Assembly: GCF_007845675.1 (NCBI RefSeq)
Contig: NZ_VOBR01000018.1
Coordinates: 114,256-178,255, forward strand
Direction: 5' to 3'
Origin: Lentzea tibetensis
GTDB taxonomy: Bacteria > Actinomycetota > Actinomycetes > Mycobacteriales > Pseudonocardiaceae
Length of the DNA: 64,000 nt
Shown here: positions 1 through 64,000 of the stretch, piece after piece
Layout: every line of letters begins with the position of its first letter
How positions within the stretch are numbered: position 1 is the stretch's first letter
Notes under the pieces: model-generated
Databases searched by the model: none
The model's input: the letters and a program-made list of their open reading frames with translations, nothing else
What the model was told of the DNA's origin: nothing
Position numbers and translations under genes: made by a program

Positions 1-841
1 CCGACGCCAGCTCGTCGTCCAGCGACAGCTCGCGGTAGGACGACGCGACCGCACGCACGTCGGCGAGCGCCTGGCGGGAGACTTCGAGTATCTCGTCGAG
101 CTCCTGCTTGGCGCGCTTGGGCTGCAACGGCACGAGGCGGTGCGTCAGTTCGGTCTTCAACGTGACCGCGGACAGGCTGAACCCCAGCAGGTCGTGCAGG
201 TCCCGAGCGAACCGCAGGCGTTCCCGCGCGACGGCGAGCCCGGCCAGTTCGGACCGGGCGTCCTCGAGCTCGCGCACGAGCGAACGCAGCCGTGACAACC
301 CGTAGACGACGAGGCCGATGACCATCGTCAGGTTCGCGATGTAGACGACCTCGAGCCCTGGGCCGGTCAGGTTCGACTGGATGACCCCGGCGACAGCGGC
401 GATCGCGAAGAACGCGACCCAACCGGTGCCCAGCCGCAGCACCAGCAGCGCGTCACCGGCGAGGAAGCCGGGCATGCCGGTCCACGCCTCGTGGAAGAAG
501 AACATCGGCACGAACGTCAGCAGCGCCTGGACGAACAAGGCGGAATAACCGAGCGGGCCTCGCACGTCCGCACCGGGACGGCTGAAGAAACCCAGCTGCA
601 GCACCATCATCAGCGCCAGGCACGCGCCTGCCGGAACGACCCTGGCGAACGTCGCGCCCTGCACGACGACGTACTGGAAGGCGTTCACGGCGAATCCCGC
701 GAACACGACGGTGACGACGAGGAGCGCGAGGCGGGGGGCGAGCCCGGCCGCGCGGCCCTGGCTGTCGCTCTCCTGCCCTAACGCGGAGTCGAGGCGTCTT
801 GCCACAACCGCTCCCATGCGAAGAGTCCGGGACTTCGCCAT
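1..841 (-). CDS. sensor histidine kinase, NarL/DesK type (C-terminus outside the window)
   Basis: Two-component sensor kinase whose 5' end is at 841 and which runs off the left edge, so 280 residues are visible. The N-terminal half has about five hydrophobic segments (roughly residues 36-182), followed by a coiled linker and the HisKA_3 phosphoacceptor motif RDLHDLLG with His at about residue 216. The HATPase domain would lie outside the window. The start at 841 (ATG) is 12 bases after the stop of the upstream RiPP gene, so it is probably in the same transcript; ATG at 817 is an alternative. The partner response regulator is not seen and would be expected further left. Its place behind the cyclodehydratase genes suggests, as inference, a role in sensing or controlling the RiPP pathway. 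Confidence 0.88.
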   Translation of the reverse strand, partial: MAKSRTLRMGAVVARRLDSALGQESDSQGRAAGLAPRLALLVVTVVFAGFAVNAFQYVVVQGATFARVVPAGACLALMMVLQLGFFSRPGADVRGPLGYSALFVQALLTFVPMFFFHEAWTGMPGFLAGDALLVLRLGTGWVAFFAIAAVAGVIQSNLTGPGLEVVYIANLTMVIGLVVYGLSRLRSLVRELEDARSELAGLAVARERLRFARDLHDLLGFSLSAVTLKTELTHRLVPLQPKRAKQELDEILEVSRQALADVRAVASSYRELSLDDELAS

Positions 842-853
842 CAGGGCGCCATG

Positions 854-1600
854 CTACCGGTGCCCTGTCGAAGTCCTGTCTGTTTTCCCTGTTCCCTCAG
901 TGAGGATGAAACCAGCGCTCGCCAGATACGCCACGACGTCGGACACGACCTCTTTTCCGACCTCCGAACCGGCCGCGACCTCGGCGATCGTCGTCTCGCC
1001 GTCCAGCAGCGACTTCACGATCCCGGTGGCGGGCGGCCGGTGCAACACAGCGGTGTACGACAGACCGTCGCAGACCAGCACGTGGTCGCCATCAACGTCC
1101 TCTATCGACGCACCTGGCCGGATCGTGATCAGCTGTTCGTCGGCCACGTGCGGACATCGGAACACCGCATTCCCCACGACCGCGATCAGCGACAGAATCG
1201 GGCCCGCACCGTCCTGCAGGCCCAGCGACGGCACCACGCAGCCGCCGAGCCGGTCGAGCGTCCGCCGCAGCCGCAGCCACTGCGCACCGATCTTGCCGGA
1301 CGACTTCCACAGCACGAAGTCGTTGAACAGCACGGGAATGTTCTCCAGCGACACCGGGCCGAGCCCCATCCGGTGCAGCGCCTCGCGCACCAGCGGACTC
1401 GAGTCCGTCACCTCCACGGCACCCCATCTGCCGTGCACCGTCAGCCTGCCGGACTCGGCGCTGACGAGCGTGTCCTCGAGCAGCGAGAACAGAGGTCGCC
1501 CGGCGGGGATGTGCCCAGAAGGAAAGTCCCCAGCAGGGATGTCAGATGTCACCGCGCTTCTCCAGCTCTGCCAAGGCCGCGCGAGATCAACGCCGGTCAT
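854..1600 (-). CDS. SagB N-terminal-domain-like RiPP protein without the nitroreductase domain
   Basis: A 248-residue protein whose ATG overlaps the stop of the YcaO gene (ATGA), so it is translationally coupled. I do not recognise an enzymatic domain. Residues about 100-240 (RLRRTLDRLGG...VPSLG, a VLVCDGLSYTAVLHRP segment, then a predicted winged-helix-like end reaching AYLASAGFI) resemble the N-terminal, leader-binding-like part that precedes the FMN nitroreductase domain in SagB-family TOMM dehydrogenases. The nitroreductase domain itself is absent. It could be a stand-alone RRE-type partner that presents the precursor, or a decayed SagB. Family assignment is from pattern memory; gene reality is clear from frame, coupling and codon use. 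Confidence 0.7.
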   Translation of the reverse strand: MTGVDLARPWQSWRSAVTSDIPAGDFPSGHIPAGRPLFSLLEDTLVSAESGRLTVHGRWGAVEVTDSSPLVREALHRMGLGPVSLENIPVLFNDFVLWKSSGKIGAQWLRLRRTLDRLGGCVVPSLGLQDGAGPILSLIAVVGNAVFRCPHVADEQLITIRPGASIEDVDGDHVLVCDGLSYTAVLHRPPATGIVKSLLDGETTIAEVAAGSEVGKEVVSDVVAYLASAGFILTEGTGKTDRTSTGHR

Positions 1601-3840
1601 AAGAACATCGGGACCGGGTTGAGTTCTTCGAACGCGGCACGTCGCTCGACCCGTCCCAGGGTTAGCGGGACGTCGTAGAGGCGCCCTTGAGCGAGCCTGG
1701 ACCAGAAGTGCCGCATCCCTGGCACCACGACCCTGACGACGGGCAGTTCGACGTCGGGTCGCGTCTGGTCGAGCACCAGCAGTTCCAGGCCCGCGGCCTC
1801 CAGGCGCGTCCGGATGCTCTCGACGTCGGCGCGCAGGTCCTGCTGCGGCACGTACGAATGCCGAGGAGTGAGCAGAGTGGGATCTGGTACCAGGTAGGGA
1901 TGTTCGGCGGTAGTCGCGGTCAGCAGCCACCGCCGCAGATCCACGTCCATCGTGCGCCACTGGTGTTCGGAGACGTTCAGCACGGGCGGCATCACCTGGT
2001 TCAGCTCGGTCAGCGCGCGCTTCACCGCGATGCGCGGGTCGAGGTGCGCGCCGAAGCCGAAGACGATGTCCTCGCGCGGGCCGTCGACGCACCGCGAGAT
2101 CGCGGCCATCACGGGCACCGCGAGGTCCGCGGTCAGGTCGAGCACCCACACCTCGCGACCGAGCGAGGCGTAGACGGAGCGCAGCTCGTCGACGAACGGG
2201 TCGTTCATCCGCTCGAGGTCGATGGTGGGCATGCGGGTGCGGTTGTACCACCACAGCGCGACCGCGTCCCGTTCGATCACCTCGAACAGCGCCTGCAGGA
2301 TCGCGTCCTCGACGCTCGACCCGGCCGCACAGCCGTTGGAGCTCGCGGTGATCGACGCGGGGGAGGGCGCCCCGTAGTAGAGAGATGCGGTCGGCAGCAG
2401 CCGGTGGCACTGGTTCGTCACCGACCACACCGGCGTCCAGTCGAGCACGCCGTGCTTGTCGAACGGTTCCGGCACGTGCTGGAACGCCGCGTGCGCCGCG
2501 TTCCACTCCGTGCGCGAGTCGAACTGGCGCGGGTCGAACAGCTGGAAGGCATCCGGGTGCACGGCTTCGTCGCCGAGCGCGCGGAAGCTGGCGCGGATCC
2601 TGGCCTCGTCGCCGTGGTAGGTGCCGCTGTAGCGCTCGACGGCCTCGCACAGCGCGCCCGCCTCGGCGTGCAGCGGCGTGACGCCCTTGCCGCCGTTCTC
2701 GCAGCGCAACGTCGAGCGCAGTGAGTCGAGACCGGGTCCGCCCGCGGCCACGTTCGTGCCGGAGCGGTAGGAGTTGAAGAAGTCGTGGCCCCTGCTGTCG
2801 CGGCGGATCTCCTTGACCACACCGGAGATCGGGCTCACCAGGTGCCGGTAGCGGTCCAGCACCTCGCGCGCGGACGCGGACCGGTGCCCGCCGCCGTCGG
2901 AGGACCGCTTGATCCTCGACTCGACGCGCACCGGCCGGAGCGTCCGCTTGCGCACCAGGTCCGGGTCACCGCACGCGGGACACTGCGGCAGCGCCCGCAC
3001 GGCGTGCTGCGTCGCACGCAGCTCCAGGCTGTCGAACGCCCAGATCTCGCGCTGCCCGGCGTGCCGGTACCCGGCCAGCCACTTGGTCGCCTCCAGCGCC
3101 GCGACCTCGACCGCGGTGGCCGAGACCGAGGGCAGGCCGACGGCGGGCCGCGCCGCGGGACCGTGCACGCCTCGCCGGGCCTGCACGTGCGCTTCGGCCG
3201 GCCGGTTGGCCGACAACCTGGCGGCGAGACAACGCCAGCAGGCGCCGTCGCCGGGCGTGAACACCGGGCCGACCCACACCTGCGCGCCGGTCGGCTTGAC
3301 CAGCAGCCAGGGTGTGCCGGTCGCCCGGTGTTCGTCGTCGACTTCCCTCAGCGCGGGAGCGAGGTAGTCGTTGCAGATCACGATGGAGAGCGAGGGCGGG
3401 ATGTCACGGGCTGCGCCGGCCGTGACATCCAGTTCGGCGCGGCGTAGCGCGCCGATCATCGCATCGGGCTCGACGCCACCGGCGGTGATGACCCGGACGT
3501 GGGCGTTCCTCGTCGCGCCGACGGCGGTGGAGGCATCCAGGCCCGCTGCGTCCCAGTAAGCGTGCGCAGCGGTGCCGTCGGTGTCGTCCGATGAGCGGGT
3601 GCCGATGAGCCCGGCGGCACCCAGCCTGGTGAGCAGGCGTCCCGCCTGTTCGGCGGGCACCTCCTCGGGCAGGTCCCTCAGCAGCGCCGAGAGATCCCGT
3701 GTTCCGTCCAGCAGCGAGGCCAGCAGTTCGACGTGAGGTCCTTGCAGGGCCGTCACCCCGCTCTCCGAGAACAGGTAGACCGCCTCACCTCGGACGATCT
3801 CCGGTCTCAGATGACGCTTGAACCCGATTCGTTCGTGCAC
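1597..3840 (-). CDS. fused azoline-forming cyclodehydratase (RRE + ThiF-like C domain + YcaO)
   Basis: A 747-residue TOMM cyclodehydratase that would activate backbone amides with ATP and cyclise Cys/Ser/Thr of a precursor into azolines. Residues 1-85 look like the leader-binding winged helix (RRE). Residues about 110-300 are the E1/ThiF-like part, with a zinc tetrad C201/C204 (CWRC) and C287/C290 (CPAC). Residues about 310-747 are YcaO, with ATP-site motifs EAGALCEAVERYSG (393-406) and FEVIERDA (519-526). The C-terminus is NPVPMFL, close to but not the usual PxPxP end. The GTG start at 3840 has AGGAG in front and lies 14 bases after the candidate precursor stop. It is coupled to the next gene by a 4-base overlap. 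Confidence 0.9.
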   Translation of the reverse strand: MHERIGFKRHLRPEIVRGEAVYLFSESGVTALQGPHVELLASLLDGTRDLSALLRDLPEEVPAEQAGRLLTRLGAAGLIGTRSSDDTDGTAAHAYWDAAGLDASTAVGATRNAHVRVITAGGVEPDAMIGALRRAELDVTAGAARDIPPSLSIVICNDYLAPALREVDDEHRATGTPWLLVKPTGAQVWVGPVFTPGDGACWRCLAARLSANRPAEAHVQARRGVHGPAARPAVGLPSVSATAVEVAALEATKWLAGYRHAGQREIWAFDSLELRATQHAVRALPQCPACGDPDLVRKRTLRPVRVESRIKRSSDGGGHRSASAREVLDRYRHLVSPISGVVKEIRRDSRGHDFFNSYRSGTNVAAGGPGLDSLRSTLRCENGGKGVTPLHAEAGALCEAVERYSGTYHGDEARIRASFRALGDEAVHPDAFQLFDPRQFDSRTEWNAAHAAFQHVPEPFDKHGVLDWTPVWSVTNQCHRLLPTASLYYGAPSPASITASSNGCAAGSSVEDAILQALFEVIERDAVALWWYNRTRMPTIDLERMNDPFVDELRSVYASLGREVWVLDLTADLAVPVMAAISRCVDGPREDIVFGFGAHLDPRIAVKRALTELNQVMPPVLNVSEHQWRTMDVDLRRWLLTATTAEHPYLVPDPTLLTPRHSYVPQQDLRADVESIRTRLEAAGLELLVLDQTRPDVELPVVRVVVPGMRHFWSRLAQGRLYDVPLTLGRVERRAAFEELNPVPMFL

Positions 3841-3854
3841 GGCCCCGCTCCTGC

Positions 3855-4028
3855 TCAGGCTGCTGCGGTTGTCGGCGCCTCACCGATGATCACTGGGCCG
3901 CCGCAATGGACTGTGAACGCGAGCAGGTCGAGATCTCCAGCCGTGCCGGTGGGCCGGTCGAACTCGTAGATCACCAGGTCGGCCTCGTCGGCAGGAACGA
4001 TCTCTTCGAGGGTGCGGGTGCTGAACAT
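3855..4028 (-). CDS. candidate RiPP precursor peptide (57 aa)
   Basis: A short ORF of 57 codons starting at ATG 4028 behind a clear GGGGAGA ribosome site and ending 14 bases before the cyclodehydratase start. The N-terminal part is acidic and leader-like (TLEEIVPADEADLVIYEF, residues 6-23). The end is small and neutral and contains a single Cys at 42 within FTVHCGGPVIIGEAP, then TTAAA. Position, size and leader/core asymmetry are what is expected of a TOMM precursor. The oddity is that only one Cys and very few Ser/Thr are in the putative core (T39, C42, T53, T54), so at most a few rings could form. I know of no named family for it; it might instead be a small conserved partner protein. Confidence 0.75.
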   Translation of the reverse strand: MFSTRTLEEIVPADEADLVIYEFDRPTGTAGDLDLLAFTVHCGGPVIIGEAPTTAAA

Positions 4029-4109
4029 GATTGTCTCCCCTTGGGGTCTGGCGTGGACCGGAAGTGCTGGGAGCGATTCTGGGTCGGTGGCCGATGCCCC
4101 CGGTAGTTA

Positions 4110-4121
4110 CGCGTTAACGCG
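4110..4121. promoter_or_regulatory. 12-base perfect palindrome between precursor and SARP genes
   Basis: CGCGTTAACGCG reads the same on both strands. It lies in the 232-base divergent region, about 80 bases from the precursor start and about 140 from the SARP start. This is a reasonable place for an operator controlling both directions; which protein binds is unknown. Confidence 0.4.
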
Positions 4122-4130
4122 CCCGAATAT

Positions 4131-4162
4131 GAAGTTCTCACCCCTCCGCACGGGGTGACTTC
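4131..4162. promoter_or_regulatory. inverted repeat upstream of the SARP gene
   Basis: GAAGT(tct)CACCCC followed after 7 bases by GGGGTGACTTC forms an 11-bp stem with a 3-base bulge. There is no T-run after it, so it looks more like an operator or a 5'-leader hairpin of the SARP transcript than a terminator. Confidence 0.35.
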
Positions 4163-4260
4163 ATGCGCAACTGGTGGTAGGGACACTGCCGCTGGAGGCC
4201 CAGTTGCGATGGACTGATCTGCACACGTCGGGGCGGGTTTTCCTGAGGAGGAACGTGGCG

Positions 4261-5046
4261 ATGCAGATCAAGATCCTGGGGCCGCTCGAGGCCACGCGGA
4301 ACGGCCGTTCGACGTTGCCGACCGCCGCGAAACCGCGGCAGATCTTCGCCCTGCTCGCCCTGCGCGCCGGGCAGGTCGTACCGGTGACGACGCTCATCGA
4401 GGAGCTGTGGGGCGAACGTCCGCCGCGTAGCGCGCGCACCACGCTGCAGACCTACATCATGCAGCTGCGCAGACTCCTCGGTGACAACGCCAGCGACGTG
4501 CTGGTCACCCGGTTCGGCGGCTACCTGCTGAACGTCCCGGTGGAGAACGTCGACGTGCACGAGTTCGAACGCCTCGCGGCGGCCGGACGGCGTGCCTCCG
4601 AAGCAGGAGACCACGAGTCCGCCGCCCGGCTGCTGGGCACGGCGCTCGGCATGTGGCTCGGGCCCGCGCTCGTCGACACACCGACCGGTGACGTGCTCAG
4701 CATCGAGGCGACCAGGCTGGAGGAGTCGCGGCTGAGCGTCGTGGAGAGCCGCATCGACGCCGAGATGCTGGTCGGACGGCACCACACGCTGCTCAGCGAG
4801 CTGGCCGTGCTGACCGCGCGGCACCCGATGAACGAGAACCTGTGCGCCCAGTACATGGTCGCGCTGTTCCGGTCGGGCAGGCAGTGGCAGGCGCTGGACG
4901 CGTTCAAGTCGCTGCGTCAGACGCTGATCGAGGAGCTGGGCGTCGAGCCGTCGGCCAGGCTGCGCGAGCTGCACCGCGCCGTGCTCACCGCCGACTCGTC
5001 CCTCGACCGGGTGGAGACCTCCGAGGTGCGCCAGTTACTCGCTTGA
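4261..5046 (+). CDS. SARP-family transcriptional activator
   Basis: A 261-residue pathway-type activator. Residues 1-95 form an OmpR-like winged helix (MQIKILGPLEA..., LWGERPPRSARTTLQTYIMQLRRLLG) and residues about 100-245 the bacterial transcriptional activation domain (EFERLAAAGRR..., LVGRHHTLLSELAVL). This is the minimal SARP architecture, without ATPase or TPR parts. The ATG at 4261 has GAGGAGG nine bases upstream; GTG at 4255 is the alternative, and a longer frame open from 4174 is rejected because homology begins at MQIKI. It is divergent from the precursor/cyclodehydratase genes and 14 bases upstream of the F420 oxidoreductase, so it is the probable cluster activator. Confidence 0.9.
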   Translation: MQIKILGPLEATRNGRSTLPTAAKPRQIFALLALRAGQVVPVTTLIEELWGERPPRSARTTLQTYIMQLRRLLGDNASDVLVTRFGGYLLNVPVENVDVHEFERLAAAGRRASEAGDHESAARLLGTALGMWLGPALVDTPTGDVLSIEATRLEESRLSVVESRIDAEMLVGRHHTLLSELAVLTARHPMNENLCAQYMVALFRSGRQWQALDAFKSLRQTLIEELGVEPSARLRELHRAVLTADSSLDRVETSEVRQLLA

Positions 5047-5060
5047 CTAGATTCGGGGTC

Positions 5061-5996
5061 GTGGAACTCCGGATCTTCACCGAGCCCCAGCAAGGGGCCA
5101 GCTACGACGACCTGCTGCGCGTGGCGCGGACCGCCGAGGACGCGGGCTACGGCGCGTTCTTCCGCTCCGACCACTACCTGAAGATGGGGTCGGTGTCCGG
5201 TCTGCCGGGCCCGACCGACCCGTGGATCACGTTCGCGGGCCTCGCCCGCGAGACGTCCACCATCCGGCTCGGCACGCTGATGACCGCCGCGACGTTCCGC
5301 TACCCCGGACCGCTGGCGATCAGCGTGGCCCAGGTGGACCAGATGTCCGGCGGCCGCGTCGAGTTCGGCTTCGGCGCCGGGTGGTACGCCGACGAGCACA
5401 CCGCCTACGGCATCCCGTTCCCGTCCGTCACCGAGCGCTTCGAGCGGTACGAGGAGCAGCTGGCGATCATCACCGGCCTGTGGGAGACGCCCGCCGGTGA
5501 CACGTTCTCGTTCTCCGGCGAGCACTACGAGCTCACCGACTCGCCCGCGCTGCCCAAGCCTCTTCAGTCGCCGCGCCCGCCCGTGCTGATCGGTGGCGTT
5601 GGCGCTCGGAGGACCCCGGCGCTGGCCGCCCGCTACGCCAACGAGTTCAACCTGCCGTTCCAGTCGATCGAGACCGCCGAGACGCAGTTCGCGCGCATCG
5701 ACGCGGCGTGCTCGGAGATCGGCCGCGACCCGAGCGAGATCACCCGCTCCGCCGCGCTCGTCGCGTGCATCGGCCGCACGGACGCCGACGTCGCGCGCCG
5801 TGCCTCGGCCATCGGGCGCGAGGTCGAGGAGCTCAAGGAGAACGGCCTGGCCGGTACTCCGGACGAGGTCGTCGAGCGCCTCTCGGTGTGGCGCGAGCGC
5901 ACCGGCATCCAGCGCGTCTACCTGCAGGTGCTGGACCTGTCCGACCTCGACCACATCACCGAGATCGCGTCGGACGTCATGCCGAAGCTCGGCTGA
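5061..5996 (+). CDS. LLM-class F420-dependent oxidoreductase
   Basis: A 311-residue luciferase-like TIM-barrel enzyme of the F420-using group (VELRIFTEPQ, FFRSDHYLKMG, GTLMTAATFRYPGPLA, GGRVEFGFGAGWY, PPVLIGGVGARRTPALAARYANEFN). Such enzymes move hydride between F420 and an unknown substrate. The GTG at 5061 begins 14 bases after the SARP stop and is where the family signature starts; no strong ribosome site is visible, which fits coupling to the SARP gene. Because the cluster lacks a complete SagB dehydrogenase, this enzyme could oxidise or reduce rings or the peptide, but many LLM enzymes are unrelated to their neighbours. It converges on the next gene with a 20-base overlap. Confidence 0.88.
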   Translation: MELRIFTEPQQGASYDDLLRVARTAEDAGYGAFFRSDHYLKMGSVSGLPGPTDPWITFAGLARETSTIRLGTLMTAATFRYPGPLAISVAQVDQMSGGRVEFGFGAGWYADEHTAYGIPFPSVTERFERYEEQLAIITGLWETPAGDTFSFSGEHYELTDSPALPKPLQSPRPPVLIGGVGARRTPALAARYANEFNLPFQSIETAETQFARIDAACSEIGRDPSEITRSAALVACIGRTDADVARRASAIGREVEELKENGLAGTPDEVVERLSVWRERTGIQRVYLQVLDLSDLDHITEIASDVMPKLG

Positions 5997-6456
5997 CCGC
6001 CTTCACGACGGACTCGGGGAGCGCGAACGCGCGATCCCGGAAGCGCGGGAAGTTGCCGATGACCCGCAGCTGCAACGCCGGGTCGCGCAGGTAGCGCTCC
6101 TCGAGACCGTCCTCGTCCAGGATCAGCTTGAGCCCCTTGCGCAGCATCGACGGCGTGTCCAGCTTCAGCCGGTCGCGCAGGTAGTCGGCCGCGGCGTGGT
6201 CGCCGTGCTCGACGACCGCCTTGACCACGTCGGCGATGTCGACCTCGCGGTTCGGCTCGTCGGCGCGGACGCCGTCGCGGTGCGCGATGCCCAGCGCCTT
6301 CATGGCCCGCTGGTGCGCGCCGCCGTCCAAGCCGAGGTAGTAGCGCTCCCAGTCGCCGATGCGCACGGTCCCCTCGGGCACCGAGGCGTGCGCGACCGAG
6401 GGAGCGATCACGGTGATACCGATGGCGGCGAAGAGCTGACGCCGGGAGAGGAGCAC
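5977..6456 (-). CDS. secreted hypothetical protein (twin-Arg-like or Sec signal)
   Basis: A 159-residue protein with an N-terminal export signal: MLLSRRQLF, then a hydrophobic stretch to about residue 24 (PSVAHA, probable cleavage). The SRRQLF segment resembles a Tat motif. The rest is soluble, with no domain I recognise (helical, charged; RYYLGLDGGAHQRAMKALG and LRVIGNFPRFRDRAF). The GTG start shares one base with the lipB stop (TAGTG), so it is probably translated from the lipB transcript. Function unknown. Confidence 0.75.
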   Translation of the reverse strand: MLLSRRQLFAAIGITVIAPSVAHASVPEGTVRIGDWERYYLGLDGGAHQRAMKALGIAHRDGVRADEPNREVDIADVVKAVVEHGDHAAADYLRDRLKLDTPSMLRKGLKLILDEDGLEERYLRDPALQLRVIGNFPRFRDRAFALPESVVKAVSRASA

Positions 6457-7184
6457 TACGGCATGCTAGCGAAGGTGATCCCAGGTGCGACTGGGCCAGA
6501 TCGGGCAAGGTAGCGGTCCGTCAGTGGCAACGTTCCGTCAAGTGCGGCCAACACCGCGTCACGAGCGAGCGGAAGCACCTCTGCGACCGTGACGTCGCGC
6601 CCCAGTTCGACGGACAGCGACGCGACACCCGCGTCCCGGATGCCGCACGGGATGATCTCGCCGAACGCCGACAGGTCCGCGTTGCAGTTGATCTCGAAGC
6701 CGTGCATCGTCACGCCGCGCTGCACCCGGATGCCGATCGCGGCGATCTTGCGCTCCGGCCCCCGGTCGTCGGCGGGCAGCCACACGCCGCTGCGCCCGTC
6801 GACCCGCCCGGTGTGCACGCCGAGCTGGTCGCACACGTGGATCAGCCCCTGCTCGACGCGCCGCACGTACTGCACGACGTCCATCGGCTCGGTCAGCCCG
6901 ACGATCGGATACCCCACCAGCTGACCGGGCCCGTGCCAGGTGATCTTCCCGCCGCGGTCGACGTCGATGACCGGGGTGTCGCTGTTGGTGGGCCGCTCCT
7001 CGTCGAGCGTGCGGCGTCCGCACGTGTAGACGGGCGGGTGCTCCAGCAGCAGCAGCGTGTCCGGCCCCTCGCCGGCGGCACGCGCTTCGGCGATCTCCTT
7101 CTGCAGGTCCCACGCGGCCGTGTACTCGATGAGCCCGAGCTCACGAACCTGGACCGGATCTGCGGAAATGCGGCACGACGTCAC
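6456..7184 (-). CDS. lipB: octanoyl-[ACP]:protein N-octanoyltransferase LipB
   Basis: A 242-residue enzyme that transfers octanoate from acyl carrier protein to lipoyl domains of 2-oxo acid dehydrogenases and the glycine cleavage system; LipA then adds sulfur. Family signatures are present: [34 protein letters not shown]...KIAAIGIR and the acyl-enzyme Cys region [18 protein letters not shown]. The GTG at 7184 lies 44 bases inside the end of the PAP2 gene. lipA, often next door in actinomycetes, is not in the window: downstream come a secreted protein and the RiPP locus. sucB and lpdA, whose products need lipoate, are 3-6 kb upstream. Confidence 0.96.
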
Positions 7185-7719
7185 GTCCCGACGTTACCAA
7201 CCCGAGCGCCAGCGCGGCGAGGAGCCCGACCCCCACCACACCCAGCACCGACCCGATCACATCGGTCACCCAGTGCCGCTCCAGCACCACCCGGCTGGCA
7301 GCCGTGAGCACCGTCGCCGTCACCGCGATCGTCGCGCCGCGCCCGAGCAGCACGACCAGCGTGAACCCCACCGCGGCCACGGCCACCGTGTGCCCGCTCG
7401 GGTACGCCCACTGCGGATAGTCGACCGGCCGCACACGCCGGAAGAGGTAGCGGCTGAGCAACGTGCCCCAGCACAACCCGAACAGGACCAGCCCGCGCCA
7501 CAGCCGCGCGTCTTTCTTCCGGTAGGCGATGACGGCGAGCCCAACGCCGAACGCCGACGCGACGACCGGCCCGAACACGTACCCGAAGAAGGTCGACGCC
7601 GTCCGCAGCCACTCGGGCCGGGGCACGCGCGACTGAACCCACAGGTCGAGCGCGGTGACCTCCGGCAACCCCAGGAGAACCCACGAGATCACCAGCACCG
7701 CACCGACCGCGCGCGTCAT
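7141..7719 (-). CDS. PAP2-family membrane phosphatase
   Basis: A 192-residue integral membrane protein with about five hydrophobic helices and all three PAP2 catalytic blocks: RRVRP (C1), YPSGHT (C2) and [12 protein letters not shown] (C3). It probably dephosphorylates a lipid phosphate such as phosphatidate or an isoprenyl diphosphate at the outer membrane face; the substrate is not deducible. The ATG at 7719 overlaps the stop of the upstream SDR gene (ATGA) and its 3' end overlaps lipB. The frame open to 7878 was rejected because the coupled start is at MTRAVGAV. Confidence 0.9.
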
Positions 7720-8606
7720 GCCACGGCAGCGCTCAACGCGGATCCGAGCGCCGGGTGCTGGAAGTGGAACCCCTTGCTCTCCAGCACCTGCGGCGTCAGC
7801 CCGGGCCCGGTCAGCAGCAGCTCGTCGGCCCGCTCCCCGCCGAGCAATGCCCGAAGCGCGAACCCCGGCACCACCCACGGCGTAGGCCGGTGAATCGCAT
7901 GCCCCAGCGCCTCGGTGAACTCGGCGTTCGTGGCCGGTGTCGGCCCGGCGAGGTTGACCGGCCCGGCGATGTCGTCGTGCTCGACGACGAACCGGTACGC
8001 GGACACCACGTCATCCAGCGAGACCCAGGGGAAGAACTGGTCACCGCTGCCCAGCTTCCCGCCGAGGAACAACGAGAACACCGGCTTGATCCGCCCGAGC
8101 ACACCACCGTTGGGCGACACCACCACAGCCGTGCGCAGCAACACGACGCGCACCCCGCCCTGCTGAGCCGCCGCGGTAGCCGCCTCCCAGTCCTGCGTGA
8201 GCCTGGACATGAAGGTGCTGCCACCAGGCGCACTCTCGTCAGCGATCCGGTTTCCGGTGTCGCCGTAGTAATGCGCCCCCGACGAGTTCACCAACACCGG
8301 CACCCCGTGCTCCACGACCGCGGCCGACAACACCTCGGTGGGCACGATCCGACTGTCCCTGAGCACCTGCTTGCGCGCGTCGTCCCACCGCTTGTCCCCA
8401 ACCCCGGCGCCGCACAGGTTGATGACCGCGTCCACACCGTCGAGCGCACCTTCGTCGATGCGCCCCGCGTACGGGTCCCAGCCCCGCTCGTCGGGCGCGG
8501 CGGGCTTCCGACGCACCAGCCGAAGCACCTCGTAGCCCTCCGCGCGCAACGACGCGACCAGGCTGCTGCCGATCAGACCGGACGAACCCGCGATGACAAC
8601 CCGCAT
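7716..8606 (-). CDS. TIGR01777-type NAD(P)-dependent sugar epimerase/SDR protein
   Basis: A 296-residue extended-SDR protein: N-terminal Rossmann motif MRVVIAGSSGLIGSSL, then VDAVINLCGAGVGDKRW, SSGAHYYGD and VNLAGPTPATNAEF, typical of the TIGR01777/YfcH family (orthologue of mycobacterial Rv2216 by synteny with sucB and lipB). Substrate unknown. The ATG at 8606 is the natural start of the Rossmann fold; the longer open frame upstream is repeat DNA. It heads the set SDR-PAP2-lipB-secreted protein, joined by overlaps. Confidence 0.92.
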   Translation of the reverse strand: MRVVIAGSSGLIGSSLVASLRAEGYEVLRLVRRKPAAPDERGWDPYAGRIDEGALDGVDAVINLCGAGVGDKRWDDARKQVLRDSRIVPTEVLSAAVVEHGVPVLVNSSGAHYYGDTGNRIADESAPGGSTFMSRLTQDWEAATAAAQQGGVRVVLLRTAVVVSPNGGVLGRIKPVFSLFLGGKLGSGDQFFPWVSLDDVVSAYRFVVEHDDIAGPVNLAGPTPATNAEFTEALGHAIHRPTPWVVPGFALRALLGGERADELLLTGPGLTPQVLESKGFHFQHPALGSALSAAVA

Positions 8607-8937
8607 GCGTTGATCGTCTCCCACCAGGCGTGCGCTTGCACGCGGGGAATGTGTGCTGAACGACACCTGAACCGGTAGCGGGCCGCTTGGCCCACTTCTC
8701 GAGCTCCGAACGCCGTAGTTGCAGCCCCGATGGGGCGCTCGGCGTGGGCCGGGGTGTGCGGGCTCGCCGGTTGGTGGGCGTGTCGACGTGCCCGGTTGTC
8801 GCCTGGCTGGGCTTGGCTGCCGGTTCTCGTCGGGGCCGGGCTCTTTGCCTGGCTGCCGGTTTCGTGTGGGCTGGATTCCGATGCTTGCTGCGCTTCGGTG
8901 TTTCGCTGTCGGGTGGTTGCGTCGCGCCTTCGGCGCA

Positions 8938-9056
8938 GCGATTGGGCCTTGACTTGGGGCCCCTCGCGGCGTGGTGGGGCCGGCTCCGCCGGCAGGAAGA
9001 GAACCTGCCGGCCCGATAGGGGTACCACGCCGCACCCCAAGTCAAGGCCCAATCGC
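8938..9056. repeat. three-tier nested palindrome
   Basis: The outer arms 8938-8959 and 9035-9056 are perfectly complementary over 22 bases (core TTGGGCCTTGACTTGGGG). Inside them GCGGCGTGGT (8966-8975) pairs with 9024-9033, and GCCGGCAGG (8988-8996) pairs with 9004-9012 around a 7-base purine loop. The whole would fold into one long imperfect hairpin or cruciform. Confidence 0.85.
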
Positions 9057-9107
9057 CAGGTGCCCACCACCCCGCTGACTGCGGAAGCGCACACTCCTTG
9101 CCTGATC

Positions 9108-9300
9108 ACACCGGCCCGCCTGCCGTCGGACTCGCTTTCCGCAATCACACCGACCCGCCTGCCGTCGGACTCGCCTTCCGTAGGTGCACCGACCCACTTG
9201 CCGTCGGGCCCGCCTTCTGTCGGCACACCGACCCGCCTGCCGTCGGCCCGCGATCCGTAGACACACCGACCTGCCCGCCGTCGGGCCCGCCAGCTCGACC
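9108..9300. repeat. 39-base tandem repeat, about 5 copies
   Basis: CCGTCGG recurs at 9123, 9162, 9201, 9240 and 9278 within units of the type CACACCGACCCGCCTGCCGT followed by a variable GGxCTCGCxTTCCG part. The period is 39 bases with one 1-base deviation. Being a multiple of three it keeps frames open and gives a 13-residue repeat (DGRRVGV...) on the minus strand, probably by chance. Confidence 0.8.
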
Positions 9301-9423
9301 CACCCGCCGCTGGGCCCGACTTCCACCCGACACGACACACCCCTGGCCCTGCCAGGCCGCCGCTCACGGCCGCGAGCGCGCTCACGCGGGCGTCCCCCGC
9401 ACCCGAGAACCCCCCGAACCGAT

Positions 9424-9455
9424 GCTCCCAGCCAGCACCGACAATCCCCCGCCCC
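9424..9455. repeat. short relic of the dispersed CACCGACAAT element
   Basis: CTCCCAGCCAGCACCGACAA and the following CCC run match the central part of the element found at 18204, 24240, 25503, 34229, 58095 and 58398. The GC-hairpin part and the DnaA-like part are missing. Confidence 0.5.
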
Positions 9456-9561
9456 ACAGACAGGCCAGCCACGAAACCAGGGGTGCGACAGCCCGCAACA
9501 TCTGCGGCGCAGCGTGGACCCCGGCGAGCGAAGCGACGCCAGCACACCAAGCAACCCACCA

Positions 9562-9690
9562 CGAAACCGGCAGAAACCAAGGGAGCACCGGCCAAACCGG
9601 CAGGCACCAAGCGAGCCCAGCGAAACCGGCGCGAACCAAGCGAGCACCGATCAAACCGGCAGGTACCAAGCGAGCCCAGCGAAAACGGCG
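9562..9690. repeat. 29/30-base tandem repeat
   Basis: Units beginning AAACCGGC and containing ACCAAGCGAGC alternate in two versions, giving a 59-base higher-order period (CAAACCGGC at 9593 and 9652). About four and a half units are visible. No coding role is apparent. Confidence 0.7.
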
Positions 9691-9802
9691 CGAACCAAAA
9701 GAAAAGAGCGCCCGCCGCATTCCCAACCCCCGCACTGCCAACCGGGCGCGGCCCCCGAGCCAAAACCGGCAGCCAAATGATCCCAAGCATCCGAAGGGCC
9801 AG

Positions 9803-9930
9803 GGTGGGGAGGTTCTCGCTGATCAGGCGCAGCCTTGCCATATTTTCAGGGCGGGGTCAAGACGTCTTTTTGTCTTGACCCCGCCCTGAAAATATGGCCA
9901 CCTCTGGTGATCAGCGAGAACCTCCCCACC
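9803..9930. repeat. two-tier nested palindrome, possible bidirectional terminator
   Basis: The outer arms 9803-9825 and 9908-9930 are perfect 23-base complements (GGTGGGGAGG...CTGATCA). The inner arms 9837-9863 and 9872-9898 are perfect 27-base complements ending in GGGGTCAAGAC around the loop GTCTTTTT. The architecture is the same as at 41950-42084. It lies between the sucB terminator and the repeat arrays. Confidence 0.9.
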
Positions 9931-9975
9931 CACCACCGAAAGCCCGCACAACCAAAGCAAGCAAAGCAAGCAAAA

Positions 9976-10003
9976 GGCCACCCCGGCCGAAACCGGGGTG
10001 GCC
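9976..10003 (-). terminator. intrinsic terminator of sucB
   Basis: GGCCACCCCGG and CCGGGGTGGCC form an 11-bp stem 19 bases past the sucB stop. On the minus strand it is followed by TTTTGC. It ends the lpdA-sucB transcript. Confidence 0.85.
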
Positions 10004-10021
10004 CAAGCAATACGTCAGACG

Positions 10022-11746
10022 TCAGAGACCGAGATCAGCCTCGAACGCGCCTTCCTCGAGCCGGTTCTTCACCGTGGTGAGGAACCGACCGGCGTCCGCA
10101 CCGTCGACCAGCCGGTGGTCGTAGGTGAGCGCGAGGTACATCATCGACCGGATGGCGATGGTGTCGCCGCCGTCCTCGTCGGTGATGACGACCGCGCGCT
10201 TCTTGACCACGCCGACGCCCAGGATGCCGACCTGCGGCTGCTGGATGATCGGGGTGTCGAACAGCGCGCCGTTGCTGCCGAGGTTGGTCAGCGAGAACGT
10301 GCCGCCGGTGAGCTCGTCCGGCGTCAGCTTGTTGGACCGCGCCCGAGCGGCGAGGTCGCCGATCTTGTGCGCGAGACCGGCCAGGTTGAGGTCACCGGAG
10401 TTGTGGATGACGGCGTTGAGCAGGCCGCGGTCCGTGTCGATCGCGATACCCAGGTGCTCGGCACCGTGGTACGTGACCTCCTTCTTCTCCTCGTCGATCG
10501 ACGCGTTCAGCACCGGGTGCTGCTTGAGCGCCTCGATCGCCGCCTTGGCGAAGAACGGCAGGAAGGTCAGCTTGGCGCCCTCGCGCTGCTCGAACGCCTT
10601 CTTGGCCTGGTTGCGCAGGCGGGCGATCTTGGTGACGTCCACCTCGAACACCTGCGTGAGCTGTGCGGACATCTGCAGCGACTCGCGGGTGCGCTGCGCG
10701 ACGATCTGACGCAGGCGGGGGAGCTTCTGCACGGTGCCGCGCTTGCCGCTGGTGTCGACCGAGGCCGGAGCGGCGGTGCGGGCGGCGGGTGCGGCCGCGG
10801 CCGGAGCGGCGGGTGCCGGAGCCGGGGCCTTCTTGGCCTCGACGGCGGCGAGCACGTCCTGCTTGCGGATGCGGCCACCGACGCCGGTGCCCTTCAGCGA
10901 AGCCAGGTCGATGCCGTTCTCCGACGCCAGCTTGCGGACGAGCGGCGTCACGTACGGCTGGCCGTTCGCGTCCTCGCCCGAAGCCGAAGCCGGCGCGGCG
11001 GCCGGCGCGGCGGCGGCCGGAGCAGCAGCCGGGGCCGGAGCGGGGGCAGCGGCGGCGGGTGCCGGGGCAGCCGGAGCCGGCGGAGCGGCGGCGGGAGCCG
11101 GAGCAGCGGCGGCCGGGGCCGGGCTGCCGGAACCGATGACGGCGAGCTGGCCGCCGACCTCGACGGTCTCGTCCTCGCCCGCGGTGATCGCCAGCAGCGT
11201 GCCCGCGACCGGGGACGGGATCTCGGTGTCGACCTTGTCGGTCGAGACCTCGAGCAGCGGCTCGTCGACGGCGACGCTGTCGCCGACCTGCTTCAGCCAC
11301 CGGGTGACGGTGCCCTCGGTGACGCTCTCGCCGAGCGCGGGCATCGTGACCGGCGTGCCCTCGGCAGAACCGGAATCGGCAGAACCGGAATCGGAAGAGG
11401 CGGGAGCGGCGGCCGGGGCCGGAGCCTCCTCGGCGGCCGGAGCGGCGGGCTCCTCGGCGGCGGGCGCGGACTCCTGAGCGGGCTCGGGCGTGGCGGCGGG
11501 CGCGCTGTCACCGTCACCGATGACGGCGAGCTCACCGCCGACCTCGACGGTGTCGTCCTCCTGCGCGACGATCTTCTGCAGAACGCCTGCCGCGGGGGAG
11601 GGGATCTCCGTGTCGACCTTGTCGGTGGACACCTCGAGCAACGGCTCGTCCACCTCCACCCGGTCGCCTTCCTGCTTCAACCACCGGGTGACGGTGCCTT
11701 CGGTGACGCTCTCACCGAGTGCTGGCATCTGGACGGAGAAGGCCAT
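10022..11746 (-). CDS. sucB: 2-oxo acid dehydrogenase E2, dihydrolipoamide succinyltransferase
   Basis: A 574-residue E2 subunit (DlaT/SucB type). Two N-terminal lipoyl domains are almost copies of each other ([18 protein letters not shown]; lipoyl lysine in [15 protein letters not shown]43 in the first), separated and followed by long Ala/Pro/Glu linkers. Then come the peripheral subunit-binding domain ([28 protein letters not shown]) and the catalytic acyltransferase domain ending with [14 protein letters not shown], which carries the catalytic His and Asp. In actinobacteria this E2 can serve both pyruvate and 2-oxoglutarate dehydrogenase. AGGAG precedes the ATG. It lies 50 bases downstream of lpdA, which supplies E3, and in the lipB neighbourhood. 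Confidence 0.96.
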
Positions 11747-11796
11747 TGTTCGCTGACTCCTCGTGCTCTCGTGTGGCTGACTTAGATGGGGAACGG

Positions 11797-13167
11797 TCAG
11801 CCGTGCACGTGCAGCGGCTTGCCGGCCAGGGCGAGGAAGGCCTCGCCGAGGGCTTCTGTCTGGGTCGGGTGGGCGTGGATCAGCGGAGCCACGTCCTCCG
11901 GGTGAGCCTCCCAGCTGTAGATCAGCTGGGCCTCTCCGATCAGTTCGCCGACGCGGTCGCCGACCATCGTGATGCCGACGACGGCCCCGTCCGGCTCCTT
12001 GACCAGCTTCACACCACCCGCGGTCTTGAGGATCTGCGACTTGCCGTTACCAGCCAGGTCGTAGATGAACACCTGGACATCGCCGTACTTCTCCTTGGCC
12101 GCGGCCTCGGAAAGACCGACCGACGCGACCTCGGGCTTGCAGTACGTGACGCGCGGGATGCCTGCCTCGTCGATCACCTTCGGCGCGAGGCCCGCGATCT
12201 CCTCGGCGACGAAGATGCCCTGCTGGAAGCCGCGGTGCGCGAGCTGCGGGCCGGGCACGATGTCGCCGACGGCGAAGACGTTCGGCAGGTTCGTGCGCAG
12301 CCGCTCGTCGGTGATGACGAAGCCGCGGTCGATCGTGACACCGGCCTCCTCGAAGCCGTGGCCCGCGCTGTTGGGGCCGCGGCCGACGGCGACGAGCAGC
12401 AGGTCCGCGTCGAGCACGTCGCCGTTCTCGAGGGTGACCTGGACGCCGGAGTCGGTCTGGGTGGCGGAGCTGAACTTCACGCCGGTCTTGGACTTGATGC
12501 CGCGGCGGCGGAACGCGCGCTCCAGCTGCTTCGACGCGTACTCGTCCTCGGCGGGGACCAGGCGCGGAAGGGCCTCCACGACGGTCACGTCGGCGCCGAA
12601 CGACCGCCACACGCTCGCGAACTCGACGCCGATGACGCCGCCGCCGAGCACGACGACCTTCTCCGGGATGAAGTCCAGGTTCAGCGCCTGGTCGCTGGTG
12701 ATGATCCGGCCGCCGATGTCGAGACCGGGCAGGCTGCGCGCGTACGAACCGGTCGCGAGCACCACGTTCTTGCCGGTGTAGCGCTGACCGTTCACCTCGA
12801 CGGTGTTCGGGCCGACGAACCTGCCGGTGCCCTCGACCATGGTGACCTTGTTGGCCTTCGCGAGACCCTGCAGACCCTTGTAGAGCCTGCTGATCACGCC
12901 GTCCTTGTACGAGTTCACGCCGGCGATGTCGATGCCCTCGAGCGAGCTCTTGACGCCGAACTGGTCACCCTCGCGCGCGTTGTCCGCGACCTCCGCCGCG
13001 TGCAGCAGCGCCTTCGTCGGGATGCAGCCGCGGTGCAGGCAGGTGCCTCCGAGCTTGTCCTTCTCGACCAGGACGACGGACAGGCCGAGCTCGGCCGCGC
13101 GGAAAGCGCAGGCGTAGCCGCCGGAGCCGCCGCCGAGGATCACGAGGTCGGCGGAGGTGTCGGTCAC
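11797..13167 (-). CDS. lpdA: dihydrolipoyl dehydrogenase (E3)
   Basis: A 456-residue flavoprotein that reoxidises dihydrolipoyl groups with NAD+. Visible are the FAD fingerprint [21 protein letters not shown], the redox disulfide [16 protein letters not shown], the NAD-binding [26 protein letters not shown] and the C-terminal His-Glu pair [13 protein letters not shown]. The GTG at 13167 follows GAGGAGATCGAA and begins [12 protein letters not shown]; the longer frame to 13266 lacks a ribosome site. It is probably the first gene of an lpdA-sucB operon, divergent from the gene at 13345. Confidence 0.95.
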
Positions 13168-13344
13168 TTCGATCTCCTCGGGATACTTACTTCGCGCGGG
13201 TGCGCGCGAGACACGAGTCATCTTGTCACTACTTGCCCCGACGTGGGCACGGGGCCCGCTGACCACGTCCTGTTGAGATCATTCGGCCACCTGGCCGCCG
13301 CACGCCTGGCACCATGGAGGGGAGAAAACCGCAGGAGGTGCCCG

Positions 13345-13659
13345 GTGGGGCTGTTCGATCGTTTTCGCAGGAAGTCGCGTCCTGGTGTGCTGCGCACCGC
13401 GTCCTCACAGGACACCAGCCACCTCGAGCAGTGGGCTACCAGCCGCCGGGGCGTCGAGGCCTATGTGGAGCCCAAGACCACGGTGACCGAAACCACTGTG
13501 GTGCTCGTCGCGCACGACGGTGAGTGGACGCGCCGCCGCATCGACGGCACCGAGGCGGCGCGGAAGTTCGCGCGCAAGCTCGGCATCCCGATCTACGACG
13601 CGGGCATCGTCGGTTACCCGAAGCGCATGCGCGAGTACAAGAAGAACAACGGCAACTAG
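13345..13659 (+). CDS. conserved small actinobacterial protein, function unknown
   Basis: A 104-residue soluble protein starting MGLFDRFRRKSRPG with a perfect AGGAGGTG five bases before the GTG. It contains an amphipathic core (VVLVAHDGEWTRRRIDG) and ends with IYDAGIVGYPKRMREYKKNN. I recall close relatives across Pseudonocardiales, often labelled 'oxidoreductase' without reason. No catalytic motif is visible. It is divergent from lpdA and ends directly against the OsmC gene, with no spare bases between the two stops. Confidence 0.85.
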   Translation: MGLFDRFRRKSRPGVLRTASSQDTSHLEQWATSRRGVEAYVEPKTTVTETTVVLVAHDGEWTRRRIDGTEAARKFARKLGIPIYDAGIVGYPKRMREYKKNNGN

Positions 13660-14124
13660 CTAGCTCGCCGTCTGGGGGTCGTGGCGGACGGGGAAGTTCA
13701 CGCTCGCCGCGATGAAGCACATCGAGTGCGCTTTCTCGTGCAACGCCTGCGCGGTGTCCTTGGTCGCCGGGTCGGCGACCGTCACCCGAGGGTTCAGCGT
13801 CACCTCGGTGAACCGCCCGCTGCCGTCGGGGTGCTCGGTCATCAGCCCGGTCGCGTGGTCGCGGTAGTCGGTCACCACCACGCCGTTCACCGAGGCCAGG
13901 TGCAGGTACCAGAGCATGTGGCACTGCGACAGCGATGCGACCAGCAGCTCCTCCGGGTTGTACCGCTCGCGGTCGCCCCGGAACGCGGGGTCGGACGAGC
14001 CGAGGATCGTGGCCTTGCCGGGGACGCTGACCTCGTGGGCCCGTTCGAAGTCGCGGTAGCCGGACGTTCCGCTACCCGAGTTCCCGGTCCACACGAGATC
14101 CACTTCGTACCTGTGCGCGCCCAT
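13660..14124 (-). CDS. OsmC/Ohr-family peroxiredoxin-like protein
   Basis: A 154-residue OsmC-fold protein. The two family cysteines are in SLSQCHMLWYLHLA and HSMCFIAASVNFP, and ERYNPEELLVASLSQ is the usual helix entry. Such proteins reduce organic hydroperoxides with lipoyl or thiol reductants. The nearness of lpdA/sucB might be meaningful, since Ohr-type enzymes can use dihydrolipoyl groups, but this is inference. Confidence 0.92.
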   Translation of the reverse strand: MGAHRYEVDLVWTGNSGSGTSGYRDFERAHEVSVPGKATILGSSDPAFRGDRERYNPEELLVASLSQCHMLWYLHLASVNGVVVTDYRDHATGLMTEHPDGSGRFTEVTLNPRVTVADPATKDTAQALHEKAHSMCFIAASVNFPVRHDPQTAS

Positions 14125-14154
14125 GCCCCGATCCTGCCCCGCGGGGTGACGCGA

Positions 14155-14184
14155 GGGCCACCCTCACGCGTGTGAGGGTGGCCC
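14155..14184. terminator. bidirectional-type hairpin between pepA and osmC
   Basis: GGGCCACCCTCAC and its exact complement form a 13-bp stem with the loop GCGT. It lies 28 bases past the pepA stop on the minus strand and just upstream of the OsmC start. No long T-run follows. Confidence 0.75.
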
Positions 14185-14212
14185 CATCGGACGCCAGCCG
14201 TTAGCTGCGACT

Positions 14213-15685
14213 TCAGCCGTTCGCGGCGATGTCCGCCAGCACGGCCGCGATCGTGCGGACCGGAACGCCGGTGCCGCCCTTCGTGGTGTACCCGTACGCG
14301 CCACCCGTGTGGAACGCCGGGCCCGCGATGTCGATGTGCGCCCACTGCACGCCCTCGGCGACGAACTCGCGCAGGAAGATGCCCGCGGCGAGCATGCCGC
14401 CCCAGCGGTGGCCGGTGACGTTCGCCAGGTCGGCGAGCCGGGAGTCGAGGTCGCCGCGCAGCTCGTCCGGCAGCGGCATGGCCCACGCGCTCTCGCCGAC
14501 GGCGCGGCCGAGCGCGGCGATCCGGTCGCGGAACTCGTCGGAGCCCATGATCCCGGAGGTGCGCTTGCCGAGCGCCACGACCTGCGCGCCGGTCAGCGTG
14601 GACGTCTCGATCAGGTAGTCCGGCTCGTCCTCGCACGCGCGGACGATCGCGTCGGACAGGATGAGCCTGCCCTCGGCGTCGGTGTTGAGGACCTCGACGG
14701 TCTTGCCGCCGTACATGGTCAGCACGTCGCCGGGGCGGTACGCGTCGCCGGACGGCATGTTCTCCGCCATCGGCACGGTCGCGATCACCTCGAGCGGGTA
14801 CTTGAGCTTCGCGGCGAGCACCATCGACGCGACGACGGCGGCGGCACCGGACATGTCGCTCGACATCTCGTCCATGTTCGCGGCCGGCTTGATCGAGATA
14901 CCGCCCGTGTCGAACGTGATGCCCTTGCCGACGAGCGCGACCTTCTTGGCCGCCTTCGGGCCCTTGTAGGACAGGCGCACCAGGCGCGGCTGGCGGGACG
15001 AGCCGACACCGACGCCGAGGATGCCGCCGAAGCCCTTCTTGCGCAGCGCCTTCTCGTCGAGCACCTCGACCTCGAGCCCGGCGTCCGCGGCGAGCTTGGC
15101 CGCGCGCTCGGCGAACGAGGCGGGGTAGAGGTCGTTCGGCGGGGTGTTGATGAAGTCGCGGGCGATGATCACCGACTCGGCGATCGCGGTCGCCGCCTTC
15201 ACCGCGGCGCGGGCCTCCTTGGAGACCGGTGCGAACAGATCGACCTTGGCGACGGGACCGTCGCCCTTGTCCGACTTGTACTCGGTGAACGCGTACCCGC
15301 CGAGGAGCGTGCCCTCGACGGCCGGGCCCAGGTGGATCGACGCGAGGGTGGTGACGGCGCGCTTCTTGCCGCCCAGCGCACGCGCGGCCACACCGGACGC
15401 GCGGCGCACCTGCTCCTCGGTCGCCTCCTTGCCGAGTCCGACGGCGAGCACGACCGGCGCGGCCAGCTTGCCGAACGTCGGCACCTTGACGAGCTCGTCG
15501 GCCTTGCCGGACGCGCCCAGCGTGCGGAGCACCTCGACCAGGGTGCCGTCGAACGCGGCGTCGACCGCACCGGCGCCGTCCGCCAGTGACAGACCGTCAG
15601 GACCCTGCAGGGTGCCCACGACGACGGCGTCCGCGGTGATGCTGCTCAGGTCACCTTCAGTGAGGGCCAGCTTCGGGGCTGTCAC
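14213..15685 (-). CDS. pepA: leucyl aminopeptidase (M17)
   Basis: A 490-residue cytosolic di-zinc aminopeptidase that trims N-terminal residues from peptides. Signatures: the metal-binding lysine segment [18 protein letters not shown], the DMSGAAAV block and the M17 hallmark [13 protein letters not shown]. Its length is normal and the N-terminal macro-like domain ([15 protein letters not shown]) is present. The GTG start is preceded by GGAG. It is divergent from the APC permease; possible product-substrate links to peptide or amino-acid uptake are inference. Confidence 0.95.
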
Positions 15686-15876
15686 GTGCTGCTCCAGTTG
15701 TGCGCAGGGGCCATGTCTCGGAAATCGTGACCTATGCTAAAGGTCGGCCTGTCCCACGAATGCCGTGGGCCATCTCTGTCGGCCGGTCCTCGTCGCAATC
15801 CGTAGTGATACACCCAATCAGCTCATCAACCGACCGGGTGGTTACCGCCGGCGAAACCATCTGCGACTGTGTACCG

Positions 15877-17103
15877 GTGACGCAAACGCCACGCGCCGTC
15901 GTCCTCGGCCTGACCGCGATGCTCGGCGCAGGTGTCTTCGCGGGATTCGCACCGGCCGCCGGCCTCGCGGGCTGGTGGTTCGTCCCCGCTCTGCTGCTCT
16001 CGGCGCTCGCGGCGCTGTGCTCGGCGTTCTCCACCGCCGAGCAGTCGCACGCACTCCCCGACGCGGGCGGCGGCTACGGCTACATCCGCACCCAGCTGGG
16101 CCCGTGGCCCGCGCGGCTCGGTGCCGCCGCGTACCTGCTCGGCCGGTTCGCGATGGCCGCCGCGATCGCCACGACGTTCGGCCGTTACGTGGTGCCGGAC
16201 CACCCGGTGGCCGCGTCCGTCGGGCTCGTCGCGTTCACCGCGCTGCTGCTCGCCGCGGGTTTCCACTGGACGACCGGCCTGAGCTGGGGCGCGGTGTTCT
16301 TCGTGCTGGCCGCGCTGGCCGTCGTCGTCGTGTCGTGCTTCTCGATCGCACCCCCACAGGCGGTGACCACCTCCGGTAACCCGAACGAGCTCGTCGGCGT
16401 GGCGGGCCTGATGTTCGTCGCGTTCCTCGGCTTCGAGCGCATCACCGCTCCGCTCGCCGGTGAGCCGGTGCACTCGCCGCGCGTGCTGCGCGTCGCGATC
16501 CCGGTGACGATCGTCGGTTCGCTCGCGATCTACCTGACCGTCGGCGCGGCCGTGCACCGCCAGCTCGGCACGGACCGGCTGTCGCTGTCCGGCGCCCCGC
16601 TGCACGACGCGCTGATCGCGGCCGACGCGTACGCGCTGATGCCGGTCCTCCAGGCGGGCGCCGCCGTCGCCGGGCTGTCGTCGATGTACTTCGTGCTCGC
16701 CGGGACGCGCCGGACGATGACCGCGATGGTCGAGCACGGCGACCTGCCGACGTCGCTGTCGCGCGCACCCAGGTCCGTCGACGTGCTGGCCGCCGCGGCC
16801 GTGCTGGTCACGGTGCTGCTGATGCCGTTCACCGTCGCGCTGGGCGTGGCCGCGTGCGCGATGCTCTTCTACTACGCGTTCACGAACGCGTCCGCGCGGA
16901 TCCTGCTGCAGGACGAGCGCACGTGGCCGATGCGCACGGCGTGCTTCGGGCTCGGCATCTCGGTGCTGCTCGCCATGAGCGTGCCCGTGCCCGCGCTGCT
17001 GACCACGATCGTCGGGCTCGGCGTGGGCACCGGTTTGTTCGGACTCATCGCTAGAGCAGCAAAACCATCAGTGCGAACAGGTCCCACGCTACGAGCGACA
17101 TGA
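15877..17103 (+). CDS. APC-superfamily amino acid permease
   Basis: A membrane protein of about 408 residues with some 12 hydrophobic helices (AVVLGLTAMLGAGVFAGFAP at the first; DAGGGYGYIRTQLGPWPARLGAA typical of the APC family; ITAPLAGEPVHSPR after helix 6). Substrate unknown. The start is uncertain: GTG 15877 directly precedes the first helix, and the open frame extends to 15700 with unconvincing residues. The 3' end overlaps the small membrane gene on the other strand by 53 bases. Confidence 0.85.
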   Translation: MTQTPRAVVLGLTAMLGAGVFAGFAPAAGLAGWWFVPALLLSALAALCSAFSTAEQSHALPDAGGGYGYIRTQLGPWPARLGAAAYLLGRFAMAAAIATTFGRYVVPDHPVAASVGLVAFTALLLAAGFHWTTGLSWGAVFFVLAALAVVVVSCFSIAPPQAVTTSGNPNELVGVAGLMFVAFLGFERITAPLAGEPVHSPRVLRVAIPVTIVGSLAIYLTVGAAVHRQLGTDRLSLSGAPLHDALIAADAYALMPVLQAGAAVAGLSSMYFVLAGTRRTMTAMVEHGDLPTSLSRAPRSVDVLAAAAVLVTVLLMPFTVALGVAACAMLFYYAFTNASARILLQDERTWPMRTACFGLGISVLLAMSVPVPALLTTIVGLGVGTGLFGLIARAAKPSVRTGPTLRAT

Positions 17104-17302
17104 CGCGGTCGCGGTTGCCCAGCTCGTCCCGCTTGTCGAACCAGGCGAAGATCAGCAGCGGGGTGACGGCCGCCGCGACGAGCAGCCCGCTGATCTCCCC
17201 GTGAGTCCAGCCCGCCAGCACGGCCGCGCCGCCGCCGAGGGTGAGCAGCGCGGACTCGACGAACAGCGGCGCGCCGCCTTCCGGCGGCCTCTCGAGGCTC
17301 AA
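17051..17302 (-). CDS. small membrane protein, paralogue 5 of a five-gene array
   Basis: About 83 residues with two to three hydrophobic helices (FVESALLTLGGGAAVLAGW, LLVAAAVTPLLIFAWF, LVAWDLFALMVLLL). The likely start is TTG 17302, overlapping the upstream stop as TTGA. It shares the pattern 'short charged N-terminus, ESALLTLGGG, Trp, second helix, charged loop, LVAWDL end' with its four neighbours. Function unknown. Confidence 0.7.
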   Translation of the reverse strand: MSLERPPEGGAPLFVESALLTLGGGAAVLAGWTHGEISGLLVAAAVTPLLIFAWFDKRDELGNRDRVMSLVAWDLFALMVLLL

Positions 17303-17562
17303 CGCCCGTACAGGAACAGCAGCACCGTCCCCGTGGTCAGCAGCGCGAGCAACAAGAGCCGGCCGAAACCGGGCGGCCCGTAGTTCTCCCGTCCGCGCGC
17401 CCACTGCCAGAAGAACGTTCCGACGATCATCCCGCAGACGATCAGCCCACCGACGTCTTCACCGCCCCAGCCCCACAGCATCAGCGCCCCGCCGCCGAGC
17501 GTGAGCAACGAGGCCTCGGTGAACAACTTGACGTCAGCGCCCGTGGACTTGTCCCGGCCCAT
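17299..17562 (-). CDS. small membrane protein, paralogue 4
   Basis: 87 residues: MGRDKSTGADVKLF, then TEASLLTLGGGALMLWGW, a second helix GLIVCGMIVGTFFWQW, a basic loop RGRENYGPPG and a C-terminal helix ending LLFLYGR. It is nearly identical in layout to the neighbouring genes and coupled to the next one by a TTGA overlap. No known domain. Confidence 0.78.
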   Translation of the reverse strand: MGRDKSTGADVKLFTEASLLTLGGGALMLWGWGGEDVGGLIVCGMIVGTFFWQWARGRENYGPPGFGRLLLLALLTTGTVLLFLYGR

Positions 17563-17607
17563 CCTCGGACCGTAGCCCGGTGATCATGCCCGGACCAGGG
17601 TCGCCCG

Positions 17608-17856
17608 TCACGTGACCAGCAGGATGAACACCGCCAGCAGATCCCACGCCACGAGCCACCCGAGGCTGCCGATCGACACCGGCGTCTTCCGCTTCCCGAG
17701 CCACCAGACGGCGTAGACGAACGTGACGAGCCCGGCGACGCCGAGTGCGTCATCGGCCCAGCCGATCATCATGATCGTCCCGATGCCGACCGTCAGCAGC
17801 GCCGCCTCCACCGCGAGCCGCCAGCCGGGGGTGCTCTGCGTCTCGACTTCCGTCAT
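17608..17856 (-). CDS. small membrane protein, paralogue 3
   Basis: 82 residues from the ATG at 17856, which overlaps the upstream stop (ATGA); GTG 17862 is an alternative. Helices VEAALLTVGIGTIMMIGWA, GLVTFVYAVWWLG and LGWLVAWDLLAVFILLV, with a KRKTP loop. It is most similar to paralogue 5 at the C-terminus (LVAWDL). Function unknown. Confidence 0.75.
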   Translation of the reverse strand: MTEVETQSTPGWRLAVEAALLTVGIGTIMMIGWADDALGVAGLVTFVYAVWWLGKRKTPVSIGSLGWLVAWDLLAVFILLVT

Positions 17857-18107
17857 CCCCACACCACGAGCACGAGTGCCAGCACGACGATCAGCACGCC
17901 GAGGCAGCCGAGCCGCCGGTTGGTGACCGCGAAGTTCTCCCGCAGCCCGAACCAGACGCCGAGCAGCACGCCCAGCGGGACGAAGGCCGCGATGATCAGC
18001 CCGGCGCCGCCGCCGACCACCCAGCCGTCGAGCAGGATCAGGCCGCAGGCCAGTGGAACCAGCGCGGCTTCGGCGAACAGCCGGGCGTCCGTCCCCTTCT
18101 CAGTCAC
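17853..18107 (-). CDS. small membrane protein, paralogue 2
   Basis: 84 residues from GTG 18107 (MTEKGTDARLF): helices AEAALVPLACGLILLDGW, LIIAAFVPLGVLLGVWFGL and CLGVLIVVLALVLVVWG, with the loop RENFAVTNRR. The N-terminal block 'K.TDARLFAEAAL' matches the others. It is translationally coupled to paralogue 3. Confidence 0.75.
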   Translation of the reverse strand: MTEKGTDARLFAEAALVPLACGLILLDGWVVGGGAGLIIAAFVPLGVLLGVWFGLRENFAVTNRRLGCLGVLIVVLALVLVVWG

Positions 18108-18203
18108 GCCTGCGAACCTAGGTACGTGCGCCACACCCGGACCACACTCGCGCGGTGGTGACGGTCAGGCCTGTGCCTGTGCCTAGGACGCGGCCGTGCT
18201 CGC

Positions 18204-18270
18204 GCAGGGGTCCCCGCTCGGGGGCACCCTAGATCCATTCTCCCAGGCAGCACCGACAATTCCGGGCGCT
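18204..18270. repeat. dispersed element copy (truncated)
   Basis: GC hairpin CCCCGCTCGGGGG, then ATCCATTCTCCCAG and GCACCGACAATTCCGGGCGC. Same orientation as the copies at 24240, 25503 and 34229. It lacks the DnaA-like end and runs into the stop codon of the gene at 18269. Confidence 0.75.
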
Positions 18271-18550
18271 AGCGGTTCGCGAGAAAAACGATCAAGGTCA
18301 TGCCGGAGTAGATGGCGTACCAGACGACGGCGCCGGTGCTGGGCCCGGTGACCTCGCCCTTCTTCTTCGCCTCGTTCCGCATCGACCAGAGGAACAGGTA
18401 GAAGACGCCCACCATCATCGCCGAGCCCACCAGGCCGACCACGCCGCCGAGCGCCAACCCGGCCAGCAGCGTGAGCCCGGAGCCCAGCACCAGCAGTGCC
18501 GCGTTCAGCAGGACGCGGACGTCCGCGGCGGTCGATTTCTCCTCACTCAT
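18269..18550 (-). CDS. small membrane protein, paralogue 1
   Basis: 93 residues: MSEEKSTAADVRVLLNAALL, a helix LVLGSGLTLLAGLALGG, a second helix around MMVGVFYLFLW, a strongly basic loop RNEAKKKGEV and the terminal helix TLIVFLANR. It is the most upstream of the array and separated from paralogue 2 by a dispersed-repeat copy. Function unknown. Confidence 0.78.
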   Translation of the reverse strand: MSEEKSTAADVRVLLNAALLVLGSGLTLLAGLALGGVVGLVGSAMMVGVFYLFLWSMRNEAKKKGEVTGPSTGAVVWYAIYSGMTLIVFLANR

Positions 18551-18674
18551 GAGGGCACACCCTAGTTCCCGATCTTGCCGGCGGTCTGCGGAACGCCTCA
18601 GTCCGCATTAGTAGGACGTCCGAGTATTGGGATCGCGATTTTCCGTACGGCCATCCGGGCATTACCGTGCACAC

Positions 18675-19763
18675 ATGACGACGTCGTTGCCTTTCACCCG
18701 GACCCCCAACCCGCAGCCGGAGACCCCGGAGCGCGTTGCGGAGGTACTCGAGAAGCCGGGCTTCGGGCAGCACTTCACCGACCACATGGTGACGATTCGT
18801 TGGAACCGGGAGCAGGGCTGGCACGACGCTGTCGTCGGCCCGTACGGCTCGTTGCAGCTGGATCCCGCCGCGATGGTGCTGCACTACGGCCAGGCGATCT
18901 TCGAAGGGCTCAAGGCCTACCGCCAGCCCGACGGATCGATCGCGTCCTTCCGACCTGAGGCGAACGCCGCGCGCTTCCGCGCGTCGGCCCGCCGCATGGC
19001 CATGCCGGAACTCCCCGACGAGCTCTTCCTCGAGTCGGTCCGCGAGCTCATCGCGATCGACGAGCGGTGGGTGCCCACCGCCGACGAGGAGTCGCTCTAC
19101 CTGCGTCCCTTCATGTTCTCCACGGAGAAGGGCCTCGGCGTGCGGCCCGCCAAGGAGTACATCTACGTCCTGATCGCGTCCCCCGCGGGCTCCTACTTCG
19201 CCGGCGGCATCAAGCCGGTGAGCGTGTGGCTGTCCACCGAGTACGTCCGCGCGGCGCCCGGTGGCACCGGTGCGGCGAAGTTCGCGGGCAACTACGCCGC
19301 GTCCCTCGTCGCGCAGGCGCAGGCCGCCGAGAAGGGCTGCGACCAGGTCGTGTGGCTCGACGCGATCGAGCGCCGCTGGGTCGAGGAGATGGGCGGGATG
19401 AACCTGTTCTTCGTCTTCGGCGACAAGGTGATCACGCCCGAGCTGACCGGCACGCTGCTGCCCGGCATCACCCGCGACTCGCTGCTGAGTCTCGCGAAGG
19501 ACCTCGGCTACTCGGTCGAGGAACGCCGGGTGTCCACTGAGGAGTGGGAGAAGAAGGCCGAGTCCGGTGAGCTCACCGAGGTCTTCGCCTGCGGCACCGC
19601 CGCGGTCATCACGCCCGTCGGCCACGTGAAGCACGCGGGCGGCGAGTTCTCGGTGTCCGAGGGCAAGACCGGCGAGCTGACCATGAAGCTGCGCGAGCGG
19701 CTGACCGGCCTCCAGCACGGCCACGTCGCCGACGAGCACGGCTGGATGACCAAGCTCAGCTGA
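18675..19763 (+). CDS. ilvE: branched-chain amino acid aminotransferase
   Basis: A 362-residue class IV PLP transaminase that interconverts Leu/Ile/Val and their 2-oxo acids. The Schiff-base lysine is K202 in [13 protein letters not shown]. Other family features are [25 protein letters not shown], the [11 protein letters not shown] block and the [11 protein letters not shown] phosphate site. The ATG at 18675 is chosen because the family starts MTTSLPF; an in-frame GTG upstream at 18627 is less likely. It converges on cobS with an 8-base overlap. Confidence 0.96.
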
Positions 19764-20460
19764 GCACGACCAGCACCACGAGAGTCGAGAGTTCGGCGGC
19801 AGCACCGAGAACGTCCCCGGTGATGCCGCCGAACCGCTTCCGGGTGTGCTTCACCAGCAGCACGACGACCGCCAGCGCGAGCACGACCGCGACCGGCCCG
19901 CGCACACCGAGGTAGAGCGACGCGCACGCCAGCCCGAGCCACCACACCGCGACCACCCAGTGCGGCTGCGAGCCCGCCACGAGCGCGCCCAGCCCCTCCG
20001 GCCGCGCCGCGGGCACACCGCGCAGGCAGCACACGCCGAACGCCGCGCGTCCGGCCGTCAGCGCCAGCACGACCGCTTCCCAAGGCGCAGAAGGCAAAGC
20101 GACCGCCTGCGCACCCAGCACGACGATCAGCGTGACCACCGCGAACGGTCCCGCTCCACCGTCCTTCATGACCTCCAGCGCGCGCTCCGGCGGCCCGTAG
20201 CAACCGAGCCCGTCCGCCGTGTCGGCCAGCCCGTCGAGGTGCATGCCGCGCGTCACCAGCGCGAGCACCCCCACCGTCAGGAACCCGGCCAGCAACGGCG
20301 GGACGTCCAGTTGCGACAGTCCGAAGAGGATCGCGGAGGCGAACCCGCCCAGCAGCAGTCCGACGGCCGGCGCCCAGTACAACGCGCGGCGGGCAGCCGT
20401 GCCGTCGACCTCACCGACGCGGACGGGCAGGATCGTCAGCCACGACAGCGCGAGGCGCAT
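19756..20460 (-). CDS. cobS: adenosylcobinamide-GDP ribazoletransferase (cobalamin synthase)
   Basis: A 234-residue multi-pass membrane enzyme that joins adenosylcobinamide-GDP and alpha-ribazole. Features: [14 protein letters not shown] start, [20 protein letters not shown] with the acidic metal-binding residues, and the [10 protein letters not shown] motif. The ATG shares a base with the cobT stop, so cobU-cobT-cobS form one operon for the last steps of B12 synthesis or salvage. Confidence 0.95.
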
Positions 20461-21806
20461 CAGTCCCTGTCCGCGTCGCCGGACTGCTGCTCAGCGTCAG
20501 CCGCTGCCCCAGGTCCAGCCGCTGCCCCAGCGCTGGTCCCGGCCCCAGTCCCAGTCGCAGCGTTGGTCTCAGCCCCAGCTCCTGCCCTGGGTCCGGCTTC
20601 AGCGTCAGGTCCGGCCTCAGCTTCGGCTCCAGCCGCAGTTGCAGCGTTGGTCCCAGTCCCAGTCCCAGTCCCAGTCCCAGTCGCAGCGTTGGTCCCAGCC
20701 CCGGCCTCGGCTCCAGGTCCAGCGTCGGCTCGAGCCTCAGCCTCCGGTGCCGCCTCAGCCTCGGCCGCACCGGCCTTGCCCGAGACGCCCGCGCTGTCGA
20801 ACGTCGCCATCTCGGCGAGCAGCTTCGTCGCCGCGGTCAGCAGCGGCAGCGCCGCCACCGCGCCCGAGCCCTCGCCGAGCCGCATGTCGAACTCCAGCAG
20901 CGGCTTCAGCGACAGGTGCGCCAGCGCGATCGCGTGCGCGGGCTCGGCGGACTGGTGCCCGGCGACCCACCACTCGCGCGCACCCGGCGCGAGCTCCTCG
21001 GCGACGACCGCGGCCGCGCCGACGACGACGCCGTCCAGCACGACCGGCGTGCGCCGCACAGCCGCCTGCGCGAGGAAACCGGCCATGGCCGCGATGTCCG
21101 GGCCGCTGGCGGTCGCGAGCAGCGCGATCGGGTCGCTGATGGTCAGCCGGGCCCGGCGCAGCGCGTCGCGGATCGCCGCGGTCTTGCGCATCCACGCCTG
21201 GTCGTCGATGCCGGTGCCGCGGCCGACGACCGCCACCGGCTCGGAGCCGGTGAGCGACGCGATCAGCACGGCCGACGGCGTCGTGTTGCCGATGCCCATG
21301 TCGCCGGCGACGAGCACGTCGGCGCCGCCGTCGACCTCCTCGTCCGCGACCTGGCGCCCGGCGGCGATCGCGGCCTCGCACTCCTCGCGGGTCATCGCGT
21401 CCTCGCGGTCGATCGACCCCGAGCTCCGCCGGACCTTGAGGTCGCCGACGGGCGTGTCGCCGTCGACGGACATGTCGACCACGCGCACCGTGGCGCCCGC
21501 GACCTGCGCCAGCACGTTCACCGCCGCGCCGCCGGTCAGGAAGTTCTGCACCATCTGCCCGGTGACCTCGCTCGGGAACGCCGAGACACCGTGCCGCGCG
21601 ACACCGTGGTCGCCGGCGAACACCACGACGCGCGGCCGCACGAACGGCTTCGGCGGGCACACGCCCTGGCACGCCGCGACCCAGTTGCCCAGCTCCTCGA
21701 GCCTGCCGAGCGAGCCGACCGGCTTGGTCAGCACCGACTGGCGCACCTCGGCTTCGCGGGCGACGGCCTCGTTCGGCGGCTCGACCGGCGGGAACTCCGT
21801 GGTCAC
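20460..21806 (-). CDS. cobT: nicotinate-nucleotide:dimethylbenzimidazole phosphoribosyltransferase with an extra repetitive tail
   Basis: 448 residues where about 350 is usual. Residues 1-350 are a complete Cob[67 protein letters not shown] and the catalytic Glu region. After [10 protein letters not shown] the protein continues for about 95 residues of only Ala, Gly, Thr, Glu, Pro, Asp, Asn and Ser (blocks like [20 protein letters not shown]). At DNA level this tail contains a TCCCAG hexamer array. The GTG at 21806 follows GGAGCACAG. The enzyme makes alpha-ribazole phosphate for CobS. Confidence 0.93.
20651..20680. repeat. TCCCAG hexamer, five exact tandem copies, inside the cobT tail
   Basis: Five perfect TCCCAG units, flanked by degenerate CCCCAG/TCGCAG versions over about 240 bases. 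It is read as Thr-Gly repeats in cobT. Adding or losing a unit would keep the frame, so length variation between strains would be tolerated. Confidence 0.85.
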
Positions 21807-21814
21807 CTGTGCTC

Positions 21815-22354
21815 CTAACGCAGTCGCAGTGGGATGCCCGCGACGAGGAGCAGCACCTCGTCGCACACCTCGGCGAGCCGTGCGTTCAGCGAACCGAGGT
21901 GATCTCGGAAGAGCCTGCCAGAGTGGGTGCTGGGCACCACGCCGAGGCCGACCTCAGCGGACACCAGCACGAGCCGCGTCCGGCAGGCCGTGACCGCGCT
22001 CAGCAGCGCGTCGACCTCCCGTTCGACCAGCTCGAAGCCGTGCCCCTCCCACGCGCCCGCGTCGTCCAGCGCGCCGACCAGCCACGTCGACAGGTCGTCC
22101 ACCAGGATCGACGGGTCCTCCGGCCGCGTCGCGGTGAGCAACGCGGGCAGGTCGCCGGGCGCGGGCGCCTCGACCGTGTGCCAGCCTGCGGGCCTGCGCG
22201 CGACGTGCCGGGCGATGCGCGCGTCCCAGTCCGGGTCGTCCGGGTAGCGGCGCGATGTTGCGACGTACGTCACCGCAGGGTCGGTGAGCAGGCCTTCCGC
22301 GTGCGCGGACTTCCCAGAACGGGCTCCGCCGAGCACCAGAGTTCGTCGGGTCAC
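21815..22354 (-). CDS. cobU: adenosylcobinamide kinase/guanylyltransferase
   Basis: A 179-residue bifunctional enzyme that phosphorylates adenosylcobinamide and converts it to the GDP form used by CobS. P-loop GGARSGKS at residues 9-16, [34 protein letters not shown] and [11 protein letters not shown] are family motifs. It is the first gene of cobU-cobT-cobS, divergent from the small gene at 22371 by 16 bases. Confidence 0.95.
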
Positions 22355-22370
22355 GAGTTAGCCTTCGCTC

Positions 22371-22571
22371 ATGGAGTTCCGTTGGCGGTACCAGGATGCA
22401 CAGGGCCGCGAGGTCGTCGGTCCCGAGGTGGCCTTCGCCGACCAGGCCGAGGCCGAGGAGTGGTTCAGCGCCACCTGGCAGGACCTGCTCGACAGCGGCG
22501 TCGAACAGGTGACGCTGCTGTGCTCGGAGTCCGAGGTGTACGGACCTATGAGCCTGAGCCCGTCTGCCTGA
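22371..22571 (+). CDS. conserved small protein, function unknown
   Basis: 66 residues: MEFRWRYQDAQGREVVGPEV, then AEAEEWFSATWQDLLDSG and SEVYGPMSLSP. It resembles short uncharacterised proteins found beside cob genes in other actinomycetes (recalled pattern). Soluble and acidic, without metal-binding or membrane motifs. It overlaps the GNAT gene at the 3' ends by 26 bases. Confidence 0.75.
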   Translation: MEFRWRYQDAQGREVVGPEVAFADQAEAEEWFSATWQDLLDSGVEQVTLLCSESEVYGPMSLSPSA

Positions 22572-22956
22572 TGCCCCTCGGTCTGAAGACCATGCCGTTG
22601 ACGCGCTGGAAGCCGAACCGCTCGTAGAACGGGACGACGTCGTCGTCGCAGACCACGTCGATGCTGTAGACCCCGCCGATCTCGCCGACGACGCGCCGCA
22701 CCAGAGCGCCGCCGATGCCCTGCCACTTGTACTTCGGCAGCACCTCCAGCAGCGGCAGGTAGGCGGAGAACACGCCGTCCGACAGCGCCGTGACGAACCC
22801 GACGACGCGGTCGCCGTCGAACGCCAGCACCGCGTGTTGCGCGTGTTTCAGCAGCTCAACGTGCGCCTGCGGCGACGGTGGCGACGGCCAGCCGACGAAG
22901 AACCCGGTCAGCTGGTCCGGCCGCAGGTCATCTGGGACGCCCGCATAACGGATCAC
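22546..22956 (-). CDS. GNAT-family N-acetyltransferase
   Basis: A 136-residue GCN5-type acetyltransferase. The acetyl-CoA site is PKYKWQGIGGALVRRVV (Q/R-x-x-G-x-G/A type), with the following strand IDVVCDDDVVPFYERFGFQRV. The substrate is unknown; VGWPSPPSPQAHVELL is typical of small-molecule acetylators. GTG 22956 is chosen as start because the frame upstream to 23073 lies in palindrome-rich promoter DNA. Confidence 0.85.
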   Translation of the reverse strand: MIRYAGVPDDLRPDQLTGFFVGWPSPPSPQAHVELLKHAQHAVLAFDGDRVVGFVTALSDGVFSAYLPLLEVLPKYKWQGIGGALVRRVVGEIGGVYSIDVVCDDDVVPFYERFGFQRVNGMVFRPRGIRQTGSGS

Positions 22957-22980
22957 GGTGCTCGACGATACCCAATGGTC

Positions 22981-23113
22981 GTTAGCCAGACGAACGACTA
23001 GCGGCGATCCGGCGAACAGTTGACTGTCGACAGTTGGCAGGCATCGCCGGCCGCGCCCGTTGTCGACTGCCAACTGTTGACATCTCCGTCAGTTCATTAG
23101 CAAGCCGAACGAG
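22981..23113. promoter_or_regulatory. divergent operator region with direct and inverted repeats
   Basis: A direct repeat TTAGCnAGnCGAACGA occurs at 22982 and 23097, one copy near each divergent gene. Between them CAGTTGGCAG (23031-23040) pairs with CTGCCAACTG (23067-23076), and GTCGTT...AACGAC forms an inverted repeat around the first copy. This suggests a common regulator for the acetyltransferase and the aldo/keto reductase. Confidence 0.5.
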
Positions 23114-23132
23114 TTCGAGTTAGTCTTCGAGC

Positions 23133-24119
23133 ATGGAGTTCCGACGTCTCGGCCGCAGCGGCTTGAACATCAGTGAGATCTCGTACGGCAACTGGCTGAC
23201 CCACGCGTCGCAGGTCGAAGAGGACCAGGCGCACGCCTGCGTGAAGGCCGCGCTCGACGCCGGCATCACGACCTTCGACACCGCCGACGTGTACGCCAAC
23301 ACGGCGGCCGAGTCGGTTCTCGGCCGTGCGCTCAAGGGCGTGCGCCGCGAGTCCATCGAGGTGCTGACCAAGTCGTACTGGCCGACGGGCCCTGGCGGCC
23401 CCAACGACCGCGGCCTCGGCCGCAAGCACATCATCGAGTCGGCCAACGCGTCGCTCCAGCGGCTGCAGACCGACTACCTCGACCTCTACCAGGCGCACCG
23501 CTTCGACCACAGCGTGCCGCTCGAGGAGACGATGCTCGCCTACAGCGACCTCGTCCGTCAGGGCAAGGTGCTGTACATCGGTGTGTCCGAGTGGACCGCC
23601 GAGCAGATCGCCCGCGGTGCCGCACTGGCCCGCGAGCTGAAGGTGCCGTTCATCTCGCACCAGCCGCAGTACTCGATGCTGTGGCGCGTCATCGAGTCCC
23701 AGGTCGTGCCGACCTGCGAGCGCGAGGGCATCAGCCAGATCGTGTTCTCGCCGATCGCGCAGGGCATCCTGACCGGCAAGTACCTGCCGGGCGCCGAGCT
23801 GCCTTCGGGTTCGCGCGCCGCCGACGAGCGCGGCTCGCGGATGATCTCCCGCTGGATGCGCGACGACGTGCTGACCGCCGTCCAGGGCCTCAAGCCGCTG
23901 GCCGCCGAGGCCGGCCTCACGATGGCCCAGCTCGCGGTCGCGTGGGTGCTCCAGAACCCGAACGTCGCGTCCGCGATCATCGGCGCCTCCCGCCCCGAGC
24001 AGGTGCGGGAGAACGTCAAGGCCGTTGGCGTGAAGCTGGACGCCGACCTGCTGAAGAAGATCGACGAGGTGCTCGACGGCGTCGTCACCGACGACCCGAG
24101 GCTGACCGCCGAGGGCTGA
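23133..24119 (+). CDS. aldo/keto reductase (Kv-beta-like family)
   Basis: A 328-residue NADPH-dependent (beta/alpha)8 reductase. The catalytic Asp-Tyr pair is in GITTFDTADVYANTAAE and the Lys in EVLTKSYWPTG; YLDLYQAHRFDH carries the His. FSPIAQGILTGKY and SAIIGASRPEQV bind cofactor. The substrate is not deducible. It starts at an ATG just behind the repeat-rich promoter shared with the GNAT gene. Confidence 0.93.
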   Translation: MEFRRLGRSGLNISEISYGNWLTHASQVEEDQAHACVKAALDAGITTFDTADVYANTAAESVLGRALKGVRRESIEVLTKSYWPTGPGGPNDRGLGRKHIIESANASLQRLQTDYLDLYQAHRFDHSVPLEETMLAYSDLVRQGKVLYIGVSEWTAEQIARGAALARELKVPFISHQPQYSMLWRVIESQVVPTCEREGISQIVFSPIAQGILTGKYLPGAELPSGSRAADERGSRMISRWMRDDVLTAVQGLKPLAAEAGLTMAQLAVAWVLQNPNVASAIIGASRPEQVRENVKAVGVKLDADLLKKIDEVLDGVVTDDPRLTAEG

Positions 24120-24239
24120 TCCGCGGAGGAGGCGCTCCGACCATCAGCCGGGGCGCCTCCACCCGAGCTAGTACCCCACTCGCGCGATTCGAGCACATCT
24201 CGGTCCGCGCACCGCGACTGTCAGAGTGCGTCGCTACCC

Positions 24240-24326
24240 TCGGATTCGGGGGGAATCCCCGGCCCCCAAGGGGGAGTGTGAGGTCCCCACTCCAAGCGTA
24301 TCGCCGAGCACCGACAATCCCGGCCA
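24240..24326. repeat. dispersed element copy
   Basis: GC-rich hairpin part (GGGGGGAATCCCCGGCCCCC), then a diverged CCCCACTCCAAGCGTATC segment and CGAGCACCGACAATCCCGGCC. The DnaA-like end is not present. It lies in the 260-base gap after the aldo/keto reductase. Confidence 0.7.
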
Positions 24327-24342
24327 CCCACATGATCAACTC

Positions 24343-24368
24343 ACGCCCGCGGCTGCAGCCGCGGGCGT
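24343..24368. terminator. 26-base perfect palindrome, bidirectional terminator
   Basis: ACGCCCGCGGCTG followed by its exact reverse complement, with no loop. It lies between the convergent aldo/keto reductase and DUF3043 genes, 11 bases from the latter's stop. Confidence 0.7.
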
Positions 24369-24379
24369 CGTCGTCGGTG

Positions 24380-25018
24380 CTACTTGACCGCGTCGCCAGG
24401 GGAGACGCGCGGCTTCGGGACGCGGAGCCTGCGCAGCTGGCTGGCCCGGATGAACGAGTACCAGCCGATCGAGATGCCCTTGATCGGCTCGGTCGGGAAC
24501 TTCTCGCGCACCCGCTTGGTGACGAGCCTGCCGAGGACGAAGCCCTCGACGACCATCGCGAGCAGCATGAACGTCGTCGCCAGCGTCGCGTACTGCTGCA
24601 CCGCGATCGACGGCGTCAGCAGCGCGACGAACACGAGGATCGCCAGCGGCATGAAGAGGCCCATGAGGTTGCGCCGCGAGTCGACGACGTCGCGGATGTA
24701 GGCCTTGACCGGACCGCGGTCGCGCGGCAGCAGGTACTTGTCGTCACCCGCGAGCATGCGCTTGCGGCGCTCGGTCGCGGCGGCGCGGCGCTCTTCCTTG
24801 TTCACCTTGCTCCCGCGCATGCGCTTGAACGCCTCGCGCTGGGTGCGCGGAGGCGGGGGCACCGGGCCGGAGCGCCGGCCCTGTGCTTCGCGCCGCTTCG
24901 GCGTGGGCTTGCCCTTGCCCTGGGTGTGGCCCTTTTCGAGCGGTGGAGCCAGTTCCGCCTCGGTCTCGGCGGTCTCGCTGGCTTCGGCGGAATTACGGCG
25001 CAGGAACCTCACGCGCAC
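24380..25018 (-). CDS. DUF3043 membrane protein
   Basis: A 212-residue actinobacterial membrane protein of unknown function (mycobacterial Rv2206-like by position). A highly charged N-terminal half (KRREAQGRR, SKVNKEERRAAATERRKRML) is followed by the DUF3043 core: DKYLLPRDRGPVKAYIRDVV, two hydrophobic helices (FMPLAILVFVALLTP, TTFMLLAMVVEGFVLG) and the basic C-terminal tail. The GTG starts at 25018 or 25012 are equally possible. It is divergent from glycerate kinase. Confidence 0.92.
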   Translation of the reverse strand: MRVRFLRRNSAEASETAETEAELAPPLEKGHTQGKGKPTPKRREAQGRRSGPVPPPPRTQREAFKRMRGSKVNKEERRAAATERRKRMLAGDDKYLLPRDRGPVKAYIRDVVDSRRNLMGLFMPLAILVFVALLTPSIAVQQYATLATTFMLLAMVVEGFVLGRLVTKRVREKFPTEPIKGISIGWYSFIRASQLRRLRVPKPRVSPGDAVK

Positions 25019-25053
25019 AAGGGTATGACAGGGGCATCTGTACCTTTCGCGAG

Positions 25054-26133
25054 GTGCGCGTACTCATCGCTCCCGACTGCTTCGGCGGCACGCTCACCGC
25101 CCGCGAGGCGGCCGACGCCATCGCCTCCGGCTGGCACTCCGCCAAGCCGGACGACCACCTGGTGCTGCGACCGCTCGCCGACGGCGGCCCCGGTTTCGTC
25201 GACGTCCTGCACGCCTCGCTCGGCGGCGACGTGCACGTCACGACAGTGACCGGCCCGCTCGGCACGCCCGTCGAAGCACGCTGGCTCACGCACGACGGCA
25301 CCGCGTACGTCGAGTCCGCCGAGGCCTGCGGGCTGCACCTCGTGCCCGCTGACCAGCGCGCACGCGTGTGCGAGACGACGACCACGCGCGGCGTCGGCGA
25401 GTTGCTGCTGGCGGCTCGGGCCGCAGGCGTCCACACGATCGTCGTCGGGCTGGGCGGCTCGGCCACGACGGACGGCGGCGCGGGCCTGTTTGAAGCTCTC
25501 GATCATGACCCCGCGGGGGTACCCCCCACTTCCAGCCTACCGACGAGCACCGACAATTCCGGTGCGCTGATCGGGAGTTGTCCACAGCTCGTCGCGGCAT
25601 CCGATGTCGAGAACCCGCTGCTCGGCCCCCACGGCGCCGCCCACACGTTCGGTCCCCAGAAGGGCGCCTCCCCGGAGGCGGTGGAACGCCTGGAGCAACG
25701 ACTGGCCGGCATGGAACGCCTGGAAGCGGTCAAGGACCAACCGGGCGCGGGCGCGGCGGGCGGCCTGGGCGCGGCACTGCTGTCGCTGGGCGCGACGGTC
25801 ACCTCGGGAGCCGGATTGGTACGCGACCTGACCGGGCTCGACACCGCACTCGACACCGTCGACGTCGCCGTCACGGGCGAAGGCAGCTTCGACTGGCAGT
25901 CGCTGCGCGGCAAGCTCGTCACCACGGTCGCAGCCGGAGCCGCCCACCGCGGCCTGCCGTGCGTGGTGCTGGCCGGACAGGTCAGCGTCGGCAGGCGGGA
26001 AGCCGCGTCAGCAGGGGTGCAGGACGCGTACTCGGTGTCCGAGCACGCCGGGTCGACCGAACGATCGCTCGCCGAACCGGGGCCGACGCTCGAAGCGCTG
26101 GCCGCGCACGTCGCGCGGCAGTGGTCCACGTGA
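25054..26133 (+). CDS. glycerate kinase (GlxK family) carrying an in-frame repeat element
   Basis: 359 residues, slightly short of the usual 370-380. The N-terminus VRVLIAPDCFGGTLTAREAA, RPLADGGPGFVDVL and VVGLGGSATTDGGAGLFEAL are canonical, as are ASDVENPLLGPHGAAHTFGPQKGAS and VTGEGSFDWQSLRGK. Between residues about 150 and 180, where the family has a longer variable segment after the DGGAG helix, the DNA is a full copy of the dispersed CACCGACAATTCCGG element, translated as PPTSSLPTSTDNSG and neighbours. The enzyme would phosphorylate glycerate to 2- or 3-phosphoglycerate. Whether the altered protein is active is open. GTG 25054 is set by family alignment. Confidence 0.88.
   Translation: MRVLIAPDCFGGTLTAREAADAIASGWHSAKPDDHLVLRPLADGGPGFVDVLHASLGGDVHVTTVTGPLGTPVEARWLTHDGTAYVESAEACGLHLVPADQRARVCETTTTRGVGELLLAARAAGVHTIVVGLGGSATTDGGAGLFEALDHDPAGVPPTSSLPTSTDNSGALIGSCPQLVAASDVENPLLGPHGAAHTFGPQKGASPEAVERLEQRLAGMERLEAVKDQPGAGAAGGLGAALLSLGATVTSGAGLVRDLTGLDTALDTVDVAVTGEGSFDWQSLRGKLVTTVAAGAAHRGLPCVVLAGQVSVGRREAASAGVQDAYSVSEHAGSTERSLAEPGPTLEALAAHVARQWST
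25503..25592. repeat. dispersed element copy inside glycerate kinase
   Basis: CCCCGCGGGGGTACCCCC hairpin, TTCCAG...CGAGCACCGACAA, TTCCGG and GGGAGTTGTCCACAG at the end. All parts seen in the intergenic copies at 58095 and 58398 are present, here in frame and without stop codons. Confidence 0.85.
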
Positions 26134-26239
26134 CGTTCGACAAGCACGCGTGCTGTGGGACCATGGGAACTGGAACAAAGCGGGGTACGCCCGTGTTAGA
26201 CAGGGGCGAACGCCCGCATGAGGACCTCCGAGGAGAGCC

Positions 26240-26608
26240 ATGACGACCGCTCAGGACGCCGCTTCGAACGCGGAGACGCAGACCCACGGCGTGACGCTGA
26301 CCGAGGCTGCCGCCGTCAAGGCGAAGGCGCTGCTCGACCAGGAGGGCCGCGATGACATGCACCTCCGCATCGCCGTCCAGCCCGGTGGCTGCGCTGGTCT
26401 GCGCTACCAGCTGTTCTTCGACGAGCGCACGCTCGACGGTGACCTCTTCCGCGACTTCAACGGCATGAAGGTCGCCGTGGACCGGATGAGTGCGCCGTAC
26501 GTCGAGGGCGCCAGCATCGACTTCGTGGACACCATCGAGAAGCAGGGTTTCACGATCGACAACCCGAACGCGGGCGGCTCGTGCGCCTGCGGCGACTCGT
26601 TCCACTAG
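26240..26608 (+). CDS. A-type iron-sulfur cluster carrier (HesB/ErpA family)
   Basis: 122 residues. The three cluster-ligand cysteines are visible: GGCAGLRY and the C-terminal GGSCACGDSFH. VTLTEAAAVKAKALL and VDRMSAPYVEGASIDFVDT are family segments. It delivers [Fe-S] clusters to target enzymes. In mycobacteria the orthologue (Rv2204c) lies at the same place, next to adoK and asnB. A good GAGGAGAG ribosome site precedes the ATG. Confidence 0.95.
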   Translation: MTTAQDAASNAETQTHGVTLTEAAAVKAKALLDQEGRDDMHLRIAVQPGGCAGLRYQLFFDERTLDGDLFRDFNGMKVAVDRMSAPYVEGASIDFVDTIEKQGFTIDNPNAGGSCACGDSFH

Positions 26609-26623
26609 GTCATCTGCAACGCG

Positions 26624-26660
26624 GAAAGGCCGCGATCCTGAGTGAGGATCGCGGCCTTTC
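26624..26660 (+). terminator. intrinsic terminator after the HesB/ErpA gene
   Basis: GAAAGGCCGCGATCCT pairs perfectly (16 bp) with AGGATCGCGGCCTTTC around GAGTG, 15 bases past the stop. The symmetric A/T ends would let it act in both directions, also for the convergent small ORF. Confidence 0.88.
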
Positions 26661-26671
26661 GCGTGTGCGAG

Positions 26672-26842
26672 CTACACGAATGCGTCCAGGCCTTCGACCT
26701 GGCGCATGCACGCTTCGTCGACGTGCCAGGCCGCTGCCGCACGAGGTTGGGGCAGCGGGTGCTCCGGATGGGTGACCGCGAACGGGATCTGCGCACAGTC
26801 CTCGATCAGTTCGGTCATCGTGGTCGCGTCGGGAATGGTCAC
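26672..26842 (-). CDS. small hypothetical protein
   Basis: About 56 residues from GTG 26842: MTIPDATTMTELIEDCAQIP, then FAVTHPEHPLPQPRAAAAWH and VDEACMRQVEGLDAFV. The composition is protein-like and the frame ends right at the terminator hairpin, but I recognise no family with certainty. The frame stays open to 26950, where it would run through the adoK promoter. Divergent from adoK. Confidence 0.55.
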   Translation of the reverse strand: MTIPDATTMTELIEDCAQIPFAVTHPEHPLPQPRAAAAWHVDEACMRQVEGLDAFV

Positions 26843-26936
26843 GACCTGACCGTAAGTCGGCGCTCTGACCTGCGGTAGGCCTACCAAACGGTAGTGTTCG
26901 AGAGTCAGCCTTCCGGGCGAGCGGCCGGACCGGTAA

Positions 26937-27953
<1,017 letters not shown>

Positions 27954-27980
27954 CCCTGATCCACGGCATGATCAGGTGAC

Positions 27981-28754
27981 ATGGGGAAGTACTTGTTCGG
28001 CAACACCGGGGCGTTGCTGGAATCGCAGTTCGACGCGCTCAGCGGACTGCTCGATGCGGGGACGTTCGCCCGCATCGAGCAGCTCGAACTGCCTGACCGC
28101 GCGCGCTGCCTCGAAATCGGCGGCGGAGGCGGCTCGGTCACCGAGTGGCTCTCCGACCTCGTCGGCCCGAACGGCCACGTCACGGCCACCGACCTCGACG
28201 TCGAACGCCTCGCGCCGCTGGAACGGGACAACGTCACCGTGCTCCAGCACGACGTGGTCCGGGACGTGCTGCCAGAGAACGCGTTCGACCTGGTGCACTC
28301 CCGGCTCGTGCTGATCCACCTGCCCGAGCGCGAAGCCGTGCTGCGCAAGCTCGCTCGCGCGCTGCGGCCGGGCGGCTGGCTCGTGCTCGACGAATTCGCC
28401 TGCTCGCCGCAGCACGTGCTCGCGGCACCGTCCGACGCCGACACCGAGCTGATCATGATCATGAAGGCCCGCCTGCTCGGACTGCTGGAACAGGCGGGCG
28501 CCGAGATCGACTGGGGCAACCGGATCGAACGCCTCCTGCGCGAAGCGGGCCTGCGCGACGTCGGCGGGGTGCGCGAGATCGAGGAGTGGAAGGGCGGCTC
28601 ACCCGGCTGCCGGCTGATGGCCACCACCGCGCTGCAGACGCGGGCCAGGAGCGGCGCGTCCCCGGCCGAGCTCGACCGCTACCTGGAACTCATGGCCGAC
28701 CCCTCGGTCGTCCTGTCCGGGTACGCGATCTGCTCGGCTTGGGGCCGCCGCTGA
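27981..28754 (+). CDS. class I SAM-dependent methyltransferase
   Basis: 257 residues. SAM-binding motif I is LEIGGGGGSVTEWL, followed by HVTATDLDVERLAPL (motif II acidic residue), DVLPENAFDLVHSRLVLIHLPER and the post-motif LRPGGWLVLDEF. The N-terminus MGKYLFGNTGALLESQFDAL resembles methyltransferases acting on small molecules or quinones, but the substrate is unknown. It follows adoK by 27 bases on the same strand and ends 5 bases before a palindrome. Confidence 0.88.
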   Translation: MGKYLFGNTGALLESQFDALSGLLDAGTFARIEQLELPDRARCLEIGGGGGSVTEWLSDLVGPNGHVTATDLDVERLAPLERDNVTVLQHDVVRDVLPENAFDLVHSRLVLIHLPEREAVLRKLARALRPGGWLVLDEFACSPQHVLAAPSDADTELIMIMKARLLGLLEQAGAEIDWGNRIERLLREAGLRDVGGVREIEEWKGGSPGCRLMATTALQTRARSGASPAELDRYLELMADPSVVLSGYAICSAWGRR

Positions 28755-28759
28755 GCAAG

Positions 28760-28805
28760 GTCGTGAGTGATTAGGAGGCCTATAGCACTCCCAATCACTC
28801 ACGAC
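28760..28805. terminator. palindrome A, GTGAGTGATTAGGAG type
   Basis: An 18-bp stem with one mismatch (GTCGTGAGTGATTAGGAG and its complement) around GCCTATAGCA. It is almost identical to the palindrome at 29803-29850, on the other side of the next gene. Immediately after it lies TTATCCACA, a DnaA-box-like 9-mer. Confidence 0.8.
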
Positions 28806-28870
28806 CCGGTTATCCACAGGTTCGAGATTGACCCTGACACGACCGTTCGGACCTGATCACGCTGGTCTGC

Positions 28871-29818
28871 ATGGGGGATCACTTCGACGAGTGCGGGCTT
28901 GCCACCACGTGGCAGCTGCGGGTGAACGGTGTCACGAAGGACTTCATCGAGGCGCAGGTGGCGGCTCAGCGTTGGCAGCGGGTTACCCGGGGCGTCTACG
29001 CGTGTTTCACCGGACCTTTGCCTCGACAAACCAGACTCGCTGCCGCGCTCCTGTACGCGGGACCGCTGTCCGTCCTCAGCCACCAGACCGCGGCCGAGGA
29101 GTGGGGGATCCTGCGGATCGATGAAGACCGGCCTGTGCACGTCACGGTTCCTTACACATGCTCGGCTGTCTCGTGCCTCCCGCTCGTGCAGTTGCACCGT
29201 TCGCGCGCATTCCGCTACATCGGTGTCGGGACAGACCTGTTGCCGCGTACGACGAGCGTGGTGACGGTCGTCGATCTCGCGGTCGCGGAGACCTCCCCGG
29301 ACGAGGCGATGCGCTCACTCATAGCGCTTGCCAACCGAGCACACGTGACCGTCTGGCAGCTGCTGAACCAACTCGCAGTCCGTCCGCCGTATCGGTATCG
29401 CGCAGTGCTGAAGGAAGCGGTGGGCCACTTCGCTCGAGGTGTGACCTCGGCACTGGAATACGAGTACATGTCCGAAGTGGAGATGGCGCACCGACTTCCT
29501 GCGGGGCAACGCCAAACGCCGTTCGCCGTGGATGGACGCACGTTGTACGAGGACGTCACCTACGACAACATCGGGGTGCGGCTGACCGTTCGGTTGGACG
29601 GCAAGGAGCACCACTCGGTCCGGGGCGTGGCTTTCCGGGATCGGCGACGTGACAACGCTGCTGAGCTCCAAGGCCGCGCGCGGCTCGTCTACGGCTGGCA
29701 CGACGTGCACAGCAATCCGTGCGAGGTCGCGCGAGAAGTGCTGACCGTCCTGCGCCGTGAAGGATGGAACGGGCCCGTCACAACGTGTTCCCGCTGCTCA
29801 GGGCTCGTGAGTGATTAG
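28871..29818 (+). CDS. AbiEi-like winged helix plus DUF559 (Vsr-fold) protein
   Basis: 315 residues. The N-terminal part (TWQLRVNGVTKDFIEAQVAAQRWQRVTRGVY) matches the helix-turn-helix of AbiEi-type antitoxin proteins, and SHQTAAEEWGI the following domain. The C-terminal part (VRLTVRLDGKEHHS..AFRDRRRDNAAELQGRARLVYGW..V) is a DUF559/very-short-patch-repair-like nuclease fold. Such proteins are common and often multi-copy in actinomycetes; the function is unsettled. No partner AbiEii gene is present. Codon use is less GC3-biased than in its neighbours. The stop codon lies inside palindrome B and the gene sits exactly between two near-identical palindromes. Confidence 0.8.
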   Translation: MGDHFDECGLATTWQLRVNGVTKDFIEAQVAAQRWQRVTRGVYACFTGPLPRQTRLAAALLYAGPLSVLSHQTAAEEWGILRIDEDRPVHVTVPYTCSAVSCLPLVQLHRSRAFRYIGVGTDLLPRTTSVVTVVDLAVAETSPDEAMRSLIALANRAHVTVWQLLNQLAVRPPYRYRAVLKEAVGHFARGVTSALEYEYMSEVEMAHRLPAGQRQTPFAVDGRTLYEDVTYDNIGVRLTVRLDGKEHHSVRGVAFRDRRRDNAAELQGRARLVYGWHDVHSNPCEVAREVLTVLRREGWNGPVTTCSRCSGLVSD

Positions 29819-29850
29819 GAGGCCTATTGCACTCCTAATCACTCACGAGC
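29803..29850. terminator. palindrome B, bidirectional terminator
   Basis: A perfect 19-bp stem GCTCGTGAGTGATTAGGAG with its complement around GCCTATTGCA. It contains the stop codon of the AbiEi/DUF559 gene and lies 5 bases past the asnB stop, so it can end both convergent transcripts. Confidence 0.85.
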
Positions 29851-29855
29851 GTCTG

Positions 29856-31784
29856 TCAGAGCTTCACCGGGTAGTGCGGCTCGGGCACGACCGGGTGGAT
29901 GCGGCCCTCGACGAAGATGCCGTGCCAGATCATGAACACCAGCAGCGCCCAGATGCGGCGGCTGTGGTCCAGGATCCCGGACCGGTGCTCCTCGATGAGC
30001 CGCAGCACGGCGTTCTTGTCGATGTACTGGTCGGTCTGCGACGAGCGCACGATGCCGACCGCCCAGTCGTGCATCTCGTCCTTCAGCCAGTGCCGGATCG
30101 GTACCGGGAAGCCGAGCTTGCGGCGGTTCAGCACGTGCGCGGGCACGATGTCGCGGATCGCCTTGCGCAGCGCGAACTTCGTCGTGTCCTTGGTGATCTT
30201 CAGCTCGGACGGGATCTGCGACGCGATCCGGAACACCTCGGGGTCGAGGAACGGCACGCGCAGCTCGAGCGAGTTCGCCATGGTCATCTTGTCGGCCTTG
30301 ACCAGGATGTCGCCGCGCAGCCACGTGAACAGGTCGACGTGCTGCATGCGCGTCACCGGGTCCCAGTGCTCCGACTCGCGGTACGCCTGGGCCGTCGCGT
30401 CCATGTGCGACACAGCGGGGTCGTACGTGCGCAGCACCTGGCGCAGCTGGTCGTCCAGGAAGATGCGCGCGTTGCCGTAGTAGCGCTCCTCCAGCGTCAG
30501 CGCGCCGCGGCGCAGCAGGTCCTTGCCGCGCACGCCCTGCGGGATCTTGGTCGAGACCTTGCCCATCGCCTTGCGCAGCGCACCCGGCACCTTCTCGAAC
30601 GGCGCCAGCGACAGCGGCTCGCGGTAGATCGTGTAACCGCCGAACAGCTCGTCCGCGCCCTCACCGGACAGCACGACCTTCACGTGCTGACGCGCCTCGC
30701 GCGCGATGAACCACAGCGGCACCAGCGCCGGGTCCGCCACCGGGTCGTCGAGGTACCACGTGATCAGCGGCAGGGAGTCCATCATCTCCTGCGCGGTGAC
30801 CGTGCGGACCACGTGCTTCACGCCGATCAGCGCCGCGGACTCGGCCGCGACGTCCACCTCGGAGAAGCCCTGGCGCTCGAAACCCGTCGTGAACGTGATC
30901 AGGTCCGGGTTGTGCTCCTTGGCCAGCGCCGCGACGACCGTCGAGTCGATGCCGCCGGACAGGAACGAGCCGACCGTCACGTCCGCGCGCATGTGCTTGG
31001 CGACCGAGTCGCGCAGCGCCTCGGTGATCTCGTCGTACAGCGCGTCGGCCTCGGCCTCGCTGCGCACCGTGCGGATCTTGAACGACGCCGGGAAGTACCG
31101 CTCGGTCGTCACCTTGCCGCCGGGCGTGATGGTGAACGACGTGCCGGACTCGATGCGGCGCACGGTGTCGTGCAGCGACGCGGGCTCCGGCACGTACTGC
31201 AGCGTCAGGTAGTGCTGCAGCGCCTTGCGGTCCATCTGCAGCTGGATGCCGAGCGTGCTCGCGAGCTCCAGCACGCTCTTCTTCTCGCTGGAGAACGCCG
31301 TGCCGTTCGGGCCCGTCGCGTAGTAGAGCGGCTTGATGCCGAACGGGTCCCGTCCGCCGAACACCATCGAGCGCTCGGAGTCCCAGATCAGGAACGCGAA
31401 CATGCCTCGCAGCCGGGTGATCGCGGCCGGGCCGAGGTAGTGGTAGGCGGCGACGATCGTCTCGGTGTCACCGTCGGTCGCGAAGCGAGCGCCGTACTTC
31501 TCGGTCAGCTCCGCGCGCAGCTCGAGGTAGTTGTAGATCTCACCGTTGAAGTTGATCGTGTACCGGCCGGGAGCCTCCGGCGGGCCCCAGTGCAGGGGCT
31601 GGTGGGAGTGCTCGATGTCGATGATCGACAGGCGGTTGAAGCCGAACACGACCTCGCTGCCGTGCCAGGTCCCGTGCTCGTCGGGGCCGCGGTGCCGCTG
31701 GCAGCGCATCGCGGAGTCGACGGCCGCGCGCGCGACCTCAGCCTCGTTCTCGGTGGGGCTGACCAGTCCTACCAGGCCGCACAA
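29856..31784 (-). CDS. asnB: asparagine synthase (glutamine-hydrolysing)
   Basis: 642 residues. The start is TTG 31784 (GAGAGGTG upstream), giving Met-Cys2-Gly-Leu with Cys2 as the N-terminal nucleophile of the glutaminase domain (CGLVGLVSP; RHRGPDEHGTW; NFNGEIYNYLELR). The synthetase domain has the ATP pyrophosphatase loop LSGGIDSTVVAAL and SGEGADELFGGYTIYREP. In mycobacteria the orthologue (Rv2201) also amidates cell-wall diaminopimelate or affects drug tolerance; here that is only a possibility. The longer open frame beyond 31784 is not coding. Divergent from ctaC. Confidence 0.96.
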   Translation of the reverse strand: MCGLVGLVSPTENEAEVARAAVDSAMRCQRHRGPDEHGTWHGSEVVFGFNRLSIIDIEHSHQPLHWGPPEAPGRYTINFNGEIYNYLELRAELTEKYGARFATDGDTETIVAAYHYLGPAAITRLRGMFAFLIWDSERSMVFGGRDPFGIKPLYYATGPNGTAFSSEKKSVLELASTLGIQLQMDRKALQHYLTLQYVPEPASLHDTVRRIESGTSFTITPGGKVTTERYFPASFKIRTVRSEAEADALYDEITEALRDSVAKHMRADVTVGSFLSGGIDSTVVAALAKEHNPDLITFTTGFERQGFSEVDVAAESAALIGVKHVVRTVTAQEMMDSLPLITWYLDDPVADPALVPLWFIAREARQHVKVVLSGEGADELFGGYTIYREPLSLAPFEKVPGALRKAMGKVSTKIPQGVRGKDLLRRGALTLEERYYGNARIFLDDQLRQVLRTYDPAVSHMDATAQAYRESEHWDPVTRMQHVDLFTWLRGDILVKADKMTMANSLELRVPFLDPEVFRIASQIPSELKITKDTTKFALRKAIRDIVPAHVLNRRKLGFPVPIRHWLKDEMHDWAVGIVRSSQTDQYIDKNAVLRLIEEHRSGILDHSRRIWALLVFMIWHGIFVEGRIHPVVPEPHYPVKL

Positions 31785-31994
31785 GGCGATCGCACCTCTC
31801 GACGTATCCGTTTCGGGGACGTACGGGGAAGAGCCCAGTATGCCGGGGGCCTGTTGTGTGACCGAAACTGCACTCGGCGGGCCTGCCCCCAAGGGGTGTG
31901 CCGGGTTGCGCTGGGCTACGCTCCCGCATGATCCGGCAAGGAGGAAGTAGCCCCCTTGCCTGCGAGCTTTCGGTAAACGAGGAGGCGGCGAGCA

Positions 31995-32927
31995 GTGGGC
32001 CTGAAGGAGGGCACCAGGGCTACCCGGCTGGCGAAGACCGCCGGGCTGGTCGGCCTGGTCGGGATCGGGGCCACCGGTTGCTCCACGGATGAGGTCCTGC
32101 GCTTCGGCTGGCCGGTGGCCGTCACGCCGCAGGGCGAGCAGATGCGCGAGCTGTGGACGTGGTCCGTGATCGCCGCGCTCGTCGTCGGCGTCATCGTGTG
32201 GGGCCTGATCCTGTGGTCGGTGGCGTTCCACCGCAAGAAGTCCGAGGAACTGCCGCGCCAGACGGCCTACAACCTGCCGTTGGAGCTCGTGCTCATCGTC
32301 GTGCCGACGGTGATCGTGGCGGTGCTGTTCTACTTCACCGCGGTGACGCAGAACGACGTCCTCAAGAAGACCGGGAACACCGACGTCACGGTCGACGTGA
32401 TCGCGTTCCAGTGGAACTGGGAGTTCCAGTACCCGGAGCACAAGACTTCCGACGGCCAGACCGTCAGCACGCTGGGCACCTCCACGGAGATCCCGCTGCT
32501 GGTCGTGCCCGCTGGCCAGTCGATCCGCTTCAACCTGAAGTCGACCGACGTCATCCACTCGTTCTTCGTCCCCGAGTTCCACTTCAAGCGGGACGTCTTC
32601 CCCGAGGCGAAGAAGAACAACCAGGACGACGCGTTCGAGATCACCTCGATCGACCGTCCGGGCGCGTTCGTCGGTCGCTGCGCCGAGCTGTGCGGCTCCT
32701 ACCACTCGGTGATGAACTTCGAGGTCAGGGCGCTGCCGAAGGCGGACTGGGACAAGTACATCAACCTGCGCGAGCAGACGAACGACAAGACCGGCAAGGC
32801 CTACACGGCGGCCGAGGCGCTCGCCGAGGTGAACTGCCCCGACTGGTGCTCGCCTCTCGCCACCACGACCACGCCGTTCAACACGGATCGGACCGCCCGC
32901 GAGGCGTCCGGTTCGGGCAACAAGTGA
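31995..32927 (+). CDS. ctaC: cytochrome c oxidase subunit II
   Basis: 310-residue lipoprotein-type subunit II of the aa3 oxidase. A signal peptide ends in the lipobox GATGC (about residue 29), followed by two transmembrane helices and the CuA domain with C229, C233 and H237 in CAELCGSYH and the first His in DVIHSFFVPEFHFK. It passes electrons from the cytochrome bcc complex to subunit I, whose gene ctaD is not in the window. GTG 31995 follows GAGGAGG. Followed after 18 bases by ctaF. Confidence 0.96.
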   Translation: MGLKEGTRATRLAKTAGLVGLVGIGATGCSTDEVLRFGWPVAVTPQGEQMRELWTWSVIAALVVGVIVWGLILWSVAFHRKKSEELPRQTAYNLPLELVLIVVPTVIVAVLFYFTAVTQNDVLKKTGNTDVTVDVIAFQWNWEFQYPEHKTSDGQTVSTLGTSTEIPLLVVPAGQSIRFNLKSTDVIHSFFVPEFHFKRDVFPEAKKNNQDDAFEITSIDRPGAFVGRCAELCGSYHSVMNFEVRALPKADWDKYINLREQTNDKTGKAYTAAEALAEVNCPDWCSPLATTTTPFNTDRTAREASGSGNK

Positions 32928-32945
32928 TCCGGGAGGTTTGACGAG

Positions 32946-33362
32946 ATGAAGATCGAAGCCCGGATTTTCGACCTGGTCATGGGATTCTCGTTCCTGATGG
33001 CCGTCGTGTACGGCTACTGGACGTGGGCGGACACCAAGGCGGTGGAGCCGACCGGCACCGTCGCACTGGCGCTGACCGGTGGTCTGGCCCTGATCGTGGG
33101 CACGTACTTCCGCTTCGTCGCCCGCCGCATCGAGGTCCGTCCCGAGGACAACCCCGAGGCCGAGGTGGCCGACGGTGCTGGTGACCTGGGCTTCTTCAGC
33201 CCCGGCAGCTACTGGCCGATCGGTCTCGCGGCCGCCGCCGCGACCGCGGGCATCGCCATCGCCTTCTGGCAGATCTGGCTGCTCGTGATCGGCGTCGTGA
33301 TCCTGCTGATCATGATCGGTGGCCTCGTGTTCGAGTACCACACGGGCCCCGACCACAACTGA
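32946..33362 (+). CDS. ctaF: cytochrome c oxidase subunit IV (actinobacterial)
   Basis: 138 residues with four hydrophobic helices (FDLVMGFSFLMAVVYGYW, ALTGGLALIVGTYF, WPIGLAAAAATAGIAIAFW, LLVIGVVILLIMIGGLVFEY), the actinobacterial subunit IV that accompanies ctaC. The tail EYHTGPDHN is characteristic. It ends 15 bases before a strong terminator, closing a ctaC-ctaF operon. Confidence 0.95.
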   Translation: MKIEARIFDLVMGFSFLMAVVYGYWTWADTKAVEPTGTVALALTGGLALIVGTYFRFVARRIEVRPEDNPEAEVADGAGDLGFFSPGSYWPIGLAAAAATAGIAIAFWQIWLLVIGVVILLIMIGGLVFEYHTGPDHN

Positions 33363-33377
33363 TCATCACGTTCGATG

Positions 33378-33408
33378 AAGAGGGGCGCTCCGCGGAGCGC
33401 CCCTCTTT
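33378..33408. terminator. intrinsic terminator after ctaF
   Basis: AAGAGGGGCGCTCCG and its exact complement CGGAGCGCCCCTCTT form a 15-bp stem followed by TTCG. Shared by the convergent acyltransferase gene, which stops 7 bases further. Confidence 0.9.
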
Positions 33409-33414
33409 CGCGTC

Positions 33415-34086
33415 TCAGGCCGCGACAGCCGACTTCTGGTAGGCGTCGACGTACTCCTGGCCCGACAGGTCCAGGATCCGGTAGATGATCTCGTCGGTGA
33501 CGCTGCGCAGCACCGGCAGCGAGTCCTGCATGCCGTCGTACCGCGAGAAGTCCAGCGGCTGGCCGAACCGGATCGTCACCGGCACGATGCGCGGAAGGAC
33601 CTTGCCGACCGGCTGCACCTTGTCCGTGCCGATGATGCCGACCGGCACCACCCGCGCGCCCGTCTCCAGCGCCATGCGCGCCACACCGGTGCGACCGCGG
33701 TGCAGTTTCCCGTCCAGCGACCGGGTGCCCTCGGGGTAGATCGCGAACGCGCCACCGTCGTTCAGCACCTGGTTCGCGGTGTCGAGCGAGTCGCGCGCCG
33801 CCCGCCCCTGGCCGCGCAGGACCGGGATGTGGCCGAGCGAGCTGAAGAACCACCTGCTCAGCGCACCCTTCACGCCCGTGCCGGTGAAGTACTCGGCCTT
33901 CGCCAGGAAGCTGACGCGGCGCGGGATCACCATCGGGATGACGATGCTGTCGATGAACGACAGGTGGTTCGGGGCGAGGATGACCGGGCCATCCTTGGGG
34001 ACGTTCTCCAGGCCCTCGACGGTCGGGCGGTAGATCAGCCTGGCCGTGGGGGCGACGACGTGCCGCATCACCGGGTAGAGGACCAT
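33415..34086 (-). CDS. 1-acyl-sn-glycerol-3-phosphate acyltransferase (PlsC family)
   Basis: 223 residues. The catalytic HX4D is NHLSFID, substrate binding is FAIYPEGTRSLDG, and VPVGIIGTDKVQPVG is the third block. It probably makes phosphatidate at the inner membrane face. A paralogue lies at 59382 with an NHLAVSD motif. The ATG at 34086 is the family start. The gap upstream of it holds a dispersed-repeat copy. Confidence 0.92.
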   Translation of the reverse strand: MVLYPVMRHVVAPTARLIYRPTVEGLENVPKDGPVILAPNHLSFIDSIVIPMVIPRRVSFLAKAEYFTGTGVKGALSRWFFSSLGHIPVLRGQGRAARDSLDTANQVLNDGGAFAIYPEGTRSLDGKLHRGRTGVARMALETGARVVPVGIIGTDKVQPVGKVLPRIVPVTIRFGQPLDFSRYDGMQDSLPVLRSVTDEIIYRILDLSGQEYVDAYQKSAVAA

Positions 34087-34228
34087 GCGTCAAGCATCCC
34101 AAATCCCCATTGCGGTGCCGTTACTACGTGGCGCGGATCTCCGGACCCGTTCGGCTCAACACCGTCGTCCGTCGACGAACAGGGCGTGCCTCCGCAGGGA
34201 GCAATCCGATCACCCCGGCCGTGCTTTC

Positions 34229-34296
34229 GCAGGCGTCCCCGCCGGGGGAACCCCTGATTTCAGCATCCCACGCGACACCGACAGTTCCGGCCCGCC
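34229..34296. repeat. dispersed element copy (truncated)
   Basis: GCAGGCGTCCCCGCCGGGGG, then AACCCCTGATTTCAGCATCC and CACCGACAGTTCCGGCCCGCC. Same orientation as 18204, 24240 and 25503. It lies in the 264-base gap between the trpD stop and the PlsC start. Nothing else is seen in that gap. Confidence 0.75.
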
Positions 34297-34350
34297 AGCG
34301 ACCAGTTCAAGCCCGATCCGCGCGGTGAACGGGCCGTTCACCGCAGCCCC

Positions 34351-35403
<1,053 letters not shown>

Positions 35404-35413
35404 CGCGCGCGCC

Positions 35414-35830
35414 TCAGCCTTGGGCGGAGACAACGGTGCTGCCGGTCGAGCGCAGCACCTCGGCCACGGTCTCGGCAGCGGCCAGCGGGTCGAGGGGGTG
35501 CACGAGCACCGCGTCGGCCTGCGACCACGTCGCCAGCCAGCGGTCGTCCTTGCGACGGACCGCGACGATGATCGGCGGGCAGTTGGTGATCTCGTTCTTC
35601 AGCTGGCGCGAGAGACCCATGCCGCCGGTCGGCTGCGCCTCGCCGTCGAGGATCAGCAGGTCGATGCCGCCGCCGTCCACCTCTTGCAGGACCTCGGCGA
35701 TGGTGCCCGACTCGACGTAGTCCACCTTGCCCAGGTCGAGTGCGGGACGACGGCCGACCGCAGTGATGATCGTCTCACGCACCTCGGGCCGGTGGCTGAA
35801 CACCAGGATCTTCGTGGTCTGCGTGCTCAT
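35414..35830 (-). CDS. receiver-like regulatory protein without output domain
   Basis: 138 residues with the alternating pattern of a response-regulator receiver ([72 protein letters not shown]). The usual acidic pair near the N-terminus is replaced (SHRP), although an Asp remains at the phosphoacceptor position (ILDGEAQ). It may be a pseudo-receiver. It is 10 bases upstream of trpD. Its role is unknown; relatives occur next to trpD/ctaE in other Pseudonocardiales as far as I recall. Confidence 0.8.
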
Positions 35831-35872
35831 CTGCGCGATCCTCCGCGTCTAGTGACCAAGGTCGCGCCGATG

Positions 35873-36262
35873 TTATCGGGCCGGTTGCAGCGCATCCCAG
35901 CCGAGGGCTTCGCCACCGAGCCGCTGGGCGAGGCTCGCCATTCTGGAACGTTCCTGAGCGCAGTGCAGCGCGTCCAGTTTCTGCACGCGCACAGCGTGCA
36001 GCGGCGAGCCGTCGAGCACCGTCCAGTCGTCCGGCGCCAGCAGCTCGCGGGCGCGCTCTACCTGGTCAGCGGGCAGCGACAGGTGGTGACGCAACACCGC
36101 GAGCTCGTCGGGACGCCAGTCAGGGGAACGCGCGAGCACCGCCGAGTCCGCCTCGGCGGGGTCGAACGCCGACGCCACCACGACCAGGTCGGGGGAGTCG
36201 ATCGTGAGCTCTGGTTCCCGTTCCCGTGACAGCAGATCGCGCAACCGGCCTAGCAATCCCAC
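35873..36262 (-). CDS. hypothetical protein
   Basis: 129 residues from GTG 36262, behind GGAGGGTGAA. Sequence: VGLLGRLRDLLSREREPELT, a hydrophobic strand LVVVASAFDPAEAD, the acidic helical part DWRPDELAVLRHHLSLPADQ and AVRVQKLDALHCAQERSRMA. No domain recognised. It is divergent from ctaE and upstream of the receiver-like gene. The frame extends to 36487 only through ctaE. Confidence 0.75.
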   Translation of the reverse strand: MGLLGRLRDLLSREREPELTIDSPDLVVVASAFDPAEADSAVLARSPDWRPDELAVLRHHLSLPADQVERARELLAPDDWTVLDGSPLHAVRVQKLDALHCAQERSRMASLAQRLGGEALGWDALQPAR

Positions 36263-36353
36263 TCGACGTTCACCCTCCGTGTGACCCAGGCGACCCAAGA
36301 TCTGCCCCGGACCCGATGGGCGGAGCAAAAAACCGCAAGCAATAATGCGTCCC

Positions 36354-36953
36354 GTGACAACGGCAGCGCCTTCCATCGGCCAGCGCGTGCACTCGCTGAA
36401 CCGCCCGAACATGGTCAGCGTCGGCACGATCGTCTGGCTGTCCAGCGAGCTCATGTTCTTCGCTGGCCTCTTCGCCATGTTCTTCACGGTGAAGGCCCAG
36501 AACGAAGGAGAATGGCCGCCTCACCCGACAGAGCTGAACATCCCGTACGCGTCGTTCTTCACGATCATCCTCGTGGCGTCGTCGTTCACCTGCCAGTGGG
36601 GCGTCTTCGCCGCTGAGCGGGGCGACGTCTTCGGGCTGCGTCGCTGGTACATCGTGACGCTGATCATGGGTGCGATCTTCGTCGGCGGCCAGGCGGGCGA
36701 GTACTTCAACCTGGTGCACGAGGGGACGACCATCCCGGGCTCGGCCTACGGAACGGTCTTCTACCTGACCACCGGCTTCCACGGTCTGCACGTCATCGGC
36801 GGTCTGGTCGCGTTCTGCTTCCTGCTGGTCCGCACGAAGCTGAGCAAGTTCACGCCGGCACAGGCCACGTCCGCGATCGTCGTGTCGTACTACTGGCACT
36901 TCGTCGACGTCGTCTGGATCGGCCTGTTCGCCATCATCTACATCGTGCCCTGA
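36354..36953 (+). CDS. ctaE: cytochrome c oxidase subunit III
   Basis: 199 residues, five to six transmembrane helices ([97 protein letters not shown]). [14 protein letters not shown] at the start matches actinobacterial CtaE. GTG 36354 is preferred; ATG 36345 is in frame. Neither has a ribosome site, and AATAAT stands just upstream, so a leaderless start is possible. First gene of ctaE-qcrC-qcrA-qcrB. Confidence 0.94.
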
Positions 36954-37001
36954 CCCAGCCCGCACGACCCTCCCGAACTGACACAAAGGGTTGCCGTACA
37001 C

Positions 37002-37826
37002 ATGACCACCGCACCAGCCAAAACGGCTACGAAACGGGCCCGCGCGCGCACCAAGCTGCGCCGCCGGGTTGCCGGCCTGCTCGCGCTGGGGTTCGCCCTG
37101 CTCAGCGCGGGGTTGCTCTTCAGCGCGTTCGCGCCGCAGGCGCAGACCGCTCAGGCGCAGCAGGACTCCGCGCTCGTGCGGCAGGGCGAGCAGCTCTACA
37201 AGAACACCTGTTCGACGTGCCACGGCAAGTCGCTCGAAGGTGTGAAGGACCGCGGTCCGACGCTCGTCGGCGTCGGCGACGCGGCCGTCTACTTCCAGAC
37301 TTCCACCGGCCGCATGCCCATGGCGCGGCAGGAGGCGCAGGCCCACCGCAAGCCGCAGAAGCTGTCCGACGAGGACATCGCGGCGCTGATGGCGTACATC
37401 AACGCCAACGGCGGCGAGGGCCCGAAGAAGCCGGCTGAGTCCGGTGAGGCGCTGCGAGGCGACAACCCCGCGCGCGGTGGTGAGCTCTTCCGCCTGAACT
37501 GCGGCAACTGCCACAACGCCAGCGGCCGCGGCGGCGCCCTGTCGTCCGGCAAGTTCGCGCCGACGCTCGACGGTGTCTCCGAAGAGCAGATCTACACCGC
37601 GATGCTGACCGGCCCGCAGAACATGCCGAAGTTCGGCGAGCGCCAGCTCACGCCGGACGAGAAGAAGGACATCATCGCGTACGTCAAGTCCGTCACGGAC
37701 GGGAACAACAACCCCGGTGGTAACCCCATCGGCGGGTTCGGTCCCGTCTCGGAGGGCCTGATCGCGTTCATCGTGGGTATCGCCGCACTCGTGGGCGTGA
37801 CCCTCTGGATCGGAGCCAAGGCATGA
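37002..37826 (+). CDS. qcrC: cytochrome bc1 complex diheme cytochrome c subunit
   Basis: 274 residues: an N-terminal basic region and transmembrane anchor (LLALGFALLSAGLLFSAF), two c-type heme motifs CSTCH (70-74) and CGNCH (167-171), each with a downstream Met ligand candidate, and a C-terminal anchor (SEGLIAFIVGIAALVGVTLW). The diheme QcrC of actinobacteria passes electrons directly to the aa3 oxidase in a supercomplex. It overlaps qcrA by ATGA. Confidence 0.97.
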   Translation: MTTAPAKTATKRARARTKLRRRVAGLLALGFALLSAGLLFSAFAPQAQTAQAQQDSALVRQGEQLYKNTCSTCHGKSLEGVKDRGPTLVGVGDAAVYFQTSTGRMPMARQEAQAHRKPQKLSDEDIAALMAYINANGGEGPKKPAESGEALRGDNPARGGELFRLNCGNCHNASGRGGALSSGKFAPTLDGVSEEQIYTAMLTGPQNMPKFGERQLTPDEKKDIIAYVKSVTDGNNNPGGNPIGGFGPVSEGLIAFIVGIAALVGVTLWIGAKA

Positions 37827-38947
37827 GCGGCGAGACGCCGACCAACCTGCCCTCTGAGGCAGAGCTCGCTGAGATGAGCAGGGACGAGCTGGTTCGGCTC
37901 GGTACGAAGCTGGACGGCGTCGAGCTCGTCCACTACGAGGAGAAGTGGCCGGTCGAGGGCACCAAGGCCGAGCGCCGCGCCCAGCGGTCCGTGGCGGCCT
38001 GGTTCCTGCTCGCCGCCGTGACCGGGATCGCGTTCCTCGGCGTCTTCCTCTTCTGGCCGTGGCAGTACGAGGCCCCGCACAGCGACAAGCACCTGTTGTA
38101 CCTCGCGTACAACCCGCTGATCGGCCTGTTCATGGGCCTCTCGGTGCTCGCCATCGGTGTCGGCGCGGTGCTCTACACCAAGAAGTTCCTGCCGGACGAG
38201 ATCGCGGTCCAGCAGCGCGGCGACGGCAAGTCGTCCGAAGTCGACCGCGCGACGCTGGTCGCGGAGCTCGCCGACGCCGGTGAGCGCAGCGGCATCGCCC
38301 GCCGTTCGCTGATCAAGCGCACGGCCGGCCTCGGTGCGGGCGTGTTCGGCCTGGGTGTCGCGGTCGTCCCGCTGGGCGCCCTGATCAAGAACCCGTGGTC
38401 GGACAGCGAGAGCAAGAACTCGCTCTGGCACACCAGCTGGAAGCCGGAGAACGGCGAGAAGGTCTACCTGCGCCGCCACACCGGCAACTTCCACGAGATC
38501 GTGAAGGTCCGGCCCGAGGACATCGAGCCGGGCGGCTTCGAGACCGTCTTCCCGTTCCGCGAGTCGGAGCGGGGCGACGAGCACGCGCTGGTCTCGGCGC
38601 TGAAGCGGTCCGACGCGCCGGTCATGCTGATCCGCCTGCGCCCGAACCAGCCGATCGTGAAGCGGGCCGGCCAGGAGGACTTCAACTTCGGCGACCTGTA
38701 CGCGTTCTCGAAGATCTGCACGCACCTCGGCTGCCCGACCTCGCTGTTCGAACAGCAGACCGGTCTGCTGCTGTGCCCGTGCCACCAGTCGCAGTTCGAC
38801 GTCTTCCACTACGCGAAGCCCCGGTTCGGCCCCGCTACCCGGCCGCTGCCACAGCTTCCGATCACGGTGGACGAAGACGGATACTTGATTGCCCGCGGCG
38901 ACTTCATCGAGGCTGTGGGTCCGGCGTTCTGGGAGCGGAAGTCATGA
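37823..38947 (+). CDS. qcrA: cytochrome bc1 complex Rieske iron-sulfur subunit
   Basis: 374 residues. Three hydrophobic helices in the N-terminal half, then the Rieske domain with [2Fe-2S] ligands C299/H301 (CTHLGC) and C318/H321 (CPCH); C304 and C320 form the stabilising disulfide. [12 protein letters not shown] is the proline-loop end. It oxidises menaquinol and passes electrons to QcrC. Coupled to qcrC and qcrB by 4-base overlaps on both sides. Confidence 0.97.
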
Positions 38948-40593
38948 GTGCCATCACCACCCCGACGAAGCCGGCCAACGCGGCCGCGCGGATCGCGGGC
39001 GCGGCGGCCAACGCTGCCGACGAGCGGTTCCACGCGGCCAAGGGCATTCGTCACCAGCTGAACAAGGTCTTCCCGACGCACTGGTCGTTCCTGCTCGGCG
39101 AGATCGCCCTCTACAGCTTCATCGTGCTGCTGCTGTCGGGCACGTACCTGGCGCTGTTCTTCGACCCCTCGATGACCGAGGTGACCTACAACGGCGCCTT
39201 CGAGAACCTCAAGGGCATCGAGATGTCGCGGGCGTTCGCGTCCACGCTCGACATCTCGTTCGAGACGCGCGGCGGCCTCTTCGTCCGCCAGGTGCACCAC
39301 TGGGCGGCGCTGCTGTTCATGGGCGCGATCGTCGTGCACATGTTCCGGATCTTCTTCACCGGTGCGTTCCGCAGGCCGCGTGAGATCAACTGGGTCATCG
39401 GCATCTTGCTGTTCATGCTCGGCGCGATCGAGGGCTTCCTCGGCTACTCGCTCCCCGACGACCTGCTCTCCGGCACCGGCCTCCGCGTCATGGCGGCACT
39501 GCTGATCTCCATCCCGGTCATCGGCACCTGGCTGAACTGGCTGATGTTCGGTGGCGAGTTCCCCGGCAACGACATCATCCCGATGCTCTACACCGCGCAC
39601 ATCCTGCTCATCCCGGCGATCATCCTCGGCCTGATCGCGGCGCACCTGGGTCTGGTCTGGTACCAGAAGCACACCCAGTTCCCCGGCGTCGGCCGCAAGG
39701 AGACGAACGTCGTCGGCGTGCGCATCATGCCGGTGTTCGCGGCCAAGGGCGGCGGCTTCTTCGCCATCGTCGTCGGCGTCATCGCGATCATGGGTGGCGT
39801 CTTCCAGATCAACCCGATCTGGACGTTCGGCCCGTACAACCCGGCTCAGGTGCTCGCGGGCTCGCAGCCCGACTGGTACATGGGCTGGACCGACGGCCTG
39901 GTCCGCATCTGGCCCGCGTGGGAGCTCTACCTGGGCAACTACACGGTGCCCGCGCCGTTCCTGCCGTTCATCCTGGGCCTGCCCCTGCTGACCGGCATCG
40001 CGGCCGTGTACCCGTGGATCGAGAAGCGGCTCACCAAGGACTACGCGCACCACAACCTGCTGCAGCGCCCGCGTGACGTGCCCGTCCGCACCGCGCTCGG
40101 CACGATGGCGATCACGTACTTCATGGTCCTGCTGCTCATGGGCGGCAACGACATCTTCGCGCTCAAGTTCAACATCTCGCTGAACGCGACGACGTGGATG
40201 GGCCGGATCGGCATGCTGGTCCTGCCGCCGCTGGCGTACTTCATCGCCTACCGCATCTGCATCGGCCTGCAGCGCGGCGACCGCGAGGTGCTCGAGCACG
40301 GTGTCGAGACCGGCATCATCAAGCGCCTCCCGCACGGCGAGTTCATCGAGATCCACCAGCCGCTCGGCCCGGTGGACTCGCACGGCCACCCGGAGCCGCT
40401 GGAGTACCAGGGCTCGTCGGTGCCGAAGAAGATGAACAAGCTGGGCTCCGCTGGTCACCCGGTGCCGGGCAGCACGTGGACGCCCGACCCGCCCGAGGAG
40501 ACCGTCGCGCTCGAGAACGCGCGCAAGAAGAAGGCCGCCATCGAGTCGGCTTCGACCTCCGAGGAGCTGGCGGGCAAGCCGCAGCAACCCTGA
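38944..40593 (+). CDS. qcrB: cytochrome bc1 complex cytochrome b subunit
   Basis: 549 residues, eight transmembrane helices, with heme-b histidines in [22 protein letters not shown] and [21 protein letters not shown]. The quinol-site and C-terminal parts are of actinobacterial length, with a long hydrophilic tail. The start at 38944 overlaps the qcrA stop (ATGA); the longer open frame from 38395 is a shadow of qcrA. This is the orthologue of the target of imidazopyridine-type inhibitors in mycobacteria. Confidence 0.97.
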
Positions 40594-40612
40594 TTTCCAG
40601 GTCAGCGAAAAA

Positions 40613-40639
40613 GCCCCTGTGCACTTTGGTCACAGGGGC
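40613..40639 (+). terminator. intrinsic terminator after qcrB
   Basis: GCCCCTGTG and CACAGGGGC form a 9-bp stem with a 9-base loop, preceded by AAAAA and followed by CTTTCG, 19 bases past qcrB. It ends the ctaE-qcrCAB transcript. Confidence 0.85.
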
Positions 40640-40701
40640 CTTTCGCATGTTGGTGCCGCCGAGTTAATCCCTCGGGACCGAACGTGTGAGCAGCTCGGTT
40701 A

Positions 40702-40986
40702 CTACGCGTCATCCAGGCCGATGGCGAACGCCGCCTCAGCATCTCGCTTCGAGTACGACCGGAACGCGATGTGCGTGTCCGTGTTCAGCACACCGGCCAC
40801 CTTGCTGATCTTGCCGGGGACGAGCGCGGCGAGATCCTCGTGCTGGGCGACCTTCACGAGCGCGATCAGGTCCACGTCACCTGCGCAGGAGTAGACCTCG
40901 GTGACGCCATCGATGTCGGCGATCTCCTGCGCCGCCTCGGGGATGCGCTCGGCGGCGGCCTGGATCAGCACGATCGCGGTGACCAC
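40702..40986 (-). CDS. Lrp/AsnC-type ligand-binding (RAM) domain protein
   Basis: 94 residues forming a single RAM domain (TAIVLIQAAAERIPEAAQEI, VTEVYSCAGDVDLIALVKV, GVLNTDTHIAFRSYSK) without the DNA-binding helix-turn-helix of full Lrp proteins. Such stand-alone domains bind amino acids and may form oligomers or modify other regulators. The GTG at 40986 is directly followed by GTC ACC. Divergent from the MIP channel. Confidence 0.9.
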   Translation of the reverse strand: MVTAIVLIQAAAERIPEAAQEIADIDGVTEVYSCAGDVDLIALVKVAQHEDLAALVPGKISKVAGVLNTDTHIAFRSYSKRDAEAAFAIGLDDA

Positions 40987-41112
40987 TGTGGTCCTCCTAG
41001 GTCTCAGCAGGTGGTATCGAAAGCACCGCTAGTGTGCCCTATCGGCAGATCGTGTTCCCGCAGCTCCTCCTGCGAGTTTGGTTTCTCCTTCGTCTCCCGG
41101 AAAGAGAAACCT

Positions 41113-41841
41113 GTGGACCATTCCCATGCCCGCAAGCTGGCGGCCGAGCTGGCTGGCACCACGATCCTCTGCCTGTTCGGCATCTCCGCCGCCGTGTCGG
41201 TCGTCGCGGCCGGCAACGAGTCATCCGGTCTGCTGATCGTCGCGCTCGCCCACGGGCTCGCGCTGGCCGTCGGCATCTACGCGTTCGGTGGTGTGTCGGG
41301 CGCCCACTTCAATCCGACCGTCACCATCGCCCTCGCCGTGTCCGGGCGGTTGTCCTGGCGCGAGGTGCCGGGGTACGTCACCGCTCAGCTCTTCGGTGGT
41401 GTGCTCGCTGCTTACCTCGCCTCGTTGATTCACGGGCAGCAGGCCATCGATGCCGGGCTCGGTGCTACCTCGTTCGGGGCCGGGGTCAGTGTTACCCAGG
41501 CTGTTGTCGCTGAGGCTCTCGGTGCGTTCCTCCTCGTCACCGCTGTGTTCGCGCTCGCTGTTTCGCCCTCTGCTCCTCGTGGGGTGCACGGGTTGGGGAT
41601 CGGGCTTGCGTTGGCTACGCAGATCCTCGCTTTTGGGCCTGTTGCCGGGGCTTCGGTCAACCTCGCCCGGACGTTCGGGCCCGATGTTGTGCTGACGTTC
41701 GGTGGTGGGGCTGTTTCTTGGGCTCAGTTGCCTGTGTACATCGTGGCTCCGGTGTTCGGTGGTGTGCTGGCTGCTGGGTTGTACAGCGCTGTCAACGCGC
41801 TTTCTCGGGTGCGGGAGAGTGTGGCTTCGTCTTCGTCCTGA
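41113..41841 (+). CDS. MIP/aquaporin-family channel with altered NPA motifs
   Basis: 242 residues with six transmembrane helices. The first half-helix reads GVSGAHFNPTVTIAL (NPT instead of NPA) and the second VAGASVNLARTFGPD (NLA instead of NPA); the Arg of the selectivity filter remains. It could conduct water, glycerol or another small neutral solute; the motif changes make the substrate uncertain. GTG 41113 is chosen from the family start (ARKLAAELAGTTILCLFG) and GGAAAGAG upstream. Confidence 0.88.
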   Translation: MDHSHARKLAAELAGTTILCLFGISAAVSVVAAGNESSGLLIVALAHGLALAVGIYAFGGVSGAHFNPTVTIALAVSGRLSWREVPGYVTAQLFGGVLAAYLASLIHGQQAIDAGLGATSFGAGVSVTQAVVAEALGAFLLVTAVFALAVSPSAPRGVHGLGIGLALATQILAFGPVAGASVNLARTFGPDVVLTFGGGAVSWAQLPVYIVAPVFGGVLAAGLYSAVNALSRVRESVASSSS

Positions 41842-42320
41842 CTGTGGTTGCGGGGTGGTTGGGGCGCTGCCCCTTGCCCCCGCCGGGGCTCCGCCCCGGA
41901 CCCCGGCACCACCGGAGGTCTCGGGCTGGGTTTCGTAGTTGGTTGCTTTGGTGGTGGGGATCTCCGTACGGCGCGCCAGAGGCAGCCGCATTTGGGGGTG
42001 TGTGTCAAGACAGAAAAGCTGTCTTGACACACACCCCCAAATGCGGCAGGGCTTCGCCCGCGCCGTACGGAGATCCCCACCACCTGTGGTTGTTGCGCCT
42101 TCGGCGCTTTGGTCTGCTCGCCTTCGGCTTCGCGGGCCTTTGGTCGGCTCGCCTTCGGCATCGCGGTTGTGTGGCTTGCCTTCGGCATCGTGCCGTTCGG
42201 CACGGCTCGGCTTTCGCCTCGCGGCCGTCGCGGGTTCGGCTTCGGCAGCGCTCGCCTCGGCGCGGCTCGGCTTCCTGTCTCGCCGCAGCGCCTGTGTCTG
42301 CGGCATCGTGTGGGCCGGTG
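41842..42320. other. gene-free stretch with nested palindrome and degenerate repeats
   Basis: No credible gene. 41950-42084 is a large nested palindrome. From 42085 on, short degenerate repeats around CCTTCGGC / GGCTCGCCTTCGGC dominate up to the stop of the next gene at 42321. The same combination as in 8607-10021. Confidence 0.7.
41950..42084. repeat. two-tier nested palindrome, possible bidirectional terminator
   Basis: The outer arms 41950-41975 and 42059-42084 are perfect 26-base complements (GGTGGTGGGGATCTCCGTAC...). The inner arms 41985-42013 and 42019-42047 are perfect 29-base complements ending in GTGTCAAGACAG around the loop AAAAG. Layout and apex (GTCAAGAC) match 9803-9930. It separates the convergent MIP and DEDD/UvrC-like genes. 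Confidence 0.9.
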
Positions 42321-44021
42321 TCAGCGGTAGAGGTCCTCCTCTGGGCGGGCGGCGGCTGCGCGGTCTGCCCATTCGGTCCACGTTGCGGCGCCGTGGGCCG
42401 GGGACGACCACGGGTGGTCTGCGTAGACCAGGCGGGTGCCCGGTTGGGTCAGCCAGCGCAGGACTACGCCGGTTTCCTCTGGAGGGGCGCCGCGCAGTGG
42501 GCCCGGTGTGGGTTGGACGGTCTCGGCCCCCGCGACCAAGGCGTCCACCACCGGCATCGGGTGGATGCCTCTGCGGGCCAGGCCTGCTGAGGCCAGGCGG
42601 CCGTAGCGGACCACCGAGAACTCCCAGCCGCCCTGGCGGTCCGGGCGGGCTGCCACCAGTTGGGGCAGTTCGGCCAGGGCGGTCAGGCGTTGGGCTCGGT
42701 CGAGGGTGCGGACCAGCCATGCCAGGCGGTCGCGGCGGGACGCCGCCTCCTCGTAGCGCTGGGCGTCGGACAGGTGGTCCAGTTGTGAGACGAGGTTGCG
42801 CAACGGGTCGGCGCTGTGGCCTCGGATCAGGTCGCGCAGCGCGTCTACAGCGGGGGAGTACTCCTCCACCGACTGCCTGCCCGCGCACGGGGCGCGGCAG
42901 CGGCCCAGTTCGGCCAGGGCGCAGGGGGAGGCGCGTTGGTTGCGGGCTGGGATCTTCAGCTTGCACGAGCGCAGGGGGACGGCGTCGAGGATGGCGTCCA
43001 TGGCTCGTGAGGCGGCGTGTTGGGTGCGGAACGGGCCCAGTGCGCCGTCGCGCGGGTGGCGGACCAGGGACAGGCGTGGGTAGGGCTCGTCGGTCAGCAC
43101 CAGCCACCAGGCGTGGTGCGGGTTCTTCGACCTCCTGTTGTAGGCGGGGCGGTGGGCGCGGAGCAGGCGCAGTTCGCGCACTTCGGCCTCCAGGGAGTGG
43201 GCGCATTCGACGCCGTCCACGCGCACGGCCAGTGCGACCATCTCGCGCAGGCGGCGTCTGCCCTCGCTGGCGGTGAAGTACTGGCGGACGCGGCGGCGGA
43301 GGTCCGACGCGGTGCCCACGTACAGGACTTCCTCGTTCGGGCCGCGGAACAGGTACACGCCCGGCTTGGAGGGCAGGTGTGCGGCTAGCGAGCGTTTGCG
43401 GCGTTGCTCGGGGGTCACCTCCGGCAGGTACGCGAGCAGCTCCTCCAGCGAGTGCACGCCGACGTTGCCCACGCGCTCCAGCAACGCGTGCAGCACGTCG
43501 ACCGTCGCGCGCGCGTCGGCCAGGGCGCGGTGGTTCGGCGTGGTCGACGCGCGGAACAAAGTCGCCAGTGCGGACAGGCGGCAGCTCGGGGCCTCCTCGC
43601 GGGTCAGGATCCGGCGAGCCAGGCGCACGGTGCACACGACGGACGGCTTGGGCCACCGGTAGCCGTACCGCTCGCACGCCGCCTTCACGAAGCTCACGTC
43701 GAAGCCGGAGTTGTGCGCCACCAGCACCGCACCGGCCGCGAACTCGAGGAACGCGGGCAGCACCGACTCCAGGCGCGGCGCGCCCGTCACCATCGCCTGG
43801 GTGATCCCGGTGAGCTGCACGACCTGCGGCGGAATGCCCTGCTCCGGGTCGACGAGCGTCGCGAACTCGCCGATCACGGCCCCGCCGCGGACCTTCACCG
43901 CACCGATCTCCGTGACCGAGTCCTCGGTCGCGCGGCCACCCGTGGTCTCCAGGTCGAAGACCACGAACGTCGTGTCGCGCAGGGGAGTCCCCAGCTCGTC
44001 GAAAGTGAGTTGGACGGTCAC
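42321..44021 (-). CDS. DEDD exonuclease / GIY-YIG (UvrC-like) nuclease fusion
   Basis: 566 residues. Residues about 10-175 are a DnaQ-type 3'-5' exonuclease (FVVFDLETTGG with the first two acidic ligands; VAHNSGFDVSFV; NHRALADARAT). Residues about 205-285 are a GIY-YIG endonuclease like UvrC/Cho (LPSKPGVYLFRGPNEEVLYVG; DLRRRVRQYFT). The rest resembles the UvrC linker, with a Cys-rich segment (SPCALAELGRCRAPCAG). It is the orthologue of mycobacterial Rv2191 by synteny; a role in nucleotide excision or repair is assumed. GTG 44021 is chosen over an ATG-less longer frame to 44051. Confidence 0.92.
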   Translation of the reverse strand: MTVQLTFDELGTPLRDTTFVVFDLETTGGRATEDSVTEIGAVKVRGGAVIGEFATLVDPEQGIPPQVVQLTGITQAMVTGAPRLESVLPAFLEFAAGAVLVAHNSGFDVSFVKAACERYGYRWPKPSVVCTVRLARRILTREEAPSCRLSALATLFRASTTPNHRALADARATVDVLHALLERVGNVGVHSLEELLAYLPEVTPEQRRKRSLAAHLPSKPGVYLFRGPNEEVLYVGTASDLRRRVRQYFTASEGRRRLREMVALAVRVDGVECAHSLEAEVRELRLLRAHRPAYNRRSKNPHHAWWLVLTDEPYPRLSLVRHPRDGALGPFRTQHAASRAMDAILDAVPLRSCKLKIPARNQRASPCALAELGRCRAPCAGRQSVEEYSPAVDALRDLIRGHSADPLRNLVSQLDHLSDAQRYEEAASRRDRLAWLVRTLDRAQRLTALAELPQLVAARPDRQGGWEFSVVRYGRLASAGLARRGIHPMPVVDALVAGAETVQPTPGPLRGAPPEETGVVLRWLTQPGTRLVYADHPWSSPAHGAATWTEWADRAAAARPEEDLYR

Positions 44022-44138
44022 GCCTCGGACGTTAGCGACGAGGTCTGACAATTCCCGGAGTCACCTGTGGAACGTTCGCGTGCTGCTGGACGGGGAAGCG
44101 GGTCGCTGACCGATGTCAGGTGGCTCTAGCCTGTAGCG

Positions 44139-45488
44139 GTGCAGGACCCGATGCCCGACCCCGACCTCGATCAACCCGGCCCCGAGGAGCCGGGTGAATC
44201 CACTGTGGACTGGGCAGCCCTGCCGGAGCCGCTGCGCACGCGGCTGGCCGAGCTGGGCGCCGACGCGCTCGGTGACATGGCCAAGGTCGACGTGCCGCAG
44301 AACCTGAGGCCCGTCGCCAAGTTCGCGCCCACGAAACGCGCCAGGCTGGGCGGTGCCCAGGTGATCGCGGGGCTGCGGGACTCGGCGAACTTCCGCACGG
44401 CCGTCGTCGAGTGGCTGCGCAAGAACCGGCCGTCCACGCTCGAGATCACCTCGCCGGACCCGGTCACGGCCGCCGCGGCCGCCGTGCTGCAGGGCGAGGA
44501 GGTCGCGACGCACTACGTCGAGCTGGTGTCGCGGCGGGTGGGCGATGCGAACCTGCGCGCCGAGCGGGACGTGGCCGTCGCCAAGCTCGAACGGGCCGAG
44601 GTCGAGCTCGAACGGCTGCGCGCCGAACGGTCACAGCTCGACGGAGCAGCCGAGCGGATCCGCGCCGAGGGCGACGCCGAGCTGGAACGGCTGCGCAAGC
44701 GGCTGCGGGAGCAGGGCGTGAAGCTGCGCGAGGCCAAGGACCTCGCCGCCAGCGCGAGCGCCGAGGTGGAGAAGGCGCAGGCCGCCGCCGAGCAGGAGCT
44801 CAAGCGCCTCACCGCGGAACGCGACCGCGAGCGGGAGCGCGCCGAGTCCGAGCGGTCGAAGGCGCAGCGGGCCATCGCGGACGCCGAGGTCGCCCGGCAG
44901 TCGGCGCGCGAGGCGCGGCAGGCCGACGAGGTGCGGCTCGCGCTGCTCGTCGACACGCTCGACGGCGCCGTCACCGGCCTGCGCCGCGAACTGGCGCTCG
45001 GCGGCGGCACCGGACCGCGTCCCGCCGACCTCGTCCGGGGCGCCAGCGCGTCCCAGGGCACCGTGGGACGCGTCGAGGACCCCGCCGCACTCGACCGGCT
45101 GCTCGCGCTGCCCTCCGTGCACCTCGTCGTCGACGGCTACAACGTCACCAAGACCGGCTACCCCGAGCTGTCGCTGTCCGACCAGCGCGACCGGCTCGTG
45201 CACCAGCTGGCCGTGCTCGCGGCCCGCACCGGCGCCGAGGTCACCCTCGTCTTCGACGGCGCGGGCGTCGTCGCCGTCCCGGCCGCCGCGCCACGTGGCG
45301 TGCGCGTGCTGTTCAGCGACCCCGGCGTGCTCGCGGACGACGTGATCCGCGCGCTCGTCACGGCCGAGCCGGAGGGCCGCCCGGTCATCGTCGTGACGTC
45401 CGACCGCGCCGTCGCGGACTCGGTCCGCCGCCGCGGCGCGCACCCCGTCCCGTCCGCCGTCCTGCTCGCTCGCCTCGGCCGGGTCTGA
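44139..45488 (+). CDS. NYN-domain (PIN-like/YacP) RNase-type protein with coiled coil
   Basis: 449 residues: an N-terminal helical domain (DWAALPEPLRTRLAELGADA, WLRKNRPSTLEI), a long charged coiled coil about residues 135-270 (LERAEVELERLRAERSQLD, RLTAERDRERERAESER), and a C-terminal NYN domain (HLVVDGYNVTKTGYPELSL; VTLVFDGAG; VIVVTSDRAVADSVRRRGA) with the acidic residues of PIN-like nucleases. It probably cleaves or binds RNA. GTG 44139. Widespread in actinobacteria beside the DEDD nuclease gene. Confidence 0.9.
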   Translation: MQDPMPDPDLDQPGPEEPGESTVDWAALPEPLRTRLAELGADALGDMAKVDVPQNLRPVAKFAPTKRARLGGAQVIAGLRDSANFRTAVVEWLRKNRPSTLEITSPDPVTAAAAAVLQGEEVATHYVELVSRRVGDANLRAERDVAVAKLERAEVELERLRAERSQLDGAAERIRAEGDAELERLRKRLREQGVKLREAKDLAASASAEVEKAQAAAEQELKRLTAERDRERERAESERSKAQRAIADAEVARQSAREARQADEVRLALLVDTLDGAVTGLRRELALGGGTGPRPADLVRGASASQGTVGRVEDPAALDRLLALPSVHLVVDGYNVTKTGYPELSLSDQRDRLVHQLAVLAARTGAEVTLVFDGAGVVAVPAAAPRGVRVLFSDPGVLADDVIRALVTAEPEGRPVIVVTSDRAVADSVRRRGAHPVPSAVLLARLGRV

Positions 45489-45552
45489 CCCGAAGTCGAT
45501 CACCCGGTAGCCTGGCGCAGCTCTCGTGACAGGACTGAGGGGACACGGGAAA

Positions 45553-46581
45553 GTGGCATCTCACAGACTCAAGCGCGGCATCTTCGCGGCCACCGCGGTG
45601 GCCGTCGCATCGGTCAGCCTGACCGGATCGCCCGCGACCGCACAACCACCGGCCACCGCGGCGGACGCGCTCAAGAAGTTCAACGAGCTGTCCGAGCAGG
45701 CGACCAAGCTCAACGAGGAGGTCCTGCGCGCGCAGGACGACCTCAACGCCAAGAAGGCGGAGCTGGACAAGGCCAACTCGGACGTCGGCGCGGCGCAGCA
45801 GGTCGTCGACCGGGCGCAGGCCGACGAGGAGAAGTTCCGCGAGCACGTCGACGTGCTCACCCAGGCCTCCTTCGAGGGCGCCCGGTTCAACCAGCTGTCG
45901 GCGCTGCTGGTCAGCGAGTCGCAGCAGGACTTCCTGAACCGCATGTCCGCGCTGGGCATCCTCGCCGCGGACAACAGCGAGGCGCTCGCGAAGCTGTCCG
46001 GCGCGGTCGACACGGCGAACCTGGCCAAGCAGTCGGCGCAGGACGCGCAGACCCGCGCGCAGGACGCCGCGAAGGCCGCCGAGCAGCTCAAGACGGACGT
46101 CGACAAGCGCAACGGCGAGCTGCAGACCCAGATCAAAGAGGTCAAGACGGCGCTGAACAACCTGTCGGCGGGTGACCAGCGCAAGCTCGCCGACAAGGGC
46201 GACATGTCGAACATCTCGGTGCCCGCAGGCGCGGCCGGTGCGGCGCTCGAGTTCGCGCTCAACCAGCGCGGCGACGGCTACCGCTACGGCTCGACCGGCC
46301 CGGACCTGTGGGACTGCTCCGGCCTGACCATGAAGGCGTACGCGGCGGCGGGCGTCTCGATCCCGCGCACCAGCGGCGGTCAGGCGGGTGTCGGACGATC
46401 GGTGTCCCGCGCGGACGTCCGCGCCGGTGACCTGATCATCTACTACTCGTCGCAGTCGCACGTCGCGATGGCCGTGGACAACGTCCGCGCCGTCCACGCG
46501 TCGACCGAGGGGCGGCCGGTCCTGATCGCCAACATCGACGCGATCGGCCCGGTCAGCGTCATCCGCCGAGTGGCTGGCTAG
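45553..46581 (+). CDS. secreted NlpC/P60 (C40) peptidoglycan endopeptidase
   Basis: 342 residues: signal peptide (KRGIFAATAVAVASVSLTGSPATAQ), a coiled-coil region about residues 40-200 (ELSEQATKLNEEVLRAQDDL...), and a C-terminal NlpC/P60 domain with the catalytic Cys in WDCSGLTMKAY and His in SQSHVAMAVDN. It would cleave stem peptides of peptidoglycan, like mycobacterial RipA-type enzymes (Rv2190c by synteny). GTG 45553 follows GGGAAA and gives a proper signal peptide; GTG 45526 is an upstream alternative. Confidence 0.93.
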   Translation: MASHRLKRGIFAATAVAVASVSLTGSPATAQPPATAADALKKFNELSEQATKLNEEVLRAQDDLNAKKAELDKANSDVGAAQQVVDRAQADEEKFREHVDVLTQASFEGARFNQLSALLVSESQQDFLNRMSALGILAADNSEALAKLSGAVDTANLAKQSAQDAQTRAQDAAKAAEQLKTDVDKRNGELQTQIKEVKTALNNLSAGDQRKLADKGDMSNISVPAGAAGAALEFALNQRGDGYRYGSTGPDLWDCSGLTMKAYAAAGVSIPRTSGGQAGVGRSVSRADVRAGDLIIYYSSQSHVAMAVDNVRAVHASTEGRPVLIANIDAIGPVSVIRRVAG

Positions 46582-46592
46582 CCTTCGGCGGT

Positions 46593-47645
46593 GTGAGTCG
46601 TCTTCGAGGTGCGCTGGTCGCGGCGGTCGCGGTCACGCTGCTGGCAGGCCTGACGCAGGCACAGGCCCCCGCCCAGCGCACCCTCGACGACCTGCTGAGC
46701 CAGCGCGCGGACGCCGTTCGCGCGCACAACGAGCAGGCGTTCGCCGAGGGTGTCGACCCCGACGCGTCACCGCAGTTCGCGGACGCCCAGCGGCAGCTGT
46801 TCCGCAATCTCGTGTCCCTGCCGCTGCGGACCTGGTCGTACGAACGCGACGGCGACCAGGTCAGGCTCGTCTACGCGCTGAAGGACGAACCCGAGATCAC
46901 CGCGGACGTCCGTTACGAGTTCGTCGAGCGCCGCAACCGCTGGTACCTGCGCGACGCGAAACCCCTGCTGCCGTGGGACTTCGCGCCTCTCCAGGTCCGG
47001 TCGGCGGCTAGCGGGGTCGTGCTGAGCCACCCCGGCGACGAGGCACTGGCCGAGCGCGTGCTGGCCGAGCTGGACCCGGCCGTCGACGCCGTCACGGAGG
47101 TCTGGGGCACCGACTGGGCGCGTCAGGTCGTGGTCGTCATCCCGCACAACCCGGATGAGCTGCGTGAGCTCGTCGGACCGGTCCTCACGGACGTGGCGGG
47201 CATCGCCGTCGCCGCCCGGTCCGATCCGCCGGCAGGCCAGCGGGTGGTGATCAACCCGGACCGCGCGGGCTCGTTGCCGTCGCTGGAACTGGGCATCCTC
47301 ATCCGGCACGAGATCACCCACGTCGCGGCCAGGCGCGTCACCCGCGCGACCGCGCCGATGTGGCTGCAGGAGGGCTTCGCGGACTACGTGGGCTTCCGCG
47401 GCACCGGGCTCAGCCTGAAGCAGGCGGCACCGCTGCTGACGTCCCAGGTCACGGCGCCGCCGAAGGACTTCGTCGGACCGGACCGCGACCTGGCCTACCA
47501 GCAGGCGTACTCGCTGTGCCTCTGGCTGGCGGAGGAACGCGGTGAGCAGGGCCTCGTCGACTTCTACCGCACCCATCAGTCCGAAGTGGACATCAACATC
47601 GACGTGGAGGCCTGGCGGAGGTTCCTCCTCGACCGCATCGGCTAG
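46593..47645 (+). CDS. secreted zinc metallopeptidase (peptidase MA-like)
   Basis: 350 residues with a signal peptide (GALVAAVAVTLLAGLTQAQA). The zincin motif HEITH is in LIRHEITHVAARRVT, with the third ligand candidate Glu in WLQEGFADYVGFRG, the peptidase MA arrangement. The N-terminal part (residues 30-150) resembles a small NTF2-like domain (LVYALKDEPEITADVRYEF). Cell-surface proteolysis is likely; the substrate is unknown. It follows the NlpC/P60 gene by 11 bases. Confidence 0.87.
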   Translation: MSRLRGALVAAVAVTLLAGLTQAQAPAQRTLDDLLSQRADAVRAHNEQAFAEGVDPDASPQFADAQRQLFRNLVSLPLRTWSYERDGDQVRLVYALKDEPEITADVRYEFVERRNRWYLRDAKPLLPWDFAPLQVRSAASGVVLSHPGDEALAERVLAELDPAVDAVTEVWGTDWARQVVVVIPHNPDELRELVGPVLTDVAGIAVAARSDPPAGQRVVINPDRAGSLPSLELGILIRHEITHVAARRVTRATAPMWLQEGFADYVGFRGTGLSLKQAAPLLTSQVTAPPKDFVGPDRDLAYQQAYSLCLWLAEERGEQGLVDFYRTHQSEVDINIDVEAWRRFLLDRIG

Positions 47646-47654
47646 CGTGGAGCC

Positions 47655-48755
47655 GTGCGTCGGACCCTCCTGGTGACCAATGACTTCCCGCCCCGGCCGG
47701 GCGGCATCCAGTCCTACCTGCACGCTTTCACGACGAGGCTGCCCGCTGACGACCTCGTCGTGTACGCGCCGAGCTGGAAGGGCGCCGAGGAGTTCGACGC
47801 GAAGCAGCCGTTCCAGGTGGCCCGGCACCCCACGTCGCTCATGCTGCCCACACCGGACGTGCTGAAGCGCGCCCGCGACATCGCGCGCGTGGAGCACTGC
47901 GACGCCGCGTGGTTCGGTGCCGCCGCCCCGCTCGCGCTGCTGGCGCCGCACCTCGGTTTGAGCCGCGCGGTCGCGTGCACGCACGGCCACGAGGTCGGCT
48001 GGTCGATGCTCCCCGGCGCGCGGCAGGCGTTGCGCCGCATCGGGTCCGGTGTGGACGTCGTGACGTTCGTCAGCCGCTACACCCGGTCCCGGTTCGCGGC
48101 GGCGTTCGGCCCGATGGCCGCGCTGGAGCACCTTCCGTCCGGAGTGGACACTGAGACGTACCGGCCGGATCCCGTTGCGCGGGAGGAGATCCGCAAGCGG
48201 CACGGGCTCGGCGACCGGCCGGTGATCGTGTGCGTGTCGCGCCTGGTGCCGCGCAAGGGACAGGACGTCCTCATCCGCGCGCTCCCCGAGATCCAGCGGC
48301 GCGTGCCCGGCGCCGCGCTGCTGATCGTCGGCGGCGGGCCGTACCGCAAGACGCTGGAAGCCATGGCGGGCAACGACGTCATCATCACCGGATCCGTGCC
48401 GTGGGAAGAGCTTCCCGCGCACTACGCCGCCGGCGACGTGTTCGCGATGCCGTGCCGCACCAGGGGCAGGGGACTCGACGTCGAGGGACTCGGCATCGTC
48501 TACCTGGAGGCGTCGGCGACCGGGCTCCCGGTCGTGGCCGGCCGGTCGGGCGGTGCACCGGAGACCGTGCGCGACGGCATCACCGGCAACGTCGTCGACG
48601 GGCGTGACGTGGCGCAGGTCGCGGACACCCTCGCGACCCTGCTGGAGGACCCGGAACGTGCCGCCAAGATGGGGCGGGCCGGACGCGAGTGGGTCAGTGA
48701 GCAGTGGCGCTGGGACCAGCTCGCCGAGCGGCTGGCGCGCTTGATCGACGGCTGA
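47655..48755 (+). CDS. pimB: GDP-mannose-dependent phosphatidylinositol-mannoside mannosyltransferase, PimB type
   Basis: 366-residue GT4 glycosyltransferase (GT-B fold). LLVTNDFPPRPGGIQSYLHAF, ACTHGHEVGWSMLPG, VTFVSRYTRSRF, LPSGVDTETYRPD, VCVSRLVPRKGQDVLI and the E-x7-E region VEGLGIVYLEASATGLPVVAG match PimB' (Rv2188c), which adds the second mannose to PIM at the inner leaflet. It is downstream of the two cell-envelope genes on the same strand. A 26-base piece of its 3' end is repeated just after the stop. Confidence 0.93.
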   Translation: MRRTLLVTNDFPPRPGGIQSYLHAFTTRLPADDLVVYAPSWKGAEEFDAKQPFQVARHPTSLMLPTPDVLKRARDIARVEHCDAAWFGAAAPLALLAPHLGLSRAVACTHGHEVGWSMLPGARQALRRIGSGVDVVTFVSRYTRSRFAAAFGPMAALEHLPSGVDTETYRPDPVAREEIRKRHGLGDRPVIVCVSRLVPRKGQDVLIRALPEIQRRVPGAALLIVGGGPYRKTLEAMAGNDVIITGSVPWEELPAHYAAGDVFAMPCRTRGRGLDVEGLGIVYLEASATGLPVVAGRSGGAPETVRDGITGNVVDGRDVAQVADTLATLLEDPERAAKMGRAGREWVSEQWRWDQLAERLARLIDG

Positions 48756-48793
48756 CTCGTGATCGGCGAGCAGTGGCGCTGGGACCAGCTCGC
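48699..48793 (+). repeat. partial duplication of the pimB 3' end
   Basis: The 26 bases at 48699-48724 (GAGCAGTGGCGCTGGGACCA then GCTCGC) recur exactly at 48768-48793, beyond the pimB stop, and GACGGCT follows both. The 69-base offset points to a small tandem duplication that has since decayed. Confidence 0.85.
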
Positions 48794-48811
48794 GCGACAG
48801 CCGGAGGACGG

Positions 48812-51700
48812 CTAAAGAACCTGATCGGCGGCTGACCGGGCGCGTTGCTCCAGCGCCCGCAGCCCGAGCCGCGCCGACATCGACGCGGCCTCCTCGGCCA
48901 CCGCGCGCGAGGCGTCCGCCCTGCCCTGCCGCCGGTGCACCTCGGCGAGCCCGAGCAGCGCCCGCACCTCGCCCGAGTGGTAGCCGATCCGGTGCGCGGT
49001 GCCCTGCGCCTGCTCGTACAGCGCCATCGCGTCGTCGAGCCGTCCCTCGCTGACGAGCACGTCGCCGAGTCCGATCCGCGCGCTCGTCGCCACCTGCTGG
49101 TCGCCGCCATCGGACACCAGCGCCAGCGCCCGCGACGCCAGCTCCTCGGCCCGCCGCGGCTCACCGAGATCGAGGTGCAGCGCCGCCAGCTGCTCCAGCG
49201 CCTCGGCGACGCCCTCGGGCACGTTGTCCATCTCGAGCGCGCGTTCCAGGTGCTTGCGGGCCTCCTCGCGCTCGCCGCGCAGCCGCAACGCCATGCCCAG
49301 GTACATGTTGCTGTCCGCGGACGGCTGGAGCCGCAGCGCCTCGCGGAAGTGCTCGACCGCCTCGTCCAGCTCACCGAGCTCGACGGCGAGCTGACCCAGG
49401 TTGTAGAGCACCGTGCACACGGTGTCCGCCGACCGCAGCATCTCCAGCCCGCGCAGCAGCGTGTCCTTGGCCGCGGTGAGGTTGCCGGACCGCCGGTGCA
49501 CCAGCGCCAGGTTGTTCAGCACGCCCGCCTCGGCGTCACCGTCGCCCAGGTCCCGGTACAGCGCGATCGCCCGGTTGTGGTGCTCGATCGACCGGTCGAA
49601 CTCCGCCAGCTTCAGGTACAGCGTGCCGAGGTTGGCGTGCATCGCCGCCTCGGCCGGCCGGTGGTGCTGCTCGTACGCGGCGTGCAGGCCGTGGTGCGCG
49701 GTCGCCAGCCACTCACCGACGTGCTGGCCGATCCACAGGTAGCCGCGCAGCCCGTCCGCGAGCCGCCACGCCATCGCCGCCGGACCGTGCTGGGCGGCCT
49801 GCCGGATCGCGGCCGTCAGGTTCGCGCGCTCCGCGTCGAGCCACGCCAGCGCCTCCACGCCCGACGAGATCCGGGGCACCGGGCCCGCGGACGCCGACGG
49901 CAGCCGCACGGCGCCGGGGTAGAGCAGCTCGGCGCACCGGTCCACCCAGCGCGCGTAGTGGTCCAGCAGCCTGCTCCAGGCCACGTCCTGCGACTCCTGG
50001 TCGTCCTCGGTCTCGCGCAGCCGCGCGGAGAACCGGACCATCTCGTCGTGGAACCGGAACCGCCCCGGTGTCGCCTCGACCACCAGGTTCGCGATCGCCA
50101 GCACCGCGAGCAGCCCGGCCGCGTCGACGTCCGCCAGCGACGACGCGACGTCCGCCGTGAAGTCCGGGCCCGGCACGAGGCTGAGCAGCCGGAACAGCCT
50201 GCGCGGCTCCTCGGGCAGCGCCGCGTAGGCGAGCTCGATCGGTGAACCGGAGATCGTCATCTCGTCGCGCCCCGCCAGGTAGGCGGCGGCGATGCGCAGT
50301 GCCAGCGGCAGGTGGCCGCAGCGCTCGGCGAGCGCCGCGTGGTCGCCCGGCCCGAGCACACCGGTCAGCAGCTCGACCGACTCCTCGGGCGTGAACGCGT
50401 CCAGCGGCACCGTGCGCGCGCCGTTCATCGCGATCAGCCCGCGCAGGTCGTCGCGGCTCGTCACGATCACCGGGCAGCTCGCCGCACCCGGCAGCAGCGG
50501 CCGCACCTGGTCCGGCACGGACGCGTTGTCCAGCACCAGCAGCATCCGCCTGCCCGCGAGCAGCGAGCGGAACATCGTGCTCTGCTCGTCCGCGTCGGCC
50601 GGGATCTCGTCCGGCGGCACACCCAGCGCCCGGAGGAACCGCGACAGCACGTCCACGCCGTCCGCGGCCGGCCCGAGCGCGTATCCGCGCAGGTCGACGT
50701 ACAGCTGGCCGTCCGGGAACCGTGCGCGCAGCAGGTGCGCGACGTGCACTGCCAGCGTCGTCTTGCCGACACCGGCTGGCCCGGAGAGCGTCACGATCGG
50801 CACGGCCGTCGCCTCCGGCGGCGCGATCAGCTCGGTGATGCGCCGGACGTGGTCCAGGCGTCCGACGAAGTCCGGGATGTCCGTGGGCATCCGCGTCGGT
50901 GTCGTCGCGACCGGTTCGGGTTCCGCGCGCGCCTGCTGCCGCGGTGCCGCGATCTCCGGCGCGCCCACCAGGATCGCCTGGTGCAGCTTCCGCAGCTCCT
51001 CGCTCGGCTCGATGCCCAGCTGGTCGCCCAGCAGCTTGCCGACCTGCCGGAACGTCTCCAGCGCCTCGGCCTGGCGGCTGCCCCGGTACAGCGCGAGCAT
51101 CAGCTGACCCCAGAACCGCTCCCGCAGCGGGTGGTCGCGCGTCAGCGAGAACAGCTCGGACACGAGGTCCGCGTGGTTGCCCAGCGCCAGCTCGACGTCG
51201 ATGCGCCGTTCGTGCACCTGCATCAGCTGCTCGTTCAGCCTGGGCACGTGCTCCCGGTGCAGCGTCTCGCTGGGGACGTCCGACAGCGCCGGTCCGCGCC
51301 ACAGGTCCAGCGCGGTGGAAAACGCTTGCCTCGCCGTCGCCAGATCGCCGTTCTCGGCCGCCTGCTGTCCGCGCGCCGCCGCGTCGGCGAACCGGTGCAC
51401 GTCGAGCTGCTCGTGCTCGACGCGGATCTGGTAGCCGTCGGCGACCGTGCGGATCAGCGCCGGGTTGCCCAGCGCGTGCCTCAGCCGCATCACGTACGTC
51501 TGCAGCGTGCCGCGCGTCCTGGCCGGGGGCGTGTCGCCCCACACGTGCTCGATCAGCTCCGTGACCTGCACTGTTCGGTTGGGACGCAGCAGCAGTGCGG
51601 CCAGCAGAGCGCGGTGCTTGCCCGCGCGCAGCAGCACCTCGCGCCCGTCGAGGCGCACCTCCATGGGACCGAGCAGCCGGAACTCCGGACCCGAACCCAT
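48812..51700 (-). CDS. AfsR/SARP-type regulator with NB-ARC ATPase and TPR repeats
   Basis: 962 residues. Residues 1-97: winged-helix DNA-binding domain (FRLLGPMEVRLDGREVLLRA, RGTLQTYVMRLRHALG). Residues 100-245: BTAD. Residues about 275-560: STAND/NB-ARC ATPase with P-loop GPAGVGKTTLA (307-317), LLVLDNASVPDQ and LPLALRIAAAYLAG. Residues about 650-945: TPR array (AAMHANLGTLYLKLAEFDRS, LNNLALVHRRSGN...). It is a global-type regulator of secondary metabolism; the signal is unknown. It interrupts the conserved pimB-fadD15 neighbourhood, has no operon partner, and is convergent with pimB. Confidence 0.93.
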   Translation of the reverse strand: MGSGPEFRLLGPMEVRLDGREVLLRAGKHRALLAALLLRPNRTVQVTELIEHVWGDTPPARTRGTLQTYVMRLRHALGNPALIRTVADGYQIRVEHEQLDVHRFADAAARGQQAAENGDLATARQAFSTALDLWRGPALSDVPSETLHREHVPRLNEQLMQVHERRIDVELALGNHADLVSELFSLTRDHPLRERFWGQLMLALYRGSRQAEALETFRQVGKLLGDQLGIEPSEELRKLHQAILVGAPEIAAPRQQARAEPEPVATTPTRMPTDIPDFVGRLDHVRRITELIAPPEATAVPIVTLSGPAGVGKTTLAVHVAHLLRARFPDGQLYVDLRGYALGPAADGVDVLSRFLRALGVPPDEIPADADEQSTMFRSLLAGRRMLLVLDNASVPDQVRPLLPGAASCPVIVTSRDDLRGLIAMNGARTVPLDAFTPEESVELLTGVLGPGDHAALAERCGHLPLALRIAAAYLAGRDEMTISGSPIELAYAALPEEPRRLFRLLSLVPGPDFTADVASSLADVDAAGLLAVLAIANLVVEATPGRFRFHDEMVRFSARLRETEDDQESQDVAWSRLLDHYARWVDRCAELLYPGAVRLPSASAGPVPRISSGVEALAWLDAERANLTAAIRQAAQHGPAAMAWRLADGLRGYLWIGQHVGEWLATAHHGLHAAYEQHHRPAEAAMHANLGTLYLKLAEFDRSIEHHNRAIALYRDLGDGDAEAGVLNNLALVHRRSGNLTAAKDTLLRGLEMLRSADTVCTVLYNLGQLAVELGELDEAVEHFREALRLQPSADSNMYLGMALRLRGEREEARKHLERALEMDNVPEGVAEALEQLAALHLDLGEPRRAEELASRALALVSDGGDQQVATSARIGLGDVLVSEGRLDDAMALYEQAQGTAHRIGYHSGEVRALLGLAEVHRRQGRADASRAVAEEAASMSARLGLRALEQRARSAADQVL

Positions 51701-51902
51701 ACCGTCCCCTCATGAGCTTCACGGTGGCGTGCTCCGCGTGCCGGAACAGCCTATGCGCGCACTGTCGCGAAGTGACATCGCGGCGTCAGCGATACGACAG
51801 CGCCATCGGGCAATCTTCTACTCGTCCCGGTCGGGGGGCCGGGGCATCAAACTTCTCGGGTTCCGTGGCGGAGGAAGGCCACGGATCACGAACACTGGGG
51901 GT

Positions 51903-51937
51903 CGAAAGGCCCAGAGGCACCGCCTCTGGGCCTTTCG
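51903..51937. terminator. terminator after fadD15
   Basis: CGAAAGGCCCAGAGGC and its exact complement form a 16-bp stem with loop ACC, 16 bases past the fadD15 stop; on the minus strand it ends CCTTTCG. The remaining 250-base gap towards the AfsR gene should carry that gene's promoter. Confidence 0.88.
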
Positions 51938-51953
51938 CGCTGTGCTGGGGTCG

Positions 51954-53750
51954 TTACTTGGCGTAGATGGCGTCGATGTCCGCCGAGTACGTCGTCGCCA
52001 CGACAGAGCGACGCAGCTTCAGCGACGGCGTCATCTCGCCACCCGCCTCGGTGAAGTCGATCGGCAGCACCCGGAACTTCCGGATCGCCTCCGCCTTCGA
52101 CACCGACTTGTTGGCCTCGTCGACGACCGCCTGGATCTCGGCCACCAGGTCCGCGTCGTCGATGAGGTCGGCGACCTCGGCCGAAGCAGCCTTGCCGTGC
52201 TGCTCCTTCCACGCCGGGAAGAACTCCGGGTCGATGGTGACCAGCGCACCGATGAACGGCTGCTTGTCACCGACGACCATGCACTGGCTGACCAGCGGGT
52301 GCGCCCGGATGCGGTCCTCGAGCTGGGCCGGGGAGACGTTCTTGCCACCGGCGGTGACGATGATCTCCTTCTTCCGGCCGGTGATCGTCAGGAAGCCCTC
52401 GTCGTCCAGCACACCGATGTCACCGGTGTGGAACCACCCGTCCTCCAACGACTCCTTCGTCGCCTCCGGGTTGTTCCAGTAGCCGCTGAAGACGATGTCG
52501 CCCTTGATGAGGATCTCGCCGTCCTCCTCGATCCGCACCGCCGTACCCGGTACCGGGCGGCCGACCGTGCCGACCTTCGACGCGCCGTGCGCCGTGACGC
52601 ACGCGGCGGCGCTGGTCTCGGTCAGGCCGTAGCCCTCGAACACCGGGATGCCGACGCCGCGGAAGAAGTGCGCGAGCCGGTCACCCAGCGGCGCACCACC
52701 CGACACGGCGGCGATGCAGCGGCCACCGAGCGCGGCGCGGAGCTTGCCGAACACCAGGCGGTCGAACAGCGCGTGCTTGAGACGCAGCGCGATGCCGGGG
52801 CCGCCGGAGTCGAGCGACTGGCTGTACTCGACGGCGGTCGCCTCCGCCGCGTCGAAGATCTTGCCCTTGCCCGCCGCGTGCGCCTTCTGCTTGGCGCCGT
52901 TGTAGACCTTCTCGAAGACGCGCGGCACGGCGACGACGAACGTCGGCCGGAAGGTGCCCAGGTCCGCGACCAGGTCCTTCACGTCGGCGGTGTGGCCGAC
53001 GGTGGCGCGCGAGTAGATGCACGAGATGGCCAGCGCGCGGGCCAGGATGTGCGCCAGCGGCAGGAAGATCAGCAGCGAGTTGCCCGCCGCCAGGATCTCC
53101 GGGAACAGCACCAGCGCCGACCGCACCTCGGACAGCAGGTTGCGGTGGGTGAGGGTGCAGCCCTTCGGACGGCCGGTGGTGCCGGACGTGTAGACGAGCG
53201 TCGCCGTCTCGTCCGCCTTCACCTCGCGCCTGCGTTCGTGGACCGCCTCGTCGGAGACGTCCTTGCCGAGCGCGGTGAGCTCGTCGATCGCTCCCGCGCT
53301 GCCTTCGATCTGCCACACGTGCTGCAGCTCGGACAGCTTGTCGATGACCGAGTCGAGCGTTTTTCGATGCCCGTTGGTCTCGACGAACACGGCCTTGGCG
53401 GCCGAGTCCGAGAGGATCCAGTCCATCTGGTCGGCCGAGGAGGTCTCGTAGATCGGGACCGTGATGCCGCCGGCCGCCCAGATGGCGTAGTCGATCAGTG
53501 ACCACTCGTAGCGGGTCTTCGACACCAGGCCGATGCGGTCGCCATGCTCCAGGCCGGCCGCGATGAGGCCCTTGGCCACGGCCATGACCTGCGCCGCGAA
53601 GTCACGCGCTGTGACGTCGACCCAGGTCCCGTCGACGTGCCTCCGGAAGCTGACCGTGTTGCCGAAGCGCTCCGCGTTGGCCCACACCATGTCGGTGAGG
53701 TTCTCCTCCGGAGCCACTGCAGCGGTGGCGGGGACGCTGAACTCGCGCAC
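51954..53750 (-). CDS. long-chain fatty-acid CoA ligase (FadD15 type)
   Basis: 598-residue AMP-binding enzyme that activates fatty acids to acyl-CoA through acyl-AMP. Motifs: YTSGTTGRPKGCTLTH (P-loop), FEGYGLTETSAA, DGWFHTGDIGVLDDEGFLTI and GRKKEIIVTAGGKNVSP with the hinge and catalytic Lys region toward the C-terminus. GTG start. Orthologue of mycobacterial fadD15 (Rv2187) by synteny with pimB and the SRPBCC genes. Divergent from the SRPBCC gene at 53849. Confidence 0.94.
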   Translation of the reverse strand: MREFSVPATAAVAPEENLTDMVWANAERFGNTVSFRRHVDGTWVDVTARDFAAQVMAVAKGLIAAGLEHGDRIGLVSKTRYEWSLIDYAIWAAGGITVPIYETSSADQMDWILSDSAAKAVFVETNGHRKTLDSVIDKLSELQHVWQIEGSAGAIDELTALGKDVSDEAVHERRREVKADETATLVYTSGTTGRPKGCTLTHRNLLSEVRSALVLFPEILAAGNSLLIFLPLAHILARALAISCIYSRATVGHTADVKDLVADLGTFRPTFVVAVPRVFEKVYNGAKQKAHAAGKGKIFDAAEATAVEYSQSLDSGGPGIALRLKHALFDRLVFGKLRAALGGRCIAAVSGGAPLGDRLAHFFRGVGIPVFEGYGLTETSAAACVTAHGASKVGTVGRPVPGTAVRIEEDGEILIKGDIVFSGYWNNPEATKESLEDGWFHTGDIGVLDDEGFLTITGRKKEIIVTAGGKNVSPAQLEDRIRAHPLVSQCMVVGDKQPFIGALVTIDPEFFPAWKEQHGKAASAEVADLIDDADLVAEIQAVVDEANKSVSKAEAIRKFRVLPIDFTEAGGEMTPSLKLRRSVVATTYSADIDAIYAK

Positions 53751-53848
53751 GTCAACCTCCGTACGGTTGTTTGTTACTGGTGGGGAAACTTAGCGTGTGA
53801 TTCCGGCGATACAAAGGTTGGGACGCCCTTCCGTTACCTTTTGACGTC

Positions 53849-54247
53849 ATGCCGAGCGTGGACGTCGTCGACGAGACATTCCTGGCCGTGCCACCGACCG
53901 TGGTCGCGGCCGCGTTCGCGGCGCCCTCGTCGTGGCGGACGTACTGGCCGGATCTCGACCTCGACGTCTACGCGGATCGGGGTGTCGAAGGGCTTCGCTG
54001 GACCGTGCGAGGCGCACTCGTGGGGACGATGGAGGTCTGGCTGGAGCCCGTCCTGGACGGCACGGTGGTGCACTACTTCCTCCGTGCTGATCTCGCCCAG
54101 AGCGATGGGGGGAGCCTGTCGGAACTCACGCCGCGGCAGGCGCAGCGGGAGGTCCGGCGTCGCCAGATCGCCGCGAAGACCGTGGCGCTCCAGCTCAAGA
54201 TGACATTGGAGGACGGTCGCCCCCCTGGCTGCCCGCCAGCCGGGTGA
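53849..54247 (+). CDS. SRPBCC-superfamily (polyketide cyclase-like) protein
   Basis: 132 residues: DVVDETFLAVPPTVVAAAFA, WRTYWPDLDLDVYADRGVEG, GALVGTMEVWLEPVLDGTVV HYFLR, and a charged C-terminal helix. It has the START-like helix-grip pattern for a hydrophobic ligand. It corresponds in position to mycobacterial Rv2186c. Ligand and role unknown; the tight link with fatty-acid activation genes suggests lipid binding, as inference. Confidence 0.82.
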   Translation: MPSVDVVDETFLAVPPTVVAAAFAAPSSWRTYWPDLDLDVYADRGVEGLRWTVRGALVGTMEVWLEPVLDGTVVHYFLRADLAQSDGGSLSELTPRQAQREVRRRQIAAKTVALQLKMTLEDGRPPGCPPAG

Positions 54248-54284
54248 TCTTGGTTGCCCTCCGTCTCGAAACTAGGTTGTGGGT

Positions 54285-55073
54285 GTGCGGGTTCACGTTG
54301 TGTCCGATGTGCACGGCAACGCCGAGGCTCTGGCCAGAGCCGGTGACGGTGCCGATGCGCTGGTAGTGCTGGGTGACCTGATCGACTTCGTCGACTACTA
54401 CGACCACTCCAAGGGCATTCTCGGGCGCGTGTTCGGTCCGGAGAAAGTAGGAGTGTTCGCAGAACTTCGGCGCGGCACGCGCCGGGCGGACACGTCGACC
54501 TACATCCGGTCGCTTTGGGACGGTCTCGAGGACGCGGCCGCGGTCGTCGAGGAAGCCGTGCTGGAGCAGTACCACGCGCTGTTCTCGGCGATGTCCGCGC
54601 CGACGTACGCGACGCCCGGCAACGTCGACAGCCCGCACCTGTGGCCGCAGTTCGTGCGCGACGGCGTGCACGTGCTGGACGGCGAGGTCGCCGAGATCGG
54701 CGGCCTGCGGTTCGGCTTCGCCGGCGGCGGACTGCTGCCCGCGGGTGCCGTGCGCAGGCCCGGCGCGCCGTGGTGGCCCTACCTGCGCACCGAGGAGAAC
54801 ATGCGCGAGGCGTTGCTCGGGCTCACCGACGTGGACGTCCTGTGCACGCACATCCCGCCCGCCGTGCCGGAGCTCACCTACGACGTCGTCGCGCGCCGCC
54901 CCGAGTGGGGTTCGCGGCCCGCGCTGGAGGTCATCGAGCGCGACCGGCCGCGCTGGGCGCTGTTCGGCCACGTGCACCAGCCGCTCGCCCGCCGGGTGCG
55001 CGTCGGGTACACCGAGTGCGTCAACGTCGGGCACTTCCAGCGCAGCGGCAAGCCTCACGTCCTGACTTGGTAG
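54285..55073 (+). CDS. metallophosphoesterase
   Basis: 262 residues of the calcineurin-like phosphoesterase fold: VHVVSDVHGNAEAL (D-x-H metal ligands), VVLGDLIDFVDYY (GD motif), ATPGNVDSPHLW (GN-x), THIPPA and LFGHVHQPL (GHxH). The physiological substrate is unknown. GTG 54285 is chosen because AGG lies at proper distance; GTG 54279 is in frame too. It starts a same-strand set with the SRPBCC, ArsA-like and ROK genes. Confidence 0.9.
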   Translation: MRVHVVSDVHGNAEALARAGDGADALVVLGDLIDFVDYYDHSKGILGRVFGPEKVGVFAELRRGTRRADTSTYIRSLWDGLEDAAAVVEEAVLEQYHALFSAMSAPTYATPGNVDSPHLWPQFVRDGVHVLDGEVAEIGGLRFGFAGGGLLPAGAVRRPGAPWWPYLRTEENMREALLGLTDVDVLCTHIPPAVPELTYDVVARRPEWGSRPALEVIERDRPRWALFGHVHQPLARRVRVGYTECVNVGHFQRSGKPHVLTW

Positions 55074-55095
55074 AAGCAGCGGTAACCTGCACCGC

Positions 55096-55518
55096 ATGGC
55101 CGACGAGTCCACTCAGTCCATCGTCATCGACGCACCGCCCGAGCAGATCATGGCGGTCATCGCGGACTTCGCCGCGTACCCGGACTGGGCGAACGGGGTG
55201 AAGAAGGTCGAGATCCTGGAAGACGACCAGGTCAAGTTCAACATCGACCAGGGCCCCGTCAAGGACGAGTACGTCCTCAAGTACGACTGGGCGGCCGACG
55301 GCAAGTCCGTCAGCTGGGACCTGGTCAAGGGCACCATGCAGAAGTCGCAGCACGGCAGCTACGTGCTCGAGCCGTCCGGCGCCGGCACCAAGGTGACGTA
55401 CACGCTGTCCGTCCAGCTGGTGATCCCGATGATCGGCCTGTTCCGCCGCAAGGCCGAGAAGATGATCCTGGACACGGCGCTGAAGGAGCTCAAGAAGCGC
55501 GTGGAGAGCGCCGCTTGA
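55096..55518 (+). CDS. SRPBCC-family protein (TB16.3-like)
   Basis: 140 residues: IVIDAPPEQIMAVIADFAAY, PDWANGVKKVEILED, YDWAADGKSVSWDLVKG, VQLVIPMIGLFRRKAEKMIL. It is the cyclase/dehydrase-like member corresponding to mycobacterial Rv2185c by order. The stop overlaps the TTG start of the ATPase gene (TTGA), so the two are translated together; a joint role in lipid handling is inference. Confidence 0.88.
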   Translation: MADESTQSIVIDAPPEQIMAVIADFAAYPDWANGVKKVEILEDDQVKFNIDQGPVKDEYVLKYDWAADGKSVSWDLVKGTMQKSQHGSYVLEPSGAGTKVTYTLSVQLVIPMIGLFRRKAEKMILDTALKELKKRVESAA

Positions 55519-56735
55519 GCCGAGTCCTCCTCTTCACCGGCAAGGGAGGCGTCGGCAAGACGACGCTGGCCGCCGCCACCGCCGCCTCGTTGGCCGCGAG
55601 CGGGCGCAAGGCGCTCGTCGTGTCCACCGATCCCGCCCATTCGCTCGGTGACGCACTAGGTGTAGCTCTGGGCGCGCGCCCGTCCGAAGTGGACGGGTCC
55701 GGCCTTTCGGGCGGCCTGTTCGCGTGCCAGATCGACCCGCGCGGACTCGTCGACGGCGCGTGGGGCGAGCTGCGCGGCCACCTGCGCACCGTGCTCGCCG
55801 GCGCGGGCGTCGAGGAGCTCGACGCCGAGGAGCTGACCGTCGTGCCGGGCGTCGAGGAGCTCCTCGCGCTCGCCGAGGTGCAGCGGCTCGCGTCGTCTGG
55901 CCCATGGGAGACGGTCGTCGTCGACTGCGGCCCGACCGCGGAGACGTTGCGGCTGCTGGCGTTGCCCGAGGCGTTCGCCGGGTACCTGGAGCGGTTGTTC
56001 CCCACGCATCGCAGGGTCGTGCGCGGCCTGCTGGCCGGTGTCGCGGGGACCGGGACGGTGGAGAAGTGGGACGCCACCGCCGACGCCCTGTCCCGGCTCG
56101 CCGAACAGCTCGACGCGCTGAAGTCGTTGCTCGCCGATCACTCGTCGACGAGCGTCCGGCTGGTTCTCACGCCTGAGCGCGTCGTCGCCGCCGAGACGCG
56201 CCGCACGCTGACCGCGTTGGCGCTGCAGGGAATCCGCGTCGACGGCGTGATCGCGAACCGTCTCGTGCCGTCACCCGGTTCCGCTCGCGGCACGGCCGCC
56301 TCGTGGCTGCGCACGCGTCGCCACGAGCAGGACGCCGTGCTGGCGTCGCTGACCGGCGTGGCGTCGCTGCGCACGGTCGACCACCGCGCGTCCGAGCCGG
56401 TCGGTGTCGCCGCGCTGCTGGAGGTGGCGGACGGCCTGTACGGCACGTCCGACCCGCTGGACGGCTCGCCGGACACCGGTCAGATGCTCGAGGTGTCGGG
56501 CAGCGGCCGCGGCCAGGACGCGCTCTACACGCTGCGGATCACGGTGCCGCTGGCCGACGACATGGAACTGGACCTCGCTCGGGTCGGTGACGAGCTCGCG
56601 CTGACGGTCGACGGCCGCCGCAAGCTCGTCGCGCTGCCGTCGCTGCTGAAGCGGTGCATCGTGACCGGTGCCGAGATGGACGACAACGGGGTGACGGTGC
56701 GGTTCCGCCCGGATCCGTCGCTGTGGATGCGGTGA
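55515..56735 (+). CDS. ArsA/GET3-related P-loop ATPase
   Basis: 406 residues. Deviant Walker A FTGKGGVGKTTLAAATA (residues 7-23), STDPAHSLGDALG switch, VVVDCGPTAETLRLLALPE. The C-terminal about 70 residues (LYTLRITVPLADDMELDLAR, VGDELALTVDGRRK) form an Hsp20-like beta domain seen in actinobacterial and chlorophyte ArsA-like proteins. No arsenite-binding Cys triad is seen, so anion pumping is unlikely; membrane-protein or lipid-linked chaperoning is a guess. TTG start in TTGA. Confidence 0.9.
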   Translation: MSRVLLFTGKGGVGKTTLAAATAASLAASGRKALVVSTDPAHSLGDALGVALGARPSEVDGSGLSGGLFACQIDPRGLVDGAWGELRGHLRTVLAGAGVEELDAEELTVVPGVEELLALAEVQRLASSGPWETVVVDCGPTAETLRLLALPEAFAGYLERLFPTHRRVVRGLLAGVAGTGTVEKWDATADALSRLAEQLDALKSLLADHSSTSVRLVLTPERVVAAETRRTLTALALQGIRVDGVIANRLVPSPGSARGTAASWLRTRRHEQDAVLASLTGVASLRTVDHRASEPVGVAALLEVADGLYGTSDPLDGSPDTGQMLEVSGSGRGQDALYTLRITVPLADDMELDLARVGDELALTVDGRRKLVALPSLLKRCIVTGAEMDDNGVTVRFRPDPSLWMR

Positions 56736-56742
56736 TCTCCAG

Positions 56743-57108
56743 GTGACTGACGAGACCGGCAGGCTTGCCGAGGAGCTGCGGCTGCTGATCGACGCCGCGG
56801 CCGAGCGCGTGCAGCCGTGGCTGCAGAAGGTCGCCGAGGCGGGCGATCCGACCGGCGAGCACACGCCCGAGACGTGCGGCTGGTGCCCGCTGTGCAACGG
56901 CGTCGCCCTGTTGCGCGGTGACCGTTCCGAGCTGGCCGCTCGCGCCGCTGAACACGCCGCGGGCTTGATCGCGGTGCTGCGGGCCGCGCTGAGCGAGCCC
57001 GGCACACCACCTTCGTCACCGCCTCCGGGTGGTACTTCTTCATCTGACTCTTCTGACGAGCCGCGCGTGCAGCACATCAAGGTTGTGCGGCGGAGCGGCC
57101 CGTGCTGA
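56743..57108 (+). CDS. small conserved protein with CxxCxxC cluster
   Basis: 121 residues: a helical N-terminus (RLAEELRLLIDAAAERVQPW), a cysteine cluster CGWCPLCNG, helix SELAARAAEHAAGLIAVLRA and a Ser/Pro-rich tail ending SGPC. The Cys group could bind zinc. It is the mycobacterial Rv2183c counterpart by order. It lies between the ATPase (7 bases before) and the ROK kinase (7-base overlap), so it is in the same operon. Function unknown. Confidence 0.82.
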   Translation: MTDETGRLAEELRLLIDAAAERVQPWLQKVAEAGDPTGEHTPETCGWCPLCNGVALLRGDRSELAARAAEHAAGLIAVLRAALSEPGTPPSSPPPGGTSSSDSSDEPRVQHIKVVRRSGPC

Positions 57109-58070
57109 CCGTCGGGGTCGACATCGGCGGGACGAGCGTGCGGGCGGGAGTGGTCGACTCACGGGGTTCCGTGATCGACACGTCCCGCGCCCCGACGCCC
57201 GCCGGTGAAGGCCCACTGGAAGACGCGATCGTCGCCGCTGTCGAGGAGGTCTCGTCGCGGCACACCGTGTCCGCCGTCGGCCTGGCCGTGGCGGGCTTCG
57301 TGGCGTCCGACCGCCGCACCGTGCGGTTCGCGCCGCACCTGGCGTGGCGGCAGGCGGACGTGGCGGACCGGATGGGCTCGCGCCTCGGCCTGCCGGTGGT
57401 CCTGGAGCACGACGCGAACGCCGCCGCTCTCGCCGAACACCGCTTCGGCGCCGCCCGCGGCGCGCGCATCGCGGTTCTGGTGGCGATCGGCACCGGCATC
57501 GGCGGCGCTCTGCTGTTGAACGGCGAGGTCTTCCGCGGTGCTTACGGTGTCGCGCCCGAACTGGGGCACCTGCGCGTCGTCCCGGATGGACGGCCGTGCC
57601 CGTGCGGCAAGAGCGGGTGCTGGGAGAGGTACTGCAGCGGGACCGCCCTGTCCGCGACGGCGGTGGAGCTCCTCGCGAAGCATCCCGGTGTGTCCACGGT
57701 GCTGGCCCGCGAAGCGCTGGGCGACTCGCGGGCCGTCACCGGCCGACGCGTCGCGGGGGCGGCACGCGACGGCGACCCGCTGGCGCAGCGCGCGATGGCG
57801 GACCTGGCCAAGTGGCTGGGGGAGGGGCTGGCGCTGGTCGCCGACGTCTACGACCCCGAGGTGGTCGTGATCGGCGGCGGGGTGTCCGAGTCGGCGCCGA
57901 TGTTCATGGACGACGCTCGTGAGCGGTACGCGTCCGTGGTGACCGGGGCCGGACATCGGCCTCTGGCGCGGATCCGGACCGCCCAGCTCGGGGACGACGC
58001 CGGGATTGTCGGTGCGGCGACGCTGGCCCGTGAGCTCGTGGGCAAGATGAGCCGCAACTCCAAGCGCTGA
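57102..58070 (+). CDS. ROK-family sugar kinase (glucokinase type)
   Basis: 322 residues. ATP motif VGVDIGGTSVRAGVVD, VVLEHDANAAALAEHRFGAA with the catalytic Asp, GIGGALLLNGEVFRGAYGVAPELGHL, and the ROK zinc finger CPCGKSGCWERYCSG. VVVIGGGVSESAPMF is the phosphate-binding end. It probably phosphorylates glucose or a related sugar. GTG start overlapping the upstream gene. No helix-turn-helix is present, so it is an enzyme rather than a ROK repressor. Confidence 0.93.
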   Translation: MLTVGVDIGGTSVRAGVVDSRGSVIDTSRAPTPAGEGPLEDAIVAAVEEVSSRHTVSAVGLAVAGFVASDRRTVRFAPHLAWRQADVADRMGSRLGLPVVLEHDANAAALAEHRFGAARGARIAVLVAIGTGIGGALLLNGEVFRGAYGVAPELGHLRVVPDGRPCPCGKSGCWERYCSGTALSATAVELLAKHPGVSTVLAREALGDSRAVTGRRVAGAARDGDPLAQRAMADLAKWLGEGLALVADVYDPEVVVIGGGVSESAPMFMDDARERYASVVTGAGHRPLARIRTAQLGDDAGIVGAATLARELVGKMSRNSKR

Positions 58071-58094
58071 CCTGTTCGGTCCTTTCTGCGCTGG

Positions 58095-58197
58095 CCTGTG
58101 GACAACTCCCGTTGCGGGCCCAGAACTGTCGGACCTCGCTGGCAGACTTGTATTTAGGGGTTCCCCCTGGGCGGGGACGCCTGCGTCAGCGCGGCTG
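58095..58197. repeat. dispersed element, full copy (reverse orientation)
   Basis: CTGTGGACAACTCCCG (DnaA-like box on the minus strand), GCCCAGAACTGTCGG, then GGGGTTCCCCCTGGGCGGGG, ACGCCTGCGT and AGCGCGG. Same orientation as 58398 and opposite to the four copies left of 35 kb. Confidence 0.88.
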
Positions 58198-58397
58198 AGC
58201 CTGTGGAGCGACTGAGTCCCGCGGAGCGACTGAGTCCCGCGGAGCCGCAGAGCGCTTGAGCCCGCGGGACTGCTGAGCCCGCGGAGCTGCTGAGCATGCG
58301 TAGTGACTGAGCCCGCCGAGCCACCGAGCACGCAGAGCCACCGAGCCCGCGGAGCGCCTGAGTCTGTCGAGTGATTTGGGCCTGCGGGACAGCTGAG
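58198..58397. repeat. degenerate 16-18-base tandem repeats
   Basis: Variants of CTGAGCCCGCGGAGCGA follow one another for 200 bases between the two dispersed-element copies; two adjacent units GAGCGACTGAGTCCCGCG are identical. No gene seen. Confidence 0.75.
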
Positions 58398-58492
58398 CCT
58401 GTGGACAACTCCCGCGACGAGCCCAGAACTGTCGGTGCTCGCTGGGAGAATGGAACTAGGGGTTCCCCCGGCGGGGACGCCTGCGTGAGCGC
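58398..58492. repeat. dispersed element, full copy (reverse orientation)
   Basis: CTGTGGACAACTCCCGCG, GCCCAGAACTGTCGGTGCTC, GCTGGGAGAATGGAACTAGG, GGTTCCCCCGGCGGGGACGC and CTGCGTGAGCGCGG. It is the clearest copy and defines the element's extent together with 58095. The remaining 80 bases to 58576 show nothing. Confidence 0.9.
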
Positions 58493-58576
58493 GGCCTGCG
58501 CGGCGAGGGGAGCCGCAGTCGGGCCTGCGCCTTGGCGTGCTCGCGGCCGAGCCTGCGCGGGGCGTGCTCGGGTGAG

Positions 58577-58699
58577 TTAGCGGGCGAGCTTGCGCAGGAT
58601 GCGCGGGCGGCGACGGCGGCGGGCCGCGCGGCGCTCTTCGTCGTTCTTGCTGATCGTGGCGAGTGCGCGAGCCATCATCATGTACTGCATCTGGTCCAT
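58577..58699 (-). CDS. very small basic protein
   Basis: 40 residues from ATG 58699: MDQMQYMMMARALATISKND followed by a run of Arg (EERRAARRRRRPRILRKLAR). The Met-rich start and highly basic end look like a real small protein rather than a shadow, and the gap upstream is AT-richer, as a promoter would be. The frame is open to GTG 58780, which would overlap the upstream stop as GTGA. Function unknown; nucleic-acid binding or ribosome association is only a guess. Confidence 0.55.
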   Translation of the reverse strand: MDQMQYMMMARALATISKNDEERRAARRRRRPRILRKLAR

Positions 58700-58776
58700 G
58701 ACATCGACGGTAACCTGCTCTGAATCGTTCAGGAAACCGTTCGTGGTCGTTATCACGCCGTTACCAACGTGACGGA

Positions 58777-59196
58777 TCACACTTGGGCGCCGTCATCCGG
58801 CGGAGGGGTGTTGCGCATCCGGAGCACCAGCCAGCCGACACCGGTGCACAGCGCGACGAGCGAGAGCGGCGTGCCGATGCGCGCTTCCAGGCCGAACACG
58901 CCGGGCGCGACGAGCAGCACGATGCCGAGCACGAACAACATCAGCGCGGCGATGGTCCCCGGCCGCAGCACCGGGAACGGCGGCGGCTCAGGCGGGACGT
59001 AGTGGTCGTCCTCAGCGGGCTCGGGTTCCTCCTCGACGACGATCTCCGTCGTCGGGTCGGAATCGCCGACCTCCGCGGCCTCGTCGAGATCGAGCCAGTT
59101 CTTGCCGACGCCCTCTGCTTCGAGGCCGGCCACGATCTCGGCAAAGGCCTCGTCGACGTTCTCCGGGCCGTCCGTCGAGTCGCGCCTGCCGTTCAT
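58777..59196 (-). CDS. small acidic membrane protein, conserved in actinobacteria
   Basis: 139 residues. A cytosolic acidic N-terminal half (NVDEAFAEIVAGLEAEG, then TTEIVVEEEPEPAEDDHYVP) and two hydrophobic helices (TIAALMLFVLGIVLLVAPGV, PLSLVALCTGVGWLVLRM) with a short polar tail. The pattern is known to me from uncharacterised actinobacterial proteins. Function unknown. Divergent from the acyltransferase gene. Confidence 0.85.
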   Translation of the reverse strand: MNGRRDSTDGPENVDEAFAEIVAGLEAEGVGKNWLDLDEAAEVGDSDPTTEIVVEEEPEPAEDDHYVPPEPPPFPVLRPGTIAALMLFVLGIVLLVAPGVFGLEARIGTPLSLVALCTGVGWLVLRMRNTPPPDDGAQV

Positions 59197-59381
59197 CCAG
59201 AACCTCTCCGTGGGCTCGCTTCTAGACCCCTCATCGTTGCACGGTCCCGATGTGTTGCGGATTACGGCAGTCGGCGCAGTTCTGCCGTACCGCGTATCGG
59301 TGGGTCTTCGTTGTGTGAGGTGCGGTCACCTCCGTAGGCTGACCGCGGGATCAAGGTTCGGGTAGGGAGGCGCTTCCCAAG

Positions 59382-60119
59382 GTGCTGTACTGGTTGATGA
59401 AGCACGTCCTCCTGGGACCGATCCTTCGGCTGTTCTTCCAGCCGAAGATCATTGAGGGCGCCGAGAACATTCCCAAGGATGGCGGCGCCATCCTCGCGAG
59501 CAACCACCTCGCGGTCTCCGACTCGTTCTTCCTGCCGTTGCTGTTGTCCCGGCGGATGACGTTCCCCGCGAAGATCGAGTACTTCACGGGCCCCGGCCTC
59601 AAGGGGAAGCTGCAGAAGTGGTTCTTCTCCGGCGTCGGCCAGGTGCCGATCGACCGCTCCAGCGCGTCGGCCGCCCAGGGCGCGCTCGACACGGGTGTGC
59701 GCATCGTCCGCGAGGGCAAGCTGCTCGGCATCTACCCCGAGGGCACGCGTTCCCCTGACGGCCGCCTGTACAAGGGCAAGGTCGGCGTCGCGTGGATCGC
59801 GCTCGAGTCGGGCGCACCGGTCATCCCGGTCGCGATGTTCGGCACGGACAAGGCGAACCCCATCGGCTCGCGCATGTGGAAGCCGCACCCGATTCGCGTC
59901 AAGATCGGCAAACCGCTGGACTTCTCGCGCTACGAAGGACTCTCCGGCGACCGCTTCGTGCTCCGCTCGATCACCGACGAGATCATGTACTCGCTCATGG
60001 AGCTCTCCGGCCAGGAGTACGTGGACGTCTACGCGGCCAAGGCCAAGGAGGACGCCACCGCGAAGGTGCCCGAGCAGGCGAAGCCCATCGATCGGGTGCC
60101 CTCGACGAAGGCGAGTTGA
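59382..60119 (+). CDS. 1-acylglycerol-3-phosphate acyltransferase (PlsC family), second copy
   Basis: 245 residues. The catalytic HX4D appears as NHLAVSD, then LGIYPEGTRSPDGRLYKGKVG and IPVAMFGTDKANPIGSRMW. It is close to the protein at 33415 (same length to the FSRYEG/FSRYDG segment) but has a longer charged C-terminus. Orthologue of Rv2182c by synteny. GTG 59382. Confidence 0.92.
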   Translation: MLYWLMKHVLLGPILRLFFQPKIIEGAENIPKDGGAILASNHLAVSDSFFLPLLLSRRMTFPAKIEYFTGPGLKGKLQKWFFSGVGQVPIDRSSASAAQGALDTGVRIVREGKLLGIYPEGTRSPDGRLYKGKVGVAWIALESGAPVIPVAMFGTDKANPIGSRMWKPHPIRVKIGKPLDFSRYEGLSGDRFVLRSITDEIMYSLMELSGQEYVDVYAAKAKEDATAKVPEQAKPIDRVPSTKAS

Positions 60120-60141
60120 GCCACGCGCTTAGGGTTGCGCG

Positions 60142-60654
60142 GTGCGGTTCTTCTACGACTGTGAGTTCATCGAGGACGGGCTGACGATCGACCTGGTGTC
60201 GATCGGAGTGGTCGACGAGGAAGGCCGCGAGTTCTACGCCGTGTCCACCGAGTTCGACCCGGACCGGGCCGGCCCCTGGGTGCGCGCGAACGTCCTCAAC
60301 CAACTGCCCTCACCGTCGGACAAGGCGTGGCGCAGCCGCGAGCGCATCCGCGAGGACCTGCTCGACTTCCTGGGCGCCCGCAAGGCGAACCGCGACGACG
60401 TCGAGCTGTGGGCGTGGTTCGCCGCCTACGACCACGTCGCACTCGCGCAGCTGTGGGGCGCCATGCCCGCACTGCCACGCGCCCTGCCCCGCTTCACCCG
60501 CGATCTCAGGCAGCGCTGGGACGACGTCGGCCGCCCCAAGCTGCCCACGCCACCCGCCGACGCGCACGACGCACTCGCCGACGCGCGCCACAACCTCGCG
60601 CGGTGGAAGGTGATCGAGCAGCACCGGCGCAAGCTCGGCTTCCCCGTGCGCTGA
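60142..60654 (+). CDS. 3'-5' exoribonuclease RNase AS (Rv2179c-like)
   Basis: 170 residues of the DEDDh fold specialised for adenylated RNA. D6 and E8 in MRFFYDCEFIEDG, the central Asp in WFAAYDHVALAQLWG, and His/Asp in DAHDALADARHN are the catalytic set. The length matches Rv2179c. It is between plsC and aroG as in mycobacteria, apart from the inserted repeat stretch and the pfk and DUF2891 genes. GTG start, 22 bases after the acyltransferase. Confidence 0.92.
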   Translation: MRFFYDCEFIEDGLTIDLVSIGVVDEEGREFYAVSTEFDPDRAGPWVRANVLNQLPSPSDKAWRSRERIREDLLDFLGARKANRDDVELWAWFAAYDHVALAQLWGAMPALPRALPRFTRDLRQRWDDVGRPKLPTPPADAHDALADARHNLARWKVIEQHRRKLGFPVR

Positions 60655-61742
60655 CCGATCCGTCGCTGCACGAGTCGCAGCTGTACGCGGCGCCGCCCTT
60701 GAGCCGCGCTGTACGGTGCCGCCCCTGAGTCGCAGCTGTACGCGGCGCCGCTCGGAGCCGCAGCTGTCCCTGACCTGAGCCGCTGTCCGCGTCGTTGGCC
60801 TGAGTCGCCGCTGTCCGCGTCGCTCTCGTGCGCCCGCCTTGCCGCGTCGGCGCGTGCTCCGGAGTCGCGATCGTGCTGCACCTCCTGTGCTCGCGGCAGA
60901 AGCAGCCGCGCGCACCACGCTGGCCGCAGCCGCGCCGCACTGGCGTGCCCGCAGTCGCATCGCACCTGTGGTGACCACTGCCGTGCTGCGCCGGCGGCTG
61001 CAGCACCCGCGCCATGCCCGCCGTGGTCGCGGCAGTCGGGCCGAGCCACGCCGGACCGAGCCGGGCCACGTCGAGCCTGGCCACGTCGAGCCGGAGCGGG
61101 CCGGGCCGGGCCGAGCCACGCGGAGCCGAGCCGAGCCGCGTCGCACTGAGCCACGTCGAGCCGCATCGCGCCGCTACCGAGCCACACCGCACCGCCGCGC
61201 CGAGCAGCCGCGCCGTGTCGCTACCGAGCCGCACCCGAGCCGCACCGAGCTGCACCGGGCGAGCCGCACTGCGCCGCACGGGGCTGTGGTCGCACCGAGC
61301 CGCGTCGGCACTGAGCCGCGTCGGCACTGAGCCGCCAGGGAGCCGGGTCGCCACCGGGCCGGGCCGCCACCGAGCCGCCACCGAGCCGCGGCACCGAGCC
61401 GCGGCACCGAGCCGCGGCACCGAGCCGGCCCCAGTCACACCGAACCCGGCCGCAGTCTCGCTGCGCCTGCACCACGCACTCGCGATGACCACGCCGTCAA
61501 TGGTCATCACCGTGCATGAGCGCCCGCCCAGAGCCTGCCTCCCGCCAGAGCATGAAGTTGTGGAGATCAACCAGCAGCACCACCTTCGAGTAGCGAAATC
61601 CTCACTACGGAGACGGTACGGACGACCACCGACAGTTTCGGCACCCAAAGTTCGTCCGGCTGTTGAGACCCCTCGTTGCTGCACCGATCCAGGACGTGAA
61701 ACGCTGGGTGACACAGACCACTCAGAGAGATTGGGTTAGCAG
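60655..61742. other. 1.1-kb stretch of degenerate GAGCCGC-type repeats, no gene
   Basis: An exact 25-base direct repeat at 60672-60696 and 60727-60751 (GAGTCGCAGCTGTACGCGGC...), a 14-base repeat GGCCACGTCGAGCC near 61065, an 18-base repeat near 61300 and a 13-base array GAGCCGCGGCACC (61383-61426). Frames open on both strands give only Arg/Ala/Ser-rich translations. The last 200 bases are of ordinary composition and should hold the pfk promoter; a CACCGACAGTTTCGG relic of the dispersed element lies near 61627. Confidence 0.75.
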
Positions 61743-62768
61743 ATGCGCATCGGTGTGCTCACTGGCGGTGGTGACTGCCCCGGTCTGAACGCGGTCATCA
61801 GGGCGGTCGTCCGCAAGGGGATCGAGACCCACGGCTGGGACATCCTCGGCTTCCGCAACGGCTGGCAGGGTCCGATCGAGAACCTGACGAAGCCGCTGGG
61901 CCTGAAGGACGTCGAGGACATCCTCACGCGCGGCGGCACGATTCTCGGTTCGTCGCGCACCAACCCGTACAAGGTGGACGGTGGTGTCGACCGCATCCGC
62001 GAGGTGCTCGCGGAGAACGAGGTCGACGCGCTGATCGCGATCGGCGGCGAGGACACGCTCGGTGTCGCGAAGCGGCTGACCGATGACGGCATCGGTGTCG
62101 TCGGCGTGCCGAAGACGATCGACAACGACCTGGGCGCGACGGACTACACGTTCGGTTTCGACACCGCCGTGCACATCGCGACCGAGTCGATCGACCGGCT
62201 GCGCACGACGGCCGAGTCGCACCACCGTGCGCTCGTCGTCGAGGTCATGGGTCGCCACGCGGGCTGGATCGCGCTGCACTCGGGTCTCGCGGGCGGCGCG
62301 AACGTCATCCTGGTGCCGGAGCGGCCGTTCAGCGTGGACAAGGTCGTCGGCTGGGTCGAGCGGCGGTTCGAGCGCGAGTTCGCGCCGATCATCGTCGTCG
62401 CCGAGGGCGCGATGCCCGAGGGCGGCGCTGAGCTGCTGCACTCCGGCGAGCGCGACGCGTTCGGGCACGTGCGGCTCGGCGGCGTCGGCCAGTGGCTCGC
62501 CGAGGAGATCGCGGACCGCACCGGCAAGGAGTCCCGCGCGGTCGTGCTCGGCCACACCCAGCGCGGTGGCACGCCGACGGCGTACGACCGCGTGCTCGCG
62601 ACCCGGTTCGGCCTGCACGCGGTCGACGCGGTCGCCGCTGAGGACTTCGGCGTCATGGTCGCGCTGCGCGGCACGGACATCGTCCGCGTCAAGCTCGCCG
62701 AGGCCACCGCCGAGCTCAAGACCGTCCCGCTGGAGCGCTACGCCGAGGCCGAGGTCTTCTTCGGCTAG
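61743..62768 (+). CDS. 6-phosphofructokinase with PPi-type active-site residues
   Basis: 341 residues. MRIGVLTGGGDCPGLNAVIRA and GTILGSSRTNPY are family signatures. The phosphoryl-donor loop reads IGGEDTLGVA, i.e. Asp at the position equivalent to E. coli Gly104, and GVPKTIDNDL has Lys at the Gly124 position; both are typical of pyrophosphate-dependent enzymes such as that of Amycolatopsis methanolica. VEVMGRHAGWIAL and GHTQRGGTPTAYDR complete the site. Some actinomycete ATP-enzymes may share these residues, so donor use is not certain. ATG 61743 with AGAGAGAT upstream. Confidence 0.93.
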   Translation: MRIGVLTGGGDCPGLNAVIRAVVRKGIETHGWDILGFRNGWQGPIENLTKPLGLKDVEDILTRGGTILGSSRTNPYKVDGGVDRIREVLAENEVDALIAIGGEDTLGVAKRLTDDGIGVVGVPKTIDNDLGATDYTFGFDTAVHIATESIDRLRTTAESHHRALVVEVMGRHAGWIALHSGLAGGANVILVPERPFSVDKVVGWVERRFEREFAPIIVVAEGAMPEGGAELLHSGERDAFGHVRLGGVGQWLAEEIADRTGKESRAVVLGHTQRGGTPTAYDRVLATRFGLHAVDAVAAEDFGVMVALRGTDIVRVKLAEATAELKTVPLERYAEAEVFFG

Positions 62769-62771
62769 GAG

Positions 62772-64000
<1,229 letters not shown>

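Follow-up and report, generated by a model that had tools for sequence, protein, structure and literature searches.

A candidate azoline peptide pheromone cassette in Lentzea, with core, enzymes and sensor varying together

The window (the whole 64,000-nucleotide stretch of Lentzea tibetensis DNA analysed here) contains a locus that, judging from sequence comparison, is probably an azoline RiPP pheromone system: a signalling cassette with pherotype alleles of the peptide core, the enzymes and the sensor. We propose an azoline peptide pheromone because signal, enzymes and sensor move as a block between conserved flanks, as in ComQXPA. An earlier note on this DNA had described an azoline-type RiPP locus with an F420-dependent oxidoreductase as one of its members. 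Precursor, conserved leader and YcaO enzyme stand, but the oxidoreductase does not belong, and four things had been overlooked: the histidine kinase (2-841), the response regulator just beyond the window, the missing dehydrogenase domain and the way in which core and sensor vary together. It is the two-component system together with the domain loss and the co-variation that points to signalling.

Positions 854-5046 form a divergent pair of transcription units (Table 1). The minus strand holds, in order, the genes for the 57-aa precursor, the YcaO fusion, the double-RRE protein and then the histidine kinase; the ATG of the 248-aa RRE protein overlaps the YcaO stop (ATGA). Most of the parts list of the earlier note is confirmed. 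The precursor frame, with its Thr39 and Cys42, is preceded by a Shine-Dalgarno-like GGGGAG 5' of the ATG, and the fused RRE-ThiF-YcaO protein scores 262 bits with TIGR03604 and 152 bits with TIGR03882, both above cut-off, as well as 339 bits with PF02624. The SARP and the stand-alone protein resembling the SagB N-terminus are likewise present.

Table 1. Features of the locus in window coordinates.
Feature	Position	Strand	Remarks
Tandem histidine kinase, N-terminal part (from the first membrane domain into the first kinase domain)	2-841	-	
Stand-alone double-RRE protein, 248 aa	854-1600	-	ThcOx/SagB N-terminal part without FMN nitroreductase domain
Fused RRE-ThiF-like-YcaO cyclodehydratase, 747 aa	1597-3840	-	TIGR03604, TIGR03882, PF02624
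RiPP precursor, 57 aa	3855-4028	-	leader motif DLVIYEFD, core, tail
Shared divergent promoter region	4029-4260		conserved stretches ~4101-4120 and ~4130-4163
SARP-type activator	4261-5046	+	PF00486 and PF03704; divergent from precursor operon
F420-dependent LLM oxidoreductase	5061-5996	+	TIGR03560; judged a neighbour, outside the system

The 57-aa frame is not a chance one, because a small frame with a common leader motif recurs at the same place, between the SARP and YcaO genes, in 26 of 26 Lentzea and Umezawaea loci, the window included. In loci from other genera a leader-motif frame lies 5' of YcaO in four of the seven fetched. The motif spans residues 17-24 of the window precursor, the core is DLDLLAFTVHCGGPVIIG, and the tail ends in TTAAA. 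Across the 19 loci of type 1, the commonest Lentzea precursor type, mean pairwise amino-acid identity is 0.74 in the leader, 0.27 in the core and 0.84 in the tail. The homologues beside YcaO genes for which the earlier note had asked thus exist, and a conserved leader with a hypervariable core is unlike a globular protein. The single cysteine that it had placed at position 42 is there in the window precursor, but its exact position is not conserved and some cores have no cysteine.

The precursor family had also been called unrecognised. The window precursor indeed matches neither TIGR04351 (TOMM_nitrile_2) nor any other Pfam or NCBIfam model, but TIGR04351, a model for putative TOMMs, is passed by one tested Streptomyces precursor from the corresponding gene position: that of S. 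scabiei scores 94.9 bits against a cut-off of 65, and a Herbidospora precursor stays below it at 55.9. Precursors from Streptomyces, and from most Herbidospora loci with this gene neighbourhood, carry a nitrile-hydratase-like region, and their motif is ELTIEELSRP or similar. Lentzea has likely retained just the short motif from a leader that was once longer.

Lentzea cores repeatedly show a pair of Ser/Thr/Cys residues following an aromatic one. The pattern aromatic-[STC]-x(1,2)-[CT] fits 25 of 44 cores (shuffle mean 6.8), and 12 of 26 (3.9) when made non-redundant, these cores having been picked by eye with near-duplicates of the named loci omitted, and the motif having been derived from the same cores. 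A hold-out of 20 loci held three precursors already used, 11 loci without a recognisable precursor and six that were usable; two of the six cores fit strictly and four loosely, which is not above chance (1732 and 544 of 5000 shuffles reached as many). We put the motif forward post hoc, as a putative feature of the Lentzea branch only. None of the five named Amycolatopsis loci (L122, L124, L125, L127 and L128) yielded a recognisable precursor, nor did L146 and L150; a search by leader motif found none in L068, L070 and L071, and L129 has no YcaO gene within its stretch.

The C-termini of Lentzea precursors read LAA, QAA or AAA (at 3855-3872 in the window), and the tmRNA tag of the window genome (RF00023) ends in ALAA, like these tails. 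It is conceivable that the ending serves as an SsrA-like degradation signal; the Umezawaea precursor lacks it, which counts against such a degron. A related precursor of Actinokineospora fastidiosa (L119:5247-5639) has a long core of WPTTA-like repeats, which suggests many modified units per precursor.

Relatives of the double-RRE protein were found in 40 of 200 genomes of relatives, in 25 of 397 genomes of an order sample and in 11 of 394 of a class sample; the first set includes all 25 Lentzea genomes, which were positive again when the profile search was repeated. Scanning named genomes yielded 62 loci, 36 with a dehydrogenase match and 26 without. The latter are 23 from Lentzea, one of which is deposited as Nocardia sp. 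NRRL S-836 although its contig matches a genus-mate, and one each from Umezawaea tangerina, Actinokineospora pegani and an Actinomycetospora. A histidine kinase match lies within the stretch in 26 of 26 dehydrogenase-less loci and in 29 of 36 oxidase-bearing ones. The other seven oxidase-bearing loci, including five from Amycolatopsis, have no histidine kinase nearby, which counts against the pheromone reading. One record, L118, is labelled Rhodococcus rhodnii NRRL B-16535, and its oxidase domain, in a search with that genome's own protein, is 91-95% identical to those of two Kibdelosporangium records; it is probably mislabelled.

The kinase gene is cut by the window edge. In full (G000:C20:112766-115096) it encodes 776 aa with two HisKA_3/HATPase units, and an alignment of the two halves has 364 positions, of which 203 are identical. 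After it in the window genome, just outside the window, comes a convergent gene for a LuxR-type response regulator (Response_reg and GerE). Kinase length is 763-786 aa in 26 Lentzea and Umezawaea loci and 773 aa in Actinomycetospora (G097); the four kinases measured from oxidase-bearing loci have 411-462 aa. In type-1 Lentzea other genes separate kinase and regulator, among them a KAS III gene in G002 and G018, and this too counts against a pheromone system. In the window strain the promoter stretch at ~4130-4163 reads as an imperfect inverted repeat, its positions and symmetry being judged by eye; the conserved promoter stretches are possible sites for the response regulator or the SARP. In the window strain, in L. 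sp. NBRC 105346 and in Umezawaea, a further set of regulators, made up of a SARP, a single histidine kinase and a response regulator, adjoins the cassette (L072:7005-9801, that is G000:C20 ~109.3-112.1 kb, outside the window), and no second YcaO gene was seen there.

The co-variation is visible in 250-nt windows along five close species pairs. In three pairs with different cores (NEAU-D7/californiensis, NEAU-D7/albidocapillata violacea and NBRC 102530/waywayandensis) identity is 0.92-1.00 from ~3 kb upstream through the SARP gene; the leader has 0.96-0.97 and the core 0.55-0.56. The stretch from YcaO to the second kinase membrane domain has 0.64-0.92, and the second kinase domain is back at 0.88-0.94. 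The same-core pair californiensis/violacea keeps 0.91-0.98 from SARP to kinase end. For kentuckyensis/alba the dip is limited to the core (0.70) and the two kinase membrane domains (0.71-0.81).

A pair table was drawn from 18 type-1 loci (153 pairs). It omits L042 (G002, a single-contig genome), where the YcaO frame is broken, with homology from residue 172 on, by a frameshift or a sequencing error. Close pairs have a SARP identity of at least 0.94; there are 19, from nine loci and hence not independent, and they were divided at a core identity of 0.75, a cut chosen after the values were seen, into five same-core pairs (YcaO 0.94, RRE protein 0.93, first membrane domain 0.93, first kinase domain 0.93, second membrane domain 0.91) and fourteen different-core pairs (core 0.41, YcaO 0.84, RRE protein 0.87, first membrane domain 0.77, first kinase domain 0.84, second membrane domain 0.70). 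For SARP, leader and second kinase domain the two groups are within 0.01 of each other.

Advance predictions held for two further pairs. L057/L062, with different cores, have 0.89 in SARP, 0.88 in YcaO and 0.88 in the second kinase domain, and 0.77 and 0.79 in the first and second membrane domains; L063/L064, with the same core, have 0.95 and 0.94 in these domains. The window/L040 pair is intermediate with respect to its prediction (SARP 0.85, second kinase domain 0.83, membrane domains 0.81 and 0.77). Further, among type-1 loci the distances of the kinase membrane domains, the first kinase domain and YcaO track core distance beyond SARP and second-kinase distance; the permutations behind this ignore phylogeny, so that their values are not probabilities.

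Block and flank trees conflict, as seen for a set of clades chosen after the pair tables had been seen. Both the block (p-AU 5.5e-06) and the membrane-domain columns (3.2e-08) reject the group that the flanks form from NEAU-D7, californiensis and two albidocapillata; the flanks in turn reject the core-type group that includes NBRC 102530 (p 0.01). In the block and sensor trees, and not in the flank tree, L. terrae joins indica and aerocolonigenes NBRC 13195, whose cores its own resembles by eye. A clade of pudingi and NEAU-D7 is not rejected by the flanks (p 0.12). L. xinjiangensis and L. fradiae have cores that look alike by eye; as a clade they are incompatible with the block (p 0.007) and with the flanks (p 0.03), though not with the sensor columns (p 0.34), a rejection that counts against the pheromone reading.

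Signal region and receptor membrane domain are thus polymorphic together while a kinase domain is conserved, the pattern expected of pherotypes. In Lentzea the conserved kinase domain is the second, and the first sits within the variable block. Core, enzyme and sensor alleles appear to have been exchanged as blocks. The co-variation may in part be linkage, YcaO and the RRE protein being in the same divergent block.

A nisin-like antimicrobial inducing its own kinase would look identical, which is a point against the pheromone reading. The locus might encode an antimicrobial azoline peptide that is self-induced through its own two-component system, with an arms race shaping the core and the sensor following. 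A conserved leader with a hypervariable core, an adjoining kinase and regulator, and a SARP would all fit, and although we consider this explanation unlikely it deserves some weight. A Pfam scan of the locus genes and nine neighbours, which took in part of the neighbourhood, found no immunity, transporter or protease gene. The lack of all three speaks against a bacteriocin, and that of exporter and protease also weighs against a pheromone. It would also be unusual for a bacteriocin to occur in 25 of 25 Lentzea genomes and near lipB in 6 of the 6 Lentzea stretches compared, or to have alleles that appear swapped as blocks.

Turning to the chemistry, the closest solved relatives of the YcaO fusion are the azoline-forming enzymes LynD, TruD and MusD, which match over nearly the full length. 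The RRE, ThiF-like and YcaO parts are all retained, with invariant CWxC...QCxxCG, LCEAxER and E..ERD stretches. Two marks of a TOMM locus, a YcaO protein with a ThiF-like/RRE partner (C and D proteins) and a conserved leader with a variable core bearing Ser, Thr or Cys, are both found here, and RiPP chemistry at the locus is likely. The SagB-type FMN dehydrogenase that marks an azole-forming TOMM cluster is missing: the 248-aa protein has the fold of the ThcOx N-terminal part and lacks that domain. With this fold the protein is rejected as a metalloregulator, its ArsR/TrmB matches being weak (E 0.06-0.13, below cut-offs).

At E 1e-20 no SagB-type dehydrogenase was matched in 19 of 25 Lentzea genomes, from which an azoline rather than an azole peptide is predicted. 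The other six, the window strain's included, have a match elsewhere than in the locus, five of them above the family cut-off, and this counts against an azoline-only step; a dehydrogenase acting in trans as a general rule is rejected, as it is possible in just these six. For another NHLP-type azole cluster, passages of one paper report that azoline formation is poor without the dehydrogenase partner (PMC10676384). The window genome has a second YcaO fusion with an adjoining full SagB-type oxidase (L152 ~7700-11100; G000:C14, ~122.7-126.1 kb) and a further SagB-like match on C97. YcaO enzymes are versatile, and the fusion might instead carry out another backbone chemistry on the signal peptide, giving an amidine, thioamide or lactam. 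Such a role would agree with the loss of the dehydrogenase domain and with the several cores that have no cysteine, but is improbable given the nearest solved relatives and the parts and invariant stretches that are kept.

The F420 oxidoreductase adjoins the SARP gene in the window and in L040, and it lies inside the fetched stretch at only 2 of 26 Lentzea and Umezawaea loci; the 33-kb stretch of G002 has no match. In G004, G010 and G018 it is one gene from lipB and 8-9 kb away from SARP, a synteny on which we reject it as a tailoring enzyme. Real as cyclodehydratase and precursor are, an azole or azoline natural product tailored by this enzyme, with regulators that just control production, is very improbable, and it would leave the core-sensor co-variation unexplained.

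At 22 of 23 named Lentzea loci (all except L090) the stretch includes homologues of FabF-like KS, polyketide cyclase and KAS III genes, often with an SDR and a FAD reductase alongside; in the Actinomycetospora locus a cyclase, an SDR and a FAD reductase stand beside SARP. The window strain has no flanking polyketide genes, a point against the pheromone reading; its sole cyclase relative (45%) is elsewhere, on C14. No cyclase relative was found in G024, G082 and G303 at E 1e-10. The distribution suggests the neighbouring polyketide-like set as the natural target in most Lentzea.

As a pheromone system, the locus would work as follows. By analogy with related families, the strand-like leader motif (LVIYEFD type) would bind the RRE of the cyclodehydratase, with the stand-alone double-RRE protein assisting as a scaffold. 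The YcaO domain would make azolines from one or two Ser, Thr or Cys of the core (here Thr39 and/or Cys42), and without a flavin dehydrogenase domain the rings would remain azolines. General proteases would remove the leader and perhaps the tail, and the peptide would exit the cell. The mature core would then be sensed, as the co-variation suggests, by the membrane domains of the tandem kinase from the same operon, which would pass phosphate to the LuxR-type regulator. Signalling would raise SARP and, in most Lentzea, the adjoining polyketide-like genes. Species would hold different, exchangeable alleles of core, enzyme and sensor as their pherotypes.

This could well be the first pheromone-receptor system with an azoline RiPP signal: a genus-wide Lentzea quorum sensing in which horizontally exchanged cassettes (core, cyclodehydratase, oxidase-derived double RRE and tandem sensor kinase) switch SARP and a type-II polyketide-like set. 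No description of a system of this kind was found among the titles and abstract openings listed from the open-access literature, and the peptide chemistry may be new for such signals if the pheromone reading holds. Cyclodehydratase chemistry, best known for antibiotics and toxins, would then also yield species-specific actinomycete signals, the timing of Lentzea's adjoining polyketide-like gene set would gain a testable handle, and a natural series of ligand-receptor pairs would be available to investigate the reading of modified peptides by membrane kinases. In addition, a stand-alone ThcOx double RRE separates out what the B protein does apart from catalysis.

Several known systems share parts of this design. 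Goadsporin, an actinomycete azole peptide, is described in section 11 of one paper as promoting secondary metabolism and morphogenesis at low concentration (PMC4603692); as given there, its cluster, unlike the Lentzea locus, has lanthipeptide-like dehydratases along with the B protein. Mobilisins, in that paper's account (Cox 2015, PMC4603692), are actinobacterial, with a fused cyclodehydratase, a B protein and a precursor with few Cys, Ser or Thr; by this description the Lentzea locus is similar, and it differs in that mobilisins are given as having only B, C and D proteins. Section 10 groups the cyanobactin and NHLP cyclodehydratases together (PMC4603692). The Lentzea locus resembles cyanobactins in its nearly full-length enzyme match and ThcOx-type fold, and differs in the missing oxidase domain, in the presence of regulators and in that no PatA/PatG-type protease was found in the Pfam scan of locus genes and part of the neighbours. 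NHLP-type TOMMs are alike through the Streptomyces precursor that passes TIGR04351 and its similar leader motif, and unlike in that the window precursor has no nitrile-hydratase-like region or model match and the dehydrogenase domain is gone. Among pheromone systems, agr of Staphylococcus has a comparable pheromone-receptor cassette signature.

In organisation the locus is also like ComQXPA of Bacillus, where variability peaks at the signal end of the peptide and is marked in the kinase membrane domain, defining pherotypes (PMC4008528, PMC4408185). A 2014 census reports no ComQXPA-like locus outside Firmicutes. The Lentzea locus is actinobacterial, its kinase is a fused tandem, and a SARP is added. 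No prenyltransferase such as ComQ was found among the scanned genes; the YcaO cyclodehydratase, with the double RRE, takes that place. As in ComQXPA, the genes for a ribosomal peptide and for the enzyme that modifies it stand together with those for a multi-TM kinase (PF07730/PF02518) and a regulator (PF00072/PF00196), and these are the Pfam domains that the census gives for ComP and ComA.
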